From positions 1 through 38,669 of the forward strand of contig VBKG01000305.1 of the NCBI GenBank assembly GCA_005879585.1: a stretch of DNA of 38,669 nucleotides. The letters run 5' to 3'. The notes beneath the pieces were generated by a model that saw only the letters and a list, made by a program, of their open reading frames with translations, did no database searches and was not told the DNA's origin. The position numbers and the translations under genes are program-made. Of this stretch, positions 1-38,669 are shown in pieces; the first letter of the stretch is position 1; each line of letters opens with the position of its first letter. The stretch comes from Deltaproteobacteria bacterium. GTDB taxonomy: Bacteria; Desulfobacterota; Binatia; DP-6.

Positions 1-1
1 C

Positions 2-2227
2 GCGGCCGCGGCGATGGCGCTCGGCGTCGGGGCGCAGCGGATGTCTGTGGTCCAGGCGCCGGAGTTTCCGCCCGACCACGTCGCCCGTCTCACGCTGCCC
101 CTGCGCACGGCGCTCGAGGGGCGGATCGCCGCCGCGCCGGACCGCCGCGACGGTCGCACCGTCCTGCTCGTCGCGGCGGAGGCGGTCGGCCGCGGGACGG
201 CGCGGCGCCGGGCGAGCGGCCTCGTTCGTGTCGGCGTCCGTGGCCGTGCGCCGGCGTGGCGGTACGGCGATCGCCTGCGCGTCGACACGATCCTGCGGGC
301 GCCGCGCAACTTCGAGAGCCCCGGTCGCTTCGACTACGTCGGGCACCTCGCCCGTCGCGGGGTGCACGTGACCGCGTTCGTCTGGAACGACGAGACGATC
401 GAGCGCCTGCCGCCGTCCGCCGCCGGCCTGCGCGACGCGCTGGAAGCCTGGCGCAGCCGCCTCGCGACCACGATCGACGGCGCGGTCGCACCGCCGGCGG
501 GTGCGGTGCTGCAGGCGCTCGTCGTCGGAGAGGAGGGCGGCATCGATGCCGGGCTGCGCGACGCGTTCAGCCGCGCCGGTGTGGTCCACATCCTCTCCAT
601 CTCCGGCCTCCACGTCGGCCTGGTGGCGGGCGCCGCCTTCGCGCTGTTCCGGTGGCTGCTGACGCGGAGCGAGTGGCTCGTGCTCGCGGTCGACGTCGAG
701 CGGGCGGCAGCGGTCGCGAGCCTGGGTCCCGTCGTCCTGTACACGGCGCTCTCCGGCCTCGGCGTCGCGACGCTCCGCTCGGCGATCATGGTCGTCGTCG
801 CGGTCCTGGCCGGACTCTGCGGGCGACCCGTCGACGTGCTGCGCAGCCTGGCGGTCACGGCCACGATCCTCGCCCTCGCGTGGCCGGGCGCGCCGCTCGA
901 GATATCCTTCCAGCTCTCGTTCGTCTCGGTCCTTGCGATCGTCGTCGGGACGCGTCGCCTCGGGCCCGCGCGCAATGCGCGCGGCTGGCGCGCGCGGCTG
1001 CGGGCCGCGGCCGTCGTCTCGCCCGCGGCGCTGCTCGGGACGGCCCCGCTGACGGCGTTCCACTTCCACCAGGTCTCGCTCGTCGGGCTCGTCGCCAACC
1101 CGATCGCCGTGCCGATCTTCGGCTCAATCGTCGTCGTGCTGGGGCTCGCCGGAGCGCTCGTCGAGCCACTCGCTCCCGCCGCGGCGAAGGCGCTGTTCCG
1201 GCTGGCGGGTCTGGTCCTCCGTCCCGGCATCGCCATCGTGCGCCGGCTCGCCGCTCCGCCCTGGGCGGCGGTCGACGTGCCGATCCCGACCGTCGGGGAG
1301 CTGGCGCTCCTCTATGCGACGCTCGCGGGCCTCGTGCTCCTGCCTCGGCGCGGAGGACGGGTGCTGGCCGCGGTCGCGCTCACCGGCCTGCTCGTCGACG
1401 CAGGATGGTGGGTGCGGGAGCGATCGGGTCCGCATCTCCGCGCGACCTTCCTCGACGTCGGGCAGGGCGACGCGGGTGTTCTCGAGCTCCCCGGGGGCCG
1501 AGTGGTCGTGGTCGATGCCGGCGGCTTTCCAGGCGGCGACTTCGACACCGGCGCGGCCGTGGTCGCGCCGTTCCTCCTGACCCGCAAGATCCTCCGGGTC
1601 GACGCCGTCGCGATCACGCACGCGCACCCCGATCACTTCGGCGGCGTCGCGTATCTCCTCGCGCACTTCCATCCCCGCGAATTCTGGTGGAGCGGTGTGC
1701 CGGGCACCGGCGTCGAATGGCAACGGCTCATGGCCGCCGTGCAGGCGAGCGGCGCTCGGGTCCGACGGCTCGACACCACGGCGCAGCTTGCGCCCGACGT
1801 GGCCGTGCTCCATCCGCCTCCGGACCTCGGCACGCCGTCCATCAACGATTCGTCGCTCGTGCTCCGCGTCCATTCGGGACGGGTGGGGCTCCTGCTGACC
1901 GGCGACATCGAGGCGGCGGCCGAGCAGCGCCTGCTCGCCGATCCGGCGCGCTTGCCGAGCGTGGTCCTGAAGGTGCCGCACCACGGAAGCCGCACGTCGA
2001 GCGCCCCCGGGTTCGTCTCGGCGGTGGCACCCGTCGTCGCCGTGATGTCCGTGGGCGCGGACAATCGGTACCGGCTGCCGACGCCCGAGATCGAGCGCCG
2101 CTACCGGGCGCGGGGCACGTGCGTGCTCCGCACCGATCGGTGCGGCGCCGTCACGGTCGAAACCGACGGCGACCGACTGGCCGTGGACTCGATGCGCGGC
2201 TGCAGGTGCCCGGCGACCGCTCGCTAG
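2..2227 (+). CDS. comEC: ComEC/Rec2-type DNA uptake channel protein, 5' end missing
   Basis: Inner-membrane channel that carries single-stranded DNA into the cytoplasm during transformation; in non-competent bacteria its role is uncertain. The frame is open to the window edge, and the first in-frame ATG (14) follows four alanine codons that look like the end of a membrane helix, so the true start lies upstream. In the visible part (numbered from that ATG), residues about 160-450 are hydrophobic and hold the family core with SISGLHVGLVAG near 195. A C-terminal metallo-beta-lactamase-like domain begins at FLDVGQGD (about 479) and keeps the metal-binding motif HAHPDH (about 536) and a later VPHHGSRTS motif. 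The stop codon overlaps that of the convergent response regulator. No other competence gene is visible. Family assignment is firm; the function in this organism is inferred. Confidence 0.93.
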   Translation, partial: AAAAMALGVGAQRMSVVQAPEFPPDHVARLTLPLRTALEGRIAAAPDRRDGRTVLLVAAEAVGRGTARRRASGLVRVGVRGRAPAWRYGDRLRVDTILRAPRNFESPGRFDYVGHLARRGVHVTAFVWNDETIERLPPSAAGLRDALEAWRSRLATTIDGAVAPPAGAVLQALVVGEEGGIDAGLRDAFSRAGVVHILSISGLHVGLVAGAAFALFRWLLTRSEWLVLAVDVERAAAVASLGPVVLYTALSGLGVATLRSAIMVVVAVLAGLCGRPVDVLRSLAVTATILALAWPGAPLEISFQLSFVSVLAIVVGTRRLGPARNARGWRARLRAAAVVSPAALLGTAPLTAFHFHQVSLVGLVANPIAVPIFGSIVVVLGLAGALVEPLAPAAAKALFRLAGLVLRPGIAIVRRLAAPPWAAVDVPIPTVGELALLYATLAGLVLLPRRGGRVLAAVALTGLLVDAGWWVRERSGPHLRATFLDVGQGDAGVLELPGGRVVVVDAGGFPGGDFDTGAAVVAPFLLTRKILRVDAVAITHAHPDHFGGVAYLLAHFHPREFWWSGVPGTGVEWQRLMAAVQASGARVRRLDTTAQLAPDVAVLHPPPDLGTPSINDSSLVLRVHSGRVGLLLTGDIEAAAEQRLLADPARLPSVVLKVPHHGSRTSSAPGFVSAVAPVVAVMSVGADNRYRLPTPEIERRYRARGTCVLRTDRCGAVTVETDGDRLAVDSMRGCRCPATAR

Positions 2228-2904
2228 GCCGCGCGCGTCAGCCCGTGGCGCAGGGCGTACATCACCAGGCCCACGCGGTCCCGCACCCCGAGCTTCTGGA
2301 AGACGTTGGTGAGATGGGTCTTCACCGTGCGCTCGCTGATCGCGAGCGTCGCCCCCACTTCCTTGTTCTTCTGGCCCGAGGCGACGAGCCGGACGATCTC
2401 GCGCTCGCGCTCCGTGAGGCCGTTCTCGTCCCGGTTGCTCGACGACGTGCCCTCGGGGCCGAGATGGGACAGCTCCTCGACCAGGGCCCCCGTCATGCGC
2501 GGGTCGACCCAGACCTGTCCCGTGCACACGGTGTGAATGGCCTGCATGAGCGTCTGGCGCGCCGAGTCCTTCACGATGACGCCCTTCGCGCCGAGCTTGA
2601 AGGCGCGCATGTGCTCTTCCTTCTCGTCGCAGGCGGTGAGCACGAGCACCTTGGTGCCCGGGCTGATCCGTAGCACGGCCGGCACCGCGTCGAGCCCACT
2701 GCCCTGCGGCATGCGGATGTCGAGGAGCAGCACGTCCGGCTTCGTCTGCCACACGAGCTCGACGATGTCCTCGGCGCTCTCGGCGTCGGCCACCACCTGG
2801 ATGTCGTCTTCCATCTCGAGGATCGTCCGCAGGCCCTCGCGGAACAGCGTGTGGTCGTCGACGATGACGAGGCGGAGTCTTCTGTTCGGCTGCGTAGCGA
2901 TCAT
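2224..2904 (-). CDS. NarL/FixJ-family response regulator with LuxR-type HTH
   Basis: DNA-binding transcription regulator, 226 residues. The receiver domain (about 10-130) has the acidic pair D16/D17, phospho-acceptor D62 in LLLDIRMP, T90 and K112. A LuxR-type helix-turn-helix follows (about 160-220) with LTEREREIVRLVASG and SERTVKTHLTNVFQKL. The ATG shares an ATGA overlap with the stop of the upstream histidine kinase, so the two form a translationally coupled two-component system. The stop codon (CTA on plus, 2224-2226) overlaps the comEC stop in the four bases CTAG. Target genes cannot be read from the window. The family is certain; the stimulus is unknown. Confidence 0.95.
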   Translation of the reverse strand: MIATQPNRRLRLVIVDDHTLFREGLRTILEMEDDIQVVADAESAEDIVELVWQTKPDVLLLDIRMPQGSGLDAVPAVLRISPGTKVLVLTACDEKEEHMRAFKLGAKGVIVKDSARQTLMQAIHTVCTGQVWVDPRMTGALVEELSHLGPEGTSSSNRDENGLTEREREIVRLVASGQKNKEVGATLAISERTVKTHLTNVFQKLGVRDRVGLVMYALRHGLTRAA

Positions 2905-4688
2905 GCGTCCATCCTCCGATCGGCGGCATGCGACGCCGCGGGAATCGTCAAGGAAAGCTCGGCGCCGCGACCGGCCTGCGTCCGGACGCGCAACGTCCCT
3001 CCGAGCGCGGCGCACCGTTCGCGGATCGACCACGGGGCGGAGCCCGGCGGCAGGAAGCCGTCCGTGTCGCTGGCGCCGTGGCCGTTCTGGAACCCGCGTC
3101 CGTTGTCGCGCACCACGAGGTAGAGGTGCGACGCGCGTTTCGCGACCTTCACGACGGCCTGCGTCGCGTGGCCGTGGCGGACGGCGTTCCGCAGCGCCTC
3201 GCGGACGATCTGCGTCAGCTCGTACGCAGTCGACGTCGGCAGGTCGGGCTCGCACTCGGGGCGCGCCACGTGCACGCGGAGCCGCTCGCGGATCGAGAAC
3301 TCCGCCGCCAGGCGGTCGAGCGACGACCACAGGTCGTCGGCGGGACGGCTGGCCGCCCGGAGCATGCTCAGGTAGTGGCGGACCTCGCGATAGCCGCGGT
3401 TCACGGCCTCGTGCAGCTCGCCGAGCTCGTGACGGATGCGCGACGGATCGCGCTGCAGCAGCAGCTTGCAGGCCTCGACCCGCAGGTCGATCCCGGCGAG
3501 CGACTGGATGAACCCGTCGTGCAGGTCCCGTGCGATCCGCCCGCGCTCTTCGAGGACGGCTACCTCCTCCGCCTTCTCGAGCAGCCGCACGTTCTCGAAC
3601 CCCGCCGCCGCCTGTCCGACGAGCAAAAGGAGGAACTCGAGATCGTCGCGCGTGAACTTGCGGCGCGTTTCCCGGACGACGGCGACGTGACCGCGCGGCT
3701 CGCGCTGGACGAGCACGGGTGCGACGAGGAGCGCCTGCGCGGATTTCTGGCCGGGCACCGGGGTCCCGGCGGGAATCACCTTGCGCTCCATCGTCCCGTT
3801 CAGCACGTCGTAGCAGGTGACCGTGCTGCCGGCGGGCCGCACGTCGTTGGCCATGAAGCCCTCGGTCGGAGCCGCGAAGCGGAACGGGAACGGGTCGTCC
3901 TCCGCGATGCGCAGCGACAATCGGGTCCGGCCGCGACGGCGCGCGAAGTCCCAGACGAAGTAACGGTCGCTCTCGGGGTCGCGGAGCGCGAGCGTCGCGC
4001 GTTGGGCCTGGAAGTAGTCGAGGGCGCGTCGCACCAGCCGGCTCAAGGCGCGGCCCGGGGGCTGCTTGCGCCGGAACGCCGCCGGCAGCTCGAGCATGAA
4101 GCCGAGTTTCCGTTTCGCGCGCCGCTCGTGCTCGCCGAGGTAGCCGATCAGGTAGCCGATGACGAGGAGGTAGATCGGGCGGAACAGGTGGATGCTGCGG
4201 AACACGGCGCCGTGGAAGTCGATTGCCCGCCCCGCGACGATGAGGCCCGGGTAGAACGCCGCGAGCAGCACCGTGACGGCGAGCGTCGCGGCGAGCCCCC
4301 AGCGGACGCTGACGCTCAGGATCACGAAGACGTGGAGCGCGAAGAACGGGCTCGTCCCGCCCTCCGTGAAGAGCGCGATGAGACTCACCCAGAGGACGTC
4401 GACGGCCGTCGAGAAGACGCCGACGCGCTGCGCGGAGACGTAGGCGCCACGCACCAGGAAGAAGAGAAGCGCGCTGTACACGACGTACGCCCCGAGCACG
4501 ACGTCGGCGAAATTCGGCTTGAACGACGGTTGCTGCGGGTCGATGGTGACCACCGCGAGCGTGTAGATGGTCAGCAGCAGCCGGCAGAACGCGATGATCT
4601 TCTCGGTGCGCGAGAAGGCCTCGAGCGGCGCGGCGCGCAGGCCGTGGCGGCGTGCGCCAAAGGGGAGATGTAGTGAGACGGAACGCAT
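2901..4688 (-). CDS. Membrane sensor histidine kinase (HisKA_3 type) with GAF-like domain
   Basis: Sensor partner of the response regulator that follows it, about 595 residues from the chosen ATG. Residues about 30-185 hold five to six membrane helices with short loops and no large periplasmic domain. Residues about 195-370 look like a GAF-type sensory domain. Next comes the HisKA_3 dimerisation region with phospho-acceptor H390 in RDLHDGFIQS, then a GHKL ATPase with an N-box (QIVREALRNAVRHG) and G-box (DNGRGF). The start is uncertain: an ATG at 4727 has AGGAGG directly abutting it, which is poor spacing, and a TTG at 4799 is also in frame. Membrane sensing with no periplasmic domain suggests a signal within the membrane or cytosol, but the ligand is unknown. 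Confidence 0.88.
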   Translation of the reverse strand: MRSVSLHLPFGARRHGLRAAPLEAFSRTEKIIAFCRLLLTIYTLAVVTIDPQQPSFKPNFADVVLGAYVVYSALLFFLVRGAYVSAQRVGVFSTAVDVLWVSLIALFTEGGTSPFFALHVFVILSVSVRWGLAATLAVTVLLAAFYPGLIVAGRAIDFHGAVFRSIHLFRPIYLLVIGYLIGYLGEHERRAKRKLGFMLELPAAFRRKQPPGRALSRLVRRALDYFQAQRATLALRDPESDRYFVWDFARRRGRTRLSLRIAEDDPFPFRFAAPTEGFMANDVRPAGSTVTCYDVLNGTMERKVIPAGTPVPGQKSAQALLVAPVLVQREPRGHVAVVRETRRKFTRDDLEFLLLLVGQAAAGFENVRLLEKAEEVAVLEERGRIARDLHDGFIQSLAGIDLRVEACKLLLQRDPSRIRHELGELHEAVNRGYREVRHYLSMLRAASRPADDLWSSLDRLAAEFSIRERLRVHVARPECEPDLPTSTAYELTQIVREALRNAVRHGHATQAVVKVAKRASHLYLVVRDNGRGFQNGHGASDTDGFLPPGSAPWSIRERCAALGGTLRVRTQAGRGAELSLTIPAASHAADRRMDA

Positions 4689-4835
4689 GGGTCCGGCCCG
4701 CGTTCTCCCGAGCAACGTATGTGCCATCCTCCTGCGCGTCCCGCATGCAGCTCCGCGAGATGTTGCCTGGCAAAACCGCACGAACCGGAGAAACGGCAAG
4801 CCCGCTGTGCCGATCGTGCAAGCGCGCGCATTTCA

Positions 4836-4864
4836 TTGACTTTTCTGCAAGCCGGCCCTATCGT
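4836..4864 (+). promoter_or_regulatory. Sigma70-type promoter of the erpA-gph operon
   Basis: TTGACT (4836-4841), a 17-base spacer and TATCGT (4859-4864). The GTG start of the Fe-S carrier begins exactly 7 bases after the -10 box, where transcription would normally start, so the mRNA is predicted to be leaderless. No Shine-Dalgarno precedes the GTG. Confidence 0.65.
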
Positions 4865-4870
4865 ACGAGT

Positions 4871-5230
4871 GTGACCGAGAGCGCGACAGCCGAGCACGCC
4901 ACATCCCTCACGCTCACCTCCCGTGCGGTGGAGCAGGTGAAGCAGCTTCGTGCCCGCGAAGGCCTCCCCGAGACGCGCGCACTTCGCGTCTCGGTGGTCG
5001 GCGGTGGCTGCTCGGGCTTCAGCTACCAGCTCGACTTCGACGACGCTCCGCGCGACGACGACCGCGTCCTCGAGTACGACGGCGTGCGTGTGCTCGTCGA
5101 CCCGACGAGCGCCGAGTACCTGGCGGAAACCGAGATCGATTTCGTGAGCAGTCTGCACGGTGGCGGGTTCAAGTTCACGAACCCCAAGGCGAGCCACACG
5201 TGCGGATGCGGCTCGTCGTTCGCCGTCTGA
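4871..5230 (+). CDS. erpA: ErpA/IscA/HesB-family iron-sulfur cluster carrier
   Basis: A-type carrier that receives Fe-S clusters from the assembly scaffold and passes them to apo-enzymes. The 119-residue length is usual for the family. All three cluster-ligand cysteines are present: C47 in GGGCSGFSY, and C111 and C113 in CGCG near the C-terminus. The GTG start is chosen because the preceding in-frame codons run through the -10 box and the conserved core begins about 12 residues in. It is followed after 10 bases by the phosphoglycolate phosphatase-like gene. ErpA and IscA cannot be told apart from the sequence alone; no other isc or suf genes are in the window. Confidence 0.92.
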   Translation: MTESATAEHATSLTLTSRAVEQVKQLRAREGLPETRALRVSVVGGGCSGFSYQLDFDDAPRDDDRVLEYDGVRVLVDPTSAEYLAETEIDFVSSLHGGGFKFTNPKASHTCGCGSSFAV

Positions 5231-5240
5231 GCGCCGCGCG

Positions 5241-5909
5241 GTGACCGTCGCCGCGGGCGTCGTGTACGAGCACGTCGCCTTCGACCTCGACGGGACGCTC
5301 GTCGACTCGCGCGCCGACCTCGCGGGCGCGGTGAATCACGTGCTGCGCACGCTCGGGTTGAGCGAGCGGCCCCCCGAGACGCTGTATGGCTATGTCGGGG
5401 AGGGCGCGCGGATGCTCGTCGAGCGGTCACTCGGTGCCGCGCACGTCGATCGGCTGGACGTGGCCCTGGCGCTCTTCATGGAGCGCTATGCGGCCCACCT
5501 CCTCGACGCGACACGGCCATACCCCGGCATCGTGGAGGTGCTCGCGGCGCTCGAGGCGCGGGGGGTCGCCGCGTCGGTCCTCTCGAACAAGCCCGAGGCG
5601 ATGAGCCGGACGATCCTCGAGGGTCTCGGCCTCGCGCACCACTTCGTCGGGATCGTCGGCGGCAACTCGCTACCGTCGCGGAAGCCGGATCCCGCGGGGC
5701 TCGATCACCTGCGCGCTCTCACGACGACGCCGCGCGAGCGAACGCTGCTGGTCGGCGACTCGCGCATCGACGTGCTCACCGCGCGCGCGGCGAACGTGGC
5801 GTTCTGCGGCGTCGCGTGGGGTCTCAGCCCCGAGACGCTCGCGGCCGCGCAGCCGGGACGCATCATCGAGCACCCGGCCGAGCTCATCGGCGTCGTCGAG
5901 AAGGGGTGA
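5241..5909 (+). CDS. gph: Phosphoglycolate phosphatase-like HAD hydrolase
   Basis: Cytosolic HAD-superfamily phosphatase, 222 residues, probably acting on 2-phosphoglycolate or another small sugar phosphate. Motif I is FDLDGTLVDS with nucleophile D15 and acid/base D17. A helical cap follows, then motif II (SVLSNKP), a KPDP-type lysine loop (SRKPDPAGL) and motif IV (LVGDSRIDV). The GTG start lies 10 bases after the erpA stop; an alternative GTG at 5262 would shorten the protein by seven residues. It ends only 12 bases from the convergent glgA gene. The substrate is not fixed by the motifs. Confidence 0.85.
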   Translation: MTVAAGVVYEHVAFDLDGTLVDSRADLAGAVNHVLRTLGLSERPPETLYGYVGEGARMLVERSLGAAHVDRLDVALALFMERYAAHLLDATRPYPGIVEVLAALEARGVAASVLSNKPEAMSRTILEGLGLAHHFVGIVGGNSLPSRKPDPAGLDHLRALTTTPRERTLLVGDSRIDVLTARAANVAFCGVAWGLSPETLAAAQPGRIIEHPAELIGVVEKG

Positions 5910-5921
5910 ACCGGGCGGCCG

Positions 5922-7385
5922 TCACGCGAGGCGCGGCACCTCCGGCGGCGGCAGCTGCCCGTACAGGCGGGCATAGGACCGCGCCGCGCGATGCCACGAG
6001 AAGTCCTGCGCCATCCCGTTCCGCATCAACCGCTGCCACGCGGCGGGATCGGCGTGGAGGCGCAGCGCGCGTCGCACCGCCGCCACGAAGGCCTCGGTGC
6101 CGTACGGGGCGAACTTGAAGCCCGTTCCGGTGCCGGCGGCGGGGTCGAACTCGACGACGGTGTCCTCGAGCCCGCCGGTCGCATGCACGAGCGGCACGGT
6201 TCCGTAGCGGAGGCTGTAGAGCTGGTTCAATCCGCAGGGCTCGAAGCGCGAGGGCATGAGGAAGATGTCGCCTCCCGCCTCGATCCGGTGTGCCAGGGAT
6301 TCGTTGAACTCGATTCGGAGCGCGAGCCGTCCGGGGCTGCGCGCGGCGATCTGGCGGAGCGCCGTCTCGTAGGTCGGGTCGCCGGAGCCGAGGATCGCGA
6401 GCTGGACGGCGGTCGTCGCGAGGAGCTCGGGGAGCGTTGCGGTCAACAGGTCGAATCCCTTCTGCTCCGCGAGCCGGGACACGATGGCGAGGAGCGGGAG
6501 GTCGGCCCGCACCGGAAGTCCGAGCTCGGCCTGGAGCGCCGCCTTGCAGCGTGCCTTGCCGCGCAGGTCGCTTGCGTCGTAGCGCGCGGCGAGATTCGGG
6601 TCGGACGCGGGGTTCCACGCCGCGTAGTCGACGCCGTTCAGGATGCCGACCAGATGCTCGCTCCGCGTGCGGAGGACGCCGTCGAGACCCTCACCGAACT
6701 CCGGCGTCTGGATCTCCTCGGCATAGCGTGGGCTCACGGTGGTGATCCGGTCGGCGAAGAGCAGTCCCGCTTTCAGGTAGTTCACCTGTCCGTAGAACTC
6801 GAGCCACGAGGGCGCGAAGTACCGCACGTCGAGGTTGAGCAGCGGCCAGACGTCAAATGGGAAGCGGCCTTGATAGGCGAGGTTGTGCACCGTGAGGACC
6901 GTACGCACGGTCGCCAGCTCCGGATAGAGCGCTGCGGTACCGCGCAGGAAGGCCGCCGCGAGCGACGTCTGCCAGTCGTGCAGGTGCAGGACGTCGGGTG
7001 GCGGTTCGAGCCGTCGTAGCCACTCGAGCGCGGCGCGGCAGAAGAAGGCGAACCGCTCGGCGTTGTCGGGGTACTCACCGCCCGGCGGCCCGTACAGCGC
7101 CTCGCGGTCGAAGTAGCGGTCGGCGCGGATGGCGACCGTCGGGACGCTGGCCTCCGGAATCGCGACGACGGCGGCCGCTTCCATGCGGCTCGCGACGGGC
7201 GCGTGCAGGCGAAGCGGCGTGCCGGTCGCGTCGAGCCGCCGGAGGATGCCGCGGTAGGCCGGGAGGCACACCGTCACGTCGACTCCCGCCGCCGCCAGCG
7301 CCGGCGGTAACGCCGCGAGCACGTCGCCGAGGCCGCCCGTCTTCGCGAGCGGGTGCGCCTCCGACGCGAGCATGACGACGCGCAT
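5922..7385 (-). CDS. glgA: Glycogen synthase (GT5, ADP-glucose type)
   Basis: Transfers glucose from ADP-glucose onto growing alpha-1,4-glucan, 487 residues, usual for bacterial GlgA. The KTGGLGD motif (15-21) near the N-terminus is the ADP-glucose contact of GT5 enzymes. HLHDWQTSL, the loop NGVDYAAWNP and the C-terminal MPSRFEPCGLNQLYS segment with its catalytic glutamate are all intact. The ATG overlaps the galT stop by one base (TGATG), so this is the last gene of a lon-galT-glgA transcript. No branching enzyme or ADP-glucose pyrophosphorylase is in the window. Assignment is firm. Confidence 0.95.
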   Translation of the reverse strand: MRVVMLASEAHPLAKTGGLGDVLAALPPALAAAGVDVTVCLPAYRGILRRLDATGTPLRLHAPVASRMEAAAVVAIPEASVPTVAIRADRYFDREALYGPPGGEYPDNAERFAFFCRAALEWLRRLEPPPDVLHLHDWQTSLAAAFLRGTAALYPELATVRTVLTVHNLAYQGRFPFDVWPLLNLDVRYFAPSWLEFYGQVNYLKAGLLFADRITTVSPRYAEEIQTPEFGEGLDGVLRTRSEHLVGILNGVDYAAWNPASDPNLAARYDASDLRGKARCKAALQAELGLPVRADLPLLAIVSRLAEQKGFDLLTATLPELLATTAVQLAILGSGDPTYETALRQIAARSPGRLALRIEFNESLAHRIEAGGDIFLMPSRFEPCGLNQLYSLRYGTVPLVHATGGLEDTVVEFDPAAGTGTGFKFAPYGTEAFVAAVRRALRLHADPAAWQRLMRNGMAQDFSWHRAARSYARLYGQLPPPEVPRLA

Positions 7386-8383
7386 CACTCGGGCGTGTCG
7401 CGAAGGAAGCGCGCGGCGTCCTCGGGCGGGACGGGGTTCAAGGGCAGGCCGCCCGCCCAGGCGCTCTCGGCATGCGGCAGCACCGGCATGATCTCGACGT
7501 GCCAGTGATAGGAGGGACTCTCGGCCTCGCGGAACGGCGCGCTGTGGACGACCAGCCTGAACGACGGATCGCCGATCGCGCGGTCGAGACGGCGCAGCAC
7601 CGCGCGCAGGACGGCTGCGAGGTCCCGCTGCTCCGCGTCGGTCGTGTGTTCGAAGCCGGCGGCGTGGCGGCGCGGGAGGAGCCAGGTCTCGAACGGATAG
7701 CGGGCCGCGAATGGCGCGAACGCCAGCACGTGCTCGGTCTCCACGACGAGACGCGTCCCGTTGTCGACCTCCTGGCCGAGGATGTCGCAGAACAGGCACC
7801 GCTCGCGGTAGTCGTGGTACGCGCGGGCCTGGTCGAGCTCCTCGAGCACCTCGCGCGGCACCACCGGCGCCGCCAGCAGCTGCGCGTGCGGATGCGCGAG
7901 TCGGCCCAACGCGTCTGCCGCATGCCGCTTGAACAACAGCGCGGCGCGGAGGCGCGTGTCGCGCTTCAGCGCCACCAGGCGGTCCCGGAAGGCGCGCACC
8001 ACGTCCTCCACGGCCGCCGGTGCGAGGTCGGCGAGCTTCGCGTGGTGGTCGGCCGACTCGACGAGCACCTCGTCGGCGCCGATGCCGTTCATGAGATCGT
8101 AGAGGCCTTCCCCGCGCCGCTCGAGCGTGCCGTCGACGCGCAGCGCGGGGAACCGGTTCGGGACGACGCGGACGCGCCAGCCGGGCGAATTGGGCGGCGC
8201 GTCGGCGCGCTCCCGGTAGGCGAGCAGCTCCGGCGGTGTCTCCGCCTCGTGGCCGCCGCAGAGCATGCACGAGCCGTCGGACCGCGGGGGACGGGCGACC
8301 GAGAAGTCCGTCGGCCGGCGAACGCGCTCGGTCGCGATCACCACCCACCGACCGGCGATCGGGTCCTTGCGCAGCTCGGGCAG
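7385..8383 (-). CDS. galT: Galactose-1-phosphate uridylyltransferase, probable CTG start
   Basis: Exchanges UMP between UDP-glucose and hexose 1-phosphate in the Leloir pathway; here it may feed glycogen metabolism through the adjacent glgA. About 332 residues. CMLC (39-42), the HH pair (113-114) and H164 resemble the zinc site of GalT, and HPHAQ (164-168) carries the nucleophile H166. A second half holds CLFCD and YHWHVEIMP. The conserved N-terminus PELRKDPIAGRW is present, but no ATG, GTG or TTG lies at or upstream of it before the lon stop. Candidates are CTG at 8383 (with GAGGG about 10 bases upstream) or CTG at 8392 (a CTGA overlap with the lon stop). The first ordinary start would be a GTG at about 8344, which deletes 13 conserved residues. 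Confidence 0.9.
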   Translation of the reverse strand: MPELRKDPIAGRWVVIATERVRRPTDFSVARPPRSDGSCMLCGGHEAETPPELLAYRERADAPPNSPGWRVRVVPNRFPALRVDGTLERRGEGLYDLMNGIGADEVLVESADHHAKLADLAPAAVEDVVRAFRDRLVALKRDTRLRAALLFKRHAADALGRLAHPHAQLLAAPVVPREVLEELDQARAYHDYRERCLFCDILGQEVDNGTRLVVETEHVLAFAPFAARYPFETWLLPRRHAAGFEHTTDAEQRDLAAVLRAVLRRLDRAIGDPSFRLVVHSAPFREAESPSYHWHVEIMPVLPHAESAWAGGLPLNPVPPEDAARFLRDTPE

Positions 8384-8388
8384 GAGGC

Positions 8389-10842
<2,454 letters not shown>

Positions 10843-10846
10843 CGGC

Positions 10847-10936
10847 CTACGCCTCCCAGGGAGACAAGAAATCTTCTAGCCGTGGGTCGACGGGAACCTC
10901 CAACCGCCGCAGCTTCTCCGCGCCTGGCTTCGTCAT
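10847..10936 (-). CDS. Possible small ORF (29-34 residues) directly upstream of lon
   Basis: An ATG at 10936 opens a 30-codon frame ending in TAG (10847-10849), four bases before the lon ATG. An in-frame GTG at 10951 would give 34 residues, and the codon just upstream of that segment is TAG. The peptide is highly charged, begins [14 protein letters not shown] and ends [10 protein letters not shown]. The last codons contain the lon ribosome-binding site, which would suit a leader peptide or coupling. There is no Shine-Dalgarno for the small ORF itself, and I do not recognise the peptide. It could be chance; conservation in relatives would decide. Confidence 0.3.
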
Positions 10937-10960
10937 GTACGCGGCGTGCACGCCAACTCG

Positions 10961-10989
10961 TATCTAACGCACGGGTCCAGGACGCACAA
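10961..10989 (-). promoter_or_regulatory. Weak candidate promoter for the lon operon
   Basis: On the minus strand, TTGTGC (10984-10989), a 17-base spacer and TAGATA (10961-10966). Each box matches the sigma70 consensus at only three of six positions. Nine bases separate the -10 box from an in-frame GTG of the small ORF, similar to the spacing seen at the divergent DUF2203 gene. Confidence 0.3.
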
Positions 10990-11013
10990 GGGTCTCGTCG
11001 CGCGACGCTGCCC

Positions 11014-11042
11014 TCGACAGCCTCGGAGTGAGCCGCTAGCAT
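11014..11042 (+). promoter_or_regulatory. Promoter of the DUF2203 operon
   Basis: TCGACA (11014-11019, five of six to consensus), a 17-base spacer and TAGCAT (11037-11042, four of six). The GTG start at 11052 is 10 bases past the -10 box, so the leader would be three bases or fewer. No Shine-Dalgarno is visible before the GTG. Confidence 0.5.
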
Positions 11043-11051
11043 CCGCTCCGC

Positions 11052-11474
11052 GTGCAGTCGCGGAGGCTCTTTCGTGTCGACGAGGCGAACGCCGTCGTGC
11101 CGCGGCTCACGCTCTGGATCGAGCGCCTCCAGCGTGGCGCTTTGCGGCTCGAGGAGGAGATGCGGCTGCTCGCGGGCGCGCGTGGTGTTGCCCTCGACGC
11201 GATCGCGACCGACGATCTGCTCCGTGAACGTCCGGCTGCGCGCGTCCTCGTCGAAGAGCTCGACGCCATCGTGCGCGAGATCGAGGAAAGCGGCGCGCAC
11301 CTGAAGGACGTCCGCCTGGGGCTCGTCGATTTCCCTTCCGAGCGCGACGGCCAGACCATCTACCTCTGCTGGCAGTTCGGCGAGCCCGAGGTGGCGTTCT
11401 GGCACGGCCTGCAGGACGGCTTCGCCGGTCGTCAGCCTCTGCCTGGGTCGCCACGAGCCCGCACCCTCCAGTGA
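11052..11474 (+). CDS. DUF2203-family protein
   Basis: A 140-residue soluble protein. The N-terminal RLFRVDEANAVVPRL segment, the predicted helical hairpin (about 15-85) and the C-terminal GEPEVAFWHG segment match my memory of the DUF2203 family, which has no established function. A conserved-looking VRLGLVDFPSERDGQTIYLCWQ stretch is split here only by normal coding. GTG is the only start near the conserved N-terminus. The stop overlaps the next gene's GTG (GTGA). First gene of a plus-strand operon, divergent from lon. Confidence 0.75.
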   Translation: MQSRRLFRVDEANAVVPRLTLWIERLQRGALRLEEEMRLLAGARGVALDAIATDDLLRERPAARVLVEELDAIVREIEESGAHLKDVRLGLVDFPSERDGQTIYLCWQFGEPEVAFWHGLQDGFAGRQPLPGSPRARTLQ

Positions 11475-11938
11475 TCGGCCTCGTCCGCTTCCTGTATCTG
11501 CTCGCCGTCGGGCTGTGGATCGGCGAGATCGCGGCGTTCTCCTTCCTGGTCGCGCCCGCCGTGTTTCGCGTGCTCGATTCGGCCGCCGCCGGCGACGTGG
11601 TCGGGGCCATCTTTCCGCGCTACTACCTGCTTGGCGCGGTGGCCGGCGCGACCGCGTGCGGATTGGGGCTCGTGCTGGCGAACGCCTCGGGCCATCCGCG
11701 GTGGTGGCTCGCCGCGGTCGCCGTGCTCGGCGTCGGTCTCGCCGCGACGGTCTGGGCCGGCATGGTCGTGCAGCCGCGGGCGCGGAGCCTGCGGGTCGCC
11801 ATGCAGGCGGCTGGCCCGGAATCGCCGGCGGCCGCCGAGTTCCGCCGTCTCCACGGCCGCGCGGTCGCGCTGAATGGCGCCGCGCTGCTTGCCGGGCTCG
11901 TCGGCCTCGGGCTATCGGCGGGCGCGCTCCGCCAATAG
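11471..11938 (+). CDS. DUF4149 (TMEM205-like) membrane protein
   Basis: A 155-residue integral membrane protein with about four helices (roughly 5-30, 47-68, 78-98 and 130-150). The pattern of an N-terminal FLYLLAVGLWIGEIAAFSF helix, a loop with an F-P-R-Y-Y-L motif (about 48-53), and a short soluble loop before the last helix (EFRRLHGRAVALN) resembles DUF4149/TMEM205 proteins. The function is unknown. It starts at a GTG that overlaps the DUF2203 stop by four bases and ends 5 bases before the HAD gene. Confidence 0.78.
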   Translation: MIGLVRFLYLLAVGLWIGEIAAFSFLVAPAVFRVLDSAAAGDVVGAIFPRYYLLGAVAGATACGLGLVLANASGHPRWWLAAVAVLGVGLAATVWAGMVVQPRARSLRVAMQAAGPESPAAAEFRRLHGRAVALNGAALLAGLVGLGLSAGALRQ

Positions 11939-11943
11939 CCGCC

Positions 11944-12690
11944 ATGGCGTACCGCGGCGTGCTCCTCGATCTCTTCGGCACTCTGGTGCACTTCGACGCG
12001 CGCCGGCTCCCGGAGCTCCCGGTCGGCGACGAGCGCGTGCGGACGACCGTCGGGGCGCTCGGGCCGCTGCTCGCAGAATGGGTGCCCGGTGTGACGCCGG
12101 AGGCGTTCTGGCCGGTGCTGCTGGCGGTCAGCGAGGAGATGGCGCGGGCGCGCGCCGAGCAGCTGCTCGAGCTCCCGTCGCGCGAGCGCTTCCGGCGGGC
12201 GCTCGAGCGCGTCGGATGCGCGGAGGCGAGCGTCGGGGAAGCGGCCGTGAGCCTTTCGCGCGCGCACATGGCGGCCGTCGTCGCCGCCACCGTGTTTCCC
12301 GCCGAGCACGCCGCGCTGCTCGTCGCGCTTCGCCGGTCGTATCGGCTCGGGGTCGTCAGCAACTTCGACGACACCGGCGCGGCCTACGACATCCTTGCCC
12401 GCCATGGCGTGCTGCCGCTGCTCGATACCGTCGTCGTGTCCGAGGCCCTCGGTCTCCGGAAGCCCCATCCGGCGCTGGTGCGCACGGGGCTCCGCGGGCT
12501 CGGCCTTCCGCCGCACGAGGCGCTGTTCGTCGGCGACACGTTTGCGGACGACGTCGGCGCCGCCACGGCTGCGGGCATGGACGCGGCGTGGATCGACGCC
12601 CGCGGTGCGGGCGTCCCCGATGGGACCCCGGCGCCGCGCTACGTCCTTCGGGCGCTCGCCGATCTCCGCGGCATCCTCGAATGCGGGTGA
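11944..12690 (+). CDS. HAD-superfamily hydrolase with DxF motif I
   Basis: Cytosolic HAD-fold protein of 248 residues. Motif I is LLDLFGTLV with nucleophile D9, but the position two residues on, where phosphatases carry a second aspartate, is phenylalanine. Motif II (GVVSNFDD), a lysine motif (GLRKPHP) and motif IV (FVGDTFADDV) are intact. A Phe or Tyr at D+2 occurs in dehalogenase-like and other HAD branches, so a plain phosphatase should not be assumed. It overlaps the following gene by 10 bases. The substrate is unknown. Confidence 0.8.
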   Translation: MAYRGVLLDLFGTLVHFDARRLPELPVGDERVRTTVGALGPLLAEWVPGVTPEAFWPVLLAVSEEMARARAEQLLELPSRERFRRALERVGCAEASVGEAAVSLSRAHMAAVVAATVFPAEHAALLVALRRSYRLGVVSNFDDTGAAYDILARHGVLPLLDTVVVSEALGLRKPHPALVRTGLRGLGLPPHEALFVGDTFADDVGAATAAGMDAAWIDARGAGVPDGTPAPRYVLRALADLRGILECG

Positions 12691-13211
12691 GACCACGGTC
12701 GCCGCAGATCAGCGTCGCCGGCGGTGGCACCTGCAGCGCGCGGACCGCGCGGCTGGCGGAGGCGGTCGGCCGGGAGATCGCCGCGGCGGGCGCGATCCTC
12801 GTCTGCGGCGGGCAGGGCGGGGTGATGGAGGCCGCGGCTCGCGGGGCGGCCGCGGCCGGCGGCACGATCGTCGGACTGCTGCCGACGTATCGTCACGCCG
12901 ACGGCAACGCACACCTCACGATCCGCCTACCGACGGGCCTCGGTCACGCGCGCAACGTGCTCGTCGCCGCGGCGGGCGACGCGGTCGTCGCGCTGCCGGG
13001 TCTCCACGGTACGCTCGCCGAGGTGGCGCTGGCCCGCGTGCTCCAGCGCCCCGTCGTCGTGCTGGGCGCGTGGCGCGACGTGCCGGGCGTCACCCGAGCG
13101 TCCACGCCGCGCGCTGCGGTTGCCCATGCGCTCCGTCTTGCGCGACGGGCGATGCAGCGTCGCGGCCGGCCGCGCAACCGCCGACCGCCGCCGCGCCGCC
13201 CCGCCCCGTGA
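12681..13211 (+). CDS. LOG/TIGR00725-like Rossmann protein
   Basis: A 176-residue protein with a nucleotide-binding Rossmann-like fold of the lysine-decarboxylase-like (LOG) superfamily. Visible motifs are VCGGQGGVMEAAARGA (about 42-57) and LPGLHGTLAEVAL (about 110), the latter matching the PGGxGTxxE signature except that the first glycine pair is Gly-Leu. Related proteins release cytokinin-like bases or bind nucleotides; the activity here is not established. The ATG lies inside the end of the HAD gene (10-base overlap); a GTG two codons later is an alternative. The C-terminus is a basic, Arg/Pro-rich tail of about 25 residues. Convergent with the next gene. Confidence 0.75.
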   Translation: MRVRPRSPQISVAGGGTCSARTARLAEAVGREIAAAGAILVCGGQGGVMEAAARGAAAAGGTIVGLLPTYRHADGNAHLTIRLPTGLGHARNVLVAAAGDAVVALPGLHGTLAEVALARVLQRPVVVLGAWRDVPGVTRASTPRAAVAHALRLARRAMQRRGRPRNRRPPPRRPAP

Positions 13212-13261
13212 CGCCTCGGCCAGCGCTCCGGCGAGCCCCATGGGGGTACACGGGTTGCTAG

Positions 13262-14122
13262 TCAGCCGCCGGCGCGCTTCGACTGCGGCGACGGCACGGG
13301 GACGGACCGTCGATACGGGACCGGGATGTACTGCACCGACGGGCGCCCCGTCGACGCCTGCGGGAAGAGCCGCATGTAGTCGTAGATCTCCCGCGGCATG
13401 TCGGTGTTGATCGGGAGACCGAGCTGCGTGAGCGTCTCGACGTTGAGCGGATGATCGTGCGTCCACTGGCCCTGCGTGAACGTGTCCGCCAGCGCCGCGG
13501 CCTTCTCGGGGCCGAACCGGTCGGACAGGACCGCGGCCACGCACTCGCGCAGCTGGAACATGGCTTTCCGCGCGATGTCTTCGAGGATCAGCGTCTCGTC
13601 GTCGATCTTCTGCTCGTGCTCCGTCTTCCAGGCGACGGCGCGGACGATCGAGGCCGCAGGGTGGTTGCCGAGCTGCGGGTCGAGCGAGCCGAGGACCGCG
13701 TTCGGATCCATGACGATCTCGTCGGCGGCGAGCGCGATGAGCGTGCCGCCGCTCATCGCGTAGTGCGGCACGAAGACGGTGACCTTGGCGCGTCGGCGGC
13801 AGATCGCGTGCGCGATCTGCTCGGCGGCGAGCGCGAGCCCGCCCGGCGTGTGCAGCACGATGTCGATCGGCACATCCTCGGCCGTGAGCCGGAGTGCGCG
13901 CAGCAGCTCCTCGCTGTCCTGGATGTCGATGTAGCGGATCAGCGGAAAGCCGAGCAGGCTCATCGTCTCCTGGCGATGGATGAGCGCGATCACGCGGCTG
14001 CCGCGACGGCGTTCCCAGCTGCGCAGGAAGCGGACGCGTTGCAGGTCGAGGAGCCGGCGCTGCACCATGGGCGCGACCGCCGTGACCAGGAACAGGAACC
14101 AGAGGAGGTCGCTCGCGTGCAA
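13262..14122 (-). CDS. SDH-type (ClpP-fold) membrane-anchored serine protease
   Basis: A 286-residue protein of the serine dehydrogenase proteinase family (PF01972), related to the ClpP/SppA fold. One N-terminal membrane helix (about 5-19) is followed by a crotonase-like core: an oxyanion-type loop at HTPGG, the probable nucleophile serine in AMSGGT, and PNAVLGSLDPQLG. The start is a TTG (14122); it lies 9 bases after the upstream gene's stop, and no ATG or GTG precedes the membrane helix. Last gene of the ttuB operon. Its role there is unknown; membrane-protein quality control is only a guess. Confidence 0.83.
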   Translation of the reverse strand: MHASDLLWFLFLVTAVAPMVQRRLLDLQRVRFLRSWERRRGSRVIALIHRQETMSLLGFPLIRYIDIQDSEELLRALRLTAEDVPIDIVLHTPGGLALAAEQIAHAICRRRAKVTVFVPHYAMSGGTLIALAADEIVMDPNAVLGSLDPQLGNHPAASIVRAVAWKTEHEQKIDDETLILEDIARKAMFQLRECVAAVLSDRFGPEKAAALADTFTQGQWTHDHPLNVETLTQLGLPINTDMPREIYDYMRLFPQASTGRPSVQYIPVPYRRSVPVPSPQSKRAGG

Positions 14123-14131
14123 GCGCGACGC

Positions 14132-14872
14132 CTACAGGCGGCGTGGCGACGGCGTGCCGGTGCTGCCGCGCTTCAGACGCTTGCGCAGCAGCGGGATGGC
14201 GTTGATCTTGAGCGGCCGGAGCAGGTCCCAGTAAATGCCACGTGGCCGTGGGTGCGCCGGGCGCGTGGCGATGACCTCGCTCGGGGTCACGAGGAAGTCG
14301 ACCGGCACGTCGTGCGGCAGCATCGTGACCCGCTCCGCCACGATCTGCACCGGATGGACCGTCGTGAGAATCGGCGTCGACTCGCGGACCTTGCCTTCCT
14401 CGCGCAGGAGGCCGTACTCGAGATCGCAATAGCCGCCGCCCTTGCCGAGCCGCGCTCCGTCGCGCCCGACCCCGACCGAGCCGCACACCACGAGGTCGAC
14501 GGGCCGCATCTCGCGCGGCGAGACGGCACGTCCGTACCGACATGCCCCCGCGATGCTCCCGGCCAGCATCGCCTTCTTGCCGAGACGCTGCGGATCGATC
14601 TCGATGAAGCACTTCTCCGTCCGGAGCCGCGGCACCGCCATATAGATGATCTTGCCCTCGGCGAGTGCCAGCCGCCGTACGGCGAGCTGCGGGGCGTCGG
14701 GGTTGATCTTCACGACGAGCGCGCGACGCCACACGGCCATCTCGCGCAGGAGGTGCGCCGCTTGCTCGGCGCCGACGAAGTTGGGAACGCGGCCGTACGC
14801 GCCGGGGAACCGCGCCGCACCCTCGCGTTGAATCGTCAGCCAAACCTTTTGGCGGATCTCCGCCTTCGTCAT
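14132..14872 (-). CDS. MTHFSD-like member of the 5-formyltetrahydrofolate cyclo-ligase family
   Basis: A 246-residue protein of the 5-FTHF cyclo-ligase superfamily. The nucleotide-binding signature is RLGKGGGYCDLEYG rather than the usual RLGYGGGYYDR, and the C-terminal half (VTPSEVIATRP, PRPRGIYWD) resembles what I remember of the MTHFSD branch more than classical YgfA/Fau. Cyclo-ligase activity is therefore possible but not assured. ATG at 14872 is preferred; an in-frame GTG at 14893 would add seven residues. It begins 24 bases after the trmI stop and is followed closely by the SDH-type protease. No folate gene is nearby. Confidence 0.78.
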   Translation of the reverse strand: MTKAEIRQKVWLTIQREGAARFPGAYGRVPNFVGAEQAAHLLREMAVWRRALVVKINPDAPQLAVRRLALAEGKIIYMAVPRLRTEKCFIEIDPQRLGKKAMLAGSIAGACRYGRAVSPREMRPVDLVVCGSVGVGRDGARLGKGGGYCDLEYGLLREEGKVRESTPILTTVHPVQIVAERVTMLPHDVPVDFLVTPSEVIATRPAHPRPRGIYWDLLRPLKINAIPLLRKRLKRGSTGTPSPRRL

Positions 14873-14896
14873 CGCGAGTCGGCGCGCGTGCACACA

Positions 14897-15754
14897 TCAA
14901 CCGGCGTGCACGTGCTCATCGGTACTACAGGGTTCTGGCCGAGTCAATTCAGAATTCCCCGCGAGCCGCCGCGCGAAGACCAGAAAGCCGGTGTGCGCGA
15001 CCATGCGATGCGCGGGACGGATGCTGCGGTCGTGGACATGCCAGAAGCGGGCCAGCGTCTCGAGCGTCTCGACCGCGCCGAAGCAGCCGGCGCGCAGCGC
15101 GTCGACGAGCTGCTTCACCTGCAGCACGGTCGGCAGGAACGCCGTGAGGACACCACCGGCTCGGAGCGTCCGGGCCACCACGTCGAGTAGCCGCCACGGC
15201 TCCGCGAGGTCGACGATCAGCCGATCGACGTCACGTTCGTCGAGACCTTCGAACGCGTCCGCGACGCGCAGCGTCCAGTTGTCGGCTGCGCCGTGGTAGC
15301 GGGCGACGTTCTCGCGCGCCAGCGTCGCGAAGTCGTCGCGGGCCTCGTACGAGGTGAGCCGTCCGGTCGGGCCGACGGCGCGGAGGAGCGCCAGCGTCAG
15401 CGCTCCAGGCCCGGTACCGACCTCCACCACGTGCATGCCCGGGCCGATGTCGCCCCAGAGGAGGATCGGCCCCGCGTCCTTCGGATAGATCGGCTCGGCG
15501 CGCCGGGGCAGGCTCGGAATGAGCTGGGCGTAGGTCGGTCGCACGACGAGCAGGCGCTCGCCGCCCGCGGTCTCCACCCGGGACCCTTCCGGGAGGCCGA
15601 TGACGGCGTCGCACGGGACCGCCTGCCCCCGGACCGAGATGCGGCCGCCGCGCCGGAGGATGCGGAGGTACGAGCGCTCCTTGCGGTCGATGAAGACGAC
15701 GGGGTCCTGATCGCGAAGCACGCTGCGCTCGCCGGGCGGCGCGGTCGGCGTCAC
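14897..15754 (-). CDS. trmI: tRNA (adenine-58-N1)-methyltransferase TrmI
   Basis: SAM-dependent enzyme that methylates A58 in the T-loop of tRNAs, 285 residues. An N-terminal small beta domain (about 15-75) precedes the class I methyltransferase core. The SAM motif is HVVEVGTGPGALTLAL (about 107-122), and the TrmI family motif appears as DLAEPW (usually DLPEPW). The GPILLWGDIGPG segment just upstream of the SAM motif is also typical. The GTG start overlaps the ttuA stop (GTGA). In Thermus, m1A58 promotes thiolation of U54, which fits the upstream ttuA and ttuB genes. Confidence 0.92.
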   Translation of the reverse strand: MTPTAPPGERSVLRDQDPVVFIDRKERSYLRILRRGGRISVRGQAVPCDAVIGLPEGSRVETAGGERLLVVRPTYAQLIPSLPRRAEPIYPKDAGPILLWGDIGPGMHVVEVGTGPGALTLALLRAVGPTGRLTSYEARDDFATLARENVARYHGAADNWTLRVADAFEGLDERDVDRLIVDLAEPWRLLDVVARTLRAGGVLTAFLPTVLQVKQLVDALRAGCFGAVETLETLARFWHVHDRSIRPAHRMVAHTGFLVFARRLAGNSELTRPEPCSTDEHVHAG

Positions 15755-16677
15755 GCAGGCAGCGCGGAGGACGTGCGGGCGCGCCGGTTCTCGACCTCGC
15801 GCACCAGGCTGCAGAAGGAGCAGAGCACGCCATATGCGGGCATCCCGCAGCCCGCGCACTCCATCGGCTCGCGCTGCTCGACCGCCGCGAAGGCCGGCTG
15901 GGCGGAGCGCAGGAACTCCTTCACGAAGGCGAGCTTCGTGCCGGGGCTGGCGACCTCGAGGCGGTCGAGGGCGCCCTTGTAGAGGAGCTGCGTGGCACCC
16001 GCGGCGTTCGGACACTCGTCGACGATGTAATCGATGCCGCGCATGAACGCGTAGACCGCCGTCTCGTATTCGCTCGTCAGGTAGAGCGGCTTCACCTTGC
16101 GGACGAACTTCGGGTGCGACGGTGGCAGCACCGGCCGCTGGCGCGCCAGGTGGTCCTTCTGCCAGCGCAGCACGTTGCCGAGGAGCCGCGCCGCCTCGTC
16201 GTCGAGGTTGTGCCCGGTGGCGAGCACGTCGAAGCCGCCCGCGAATGCCGCGGCGTCGAAGTAGTGGCGCTTCATGGTGCCGCACGCCGCGCACGGCGCG
16301 CGCCGCGTCGCCGCCGCGACGCCGGGCACGGCGAGCTGCTCGTCCTCGAGCTTCACGACCCGTAGCGGGAGTCCGCGTGCGGCGGCGAACTGCTCGACCT
16401 TCTCCCGCGAGCGGTCGGAGTACTCGCCGATGCCGAGCCCGAGGTAGAGCCCCGTCGTGTCGTGACCGAGGTCGGCGAGCATGTCCCACAGCGCGAGGCT
16501 GTCCTTGCCGCCCGAGACCGCGACCAGGATCCGCTCGCCGGCGACGAGCATACGCTGCGCGTCGATCGCGCGCTCCACCTGCCGGCGGAAGAAGAACAGG
16601 TAGCAGGGCCGGCAGAAGGCGGTGTTGTGCGCGCGGAGCTGGACCTCGGCCCGCGCACCGCACCGCCGGCACTTCAT
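15751..16677 (-). CDS. ttuA: TtuA-like tRNA 2-thiouridine synthetase
   Basis: PP-loop ATPase that adenylates a tRNA uridine and inserts sulfur, 308 residues. An N-terminal zinc finger has C3, C6, C22 and C25; the PP-loop is SGGKDS (55-60); a C-terminal zinc finger has C274, C277, C286 and C289. C129 and C132 (in APCAACG) and C222 (in DECPNA) sit almost exactly where Thermus TtuA has its three 4Fe-4S ligands. That, a TtuB-like carrier upstream and trmI downstream point to 2-thiolation of U54 in the tRNA T-loop. The related Ncs6/NcsA group acts on U34, so position 54 is inferred. The ATG overlaps the ttuB stop by one base. Confidence 0.9.
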   Translation of the reverse strand: MKCRRCGARAEVQLRAHNTAFCRPCYLFFFRRQVERAIDAQRMLVAGERILVAVSGGKDSLALWDMLADLGHDTTGLYLGLGIGEYSDRSREKVEQFAAARGLPLRVVKLEDEQLAVPGVAAATRRAPCAACGTMKRHYFDAAAFAGGFDVLATGHNLDDEAARLLGNVLRWQKDHLARQRPVLPPSHPKFVRKVKPLYLTSEYETAVYAFMRGIDYIVDECPNAAGATQLLYKGALDRLEVASPGTKLAFVKEFLRSAQPAFAAVEQREPMECAGCGMPAYGVLCSFCSLVREVENRRARTSSALPA

Positions 16678-16874
16678 CAGGCGCCCCCGGAGATGACCGC
16701 GCGGATCTCGATCTCGTCGCTCTCGTCGACGACGTCGCCTTCCGTCAACAGGAGCTCGCCGCGGATTACCATGGCGGTCCCGGGCAGGATGCCGAGCTCG
16801 GCGAGCAGCGCTCCGACCCGGCGTGGGCCGCGGAGCTCGACGGTCCGACGCTGCGGGCGCAGATGGACGCGCAT
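16677..16874 (-). CDS. ttuB: TtuB-like ubiquitin-fold sulfur carrier ending in Gly-Gly-Ala
   Basis: Small beta-grasp sulfur carrier of 65 residues, the usual size for ThiS/TtuB. From memory, the pattern around VIRGELLLTEGDVV and the C-terminal AVISGG resembles Thermus TtuB. Carriers of this kind normally end at Gly-Gly so that the terminal carboxylate can be thiocarboxylated; here one alanine codon follows (GGG GGC GCC TGA), so removal of Ala would be needed. ATG at 16874 is chosen because an in-frame GTG at 16898 lies upstream of the predicted transcription start. First gene of the operon. No E1-like TtuC or rhodanese TtuD is in the window. Confidence 0.85.
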   Translation of the reverse strand: MRVHLRPQRRTVELRGPRRVGALLAELGILPGTAMVIRGELLLTEGDVVDESDEIEIRAVISGGA

Positions 16875-16888
16875 GGCGCGAAAGATCG

Positions 16889-16917
16889 ACGCTAGCACGC
16901 GAGTTTTGGCGCCTCAA
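16889..16917 (-). promoter_or_regulatory. Promoter of the ttuB operon
   Basis: On the minus strand, TTGAGG (16912-16917), a 17-base spacer and TAGCGT (16889-16894). The ATG of ttuB is 15 bases past the -10 box, giving a leader of roughly 8 bases with no Shine-Dalgarno. It lies close to the divergent promoter for the cysteine-motif genes. Confidence 0.5.
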
Positions 16918-16932
16918 GGTGACGCCATCATC

Positions 16933-16961
16933 TTGACAGGGCTGTGGCGCACTCATATACG
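16933..16961 (+). promoter_or_regulatory. Strong sigma70-type promoter of the small cysteine-motif genes
   Basis: Perfect TTGACA (16933-16938), a 17-base spacer and TATACG (16956-16961). Predicted start near 16968, giving a leader of about 63 bases before the first gene. It is divergent from the ttuB promoter, and the two -35 boxes are only 15 bases apart, so shared regulation is possible. Confidence 0.7.
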
Positions 16962-17030
16962 GGGGAGCCGAGCCCGGCGCGGGGAGCTTGCCGCGGCCTG
17001 GAGCCCCCAGCCAGAGGCGCGCCGGCGGAC

Positions 17031-17201
17031 ATGGCGGAGAAGAAGGCGAAGACCGCGGAGAAGGGCGGCGAGGCGGCACACAGCCGCCGCTGTCCACGCT
17101 GTGGCGCCGAGACGCGCGTCGTCCAGTTCGCCGGCTTCGGGCCGCGCGGCTTCTTCTGGGTGTGCGAGAAGAGCTGCGGCTACAGCGAGCGGACGCGCTG
17201 A
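17031..17201 (+). CDS. Small zinc-ribbon protein, function unknown
   Basis: A 56-residue protein. A lysine-rich N-terminus (MAEKKAKTAEKGGE) leads into a zinc ribbon with CPRCG near 20-24 and a second knuckle VCEKSCGY near 44-51 (C-x2-C and C-x3-C). Short ribbons of this type bind nucleic acid or act as subunits of larger machines, but I do not recognise this one. A longer in-frame reading from 16944 would start upstream of the predicted transcription start, so the ATG at 17031 is used. It is 17 bases upstream of another cysteine-motif gene and shares its promoter. Confidence 0.65.
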   Translation: MAEKKAKTAEKGGEAAHSRRCPRCGAETRVVQFAGFGPRGFFWVCEKSCGYSERTR

Positions 17202-17218
17202 CGGAGGGTTTTGGACGG

Positions 17219-17608
17219 ATGGCACGGGCGCGGAAGACCGAGAAGGCAGCCGGCAGCAGCACCAAGAGCAAGGGGTTCAACCTCCTCGAGGACGAGGAAC
17301 AGCACGGCGACGACGGGCAGGAAGACCTCCCGAAGGACGAAGCGGGCCGGCGCAAGATCAAGCGGCAGTACGAGGAGCTGCTGGGCATCCGCGTCGAGAA
17401 GCTGAAGGGGCGGATCCTCAACCGCGAGCGCATCAACAAGACGATCGAGGGCATCTATTTCATCTGCGCCTCGTGCCGGAAGGTGTGTCACAACATCGAC
17501 GACGGTCTCGTCGAGGATCCGAACAACGTGAACAACCTCTGCTCCGCGTGCGCCAGCGCCAAGGAGCCACGCGGCGGCAAGGGTAGCGGCAAGGCTGCCG
17601 CCGCCTGA
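17219..17608 (+). CDS. Charged cysteine-motif protein, function unknown
   Basis: A 129-residue soluble protein. Residues 1-45 are highly charged and probably disordered; about 45-75 is a basic helix (RRKIKRQYEELLGIRVEKLKG); about 80-115 holds a four-cysteine cluster, CASCRKVC then CSAC, likely to bind zinc. The C-terminus is Gly/Lys/Ala-rich. GGAGGG (17203-17208) lies 10 bases before the ATG and supports the start. Cotranscribed with the zinc-ribbon gene before it. It ends 3 bases from the convergent pseudouridine synthase. A nucleic-acid-binding role is suggested by basic charge and zinc ligands only. Confidence 0.7.
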   Translation: MARARKTEKAAGSSTKSKGFNLLEDEEQHGDDGQEDLPKDEAGRRKIKRQYEELLGIRVEKLKGRILNRERINKTIEGIYFICASCRKVCHNIDDGLVEDPNNVNNLCSACASAKEPRGGKGSGKAAAA

Positions 17609-17611
17609 ACC

Positions 17612-18523
17612 TCAGCGCGTCGCGAGACGCGCGAGCTCCGCGGGAAGCTCGCTCGTGATCACCACGGGCTCGCCCGTCACCGGATGCGGAAAGCGAAGCG
17701 CGACCGCATGCAACGCATGGCGTCCCCGCGGTAGACCGGCCGGCGGCCCGCCGTAAAGCTCGTCGCCGACCACCGGGTGGCCGCCGAGCGCGAGGTGCAC
17801 CCGCACCTGATGCGTGACCCCGGTGCGCATGATCGCCTCGACGAGTGCATGCGGCCCCGCGTGCCCGGCGACGCGCAGCTCCGTCGACGCGGGCCACGTC
17901 CGTTGCCCCGGCGACCCCGCGACCATGCGACGGCGGTCGTGCGGGTCGTGTGCGAGCGGCACGTCCACCCGCCAGTGGGCCGCTGGCGGTCGTCCCGCCA
18001 CCAGCGCGAGATAGCGCTTCTCGACCGCGCGCGTGCGGAGCGCCTCGCGGAGATGCCGGTACGCCTCCGGCGTCCTCGCGACCAGGAGCAGACCCGACGT
18101 GCCGGTGTCGAGGCGATGGACGAGCCCGGGCGCGAGGGGATCGCCGACGCCGGCGGTCTCCGGATAGCGCGCGAGCACGAATGCCGCGACCGTGCCCCGC
18201 TCGCGCGGGTCGAGCGCGTGCGCCGGCATGCCGCCGGGCTTGTCGAGCACGACGAGGTGCTCGTCTTCGTGGACAATCGGCACGTCGAGCGCGGGCTCCG
18301 GTGCAGGACGGGGCTCGAGCGCCGGGACGGTGACGACGGCACCGGCAGGGACGCGCGCCCCTTTCGCCGCGCGGTGGCCGTCGATGCGCACGAGGCCTTC
18401 CGCGATCAGCGACCGCACCAGGCGTCGGGACAGTCCGGGCAGGGCGGTGCGCACCACCGCGTCGAGCCGCCCACCGACGGTGACCGCGACCGATCGCTCG
18501 GCGGGGCGCCCGCGATCGGTCAC
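17612..18523 (-). CDS. RluA/RluD-family pseudouridine synthase
   Basis: Isomerises uridines in rRNA or tRNA, 303 residues. An S4 RNA-binding domain (about 15-68, with SRRLVRSLIAEGLVRIDG) precedes the catalytic domain. The signature HRLDTGTSGLLL carries catalytic D139, and later motifs KRYLALV and HQVRVHLALGGHPVVGD are intact. The GTG start overlaps the lipase-like gene stop by four bases (GTGA). RluD, RluC and related enzymes cannot be separated by these motifs, so the target position is left open. Confidence 0.9.
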   Translation of the reverse strand: MTDRGRPAERSVAVTVGGRLDAVVRTALPGLSRRLVRSLIAEGLVRIDGHRAAKGARVPAGAVVTVPALEPRPAPEPALDVPIVHEDEHLVVLDKPGGMPAHALDPRERGTVAAFVLARYPETAGVGDPLAPGLVHRLDTGTSGLLLVARTPEAYRHLREALRTRAVEKRYLALVAGRPPAAHWRVDVPLAHDPHDRRRMVAGSPGQRTWPASTELRVAGHAGPHALVEAIMRTGVTHQVRVHLALGGHPVVGDELYGGPPAGLPRGRHALHAVALRFPHPVTGEPVVITSELPAELARLATR

Positions 18524-19374
18524 GAGATCCGGCGCGCCGGCTCCGCCTCCGCGGCGAGGTTTTCCCGCACGAGCTCGTAGATGCGGCGCGAGAAAAGCAG
18601 CGACATGTGCCCGAGGCCGCGGACCTCGATGTTGAACGCGCCGGGGCAGTATGCGCTCGACGGCGGCACGACGAGCGCGTCGTCGCGCGAGTAGATGGAC
18701 ACGATCTCGGTCCGGGAACCCGGCGCCGTGACGCGGCGGAGACAGGCAGATCCCGGCCGCATCTGGCCGAGCATCGCGTCCAGGCGTAGCCGCCGGAACA
18801 CCTCCGTTCCCTGATGCGGGGTGCCGAGCGTGATGATCCGCCGGATGCCGGCGGCGCCGGCACAGAGCGCCGCGCGCGCCACGAGCCCCCCCATGCTGTG
18901 CGCGACGATGTCCACCTCCGACGCGCCGGTCTCGCGCCGGACGCGTGCGATCCGCGCCGCGAGTCGCGCGCCGCTGCGCTCGATGTCGCCGGCGAAGGGC
19001 ACGTGTCCGACCTCGTACAGATGGGTCCAGCCGTCGCGCCGGAGCCGGCGCCCGAGCCAGAGGAAATTCGCGGCGTGTTGCAGGTAGCCGTGGAGGAGCA
19101 CGACAGGCGGGCGGTGCCGCCGCGGGTCGAAGGGACGCGCGTGCCGGCGGCGGAAGGCGAGCGGTGTCATCCAGCCGAGCACGGTCGTCGCCATGCATTC
19201 GAATCCGAAGGCCCGGATGCGCGCCGGCCACGTCGTCGGCTCGTCGTCGTCGCCGCATTCGGCGGGACGCCGGCGACGATCGGCGGCAGCGGCCGCATAG
19301 GCGGCGAGGTTGAACGCGAGCGCACCGGCCGCGATCGGCAGCGCGATCCCGACGACAACCTTGAGCACGACCAC
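18520..19374 (-). CDS. Lipase-like alpha/beta hydrolase with N-terminal membrane anchor
   Basis: A 284-residue serine hydrolase. Residues about 3-30 form a hydrophobic signal anchor. The fold begins at VVLLHGYLQ (about 91); nucleophile S160 lies in AHSMGGL, the probable acid is in the SRDDALVVP segment (about 227) and the probable histidine in GLGHMSLL (about 254). This resembles triacylglycerol lipase/PGAP1-like enzymes, acting on a lipid or ester at or outside the inner membrane. GTG at 19374 is preferred because it is exactly 7 bases past a good -10 box; a second GTG lies two codons on. The substrate is unknown. Confidence 0.82.
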   Translation of the reverse strand: MVVLKVVVGIALPIAAGALAFNLAAYAAAAADRRRRPAECGDDDEPTTWPARIRAFGFECMATTVLGWMTPLAFRRRHARPFDPRRHRPPVVLLHGYLQHAANFLWLGRRLRRDGWTHLYEVGHVPFAGDIERSGARLAARIARVRRETGASEVDIVAHSMGGLVARAALCAGAAGIRRIITLGTPHQGTEVFRRLRLDAMLGQMRPGSACLRRVTAPGSRTEIVSIYSRDDALVVPPSSAYCPGAFNIEVRGLGHMSLLFSRRIYELVRENLAAEAEPARRIS

Positions 19375-19380
19375 GCGGCG

Positions 19381-19409
19381 ACGACAACGCGGCTGGCTCG
19401 GCGTGTCAA
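19381..19409 (-). promoter_or_regulatory. Promoter of the lipase-like gene
   Basis: On the minus strand, perfect TTGACA (19404-19409), a 17-base spacer and TGTCGT (19381-19386). Six bases then separate the -10 box from the GTG start (19374), so the mRNA is predicted to begin at the GTG. Spacing is identical to the erpA promoter. Confidence 0.6.
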
Positions 19410-19452
19410 GTGCAAGCTTGCTTTTCCCGCAAACGCTGCCTAATCACAGGAC

Positions 19453-19469
19453 GCCGGGCCGCTCCCGGC
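19453..19469 (+). promoter_or_regulatory. Hairpin just upstream of manC
   Basis: GCCGGG (19453-19458), loop CCGCT, CCCGGC (19464-19469): a perfect 6-base GC stem ending 10 bases before the manC GTG. No T-run follows, so it is not a typical terminator. It could modulate manC translation, since no Shine-Dalgarno is visible. Confidence 0.3.
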
Positions 19470-19479
19470 CCACACTCCT

Positions 19480-20553
19480 GTGCCACGCCCCCTGCGCTAC
19501 GCGGTCGTCCTGGCCGGAGGCTCCGGGTCGCGCTTCTGGCCGCGCAGTCGCGTGCGCATGCCGAAGCAGCTGCTCCCGATCGTCAGTGCCCGGACGATGC
19601 TCCAGGACACCGTCGCACGCGTTGCCCCCATCGTCCCACGAAAGCGGATCCGCGTCGTGACCGCGCGCGACCACGCACGCGCGGTGCGCGCCCAGCTGCC
19701 GGCGCTCGGCCGTCGGCAGGTGCTCGTCGAGCCGGAAGGCCGCAACACCGCGGCGGCCATCGCGCTCGCCACCCTCGACTTGATGCGCGACCGGGACGAC
19801 GCGGTGATCGCGGTGCTGCCCGCCGATCACGCGATCGACGACGGTCCCCGCTTTCGCGCCGACCTCCGGCTGGCCCTCGACGTCGCCGAGCGGACCGACG
19901 CGCTCGTCACCCTGGGGCTGCGGCCGACGCGTCCGGAGACCGGCTACGGCTACATCCGACCCGGCGGCGCGGTGCGCGGGACGTCCGGCCGGGTCGCGTG
20001 GGTCGAGGCGTTCATCGAGAAACCGGCCCCGCGGCGCGCCGCCGCGTTGCTCGCCAGGGGACGCGTGCTCTGGAACAGCGGTATCTTCGCGTGGCGTGCC
20101 TCGGCCATCCTCGGCGCGCTGCGCGCCCATCTGCCGGCTCTGGTCGCCGCGCTCGAGCGGGCGCTCGACCGGCGCGACCCCGCCGCGCTGGCCGCCGCGT
20201 ACCGCCGGCTCCGTCCGGTGTCCATCGACACCGGCGTCCTCGAGCGCGCCGCCCGCGTGGCGGTCGTGCGGGCCCGGTTCGCGTGGGCCGACGTGGGCAG
20301 CTGGGCCGCGCTCGAAGGGTTCTGGCGCACGGGGAGCAACGGTCACAACGCGATCCGTGGCCGCGCGTTGCCGATCGACAGCCGGGGGTGCGTGGTCGAC
20401 AGCCCGCGGCGTCTGATCGCGCTCGTCGGGGTGGACGATCTCGTGGTCGTCGACTCGCCCGACGCGCTCCTCGTGTGCCACAAGGATCGCGCGCAGGACG
20501 TCCGCCTCGTGGTTCACGAGCTGCGCCGGCGCGGCCTCGAGAGGTATCTCTGA
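19480..20553 (+). CDS. manC: Mannose-1-phosphate guanylyltransferase
   Basis: Makes GDP-mannose from mannose 1-phosphate and GTP for polysaccharide or glycoconjugate synthesis. The 357 residues cover only the guanylyltransferase part; the C-terminal phosphomannose isomerase domain of long ManC proteins is absent. The nucleotide signature is LAGGSGSRFWPRSR (11-24) with MPKQLLP just after; later motifs are PADHAI, ETGYGYI, EAFIEKP and WNSGIF. The GTG start has no clear Shine-Dalgarno and is preceded by a GC hairpin. The stop overlaps the plsB ATG by one base (TGATG). Confidence 0.9.
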   Translation: MPRPLRYAVVLAGGSGSRFWPRSRVRMPKQLLPIVSARTMLQDTVARVAPIVPRKRIRVVTARDHARAVRAQLPALGRRQVLVEPEGRNTAAAIALATLDLMRDRDDAVIAVLPADHAIDDGPRFRADLRLALDVAERTDALVTLGLRPTRPETGYGYIRPGGAVRGTSGRVAWVEAFIEKPAPRRAAALLARGRVLWNSGIFAWRASAILGALRAHLPALVAALERALDRRDPAALAAAYRRLRPVSIDTGVLERAARVAVVRARFAWADVGSWAALEGFWRTGSNGHNAIRGRALPIDSRGCVVDSPRRLIALVGVDDLVVVDSPDALLVCHKDRAQDVRLVVHELRRRGLERYL

Positions 20554-23141
20554 TGGTCGAGCGGCCCGATCCGGCCGTCGAGCCGGTCCCGGAGCGGCGC
20601 GACGACGGCGTCGTCCCGGAGCAGCGCTCGACGATGCTCGAGCGCTTCGGCCTTCTCGCCCGGTTGCTCGTACGGCTGATCTTCAGCCGTGTCCGGCTGC
20701 GGCCCGAGGCCGTCGAGCACCTCCGCCAGCTCGCCCGTCAGGGCACGATCGTCTACGTGATGCGCTACCGCTCCACCCTCGACTATGTGCTCGTGAACGC
20801 TGTCCTGCTGCGCGAGGGGTTGCCGCTCGCGCGCTTCGCTCCCGGGGTCTCGACGGTACGCTTCCGGCCGCTCGGCGACCTGCTGCGGTGGACGTTCCGC
20901 TTCCGCAAGCGTGCGCGTGCCGCAGCACACGCGGCGTGCGCGGGGCTGGTCGCGGCGCGGACGCCGGTCCTCCTCTTCATGCGCAGCCAGGCCGTGGCGG
21001 GCCGGCGCCGCCGCGCCCTCGCCGCGGCACGGCTCGGGCCGGAGTATCTGCGCGACATCGTCCGTGCCGCGCAGGCCAACACGGTCCCGGTCTTCCTCGT
21101 GCCGGTGGCGATCTTCCGCGGCAAGGGATTTCGCCGGAAGGAGTCGCGCTTCACGACGCTCCTCTACAGCGTGCAGGAGGCGCCCGGCGAGGCCAAGCGC
21201 TTCTTCACCTACCTCTGGAACGCCGAGGAGACCCAGCTGACGCTCGGTCGCGAGATCGCCCTCGGACGCTTCGTCGACGAGTACCGCCGCGAAGGCGAGG
21301 AGCGCATCGTGCGGCGGCTCGCGCGGGCGCTCCAGATCTTCCTCTATCGCGAGGAGCGGGTGGTGTGGGGGCCGGCGCTGCTCCCGCGCCGGATCGTCCG
21401 CGATCGGGTGCTGCGCGATGCGGAGCTCAAGCTGCTCATCCGGCGGCTCGCCGCCGAGCGCGGCGTGCCGAAGCGGCGGGTGTGGAAGGAGGCGCGGGGG
21501 TACTTCGGAGAGATGGCCGCCAACTTTAACAGCCTCTACTTCAGCATCCTCGAGCTGCTCTTCAACAGCGTATCGCCGAAACTCTTCTCGGGCCTCGAGA
21601 CCATCGGCCTCGACAAGGTGGTGGACTGCGTCAAGCAACACCCCGTGGTGCTCGTGCCGTGCCACCGCAGCCACTTCGACTACCTGATCCTCTCCTACAT
21701 CTTTCACACCAATTATCTGTCGCCGCCGCACATCGCGGCCGGCATCAATCTGAGCTTCTGGCCGATGGGGCCGCTCTTCCGCGGTGCCGGCGCGTTCTTC
21801 ATCCGGCGCACGTTCGAGAACAACGAGCTCTACAAGATGGTGTTCCGGAAGTACCTCACGTTCCTCATCCGCGAGGGGTACACGCAGGAGTTCTTCATCG
21901 AGGGCGGGCGGACGCGGACGGGCAAGATGCTGACCCCGAAGCTCGGCATGCTCTCGGCCATCGTGAACGCCTTTCTCCAGGGGGTGCGCCGCGACCTCTA
22001 CCTGGTCCCGATCTCGATCCACTACGGCCGCGTCCCGGAGGAGGAGGCGTACAAGAGCGAGATCACCGGCGGCGCCAAGGAGAAGGAGAGCCTCTGGGCG
22101 CTGCTGCGCGCGCGCGGCGTGCTCAAGCGGCGCTACGGCACCACGTACGTGAGCTTCGCGGACCCGATCTCGCTCGACCAGGAGCTCGGCTCGCTCCGCG
22201 AGCGCTTCCGTGCCGGCATCGGCCACGCCGAGGTCGAGGACGAGAAGCGGCGTTTCATCCGCCGGCTCGGGTTCCGGCTCCTGCGCGAGGTGAACCACGC
22301 CGCCGTGGCCGGCGCGACCGCGGTGAGCGCGAGCGCGCTGCTCGGCGCCCCGCAGGCGGCGTGTCGTCTCGCCGACTTCCTCACCGCCGCGCATGCGCTC
22401 GTCGGCCTGCTGCGCGCCCAGGACGTCCGCTTGACCTCGTCGCTCGAGCGGAACGAGGCGTCCAACTACCGCGAGGGGCTCGGCTGGCTCGAGATGGGCG
22501 GGCTGGCGGAACGGTTGCCCGACAGCGACGGCATCGTCATCCACGTTCCGGCCGAGAAGCGGGTGAACCTCGACTTCTACAAGAACAACACGATCCACTT
22601 CTTCCTCGTGCCGTCGCTGCTCACGCGGGCGCTGCTCGCCGAGGTGCCGCTCCCGGCGGTGCTGCCGTACGTCGCGTGGTGGCTCGACTTCTATCGCTGG
22701 GAGTTCCCGCTGCCCGAGCGCGACAAGCTGCGCGAGGACGTGACGCGCTGGCTCGACTACTACGCCGAGGCCGGTGCCCTGGCTGGCGACACCGTCGTCG
22801 GTGACCATGCGGTGATCGGCGCGACGGCCAGCCTCCTCGAGAATTTTCGCGAGGCGTACCTGGTCGCGGCGCGGACCGTCGCCGCGCAAAAGGAGTGGCC
22901 GATCGCCCAGACGGCGCTCCTGCAGCGCATGCGCCGGCAGTTCGCGACGAGCCTCCTCCTCGACGAGGTCCGCAAGCCCGAGGGCAACTCGACGGCGATC
23001 TTCGGCAACGCGCTCTCGCGGCTCGCCGAGCTCGGGCATGTGGCAACGGTGCGCCGCGGGCGGAGCGGGCGCGAGCGCTCGATCGAACCCGGCGCGGACT
23101 TCGACCGGCTGCCCGAGCTGATCCGGCGTCTCGGGACGTAG
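20553..23141 (+). CDS. plsB: Glycerol-3-phosphate 1-O-acyltransferase PlsB
   Basis: Membrane-associated enzyme that transfers an acyl chain to sn-1 of glycerol 3-phosphate, the first step of phospholipid synthesis. The 862 residues slightly exceed the roughly 807 of E. coli PlsB. Acyltransferase motif I is CHRSHFDY (about 370-377) and the glycerol-phosphate motif is EGGRTRTGK (about 450), followed by VPISIHYGRVPEEEAY. The long N-terminal domain (1-330) and helical C-terminal domain typical of PlsB are present. Translationally coupled to manC. The following 102 bases hold a GC hairpin (GCAGCG/CGCTGC, 23155-23175) without a T-run. Confidence 0.95.
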   Translation: MVERPDPAVEPVPERRDDGVVPEQRSTMLERFGLLARLLVRLIFSRVRLRPEAVEHLRQLARQGTIVYVMRYRSTLDYVLVNAVLLREGLPLARFAPGVSTVRFRPLGDLLRWTFRFRKRARAAAHAACAGLVAARTPVLLFMRSQAVAGRRRRALAAARLGPEYLRDIVRAAQANTVPVFLVPVAIFRGKGFRRKESRFTTLLYSVQEAPGEAKRFFTYLWNAEETQLTLGREIALGRFVDEYRREGEERIVRRLARALQIFLYREERVVWGPALLPRRIVRDRVLRDAELKLLIRRLAAERGVPKRRVWKEARGYFGEMAANFNSLYFSILELLFNSVSPKLFSGLETIGLDKVVDCVKQHPVVLVPCHRSHFDYLILSYIFHTNYLSPPHIAAGINLSFWPMGPLFRGAGAFFIRRTFENNELYKMVFRKYLTFLIREGYTQEFFIEGGRTRTGKMLTPKLGMLSAIVNAFLQGVRRDLYLVPISIHYGRVPEEEAYKSEITGGAKEKESLWALLRARGVLKRRYGTTYVSFADPISLDQELGSLRERFRAGIGHAEVEDEKRRFIRRLGFRLLREVNHAAVAGATAVSASALLGAPQAACRLADFLTAAHALVGLLRAQDVRLTSSLERNEASNYREGLGWLEMGGLAERLPDSDGIVIHVPAEKRVNLDFYKNNTIHFFLVPSLLTRALLAEVPLPAVLPYVAWWLDFYRWEFPLPERDKLREDVTRWLDYYAEAGALAGDTVVGDHAVIGATASLLENFREAYLVAARTVAAQKEWPIAQTALLQRMRRQFATSLLLDEVRKPEGNSTAIFGNALSRLAELGHVATVRRGRSGRERSIEPGADFDRLPELIRRLGT

Positions 23142-23243
23142 GTCGGGTGGTCGCGCAGCGCTGCACGATCGCTGCAGGCGAGCGCCGGACGGATCGCGCG
23201 CCGTTGCCGCATCGGTGGCACTGGATTTGCGGATCCGCCGGCA

Positions 23244-25550
23244 GTGCACCTCCGAACGGCTCTGCTCGGGCTCGTCGCCTCGGCGACGCTGGCGAGCGCC
23301 GCGCGCGCCACGGTGATGGTCGCGGCCGGCGACCCGTCGCCGCTCGGCCTGCCCTTCTCGCGCTTCTCCGACGCCGCGCTCGACGACCGCGGACGGGTCG
23401 CGTTCGTCGGCGCATCGGCCGTCCTCTTCGAGGGTCGGGCGGGGGCCGTCCATCACCTGCTCGGCGCGGGCGACCGCTCTCCCGACGGCCGCGTGATCGC
23501 CGACATCGGCCCGCCTGCCGTCGGCCACGCCGGCGTCGTCACGCGGCTCCTCTTCGCGGGCGGCGGCTCCGGGGTGTACCGGCTTCATGGGGGACAGCTC
23601 GACACGCTCGCCGTGGCGGGCGAGCCGGCGGACAGCGGCGGCCGGTTCGCCGGCTTCGGCGCCACGGTCGTCGCCAGCGGCGACAATGCATGGGCGGCGT
23701 TCTCCGCGCTCCTCGACAACGGCGTGCGCGGCATCTTCGTGAGCGATGGGACGGTCGTCCGGAAGGTGGCGGCGACGGGCGAGCTGTCGCCCTCGGGGGG
23801 CACGTTCCAGCAGCTCCGGCTCCTCGGCGTGACCAGCGACGGGCGCGCCGGCTTTCGGGCGGTGGTCGTCGCCGGTCCGGACGGGCTCTTCATGGGCGAC
23901 GGGACCGTGAATGCGCCGGTCGCCATCATCGGCGATGCGAGCCCGATCGGCGGCCAGTTCGTGGCCGTCGGCGCCGGCAGCCTGAACGACGGCGGCACCT
24001 GGGTGTTCCGCGCCACGGTTTCGGGACCGCAGAGCGGCGTGTTCCGTGCCGACACGTCGGGGGGACGGCGGACGCTCGCGCCCGTCGCGCTCGAAGGCGA
24101 CGCCACGCCCACCGGCGAGGTCACGTTCGGCGAGGGCAAGTTCCGCGCCTTCGCCTCGACGCTCGTCCCGGCGATCGACGCCGGGGGTACGATCGTGTTC
24201 CGCGCGACCATCGCGAACGGCCGCGTGAGCGCCGCCGTCGTGCTCGCGCGGACGGGTGAGGCGCTGCGGACGCTCGTCGGCGTTGGCCAGACGACGAGTG
24301 CCGGGCGGCTCGCGCAGCTCCGAGATCCGGTGCTCGCCGACGACGACAGCGTGGTCGTTCCGGCGACGGTCGTCGGCGGGACGTCGGGACTCTTCCGCGT
24401 GCGGCCCGCTGGCACCGTCACCGTGAGCGCGCTGGCGCAGCTCGGGCAACAGACCGACGTGGGCGGGGACTTCCGCTTCACCGACCCGGCCGTCCGTGAC
24501 GACGCGGACAGCGCGGTCTTCCTCGGGCTGCGAGAGGGCGTCTTCGTCGCGAGCGCGCGGGGCCAGACGTCGATGGTGGCCATGCTCGGCGAGTCGACAC
24601 CGCTCGGCGGCCGGTACGACGAGCTCGATCCCCCGGCGGCAGGACCGGGCGGGCGCGTCGTCTTCGGGGCGGCCGTCTTCGGCCCCGATCTCCGGCGCGC
24701 GCTCTTCCTGGCCGGCCCGAGCGGCGCAGTGCCGCTCGTGAAGGCCGGCGATCGGGCGCCCGGCGGCGGCTCGATCCGTGACTTCTTCGTCGGCGTGCGG
24801 GACGCGACCGCGCACGTGAGCGTTGGCCCCGGCGGCTTCGCCTTCCAGGCGGATTTGACGCACACGTCGGGACCGACCGGCCTCTTCGTGCGTCTGGGCC
24901 ACCGACGCATGCTCGTCGCGCGCGCCGATCAGCACGCGCCGGGGGGCGGTCACTACACGAGCTTCGGCACGCCGGCGTACCTCGGCGGCACCCGCGCGGC
25001 GTTCGTCGCCGGCCTCGGCGGGACTTCGGGCGACGTCGGCATCTTCCTGCGAAGCGGCGGGCGCACGCGCCTCCTCGCGCGGGCCGGGGAAGCGACGGGG
25101 ACCCGCGTCGCCGGGAAATTCAACTCTTTCGACTCGCCGGCGGCGGGACCGCCCGGGGTCGCCTTCCGCGCGCTGGTCGACCAGCGCGGCCGTCAGGGCC
25201 TCTTCCTCGTGAACCGGCGCGCGCGCGGCGTCCTCGTCGCGACCGGCGACGCGGCGCCCGACGGCGGCCGCTTCAGCGGCTTCGACGCGACGGCCTTCGC
25301 CGGCTCGCGGCTCGTCTTTCACGCCGCCGTGGCGGGCGGTCCGCGCAGCGAAGGGATCTTTCGCGTCGCGGGCGTGCCGCAGGCGCCGCCGGTGTCCGTC
25401 GACGCGCTCGCCTCCGTCGGCGGTCCCGCACCGGACGGCGGCACCTTCGTCGCCGTCGGCGACCCCGCGGGAAACTCCGGCGGCGCCGTAGCGCTCACCG
25501 CCGACCTCTTCGGCGCATCGACCGCGCGGGCCATCGTCATCCTGCCCTGA
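23244..25550 (+). CDS. Secreted protein with about 14 degenerate tandem repeats
   Basis: A 768-residue exported protein. A signal peptide (about 1-22: basic start, hydrophobic core, cleavage near ARA) is followed almost directly by about 14 repeats of roughly 45-62 residues covering the rest of the chain. Each repeat starts with an A-G-D/E-x-x-P-x-G-G-x-F-like segment, continues with a D-x-G-x-V-x-F-x-A strand and ends with G-L/I-F plus a variable strand. This matches the NxxGxxAF-type tandem-repeat proteins I remember as functionally unassigned. Predicted beta-strands and the repeat size suggest propeller-like blades. There is no membrane helix, lipobox or recognisable C-terminal sorting signal. 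GTG is the only suitable start. Confidence 0.85.
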   Translation: MHLRTALLGLVASATLASAARATVMVAAGDPSPLGLPFSRFSDAALDDRGRVAFVGASAVLFEGRAGAVHHLLGAGDRSPDGRVIADIGPPAVGHAGVVTRLLFAGGGSGVYRLHGGQLDTLAVAGEPADSGGRFAGFGATVVASGDNAWAAFSALLDNGVRGIFVSDGTVVRKVAATGELSPSGGTFQQLRLLGVTSDGRAGFRAVVVAGPDGLFMGDGTVNAPVAIIGDASPIGGQFVAVGAGSLNDGGTWVFRATVSGPQSGVFRADTSGGRRTLAPVALEGDATPTGEVTFGEGKFRAFASTLVPAIDAGGTIVFRATIANGRVSAAVVLARTGEALRTLVGVGQTTSAGRLAQLRDPVLADDDSVVVPATVVGGTSGLFRVRPAGTVTVSALAQLGQQTDVGGDFRFTDPAVRDDADSAVFLGLREGVFVASARGQTSMVAMLGESTPLGGRYDELDPPAAGPGGRVVFGAAVFGPDLRRALFLAGPSGAVPLVKAGDRAPGGGSIRDFFVGVRDATAHVSVGPGGFAFQADLTHTSGPTGLFVRLGHRRMLVARADQHAPGGGHYTSFGTPAYLGGTRAAFVAGLGGTSGDVGIFLRSGGRTRLLARAGEATGTRVAGKFNSFDSPAAGPPGVAFRALVDQRGRQGLFLVNRRARGVLVATGDAAPDGGRFSGFDATAFAGSRLVFHAAVAGGPRSEGIFRVAGVPQAPPVSVDALASVGGPAPDGGTFVAVGDPAGNSGGAVALTADLFGASTARAIVILP

Positions 25551-25608
25551 GACGACGTCGTCCGCGTGGGTGACGGGCGAAGACGCGGCGTGGCCGCGCC
25601 TTCCTCAT

Positions 25609-25638
25609 TTGACACTCCCCCACCGAAGCCAGTACTCA
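25609..25638 (+). promoter_or_regulatory. Candidate promoter of the lysS-lol-bam-lpx operon
   Basis: Perfect TTGACA (25609-25614), an 18-base spacer and a weak -10, TACTCA (25633-25638). The predicted leader is about 15 bases to the lysS ATG. A longer in-frame reading from 25570 would start before this promoter, so the ATG at 25660 is preferred. Confidence 0.45.
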
Positions 25639-25659
25639 GCACACCTCGAGACGCCCACG

Positions 25660-27144
25660 ATGCCCGACGACCACGAGCAGACCGTGGTCAGGCGGAAGAA
25701 GCTGCAAGCGCTGCGGGCGCGGGGAGTGAACCCGTACCCGAACGACTTCCGTCCCGACCACAGCGCGGGCGAGATCCACGCCCGGTGTGACGGACTCGGG
25801 GAAGCGGAGCTGGCCGCCGCCGCGCCGGCGCGGGTGGCCGGGCGCATCGTCGGGCTCCGTGACTTTGGCAAGGCGGGGTTCGTGCACTTCCAGGACCGAA
25901 CAGGGCGCCTCCAGGTGCACGCGCGGCGGGACCGCCTGAGCGAGGCCGACTTCGACCTCTACCGGACGCTCGACGTCGGCGACGTCGCGGGGTTCGGAGG
26001 GCAGCCGTTCCGCACCCGGACCGGCGAGCTCACGATCGAGGCGAACTCCGTCCGGCTGCTCGCCAAGGCGCTCCGGCCGCTGCCCGAGAAGTGGCACGGC
26101 CTCCACGACGTCGAGACGCGCTACCGCCAGCGATACGTCGACCTCGTCGTCAACCCCGACGTCCGTCGCATCTTCCGGATGCGTGCGGCGGTCATCACCG
26201 GCCTCCGCCGGTTCCTCACCGCCCGCGACTACGTCGAGGTCGAGACGCCGATGATGCAGCCGATCCCCGGCGGCGCCGCTGCGCGGCCGTTCGTCACGCA
26301 TCACAATGCCCTCGACGTCGACCTCTACCTGCGGATCGCCCCCGAGCTCTATCTGAAGCGGCTCGTCGTCGGGGGCCTCGAGCGGGTCTTCGAGCTGTCG
26401 CGCGTGTTCCGCAACGAGGGGCTCTCGACCCGCCACAACCCCGAGTTCACCATGCTCGAGTTCTACCAGGCCTATGCGACCGACGAGGACCTGATGGTCC
26501 TCACCGAAGAGATGCTTTCGTCGCTTGCGCGCGACGTGACCGGGCAGACGGCCGTCGAGTACGGCGGCCACACGATCGAGCTGGCACCGCCCTGGCCGCG
26601 ACGTCCGATGATCGAGCTCGTGGCGGAAAAAGCGGACGTCCCTGCCGACCGGCTGCTCGACCGCGACGCGGTCGCGGCGGTGGCGTCCCGCCGCGGGATT
26701 GCCGTCGGTCCGGACGCCTCGGCGGGGCACCTCCTCGGGGCGCTCTTCGAAGCGCTCGTCGAGCCGACGCTCGTCCAGCCCACTTTCGTCACCCGCTTCC
26801 CGGTGGAACTCTCGCCGCTCGCCCGTCGCAACGACGGCGACCCCCGATTCGTCGACCGCTTCGAGCTGATCGTCGCCGGCCACGAGATCGCGAACGCGTT
26901 CTCCGAGCTGAACGATCCCGACGACCAGCGCGGGCGCTTCGAGGAGCAGCGGCGGGCGCGGGCGGCCGGCGACCTCGAGGCGCAGCCGATGGACGAGGAC
27001 TACCTGCGTGCGCTCGAGTACGGTCTCCCGCCGACGGCCGGCGAAGGCATCGGCGTCGACCGCCTGGTCATGCTCCTCACCGGTGCGACGTCGATTCGCG
27101 AGGTGATCCTCTTCCCGCAGCTCCGGCCGGAGTCGCCCGCGTGA
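25660..27144 (+). CDS. lysS: Lysyl-tRNA synthetase (class II)
   Basis: Charges tRNA-Lys, 494 residues, usual for bacterial LysRS. An OB-fold anticodon-binding domain (about 50-150) precedes the class II core: motif 1 near YVEVETPMM, motif 2 in RVFRNEGLSTRHNPEFTMLE, and motif 3 in GIGVDRLVMLL near the C-terminus. The stop overlaps the lolC GTG by four bases (GTGA). Placement of lysS just before lolC is common in deltaproteobacterial-grade genomes, as far as I recall. Confidence 0.97.
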   Translation: MPDDHEQTVVRRKKLQALRARGVNPYPNDFRPDHSAGEIHARCDGLGEAELAAAAPARVAGRIVGLRDFGKAGFVHFQDRTGRLQVHARRDRLSEADFDLYRTLDVGDVAGFGGQPFRTRTGELTIEANSVRLLAKALRPLPEKWHGLHDVETRYRQRYVDLVVNPDVRRIFRMRAAVITGLRRFLTARDYVEVETPMMQPIPGGAAARPFVTHHNALDVDLYLRIAPELYLKRLVVGGLERVFELSRVFRNEGLSTRHNPEFTMLEFYQAYATDEDLMVLTEEMLSSLARDVTGQTAVEYGGHTIELAPPWPRRPMIELVAEKADVPADRLLDRDAVAAVASRRGIAVGPDASAGHLLGALFEALVEPTLVQPTFVTRFPVELSPLARRNDGDPRFVDRFELIVAGHEIANAFSELNDPDDQRGRFEEQRRARAAGDLEAQPMDEDYLRALEYGLPPTAGEGIGVDRLVMLLTGATSIREVILFPQLRPESPA

Positions 27145-28412
27145 CCGGGCCGTGGGAGCTCTTCGTCGGCCTGCGCTACCTGCGCGCCCGCCGCCGCGGA
27201 GCGCCCCTCTCGCTCATCTCCGCGATCTCGCTCCTCGGCGTCACGATCGGCGTCGCGACGCTCAACATCGTGCTCGCGGTCATGACCGGCTTCGAGCAGG
27301 ACCTGCGCGACAAGATCCTCGGCTTCAATCCGCACATCGTGGTGGTCAGCTACAGCGGCCCGATCGAGGGGCAGGGGCGGCTGGTCGAGCGCGTGCGGGC
27401 GGTCGACGGCGTCGTCGCGGCGGCGCCGTTCGTCTACGGCCAGGCGATGCTCACCGTCGGACGGAACGTGTCGGGCGTCGTGGTGCGCGGCATCGACCCG
27501 TCGGCCGTCGGGGCCGTGGTCGACGTCGAGCGCCACATCGAGCAAGGGAGCCTCGCGGGTCTCGCGACCCCGCACCGCGTGACGCTGCCGCCGGAGGAGG
27601 GCGGAGGGACGGTCGAGCTCTCGGGGCTCCTCGTCGGCCGCGAGCTCGGGCGGCAGCTCGGCGTCGCCCCGGGCGACGTCGTGAGCGTCGTCTCGCCGCT
27701 CGGGACGCCGGGGCCCGCCGGCATGGTCCCTCGCGTGAAACGCTTCGTCGTGGCCGGCCTCTTCGATTCCGGCCTCTACGACTACGACACGACGCTCACC
27801 TACATGGCGGTGCCCGACGCGCAGCGGTTCTTCGACCTGCACGACGGCATCACCGGCATCGAGGTGCGCGTCCGGGACATCTACGGGGCGCGCGGGGTCG
27901 CGCGGGCGATCGAGGGCGCGCTCGGCGGCTTTCCTTACCGCGCGCGCGACTGGATGGAGGTGAACCGCAATCTCTTCTCCGCGCTCAAGCTCGAGAAGGT
28001 GGTGTACGGCATCGTGCTCTGCCTGATCGTCGTCGTGGCGGCCTTCAACATCCTCGCGAGCCTCACGATGGTCGTGAAGGAGAAGCGTCGCGACATCGCG
28101 ATCCTCAAGTCGATGGGCGGCGCGAGCGGCTCGATCGCCCGGATCTTCATCCTGAACGGCGCCGTGATCGGCGTCGCGGGCACCGTGCTCGGCAACCTTC
28201 TCGGCCTCGGCGGCTGCTGGCTCCTCGCGCACTACCGTTTCGTCGAGCTGCCGAAAGACGTCTTTCTGGTGACCACGCTCCCGGTCCGCATGGACCCGAT
28301 CAACTTCCTCGTCGTCGCCACCGTCTCGGTCGCGATCTGCGTCGTCGCGGCGCTCTCACCCGCGCGGCGCGCGGCGAGCCTGGTCCCGGTCGAAGTGATC
28401 CGCTATGAATAG
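27141..28412 (+). CDS. lolC: LolC/LolE-type lipoprotein-release permease
   Basis: Inner-membrane subunit of the ABC transporter that releases lipoproteins to LolA for transfer to the outer membrane. The 423 residues show the expected layout: one N-terminal helix (about 25-48), a large periplasmic domain (about 50-285), then three helices (about 290-318, 340-367 and 385-406). The motif LSLISAISLLGVTIGVA after helix-start and the EKRRDIAILKSMGG coupling motif are typical. Only one permease gene is present, so a homodimeric LolF-like complex is possible. It is followed six bases later by lolD. Confidence 0.93.
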   Translation: MTGPWELFVGLRYLRARRRGAPLSLISAISLLGVTIGVATLNIVLAVMTGFEQDLRDKILGFNPHIVVVSYSGPIEGQGRLVERVRAVDGVVAAAPFVYGQAMLTVGRNVSGVVVRGIDPSAVGAVVDVERHIEQGSLAGLATPHRVTLPPEEGGGTVELSGLLVGRELGRQLGVAPGDVVSVVSPLGTPGPAGMVPRVKRFVVAGLFDSGLYDYDTTLTYMAVPDAQRFFDLHDGITGIEVRVRDIYGARGVARAIEGALGGFPYRARDWMEVNRNLFSALKLEKVVYGIVLCLIVVVAAFNILASLTMVVKEKRRDIAILKSMGGASGSIARIFILNGAVIGVAGTVLGNLLGLGGCWLLAHYRFVELPKDVFLVTTLPVRMDPINFLVVATVSVAICVVAALSPARRAASLVPVEVIRYE

Positions 28413-28418
28413 CGCCCG

Positions 28419-29141
28419 ATGCCTCTCGTCCAGGCGATCGAGCTGGAAAAGCGCTACGTGGACGGGCCGGCAGTGGTGTCGGTGCTCGAGGGCCTCGACC
28501 TCGACATCGAGCCCGGTGCGCGGATCGCCATCGTCGGCGAGTCCGGCGTCGGTAAGAGCACGCTGCTCCACCTCCTCGGGGCGCTCGACCGCCCGACCGC
28601 CGGCCGCATCCTCTTCGACGGCGACGACGTGTTCGCGCGCCGCGAGCCGGACCTCGCCGGCTTTCGCAATCGCGAGGTCGGGTTCGTCTTCCAGTTCCAT
28701 CATCTGCTGCCGGACTTCACTGCGCTCGAAAACGTCATGCTGCCGGCGCTGATCGCGGGCGAGGCCTTCCGCGAGGCGAGCAGCCGCGCCACCGCGCTGC
28801 TCGAGCGGGTCGGCCTGCAGGCGCGTCTCGCCCACCGCCCCGGCCAGCTCTCCGGCGGCGAGCAGCAGCGGGTCGCGGTGGCCCGCGCCCTCGTGCGCCG
28901 GCCGCGTCTCCTGCTCGCCGACGAGCCCACCGGGAACCTCGACCCGGCGACGGGCGAGGGCGTCCAGCAGCTCCTGATGGAGCTCAACCGCGAGCACGGG
29001 TCGGCGCTCGTGGTCGCGACACACAACGCGCGGCTCGCCGCGGCCATGGGGCGGACGCTCCGGCTCGCTGCGGGGCGGCTCCGCGAAGAGCGCCCATCGC
29101 CGCTCGCGCGCGTAGGCGGTGCGGCCGGAGCCGTGTCGTGA
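28419..29141 (+). CDS. lolD: LolD ATP-binding protein
   Basis: ATPase subunit that powers lipoprotein release with LolC, 240 residues, cytosolic face of the inner membrane. Walker A is GESGVGKST (about 40-48), the ABC signature [15 protein letters not shown] (about 145) and Walker [13 protein letters not shown]. The start ATG follows the lolC stop by 6 bases; the stop overlaps the bamA GTG (GTGA). The C-terminal 15 residues are a low-complexity tail. Confidence 0.95.
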
Positions 29142-31483
29142 GCCGGCCGCTCGACGCGGCGCTGGCCGTGGCGATCGGGCTCGCGGCCGCCACAGCACCG
29201 CTCTTCGCGCAGGGCGAGCCGTCGATCACCCGCGTCGCGATCGAGGGAAACGTCCGCGTCGAGGAGGACGCGATCCGGGTCCACCTGCGCACGCAGACGG
29301 GACAGCCCTTCGAGCGCGACACGCTCGATCGCGACATCCGCGCGGTCTACGCCATGGGCTTCTTCGACCAGGTCGACGCCGACGTGAGCCCCGCCGGCGA
29401 GAACCACGTCGCCGTCACGTTCCGCGTGAAGGAGCGCGCGCTGGTCCGCACCGTCAAGGTCGAGGGAACGAAGAAGCTGAAGCGCGAGGAGGTCGAGGGC
29501 GCGCTCAAGGTCCGCCCGCACACGATCCTCGATCCGGAGAAGGCGCGCCAGGGCATCGAGGCCGCCAAGAAGCTCTACGTCGACAAGGGCTACCTCGACG
29601 CCGAGATCGCGTACCGGACGGCCCCGGTCGGCGAGAACGAGGTCGACCTCTTCTATACGGTGAAGGAGGAGTCGCCGGTTCGCGTGACGGAGGTCGCCTT
29701 CGAGGGCAACCGGGCGTTCTCGGGCCGGAAGCTCCGGCGCGTCATGCAGACGCGCAAGAAGTGGCTCCTCTCGATCATCACCGGCGCGGGCATCCTCAAC
29801 AAGGACGTGCTCCGCACCGACATGGAACGGCTCACCGCCTTCTACTACGACCACGGCTACATCACGGTGAAGGTCGACGAGCCGCGCGTCGAGCGGCGCG
29901 ACGACGGTCTCCACGTCACCGTCAAGATCGAGGAGGGCGATCAGTACCGCGTGGCCGACGTGACGATCGTCGGCTCCAACGTCCCCCCGGACACGACGCG
30001 CCTGCGGCGCGACCTCGCCACGACGCCGGGCGACGTCTTCAAGGCGAGCGCGCTCCGCGAGGACGTGCAGAAGCTGACCGAGCGCCTCTCCGACGACGGC
30101 TACGCCTTCGCAACGGTCGATCCCGACACCGAGATGCACCCCGAGCAGAAGACGGTCGACATCGCCTTCCAGGTCGATCGCGGCCGCCAGGTCACGGTCG
30201 AGCGGATCGAGGTCACCGGCAACACGAAGACGCGCGACCAGGTGCTGCGTCGCGAGATGCGCCTCCAGGAGCAGGAGCTCTTCTCGGCCACCAAGCTCCG
30301 CAAGAGCCGCGAGGCGCTCCAGCGCCTCGGCTTCTTCAAGGAGGTGAACATCACCACCCGCCGGACCGGCGCCGACGACCGCATGAACGTCGTCGTCGAC
30401 GTGAAGGAGGGGCAGACGGGCGCCTTCAGCGCCGGCGCGGGGTTCAGCTCCGCCGATTCGCTGCTCTTCAACCTCCGCATCCAGGAGAACAACCTCTTCG
30501 GGCGCGGCCAGCGCCTCGTGCTGAACGGCGACGTCGGCTCGCTCCGCCGCAACATCATCCTCTCGTTCACCGAGCCGTACTTCCGCGAGACGCCGCTCAC
30601 CGTCGGCGCCAGCGCCTTCAGCTGGCGGCTCCAGTTCGACGAGTTCGCACGCGGCGGCACGGGCATCGGCACCCAGCTGACGTACCCGGTCACGGCATGG
30701 GGCTACACCTCGCTCTGGGGCCTGCCGCTCGAGGAGGTGCGCGTCGGCGCCGACTACCGGCTCGAGCAGGCCGACATCAACAACCTCGGGTTCGGCGCGA
30801 CGCGCTCGATCCGCGCCGAGGAGGGGACGAGCCTGATCAGCAGCGTCACGCCCCACGTGTCGCGCAACACCCTGAACCACGCCTTCGACCCGACCGCCGG
30901 CTCCTTCCAGGAGGTCTCCCTCGAGGCCGCGGGACTCGGCGGGGAGCGGTTCACGAAGATCGAGGGACGCCAGCGCTGGTACTACACGTTCCTCCGCTCG
31001 AAGTCCCTCGGCGACTTCACGTACTCGCTGGGCAGCACGGTGGGCTACGGGTTCGGTAGCGGCGGCCTCACCGGCACCGACCTGCCGCTCTTCGAGCGCT
31101 ACTTCCCCGGCGGGATCAGCTCCATCCGCGGCTACAAGAGCCGTACGCTGGGTCCGCGCGAGGAGCGCAAGGACTTCTTCGGGAACGTGATCTCGACCAC
31201 TCCGATCGGCGGCAGCGAGGAGGTCGTGCTGAACAACGAGATGATCTTCCCGCTCGTGCAGGGCATCGGTCTCAAGGGCGTGTTCTTCGTCGACGCCGGC
31301 AACGCCTACGGCGCGGACGAGGGCATCTCGCTCAGCAACACCCGCTTCTCGGCGGGCGCTGGCGTCCGCTGGCTGTCGCCCGTCGGCCCGCTCCGCATCG
31401 AGCTCGGGAAGCCGTTCAATACCAAGCCCCACGACCAGAAGAGCCTCGTGCTCTTCTCGTTCGGGGGGCCGTTTCAATACTAG
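29138..31483 (+). CDS. bamA: Outer-membrane protein assembly factor BamA
   Basis: Core of the BAM complex that inserts beta-barrel proteins into the outer membrane. The 781 residues include a signal peptide (about 1-25, ending FAQG), five POTRA domains (about 27-425) and a 16-strand barrel (about 430-781). The barrel holds the conserved loop-6 motif as [14 protein letters not shown] and ends in an aromatic residue pattern (SFGGPFQY). The GTG start overlaps lolD. It is followed after 9 bases by the skp/ompH gene. Confidence 0.96.
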
Positions 31484-31488
31484 GGAGG
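31483..31488 (+). promoter_or_regulatory. Shine-Dalgarno of skp
   Basis: GGGAGG, four bases before the GTG start at 31493 and sharing its first G with the bamA stop. It fixes the GTG as the start of the Skp-like gene. Confidence 0.6.
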
Positions 31489-31492
31489 TTGC

Positions 31493-32047
31493 GTGAGCCA
31501 GATGACCCGGTGGATCGGGATGACGATGCTCCTCGCCCTCGCGGCGGCCGCGCCCGTGCGCGCGGAGCTGAAGATCGGCGTGGTGGACATGCAGCGGGCC
31601 CTCAACGACTGCGACGCGGGCAAGAAGGCGCGCGATCAGGTGAAGGCGAAGTTCGAGAAGGCGCAGGACCAGCTGAAGCGGCAGCGCGAGGACCTCGATC
31701 GCCTGCGCGGGGACTATGACAAGAAGGCGGTGGTGCTGAAGGAGGAAGAGCGGCGGAACCTCGAGAAGGACCTCGAGAACCGCAGCCTCGAGTTCAAGCG
31801 CAAGTACGAGGACTTCCAGCGCGATCTCAAGCGCACGGATTCCGAGCTGACCGCGGGGATCGTCGACGAGCTCTACGGCCTCGTGCGCGACTACGGCGAG
31901 AAGCACGGCTACTCGTTCGTGCTCGAGGCGTCGAACGGCGCGCTGCTCTACAACGACAAGGCGACCGACATCACCGACGACATCATCAAGCTCTACAACA
32001 CCTCGCCGCGCCACGAGGGAGCGCGGTCCAGCAAGGTGAAGGAGTAG
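31493..32047 (+). CDS. skp: Skp/OmpH-family periplasmic chaperone
   Basis: Periplasmic chaperone that escorts unfolded outer-membrane proteins to BamA, 184 residues. The signal peptide covers about 1-24 (core MTMLLALAAAAPV, ending VRA). The mature protein begins ELKIGVVDMQRALN, the typical OmpH N-terminal strand, followed by a long charged helical hairpin (about 45-125) and the C-terminal GYSFVLEASNGALLY strand. In many diderms lpxD follows this gene; here the next frame is the fabZ-lpxA fusion. Confidence 0.92.
   Translation: MSQMTRWIGMTMLLALAAAAPVRAELKIGVVDMQRALNDCDAGKKARDQVKAKFEKAQDQLKRQREDLDRLRGDYDKKAVVLKEEERRNLEKDLENRSLEFKRKYEDFQRDLKRTDSELTAGIVDELYGLVRDYGEKHGYSFVLEASNGALLYNDKATDITDDIIKLYNTSPRHEGARSSKVKE
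32039..32044 (+). promoter_or_regulatory. Shine-Dalgarno deciding the fabZ-lpxA start
   Basis: AAGGAG inside the end of skp, 9 bases before an in-frame ATC (32054). No ATG, GTG or TTG occurs in this frame between the in-frame stop at 32045 and the GTG at 32117, while conserved FabZ residues already lie upstream of that GTG. Confidence 0.55.
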
Positions 32048-32053
32048 GGACGC

Positions 32054-33232
32054 ATCACGTCACAGACTGAGCAGCGCGGGCCGTCGCCGGCGTTTCCTTA
32101 CCCGCTGATCGACCGGGTGCTCGAGGTCGAGCCCGGGACGCGGGCCGTCGGGACGAAGCTCGTGTCGGCCAACGAGCCGTACTTCGCGGGCCATTTTCCC
32201 GGCGCGCCGGTTTTGCCCGGCGTGCTCGTCTGCGAGGCGCTCGTCCAGCTCGGCGCGCACCTGGTCGACGAGCCCGACGCGCTGCGGCTGCTTGCGGTCG
32301 AGCGCGCCCGGTTCCGGCGGCCGGTCGTGCCCGGAGACGCGTTGCGGCTCGAGGTGACGCGGCGGACCCCCGGCTCGCCGCTCCAGCTCCACGGCGTCGT
32401 GTCGGCGGGGTCCGTCGTGGTGGCCGAGGTCGACTTCGCCGCCGCGCCGTCCGCGGGGCCGACCGTCCATCCGACGGCCGTGGTCGCGCGCGGCGCCGAG
32501 CTCGAGGCGGGGGTCACGGTGGGGCCGTATGCCGTGATCGGCCCCCACGTCCGCGTCGGCGCCGGCTGCCGCATCGGGGCCCACGCCGTGGTCGACGGGC
32601 ACACCACGCTCGGCGAGGCGACGCGCATCTTCTCCTTTGCGAGCGTCGGGTCGATTCCGCAGGACCTCAAGTATGCCGGTGAAGCGAGCACCCTCGAGCT
32701 CGGCGAGGCGAACATCGTGCGCGAGTTCGTCTCGATCAACCCCGGCACGGCGGCGGGCGGCATGGCGACGCGGACCGGCAAGGGGTGCGTGTTCATGGTG
32801 AACGCGCACGTCGGCCACGACTGCCGGCTCGGCGATCATGTGATCGTTTCGCCGGGCGCGGCGCTCGGCGGACACGTCACGATCGAGGACCACGCCATCA
32901 TCGGCGGGCTCGTCGGCGTGCACCAGTTCGTGCGGATCGGCGAGTCGGCGCTGTGCGCCGCGGGGGCGATGGTGTCGATGGATGTCCCGCCGTTCTGCGT
33001 CGCGGCGGGTGATCGGGCGCGGCTGCGCGGCCTGAACGTCGTCGGCCTCCGCCGCCGCGGGTTCACGTCGGCCACGCTGGCAGCGCTGAAGCGGGCGTAC
33101 CGGATGCTCTTCCAGGCGCCCGGGACGCGCCGGGATGCCGTCGCGCACACGCGCGAGGCCGTCGGCCACGTGCCCGAGGTGGCGCACCTGCTCGACTTCG
33201 TGTTGGCGTCGCAGCGCGGGGTGTGCCGGTAG
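32054..33232 (+). CDS. lpxA: FabZ-LpxA fusion: hydroxyacyl-ACP dehydratase domain plus UDP-GlcNAc acyltransferase
   Basis: About 392 residues. Residues about 15-130 form a hot-dog FabZ domain with the catalytic pattern [20 protein letters not shown] (His and Glu both present). Residues about 133-392 are LpxA: left-handed hexapeptide repeats from VHPTAVV, the catalytic His in NAHVGHDC, and the C-terminal helical region. LpxA adds a 3-hydroxyacyl chain to the sugar nucleotide in the first step of lipid A synthesis; FabZ removes water from the same acyl-ACP pool. FabZ homology ([15 protein letters not shown]) begins before the first GTG (32117), so an ATC at 32054 behind AAGGAG is the likely start. 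The reading frame is continuous through the junction. Confidence 0.9.
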
Positions 33233-33233
33233 C

Positions 33234-34088
33234 ATGGAGCGACGCCCGAAGGCGGAACGGCTCGCCGCCGAGCGCATCGGTCTGGTCGCGGGCAGCGGGC
33301 GCTTTCCCGTGCTGTTCGCCGAGACCGCGCGGCGCCGCGGGGTCGAGGTCGTGGCGGTGGCCCACCTGGGCGAGACGGATCCGGCGCTCGAGCGCGTCGT
33401 CAGCGCCATCACGTGGATCCATCCGGGCGAGCTCGATGCGATGATCCACGCGCTGCAGACGGCCGGCATCCGCCGGACGGTCATGGTCGGCGGCATCGCC
33501 AAGCCGCGGCTCTTCCGCGAGCTCAGGCCGGACGAGCGCGCGACGCGCCTGCTGGCGCGGCTCGACAAGCTGCGCGACGACCTGGTGCTGCGCGCACTCG
33601 CGGCGGAGTTCGAGACGGAGGGGATAGCAGTGGTGGAGTCGACGCTGTATCTACAGGAGATCGTGCCCGTGGCCGGGGTCCTCGGCACCCGTGCGCCGAG
33701 CGAGGAGGAGTGGAGCGAGATCCGCTTCGGCTTCCGTGCGGCGAAGGTGATCGGGCAGTTCGACATCGGCCAGAGCGTGGTGGTGCGGAGCGGGGCGGTG
33801 ATCGCGGTCGAGGGGATCGAGGGCACCGACGCGACGATCCGGCGTGCCGGGCAACTGGCGAACGGCGACATCGTCGTCGTGAAGGTGTGCAAGCCGACGC
33901 AGGACACGCGCTTCGACCTGCCGGCGGTGGGTCCGGAGACCGTGCGCACGCTCGCCGAGATGCGTGGCCGGGCGCTCGCCGTCGAGGCCGGACGGACGAT
34001 CACTCTCGATCGCTCCGAGATGATCGCGCTCGCCGACGCGGCGGGCATCGCGGTCGTCGCGGTCGCGCCGGCGGAGGTCCCGACATGA
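33234..34088 (+). CDS. lpxI: UDP-2,3-diacylglucosamine pyrophosphatase LpxI
   Basis: Cleaves UDP-diacylglucosamine to lipid X, the fourth step of lipid A synthesis, in organisms lacking LpxH. The 284 residues are usual. The N-terminal domain starts at IGLVAGSGRFPVLFAE; the C-terminal domain has IGQFDIGQSVVVRSGAVIAVEG and VCKPTQDTRFDLPAVG, both typical for LpxI (DUF1009). The ATG follows the fabZ-lpxA stop by one base, and the stop overlaps the next gene (ATGA). Confidence 0.94.
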   Translation: MERRPKAERLAAERIGLVAGSGRFPVLFAETARRRGVEVVAVAHLGETDPALERVVSAITWIHPGELDAMIHALQTAGIRRTVMVGGIAKPRLFRELRPDERATRLLARLDKLRDDLVLRALAAEFETEGIAVVESTLYLQEIVPVAGVLGTRAPSEEEWSEIRFGFRAAKVIGQFDIGQSVVVRSGAVIAVEGIEGTDATIRRAGQLANGDIVVVKVCKPTQDTRFDLPAVGPETVRTLAEMRGRALAVEAGRTITLDRSEMIALADAAGIAVVAVAPAEVPT

Positions 34089-35074
34089 GCACACCCGCGG
34101 AAACGATCCTGGCCGGCGGTCCGCGGCTCCGGACCGCAGTCATCGGGGTTGGATACCTCGGCCGGTTTCACGCGGAGAAGTACGCGGCGAATCCGGCGGC
34201 CGAGCTCGTCGCGGTCGCCGACGTCGACCCCGCGCGTGCCCGCGCCGTCGCGGCCGCGCTCGGCGTCGAGGCCGTCACCGATTACCGCGCGCTCGCCGGC
34301 CGGATCGACTGCGCGAGCGTCGCCGTCCCGACCCAGCTGCACCACGCCGTCGCGTGCGACCTGCTCGACGCCGGGGTCGACGTGCTGGTCGAGAAGCCGC
34401 TCACGACCACGGTGGACGAGGGCAAGGCGCTGCTCGAGCTCGCCGTCCGCCGCGGGCGCGTGCTGCAGGTCGGCCACCTCGAGCGCTTCAACCCGGCGAT
34501 CCGCGCGCTCGACGGCATCGTCCGCGAGCCGCGCTTCATCGAGTGTCACCGCCTCGCGCCGTTCACCGAGCGCGGCACCGACGTCGACGTCGTGCTGGAC
34601 CTCATGATCCACGACCTCGACGTCATCCTCAGCATGATGCCGTCGCCGCTGCGCTCGGTGGAGGCGGTCGGCGTCCCCGTCCTGACCAATTCCGTCGACA
34701 TCGCCAACGCGCGGCTGCGCTTCGCCAACGGTGGCATCGCCAACGTCACCGCGAGCCGCGTGTCCCTCAAGCGCGAGCGGAAGCTCCGCATCTTCCAGCC
34801 CGACGCGTACCTTTCGGTCGACTACGGCGAACGACGGGTGCTCATCTGCCGCCGCGAGTCGGGGCCGGACGGTCTTCCTGCGCTCAGCCTCGAGGAGCGC
34901 GAGGTGCCCGAGGCCGACGCGCTCGGCAGCGAGATCGATGCGTTCCTGAGTGCGGTCCGCGATCGCGAGACTCCACCCGTGACGGGCTGGGACGGGCTCC
35001 GCGCGCTCGAGGTGGCGCACGTGATCCTCGAGAGCCTCGAGACGGAGAGCCGCGCGGCGCAGGCGCGCTCGTAG
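34085..35074 (+). CDS. Gfo/Idh/MocA oxidoreductase, GnnA-like
   Basis: NAD(P)-dependent sugar-nucleotide dehydrogenase of 329 residues. The Rossmann motif is VIGVGYLGRFHAEKY (about 20-34), the conserved EKPLTTT lysine motif lies near 102-108, and HLERFNPAI plus DLMIHDLDVILSM follow. Located between lpxI and lpxB, it resembles GnnA, which oxidises the 3-hydroxyl of UDP-GlcNAc so that the aminotransferase GnnB can form the 3-amino sugar for amide-linked lipid A. No GnnB is in the window, so the role is inferred from position only. Confidence 0.83.
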   Translation: MSTPAETILAGGPRLRTAVIGVGYLGRFHAEKYAANPAAELVAVADVDPARARAVAAALGVEAVTDYRALAGRIDCASVAVPTQLHHAVACDLLDAGVDVLVEKPLTTTVDEGKALLELAVRRGRVLQVGHLERFNPAIRALDGIVREPRFIECHRLAPFTERGTDVDVVLDLMIHDLDVILSMMPSPLRSVEAVGVPVLTNSVDIANARLRFANGGIANVTASRVSLKRERKLRIFQPDAYLSVDYGERRVLICRRESGPDGLPALSLEEREVPEADALGSEIDAFLSAVRDRETPPVTGWDGLRALEVAHVILESLETESRAAQARS

Positions 35075-35077
35075 ACC

Positions 35078-36268
35078 ATGGCCGGACGTGGTGCATCCGC
35101 CGTCCCGGCGGCGCCGGCGCGGCGCGCGCGCGTGCTGCTCGTCGCGGGCGAGGCGTCGGGCGACCTGCACGGCGCGGACCTCCTCGCGGCGCTCCGCGCG
35201 CGGATGCCTGAGGTCACCGTGTTCGGGATCGGCGGCGAGCGCCTCCGCCAGGCGGGCATGGAGACCGTCGCCGATGCCGGCGACGTGGCGACGGTCGGCG
35301 TAACGGAGGTGGTCGGGCGGCTGCGGGCGTTGGTGCGCGCCTACCGCCGGCTCGTTCGCGCGCTGCGCGCCGACCCACCGGATCTGTGCGTGCTGATCGA
35401 CTTCCCGGAGTTCAACCTCCGGCTCGCGCGCGCCGCCAAGCGCGCGGGCGTGCCGGTGCTCTACTACATCGGCCCCCAGGTCTGGGCGTGGCGACGCGGC
35501 CGCGTTCGCAAGGTCGCCCGCCGTGTGGACCGACTCGCCGTCGTCTTTCCCTTCGAGCCGCCGCTCTATGCCGCCCGGTTGCCGGCGGTCGAGTTCGTCG
35601 GCCATCCGCTGCTCGACCGGGTGACGGTCTCGCGCGGGCGCCGGGAGACGCTCGTCGCGCACGGCCTCGACCCCGACCGGCCGACCGTGCTCCTGCTCCC
35701 CGGCAGCCGGCCGAACGAGATCCGCTCGCTCCTCCCGGACCTCCTCGACGCCGTCCGGCGGCTCGCGGGCGCCGGCGGGTACCAGTTCCCGCTCGCGCTC
35801 GCCCACACGGTGCCGCGCGCCGAGGTGCAGGACCAGATCCGCGCCGCTGGCGTCGACGTCCCGGTGATCGAGGGCGACACGTACAACCTGATCGCGGCCG
35901 CCGACCTCGCGCTGGTGACGTCCGGAACCGCGACGCTCGAGTGTGCGCTCCTCGAGTGCCCGATGGTGATCGTCTACCGCGTCTCACCGCTGACGGCGTT
36001 CGTCGCGCGCCTCCTCGTCCGCGGCGTTCGCCACATCGGGATGCCCAACATCGTCGCGGGCCACGAGGTGGTGCCGGAGCTTCTCCAGGGCCGTGCGACG
36101 GGGGAGGGGATCGCGGCGGCGGCGCGCGGCATCCTCGAGAGCCCGGCGCGCCGCGCGGAGATCGTCGGCGAGCTGCGCGACGTGCGCCGGCGGCTCGGGC
36201 GCGGCGGCGCCGCGGGCCGGGCGGCGACCATGGCCGCCGAGCTGCTCGGCGCCGGGGACCGCGGGTGA
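35078..36268 (+). CDS. lpxB: Lipid-A-disaccharide synthase LpxB
   Basis: Joins UDP-diacylglucosamine and lipid X into the lipid A disaccharide at the inner membrane face (GT19), 396 residues. Typical motifs: AGEASGDLHGADL (about 23-35), FGIGGERLRQAGME, LIDFPEFNLRLA, YYIGPQVWAWRRGR, LLPGSRPNEI and SGTATLECALL. The ATG is 3 bases after the preceding stop. The stop overlaps the msbA GTG (GTGA). Confidence 0.96.
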   Translation: MAGRGASAVPAAPARRARVLLVAGEASGDLHGADLLAALRARMPEVTVFGIGGERLRQAGMETVADAGDVATVGVTEVVGRLRALVRAYRRLVRALRADPPDLCVLIDFPEFNLRLARAAKRAGVPVLYYIGPQVWAWRRGRVRKVARRVDRLAVVFPFEPPLYAARLPAVEFVGHPLLDRVTVSRGRRETLVAHGLDPDRPTVLLLPGSRPNEIRSLLPDLLDAVRRLAGAGGYQFPLALAHTVPRAEVQDQIRAAGVDVPVIEGDTYNLIAAADLALVTSGTATLECALLECPMVIVYRVSPLTAFVARLLVRGVRHIGMPNIVAGHEVVPELLQGRATGEGIAAAARGILESPARRAEIVGELRDVRRRLGRGGAAGRAATMAAELLGAGDRG

Positions 36269-38058
36269 AGCAGTATCGCCGGCTGCTCGGCTATCTGCGG
36301 CCCTACCTCTGGCCGCGCGGCGTGCTCGCGATCGCCGCGATGCTCGGCTTCAGCGGGGTCGAGAGCGCGATCCCGTTCCTCGCCAGATTCACCTTCGACC
36401 AGGTCTTCACCCAGCAGCATCGCGACGCGCTGCCGCTGGCCGTCGTCGGCGTGCTCGTGCTCGCGGTCCTGCGCGGGGGACTCGATCTCACCTCCGAGTA
36501 TCTGACCGACTGGATCGGGCAGCGCGTGGTGACCGACCTGCGCGACCAGCTCACCACCCACATCCAGCGGCTGGACCTCGCCTTCTTCAACCGGCAGCGG
36601 GCCGGGCAGATCGTGTCGCGCGTGACCACGGACGTGTCGCTCGTGCGCGGCACCGTCACCGACGCGCTCACGTCGCTCTTCGAGGACATCACCCGGCTGA
36701 TCGGCCTCGTGACGGTGGCGGTCTACATGGACTGGGTGCTCGCGCTCCTCGCCGTGATCCTCTTCCCCGTCGCCGGGCTGCCGCTCCGGTACTTCTCCAA
36801 GCAGCTCCGCCAGACGGGGCGCCGCATGCAGGAGGGCATCGGCCGCCTGAACGCGATGCTCCACGAGAACGTGCAGGGCAACCGCGTCGTGAAGGCGTTC
36901 GGCCAGGAGCGTTACGAGCAGGAGCGCTTCCACGAGCACAACGAGCGCCTGTTCCACCTCTACATGCATCAGAGTCTCCTGCGCGCCGTGCCGATCACCG
37001 AGCTGCTCGCCGGCATCGCCGTCGCCGGCATCATCTACTACGGCGGCGCGAGCGTCATCGCCGGCACGCGGACGCAAGGCGCCTTCATCGGGTTCGTCAT
37101 CACGCTCTTCCTGCTCTACGAGCCCTTCAAGCGGCTGGTCCGCACGAACTACTCGATTCAGCAGGGGCTCGCCGGCGCCGACCGGGTCTTCGAGCTGATG
37201 GACACGCGGCCGCAGGTGGTCGATCGGCCGGCGGCGCGCGTGCTCCACGGGGTGCGTGACGGGATCGCCTTCCAGCGGGTGAGCTTCGCCTACGAGCCCG
37301 GGGAGCCCGTGCTGCGCGCGATCGACCTCCACATCCGGGTGGGCGAGGTGGTGGCGCTGGTCGGCATGAGCGGCGGCGGCAAGAGCACGCTCGCGGACCT
37401 CATCCCTCGCTTCTACGACCCGACCGAGGGGCGGATCACGGTCGACGGCGTCGACGTGCGCGATCTCACGCTCACAAGCCTCCGCGCCCACATCGCGGTG
37501 GTGACGCAGTTCACTTTCCTCTTCAACGACAGCGTCCGCGCCAACATCTCGTACGGCGATCCGCGCCGGTCGATGGACGAGATCGTCGCGGCGGCGCGGG
37601 CGGCCAACGCGCACGACTTCATCCTCGAGCTGCCGCGCGGGTACGACACGCACATCGGCGACCTCGGCGTGCGACTCTCGGGCGGGCAGCGGCAGCGGCT
37701 CGCCATCGCGCGCGCGCTGCTGAAGAACGCGCCGATCTTGATTCTCGACGAGGCCACCTCCGCGCTCGACAACGAGGCCGAGGGCCTCGTCCAGGAGGCG
37801 CTCGAGCGGCTGATGGCCAACCGCACGACGCTCGTCGTGGCGCACCGGCTCTCCACGGTCCGGCGCGCCGACCGGATCGTCGTCCTGGTGCGCGGCGAGA
37901 TCGTCGAGAGCGGCACGCACGACGAGCTGCTCGCGCAAGGGGCCGAGTACCGGAAGCTCTACGAGCTCCAGTTCCGCGACCTGGAGATGCCGGAAGCCGC
38001 CGGGAACGACGAGATCATCGGCGAGGAGGGCCGGGCGCGGGCCGGCAAGGCGCGTTGA
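36265..38058 (+). CDS. msbA: MsbA-type lipid A flippase (ABC exporter)
   Basis: Fused membrane and ATPase half-transporter of 597 residues, expected to flip lipid A-core across the inner membrane as a homodimer. Six membrane helices cover about 15-310. The ATPase domain holds Walker A GMSGGGKST (about 370-378), the signature LSGGQRQRLAIARALL, Walker B ILILDEATSALD and the H-loop AHRLSTV. Position directly after lpxB supports MsbA over a drug exporter. The GTG start overlaps lpxB; the stop overlaps the next TTG (TTGA). Confidence 0.94.
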   Translation: MKQYRRLLGYLRPYLWPRGVLAIAAMLGFSGVESAIPFLARFTFDQVFTQQHRDALPLAVVGVLVLAVLRGGLDLTSEYLTDWIGQRVVTDLRDQLTTHIQRLDLAFFNRQRAGQIVSRVTTDVSLVRGTVTDALTSLFEDITRLIGLVTVAVYMDWVLALLAVILFPVAGLPLRYFSKQLRQTGRRMQEGIGRLNAMLHENVQGNRVVKAFGQERYEQERFHEHNERLFHLYMHQSLLRAVPITELLAGIAVAGIIYYGGASVIAGTRTQGAFIGFVITLFLLYEPFKRLVRTNYSIQQGLAGADRVFELMDTRPQVVDRPAARVLHGVRDGIAFQRVSFAYEPGEPVLRAIDLHIRVGEVVALVGMSGGGKSTLADLIPRFYDPTEGRITVDGVDVRDLTLTSLRAHIAVVTQFTFLFNDSVRANISYGDPRRSMDEIVAAARAANAHDFILELPRGYDTHIGDLGVRLSGGQRQRLAIARALLKNAPILILDEATSALDNEAEGLVQEALERLMANRTTLVVAHRLSTVRRADRIVVLVRGEIVESGTHDELLAQGAEYRKLYELQFRDLEMPEAAGNDEIIGEEGRARAGKAR

Positions 38059-38669
38059 GTGCGGACGCGGCGCGTGGCGCGGCGGCGCGCGACAGCGCGA
38101 CCGCGGCCGATTCGTCCTTCCGCCGGCGATGGAGCTGGCGGACGCGCGTCGTCGTCACCGTCGCCGGCTGGGCGATCGCCGTCGTGCTCCGCGTGCTCTA
38201 TCGGACGCTCCGCGTGCGCTGCGTCGATCCGGCGGGGGTGATCGGCGCAATCGACCGCGGCGAGCGCGCCGTGTTCGCCTTCTGGCACGACACCATCGTC
38301 CTGCTGCCGCTCATGGTGACCACCGTCTATCCGCGCGCCCGGGTGGCCGTCATGCTCAGCTGGCACCGCGACGCCGAGATCGCGGCGCAGGCCATCCGCC
38401 GGCTTGGGATTCGCCCCGTCCGCGGCTCGTCGACGCGGGGCTGGGTCGGGGCGCTCCGAGGGTTACTCGGTGCCGATGGCCGCGGCGAGCTGATCGCCGT
38501 CGTGCCCGACGGCCCACGTGGCCCACGCCACCACGCGCAGGGCGGGGTCGTGCAGCTCGCGCGCGCGACGGGCCTGCCGATCGTGGCGATCGGCGCGGCC
38601 ACCCGCCCCGTCCGCCGGCTCGGCAGCTGGGACCGACTGCAGCTGCCGCTGCCGTTCGGGCGGGTGGCG
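38055..38669 (+). CDS. DUF374 lysophospholipid acyltransferase-like protein, 3' end missing
   Basis: The visible 205 residues start at a TTG that overlaps the msbA stop (TTGA). After about 25 low-complexity residues and a hydrophobic stretch (about 33-48), the family segment FAFWHDTIVLLP (about 75) and PDGPRGPRH (about 155) are seen, matching DUF374 proteins found next to msbA and waaA in deltaproteobacterial genomes. The expected role is acyl transfer in lipid A or core assembly. No closer ATG or GTG gives the full N-terminal helix in frame. The window ends inside the gene. Confidence 0.82.
   Translation, partial: MSADAARGAAARDSATAADSSFRRRWSWRTRVVVTVAGWAIAVVLRVLYRTLRVRCVDPAGVIGAIDRGERAVFAFWHDTIVLLPLMVTTVYPRARVAVMLSWHRDAEIAAQAIRRLGIRPVRGSSTRGWVGALRGLLGADGRGELIAVVPDGPRGPRHHAQGGVVQLARATGLPIVAIGAATRPVRRLGSWDRLQLPLPFGRVA

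Follow-up and report, generated by a model that had tools for sequence, protein, structure and literature searches.

The window, by which we mean the whole stretch of 38,669 nucleotides that was analyzed, encodes a compact ttuB-ttuA-trmI operon whose products are predicted to modify the T-loop of tRNA. As encoded, the sulfur carrier TtuB ends with Gly-Gly-Ala, not with an exact Gly-Gly. We propose that the codons for the diglycine also serve as the ribosome-binding site of the next gene, and that the alanine is later removed. Taken as a whole (a T-loop modification operon, a trimmed pro-TtuB, and a Shine-Dalgarno sequence within the diglycine codons), this is the best explanation, with a probability of roughly 0.8. 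The pathway is a known one, and its new feature appears to be that precursor processing is tied to gene overlap. The original prediction described the genes correctly but missed what is unusual about them, the alanine past the diglycine. The features of the locus are:

16677..16874, minus strand: ttuB, a 65-amino-acid ubiquitin-fold sulfur carrier with the C-terminus ...ISGG-A (PDB match to Thermus TtuB, E = 2.9e-10)
16683..16688, minus strand: the diglycine codons of TtuB (GGG GGC), with a Shine-Dalgarno-like GGGGG, 6 nt ahead of the ttuA start
16680..16682, minus strand: a GCC codon, the one-residue (Ala) tail past the diglycine
15751..16677, minus strand: ttuA, a putative [4Fe-4S] PP-loop tRNA U54 2-thiolase of 308 amino acids (from its 292 bits against Thermus TtuA, its residues, and its place in a tree)
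14897..15754, minus strand: trmI, a probable tRNA (m1A58) methyltransferase with a GTG start (GCD14 and TrmI-like_N domains, PDB matches to TrmI)
14132..14893, minus strand: a 5-formyltetrahydrofolate cyclo-ligase family gene, the downstream neighbor (Pfam PF01812, 82 bits)

As predicted, the three genes form one overlapping unit. ttuB runs from the ATG at 16874 to a stop codon at 16679-16677 and shares one base with ttuA (TGATG), which runs from the ATG at 16677 to a stop codon at 15753-15751. ttuA and trmI share four bases (GTGA), and trmI runs from the GTG at 15754 to a stop codon at 14899-14897. The cyclo-ligase family gene starts at GTG 14893 or ATG 14872, so it lies 3-24 nt past trmI. 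(Beyond it is a gene for an SDH-type Clp-fold protease.) The source genome is a 99%-complete draft of 5.28 Mb in 625 contigs, and among named records Deltaproteobacteria bacterium DP_26 comes closest, with a TtuA that is 89% identical. When the three-gene order was looked for in relatives, it proved to be the rule in the clade of this class: ttuB is immediately upstream of ttuA in all 31 class loci that were read, as well as in DP_26 (L003), and trmI is immediately downstream of ttuA in every class locus read but L113, a short locus that breaks off close to where ttuA ends. This order is kept well beyond chance.

The identification of the second gene product as a TtuA-like thiolase was borne out. 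Its scores are 292 bits with Thermus TtuA, 245 bits with Pyrococcus PH0300, and 87 bits with the U34 thiolase NcsA, and it is 48% identical to Thermus TtuA and 26% identical to NcsA/Ncs6. The Pfam domain TtuA_LIM_N is above its cutoff. The NCBIfam equivalog of Pyrococcus TtuA matches at 252 bits, below its cutoff of 450 bits (an annotation threshold for a Pyrococcus-type model), yet this is by far the best score among all models. A check of the residues confirmed the Fe-S ligands (C129, C132, and C222) and both zinc fingers (Cys 3/6/22/25 and Cys 274/277/286/289), as claimed. (Thermus TtuA has His25 in the N-terminal zinc finger, where this protein has Cys25.) The PP-loop residues S55 and D59 are also present, as are the catalytic K136 and D160 (Lys137 and Asp161 in Thermus numbering). 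Lys137 is required to take sulfur from TtuB (PMC7138817), and eukaryotic Ncs6 has an arginine at this position (PMC3980101). Among 114 aligned sequences, 113 have lysine there, and the sole exception is NcsA. Hence NcsA/Ncs6 share the PP-loop, Fe-S, and zinc-finger architecture with the window protein, but differ in having Arg rather than Lys and in falling on the other side of the tree. In that tree (72 sequences), the window protein lies within an 18-row clade of its class (support 100/100), which is nested in a group with Thermus and Pyrococcus TtuA. It does not cluster with NcsA; the separating branch has support of 100/97. Because of the length of the NcsA branch, we base this split on the scores and residues as well as on the tree.

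The other two identities held up as well. The best PDB match of TtuB is Thermus TtuB (residues 3-64), and its gene lies ahead of ttuA in the class loci; Pfam ThiS is sub-threshold. TrmI has GCD14 (88.1 bits) and TrmI-like_N (26.2 bits), both above cutoff, its top PDB matches are Rv2118c and TrmI enzymes, and it is the single trmI match across its own genome. Overall, the sequence comparisons support the assignments of TtuB, TtuA, and TrmI.

We then consider the alanine tail. E1 enzymes act on the carboxyl group of the last glycine, so a residue past it is expected to block activation. Nevertheless, many TtuB relatives have a tail, usually of one or two residues (GGAA, GGAL, GGRA, GGAQ, and others, with no consensus), and some tails reach 10 residues. 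Exact Gly-Gly ends are found in Nitrospira, in Thermus, and in many relatives. The diglycine is retained even in tailed proteins. A literature search turned up no report of a TtuB that is encoded with residues past Gly-Gly. (In six relatives from the same phylum, L081, L082, L084, L085, L098, and L100, TtuB-like proteins beside a clear TtuA end in SRG or SKG instead of SGG.)

Two associations suggest how the tail arises. First, tails go with gene overlap: they are present at 35 of 36 loci at which ttuB and ttuA overlap, versus 14 of 56 without overlap (p = 6e-13). This held after clustering at 80% (22/23 versus 8/34, p = 5e-8) and at 65% (8/9 versus 3/10, p = 0.02). Second, the first glycine codon is GGA or GGG at 60 of the 71 loci whose diglycine is no more than 15 nt from the ttuA start, versus 2 of the 21 where it is farther away (p = 4e-10; p = 2e-6 after 80% clustering, and still p < 0.05 at 65%). 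The background share of GGA plus GGG in ttuA genes is 37%. At overlapping loci, the commonest spacing from the diglycine to the ttuA start is 6 nt, which can come from a two-residue tail with a 4-base overlap or, as in the window, from a one-residue tail with a 1-base overlap. Where the diglycine is distant, several loci have a separate Shine-Dalgarno-like site. If the diglycine codons of the near group are changed in silico to GGCGGC, the median anti-Shine-Dalgarno pairing weakens from -9.5 to -5.0 kcal/mol.

Thus, the diglycine codons probably double as the Shine-Dalgarno sequence of the overlapping ttuA. A Shine-Dalgarno sequence needs a few nucleotides before the start codon, so the tail would be there as a spacer. 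Alternatively, the tail might have arisen by neutral drift or from gene compaction alone, and the glycine codons might have no role in ribosome binding. Compact genomes often show gene overlap, and the tree offers few independent pairs for the tail and codon tests (4:0 and about 6.5:0.8 in the expected direction, too few for p < 0.05). But drift or compaction is unlikely given how differently near and far loci choose the first codon, relative to the background, and given that several far loci have a Shine-Dalgarno-like site of their own.

If TtuB is made as a precursor, then something would have to trim it. A candidate is a JAMM protein that is encoded elsewhere in the same genome (P0004; motif HSHP-x7-S-x2-D, HSHPRIGAYFSGED). 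It has a Prok-JAB domain (65.5 bits), and its nearest NCBIfam model is the archaeal "desampylase", at 59 bits versus an equivalog cutoff of 130, so we do not class it as a desampylase. Its gene (L165:7332-7796) lies between reading frames whose translations resemble ketopantoate reductase and a TIM barrel; no sulfur-carrier gene was seen in this neighborhood. JAMM enzymes are known to cut ubiquitin-like precursors after Gly-Gly: CsRpn11 cuts the Caldiarchaeum CsUb-pre (PMC6043591) and DRJAMM cuts the Deinococcus MoaD-MoaE (PMC8832034). In addition, Mec is a hydrolase of the CysO-Cys adduct (PMC3227635), and in Thermus about half of the tRNA thiouridine is lost when the JAMM gene is deleted (PMC3980101).

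From these activities and the effect of the Thermus deletion, trimming of TtuB by P0004 seems the likeliest step, if with less confidence than the Shine-Dalgarno role. Other JAMM-processed ubiquitin-like precursors are HcyS-Ala, with HcyD, in Wolinella, and QbsE, with QbsD. TtuB resembles all of these precursors in having residues past Gly-Gly and a JAMM protein in the genome; it differs in that its tail is tied to gene overlap and a diglycine Shine-Dalgarno, and cleavage here is predicted. A clear JAMM match was found in 30 of 33 genomes with a tailed TtuB versus 20 of 31 with an exact ending. We also considered the presence of JAMM as proof of a specific partnership with tailed TtuB, and rejected it: JAMM proteins are in 90 of 95 good class genomes, with or without TtuA. 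Being near-universal, they do not single out TtuB as the substrate, and P0004 is a candidate only.

Two other fates of the tail need to be weighed. A general carboxypeptidase, rather than a JAMM enzyme, might remove it. Most tails are just one or two residues without a consensus, and three of the tailed genomes have no clear JAMM, which would fit. This is nonetheless unlikely, as JAMM enzymes do the cutting in the known cases of such precursors, some tails reach 10 residues, and MoaD in this class continues into long extensions. Still less likely is that the tail stays on and that TtuB works untrimmed, perhaps as a docking partner with sulfur coming from free sulfide. Organisms without a TtuB homolog may use free sulfide (PMC8584467), and there are the few tailed genomes that lack a clear JAMM match. 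But the diglycine is kept despite the tail, an E1 is present in the genome, and the CsUb and MoaD-MoaE precursors are both cut at this point.

Other sulfur carriers of the class vary in how they end. ThiS has an exact diglycine end in every case. CysO-like carriers end in GG, GGA, GGC, GGR, GGV, or GGRV, and MoaD has tails or long extensions, apparently MoaE. In at least two relatives (L183 and L186), the long extension of MoaD continues in frame past PPVSGG; it looks like a fusion of MoaD with MoaE, and this too would have to be cut after Gly-Gly. In several class genomes, a CysO-like carrier with variable residues past Gly-Gly lies no more than a few kb from a ThiF-family protein (G092:C10 (L217), G304:C135, and G000:C585 (L211)).

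What would the operon make? MnmA was found in all 29 genomes tested, including the window's own, so thiolation of U34 should be independent of TtuA. The same genome encodes TrmFO (614 bits), and m5s2U54 is therefore the expected product. (TrmFO was not found in one Acidimicrobiales, one Centralia, and one Rokubacteria genome among those tested, so these are expected to have plain s2U54 or another methylase.) Away from the operon is a rhodanese-ThiF E1 fusion of 403 amino acids, which could act as TtuC plus TtuD. In our proposed pathway, this rhodanese-E1 would adenylate the C-terminal glycine of TtuB, once JAMM has trimmed the alanine, and the glycine would then be converted to a thiocarboxylate. 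The [4Fe-4S] cluster of TtuA would receive the sulfur of this thiocarboxylate, and TtuA would adenylate U54 and swap O2 for sulfur. TrmI would methylate A58. In Thermus, m1A58 promotes the thiolation of U54 (PMC7912444, PMC6418473). The output of the operon would be s2U54 (as m5s2U54, given TrmFO) and m1A58.

We consider m5s2U54 plus m1A58 very likely in this organism, because of the residues and grouping of TtuA, the presence of MnmA for U34, and the presence of TrmFO, the rhodanese-E1, and JAMM. The proposal of coordinated s2U54 and m1A58 formation is thus consistent with TtuA's side of the split, with MnmA covering U34, and with the link in Thermus, although the position is predicted. The counterparts of the Thermus m5s2U54 pathway are all here: the catalytic residues of TtuA, the ISGG of TtuB, TrmFO, E1, rhodanese, JAMM, and TrmI. 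Unlike the TtuA/TtuB/TtuC/TtuD pathway of Thermus thermophilus, ttuB, ttuA, and trmI overlap within a single operon, the Gly-Gly of TtuB is followed by a residue, the E1 and rhodanese are fused in one protein, and there is no sign of a thermophile.

How tightly are the genes associated across genomes? TtuA is in 47 of 145 class genomes (34 of the 95 good ones). Every one of the 95 good class genomes has TrmI, as a rule in one copy, which led us to reject TrmI as a TtuA-dependent gene. Three further class members (families f4 and f5; L228, L229, and L230) have a distinct, more Thermus-like ttuBA, with no trmI within the 3.5-4 kb read around it; this looks like a separate acquisition. Outside the class, trmI-linked cassettes are found in Actinomycetota (including lake lineages), Nitrospirota (Manganitrophaceae), Centralia "Bacillota", one MAG of Acidobacteria and one labelled Chloroflexi, and other families of the phylum to which the window belongs. 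The cassette is no peculiarity of a single lineage but is widespread over several phyla. In Rokubacteria and Nitrospira, TtuA is present, usually along with ttuB, and no trmI was seen in the DNA examined around it. (We found no report on TtuA in Nitrospira in a literature search.) To explain trmI linkage on the tree takes five changes or more, with some short loci among those counted.

These patterns bear on another possibility, that TtuA thiolates U34 or another uridine and that trmI is merely a chance partner in the operon. The two genes are clearly separable, as only a third of the good class genomes have TtuA and as ttuBA does not adjoin trmI in Rokubacteria and Nitrospira. But trmI linkage recurs in several distant clades, MnmA is in every genome tested, and TtuA has the TtuA-type lysine and tree position, so we regard a U34 role with chance linkage as very unlikely.

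The original prediction also held that such a unit is usually a heat adaptation, and m5s2U54 has been described in a review as thermophile-specific and "not from mesophiles" (PMC6313347). This is not supported, because the carriers come from soil, groundwater, and lakes and include Nitrospira (habitats were taken from record titles, not growth data), and because reverse gyrase was above cutoff in none of the 36 TtuA-bearing genomes tested. The window's own bacterium is of a soil type, and these tRNA-stabilizing tools have been ascribed to heat-loving microbes. Centralia, the source of some carriers, is a heated soil site. Even with those carriers, a present or past thermophilic lifestyle is the most improbable reading that we considered.

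Because TtuB-TtuA(-TrmI) is present in Nitrospira, Rokubacteria, Actinomycetota from lakes, and soil lineages, the "not from mesophiles" statement can be tested directly, and some of the non-thermophilic carrier groups can be cultivated. More broadly, we put at even odds the idea that many bacterial TtuBs are pro-TtuBs, with a diglycine Shine-Dalgarno and with JAMM clipping forced by overlap, and that s2U54 is common in non-thermophilic bacteria. If so, gene overlap itself would create the need for processing of a ubiquitin-like precursor. The tails of TtuB suggest a simple origin for such processing: a ribosome-binding site within the diglycine codons would force the addition of residues that a peptidase then clips.

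Follow-up and report, generated by a model that had tools for sequence, protein, structure and literature searches.

The analysis presented here suggests that a single gene of a Deltaproteobacteria bacterium (class Binatia) encodes, with good probability, a genuine bifunctional protein whose single chain begins with a FabZ-type dehydratase of 3-hydroxyacyl-ACP and ends with an LpxA acyltransferase, and that both halves are likely to be active. This reading is based on the single frame, the presence of both catalytic sets, purifying selection, retention of the fusion in 24 genomes, the scarcity of internal starts and the finding that no other FabZ match in the fused genomes tested outscores the fused domain. 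The window (the whole stretch of DNA analysed, 38,669 nucleotides of contig VBKG01000305.1) contains one frame, open from stop to stop at 32048-33232 on the + strand, that codes for a FabZ-type domain and a complete LpxA in a chain of 392 residues. Its parts are as follows:

32093..32437, + strand: FabZ-type hot-dog dehydratase domain (residues 14-128) with catalytic His47 and Glu61; pLDDT mostly above 90, with FabZ structures among the Foldseek matches
32438..32464, + strand: linker of about nine residues (approximately 129-137)
32465..33232, + strand: LpxA, UDP-GlcNAc O-acyltransferase, complete with its stop codon (residues 138-392); TIGR01852, His255 in HVGHD, Foldseek matches to LpxA structures

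The preliminary description had claimed an in-frame fusion of a hot-dog domain, carrying catalytic His and Glu, to a full LpxA, and the single frame, the domain matches and the conservation in 24 assemblies bear this out. It had also put the linker at about ten residues; the linker is indeed short, its length being about nine residues in the window, and it reaches up to about 30 in the fused proteins of family f6. With Pfam, the fused frame scored 66.1 bits for FabA/FabZ (PF07977, cut-off 23) and also matched Hexapep and Acetyltransf_11. The LpxA half scored 325.4 bits against the NCBIfam equivalog TIGR01852 (cut-off 231.05, residues 138-391), and it contains both the HxxHD motif of the catalytic His and the C-terminal Acetyltransf_11 domain. 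The other half scored 97.6-99.9 bits against the FabZ model NF000582, below its equivalog cut-off of 113, and because the window domain misses this cut-off it is referred to here as a FabZ-type domain and not as an equivalog FabZ. The model of the bifunctional LpxC-FabZ protein (PRK13188) reached 91.6 bits against a cut-off of 465 and matched the FabZ part only. The catalytic pair of FabZ, His47 and Glu61, is present with a spacing of 14 residues. Both residues and His255, to which we assign the role of the LpxA catalytic His, were invariant among 20 aligned fused proteins, and the catalytic motifs were retained in 24 out of 24.

Open frames are common by chance in this region, where antisense ones exceed 1000 aa. 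The openness of the frame is thus weak evidence, and we relied on homology, on the persistence of the same joined frame across 24 assemblies, on motifs and on dN/dS. Within genera, the FabZ part had a dN/dS of about 0.14-0.22 and LpxA one of about 0.09-0.15, both well below 1; between genera, the two parts gave similar values, higher than those within genera. A chance open frame was ruled out by homology, dN/dS and motif conservation. As a separate observation on the LpxA half, the His of the VHQF motif (the column of His290 in the window) is Ala in all seven f6 proteins aligned (L020-L026) and nearly invariant elsewhere.

The AlphaFold2 model of the single chain, built from a 38-row alignment, had a mean pLDDT of 92.1 and a pTM of 0.73, with low confidence at residues 1-13. 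When this model was searched with Foldseek, LpxA structures ranked first (4eqy, E 2.3e-23) and FabZ structures appeared from rank 31 (E 1e-9). A sequence search that returned 52 distinct sequences (E up to 1e-5) contained no solved chain spanning both domains. LpxA forms trimers, and FabZ assembles as three dimers. Given these threefold symmetries, we propose that two LpxA trimers could cap one FabZ hexamer, and the shared axis would allow a clash-free assembly such as LpxA3-FabZ6-LpxA3.

The position from which the preliminary description had started the gene, 32054, is an ATC codon. Two features define the probable initiation region:

32039..32044, + strand: Shine-Dalgarno-like AAGGAG that overlaps the 3' end of skp, with nine bases between it and the ATC
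32054..32056, + strand: probable start codon ATC; the next in-frame ATG, GTG or TTG is at 32117, inside the FabZ domain

The same AAGGAG-N9-ATC arrangement was common to three of the seven f1 genomes, belonging to three genera (G000, the genome of the window, G004 and G006). Among the other f1 genomes, G003 carried a GTG at this place, an ATG stood about 30 bases downstream in G001 and G002, and G005 gave no clear start. These comparisons suggest that the gene probably starts at the ATC. AUC starts are rare, and a genuine one here would keep translation of the fused gene at a low level. A promoter and terminator scan of window positions 28900-36300 gave nothing above chance.

We also considered whether the fused frame still yields two proteins, through internal initiation or through proteolysis. 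Most fused genes do carry in-frame GTG codons near the LpxA start, and proteolysis is invisible from sequence. In-frame starts preceded by a Shine-Dalgarno match of at least 5 were found near the LpxA start in 2 out of 24 fused genes, both at the FabZ end, and in 19 out of 66 unfused controls analysed with the same script, a weak control given that 47 of these 66 lpxA genes likewise lack such a match under this crude rule. Moreover, the fused genes of G018 and G036 had no in-frame ATG, GTG or TTG in the stretch near the LpxA start. A separate internal start for LpxA in the fused genes thus appears unlikely, and we regard production of two proteins by either route as improbable.

In order to determine how widespread the architecture is, we followed the suggestion of a domain search across relatives, which found the fusion in 24 out of 148 genomes of the class. 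The uninterrupted match across both domains was present in all seven f1 genomes, all six f7 genomes and 11 out of 14 f6 genomes; in the remaining f6 genomes, the locus was cut by the contig start (G493) or gave no match (G043 and G495). The other 121 genomes of the class, outside these three families, contained no uninterrupted match over both domains. In a sample of 395 genomes of the phylum, none of the 379 outside the class was fused among the matches listed (to about 2e-75), and the fused genomes in the same list, G000, G003 and G012, all belonged to the class. As a fragmented draft, the window genome is broken into 625 contigs, a state in which an assembly or sequencing error could have deleted a stop codon. 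The same uninterrupted fusion in 24 separate assemblies from three families refutes this reading, to which we attach practically no weight.

Among named GTDB loci, examined as the best 80 of at least 593 related stretches from one scan, 71 had fabZ and lpxA in the same frame, separated by at least one stop, eight had the genes in different frames and one was fused (L105). Adjoining genes in one frame with a stop between them, as in these 71 of the best 80 loci, are the setting from which such a fusion arises. The impression that FabZ-LpxA is not a usual architecture agrees with these counts (0 out of 379 genomes outside the class among the matches listed, one of the best 80 named loci). In addition, a PMC full-text search, which does not reach subscription papers, found no description of a FabZ-LpxA fusion.

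The fused named locus belongs to a Candidatus Margulisiibacteriota MAG. It encodes an in-frame FabZ-LpxA (L105 22-1188) with a short linker, as in the window, with 39% identity to the window protein and a Pfam FabA score of 120.6 bits. Its contig begins inside FabZ, and another contig of the same MAG (L274) ends inside the FabZ start, where the ATG overlaps the lpxC stop by ATGA. The lpxC gene therefore likely lies directly upstream of the fusion in this MAG, judging from the two separate contigs. We consider this fusion to be an independent case, differing from that of the window in its sequence, its origin and its probable lpxC neighbour.

Within the class, the history of the fusion could be read in two ways. 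In a FastTree tree of concatenated BamA, LpxI and LpxB, the fused families f1, f6 and f7 lay near each other with the unfused f5 among them, while an IQ-TREE quick tree of the same proteins placed f6 beside families lacking FabZ, with weak support. Constraining the 16 fused rows to one clade was not rejected (AU p 0.732), and the log-likelihood of the constrained tree was 14.1 above that of the free quick tree. Single-gene trees scattered the fused families: the LpxA tree did not unite them and the FabZ tree joined f1 and f7 only. A named Candidatus Binatia MAG (L090, Candidatus Binatota by its record) was 73%, 70% and 76% identical to f5 in LpxA, FabZ and LpxI, respectively, the outgroups being clearly farther, which makes the class most likely Binatia. 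As for the history, the trees are compatible both with one fusion followed by a split in f5 and with two to three origins.

These results also bear on whether the fusion is a neutral accident, in which loss of a stop joined two co-translated genes, the halves work as before and flux is independent of the linkage. This explanation shares its structural claim with that of a bifunctional protein and differs only on whether linkage matters. It is favoured by the adjacent genes with a single stop between them that are the rule in the best 80 named loci, making fusion a one-step change, by a linker length that varies freely from about 9 to about 30 residues, and by a tree that allows loss of the fusion in f5. 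The presence of the fusion in all 24 f1, f6 and f7 genomes in which the locus was seen whole argues against it, as does the separate second case in Margulisiibacteriota. We judge a neutral origin to be a plausible alternative, if not the one we expect.

The check for a separate fabZ gene proposed in the preliminary description was performed on the window genome and across a set of 28 genomes, 18 fused and 10 unfused, and no other candidate outscored the fused domain in the fused genomes. The fused domain was the best FabZ match in 18 out of 18, with the next best at 83.0 bits or less. In f6 and f7, it was the only one above the NF000582 cut-off of 113 bits in the 13 genomes tested. In the five f1 genomes tested, it scored 99.9-108.1 bits, below that cut-off, and the next hot-dog reached at most 82.8. 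G050 and G056 had no FabZ match besides the fused domain, and G003 (20 contigs, 100% complete) had a single other one of 59.2 bits. G000 and G001 carried further hot-dogs with lower scores than the fused domain, among them those of contigs C38 and C86, which by inspection sit in secondary ketosynthase-type clusters. On C38 of G000 (L035), inspection also revealed a separate fatty-acid-synthase-like cluster with FabF-, FabZ-, FabG-, FabA-, FabH-, FabI- and FabD-like frames. Among the unfused relatives, G009 (f4) had no FabZ match in its genome and G051 (f11) had only one, of 25.6 bits; fabZ was absent from the lipid A row at L216, L217, L220, L221, L222, L226, L228 and L229. The families without fabZ and the lack of any match in G009 indicate that FabZ is not indispensable in the class, which may have dehydratases of another kind.

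In f1, the conserved LPHR segment that precedes the first strand is missing from the domain, and LL replaces the usual YF. Both elements presumably line the FabZ substrate tunnel, so the activity or chain-length range of the f1 domain may be altered. This raised the possibility that the domain has become a dead or specialised hot-dog, one that would bind 3-hydroxyacyl-ACP on behalf of LpxA (for acyl delivery or dosage), while another hot-dog, such as that of C38 or C86, carries out elongation. Such a role would fit the loss of the LPHR segment and the YF pair, the f1 scores below the FabZ cut-off, the further hot-dogs of G000 and G001 and the existence of living relatives with no recognised FabZ. 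In contrast, His47 and Glu61 are invariant and the domain is under purifying selection, the C38 and C86 hot-dogs have lower scores and lie in secondary clusters, and the complete genome G003 has only its one 59.2-bit match to offer as a replacement. A dead or specialised f1 domain is consequently rather unlikely in our view.

Upstream and downstream of the fused gene, the window carries the row bamA-skp-[fabZ-lpxA]-lpxI-gfo-lpxB, followed by a gene that is msbA-like by inspection. The neighbours are:

29138..31483, + strand: bamA, with POTRA and Omp85 domains
31493..32047, + strand: skp/ompH (PF03938, 112.5 bits)
33234..34088, + strand: lpxI, UDP-2,3-diacylglucosamine pyrophosphatase (LpxI_N, LpxI_C)
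34088..35074, + strand: Gfo/Idh/MocA oxidoreductase; the nearest NCBIfam model is UDP-GlcNAc 3-dehydrogenase (192 bits, below its cut-off of 450)
35078..36268, + strand: lpxB (TIGR00215, 298.6 bits, cut-off 190)

We take the Gfo/Idh oxidoreductase at 34088-35074 to be GnnA-like, and on that assumption the lipid A of this organism may hold a diamino sugar. In the class, the row bamA-skp-lpxD-fabZ-lpxA-lpxI-gfo-lpxB occurred in f2, f12 and f117, a row without lpxD in f5, f8, f9, f13 and one of the two f15 genomes, and a row without lpxD and fabZ in f4, f10, f11, f14, f116 and the other f15 genome. In the window genome, lpxD and lpxC were each located on contigs other than that of the fused gene. 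Since fabZ and lpxA are adjacent separate genes in relatives, the fusion is of the Rosetta type. On these gene comparisons we describe it as a conserved fusion of two operon neighbours, apparently novel in its pairing and of a kind known from LpxC-FabZ.

That LpxC-FabZ fusions are known elsewhere, as previously pointed out, is in print, where LpxC-FabZ is described as a Rosetta fusion (PMC516016; PMC3087551). The LpxC-FabZ protein of Bacteroidetes, Chlorobi and Verrucomicrobia (PRK13188) likewise joins FabZ, by stop loss, to an adjacent lipid A gene of the same row. It differs from the protein described here in that FabZ follows LpxC at the C-terminus, whereas here FabZ occupies the N-terminus with LpxA as its partner; furthermore, LpxA directly competes with FabZ for one substrate and LpxC does not. 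The stand-alone FabZ and LpxA of the E. coli type share the domains, the catalytic residues and the gene order fabZ-lpxA, but they are two chains instead of one, and the f1 FabZ lacks the LPHR segment.

The competition between the dehydratase and the acyltransferase for 3-hydroxyacyl-ACP, invoked in the preliminary description, is established for E. coli: the substrate contested there is R-3-hydroxymyristoyl-ACP, and weak lpxA and lpxC alleles are rescued by mutations lowering FabZ (PMC13333357, PMC12444477). The same literature attributes the split of 3-hydroxyacyl-ACP in E. coli to this competition together with regulated breakdown of LpxC (PMC13333357). In P. aeruginosa, loss of fabZ was not rescued by deletion of lpxA or lpxC (PMC12152623), and this lack of rescue, unlike the situation in E. 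coli, indicates that the coupling varies with the species. With both competitors on one chain, their amounts would be fixed at 1:1, and the division between lipid A and phospholipid could no longer depend on the expression ratio. Control would then have to lie in kinetics, in a second LpxA or downstream at LpxC. The arrangement would not amount to channelling, as FabZ and LpxA are alternatives and not successive steps.

The window genome also carries a second, unfused LpxA (L036 9651-10454, contig C313 of G000) that scored 277.2 bits against the LpxA cut-off of 231. By inspection, it lies between hemD-like and ccmF-like genes, and such a paralogue occurs in most genomes of the class. The preliminary description had hypothesised that the fusion determines how much flux goes to lipid A relative to fatty acids. 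This might be the case, and the idea is weakened by the second LpxA above the cut-off and by the sister families with no recognisable FabZ.

The LpxC of the window genome (contig C138 of G000, 13554-14801, − strand; L192 1483-2730) has an N-terminal receiver domain (PF00072, 104.7 bits; LpxC, 268.9 bits), and a histidine kinase frame (HisKA, HATPase_c) directly precedes its gene. A full-length receiver-LpxC with no stop was found in 132 out of 148 genomes of the class; eight had no LpxC, seven a partial one, mostly at contig ends, and one carried a stop. Several more families of the phylum had it as well; in two of these, LpxC forms the C-terminus of an NtrC-like receiver-AAA (sigma-54 AAA) protein of about 756 aa (L303 1413-3680 and L305 2462-4735, both on the − strand). 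A PMC full-text search, within the texts it covers, found no description of a receiver-LpxC fusion; for Desulfovibrio, a response regulator binding upstream of lpxC is reported and not a fusion. We tentatively propose that the branch point has been rebuilt, with FabZ and LpxA locked at 1:1 and control moved to the receiver-LpxC, which the neighbouring histidine kinase could phosphorylate. If true, lipid A flux would be set by a phosphorelay on LpxC itself and not by LpxC proteolysis as in E. coli. The receiver-LpxC lies outside the main finding and may matter more than the FabZ-LpxA fusion.

Altogether, the fusion ties two competing activities, one serving fatty acid elongation and the other drawing the shared intermediate off into lipid A, at the branch of phospholipid and lipopolysaccharide synthesis. 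How cells apportion 3-hydroxyacyl-ACP to lipid A and to membrane phospholipid has long been asked, and a natural protein with both competitors at 1:1 would be a direct test piece for this question. With a receiver-LpxC alongside, this lineage appears to have solved the balance problem in another way.
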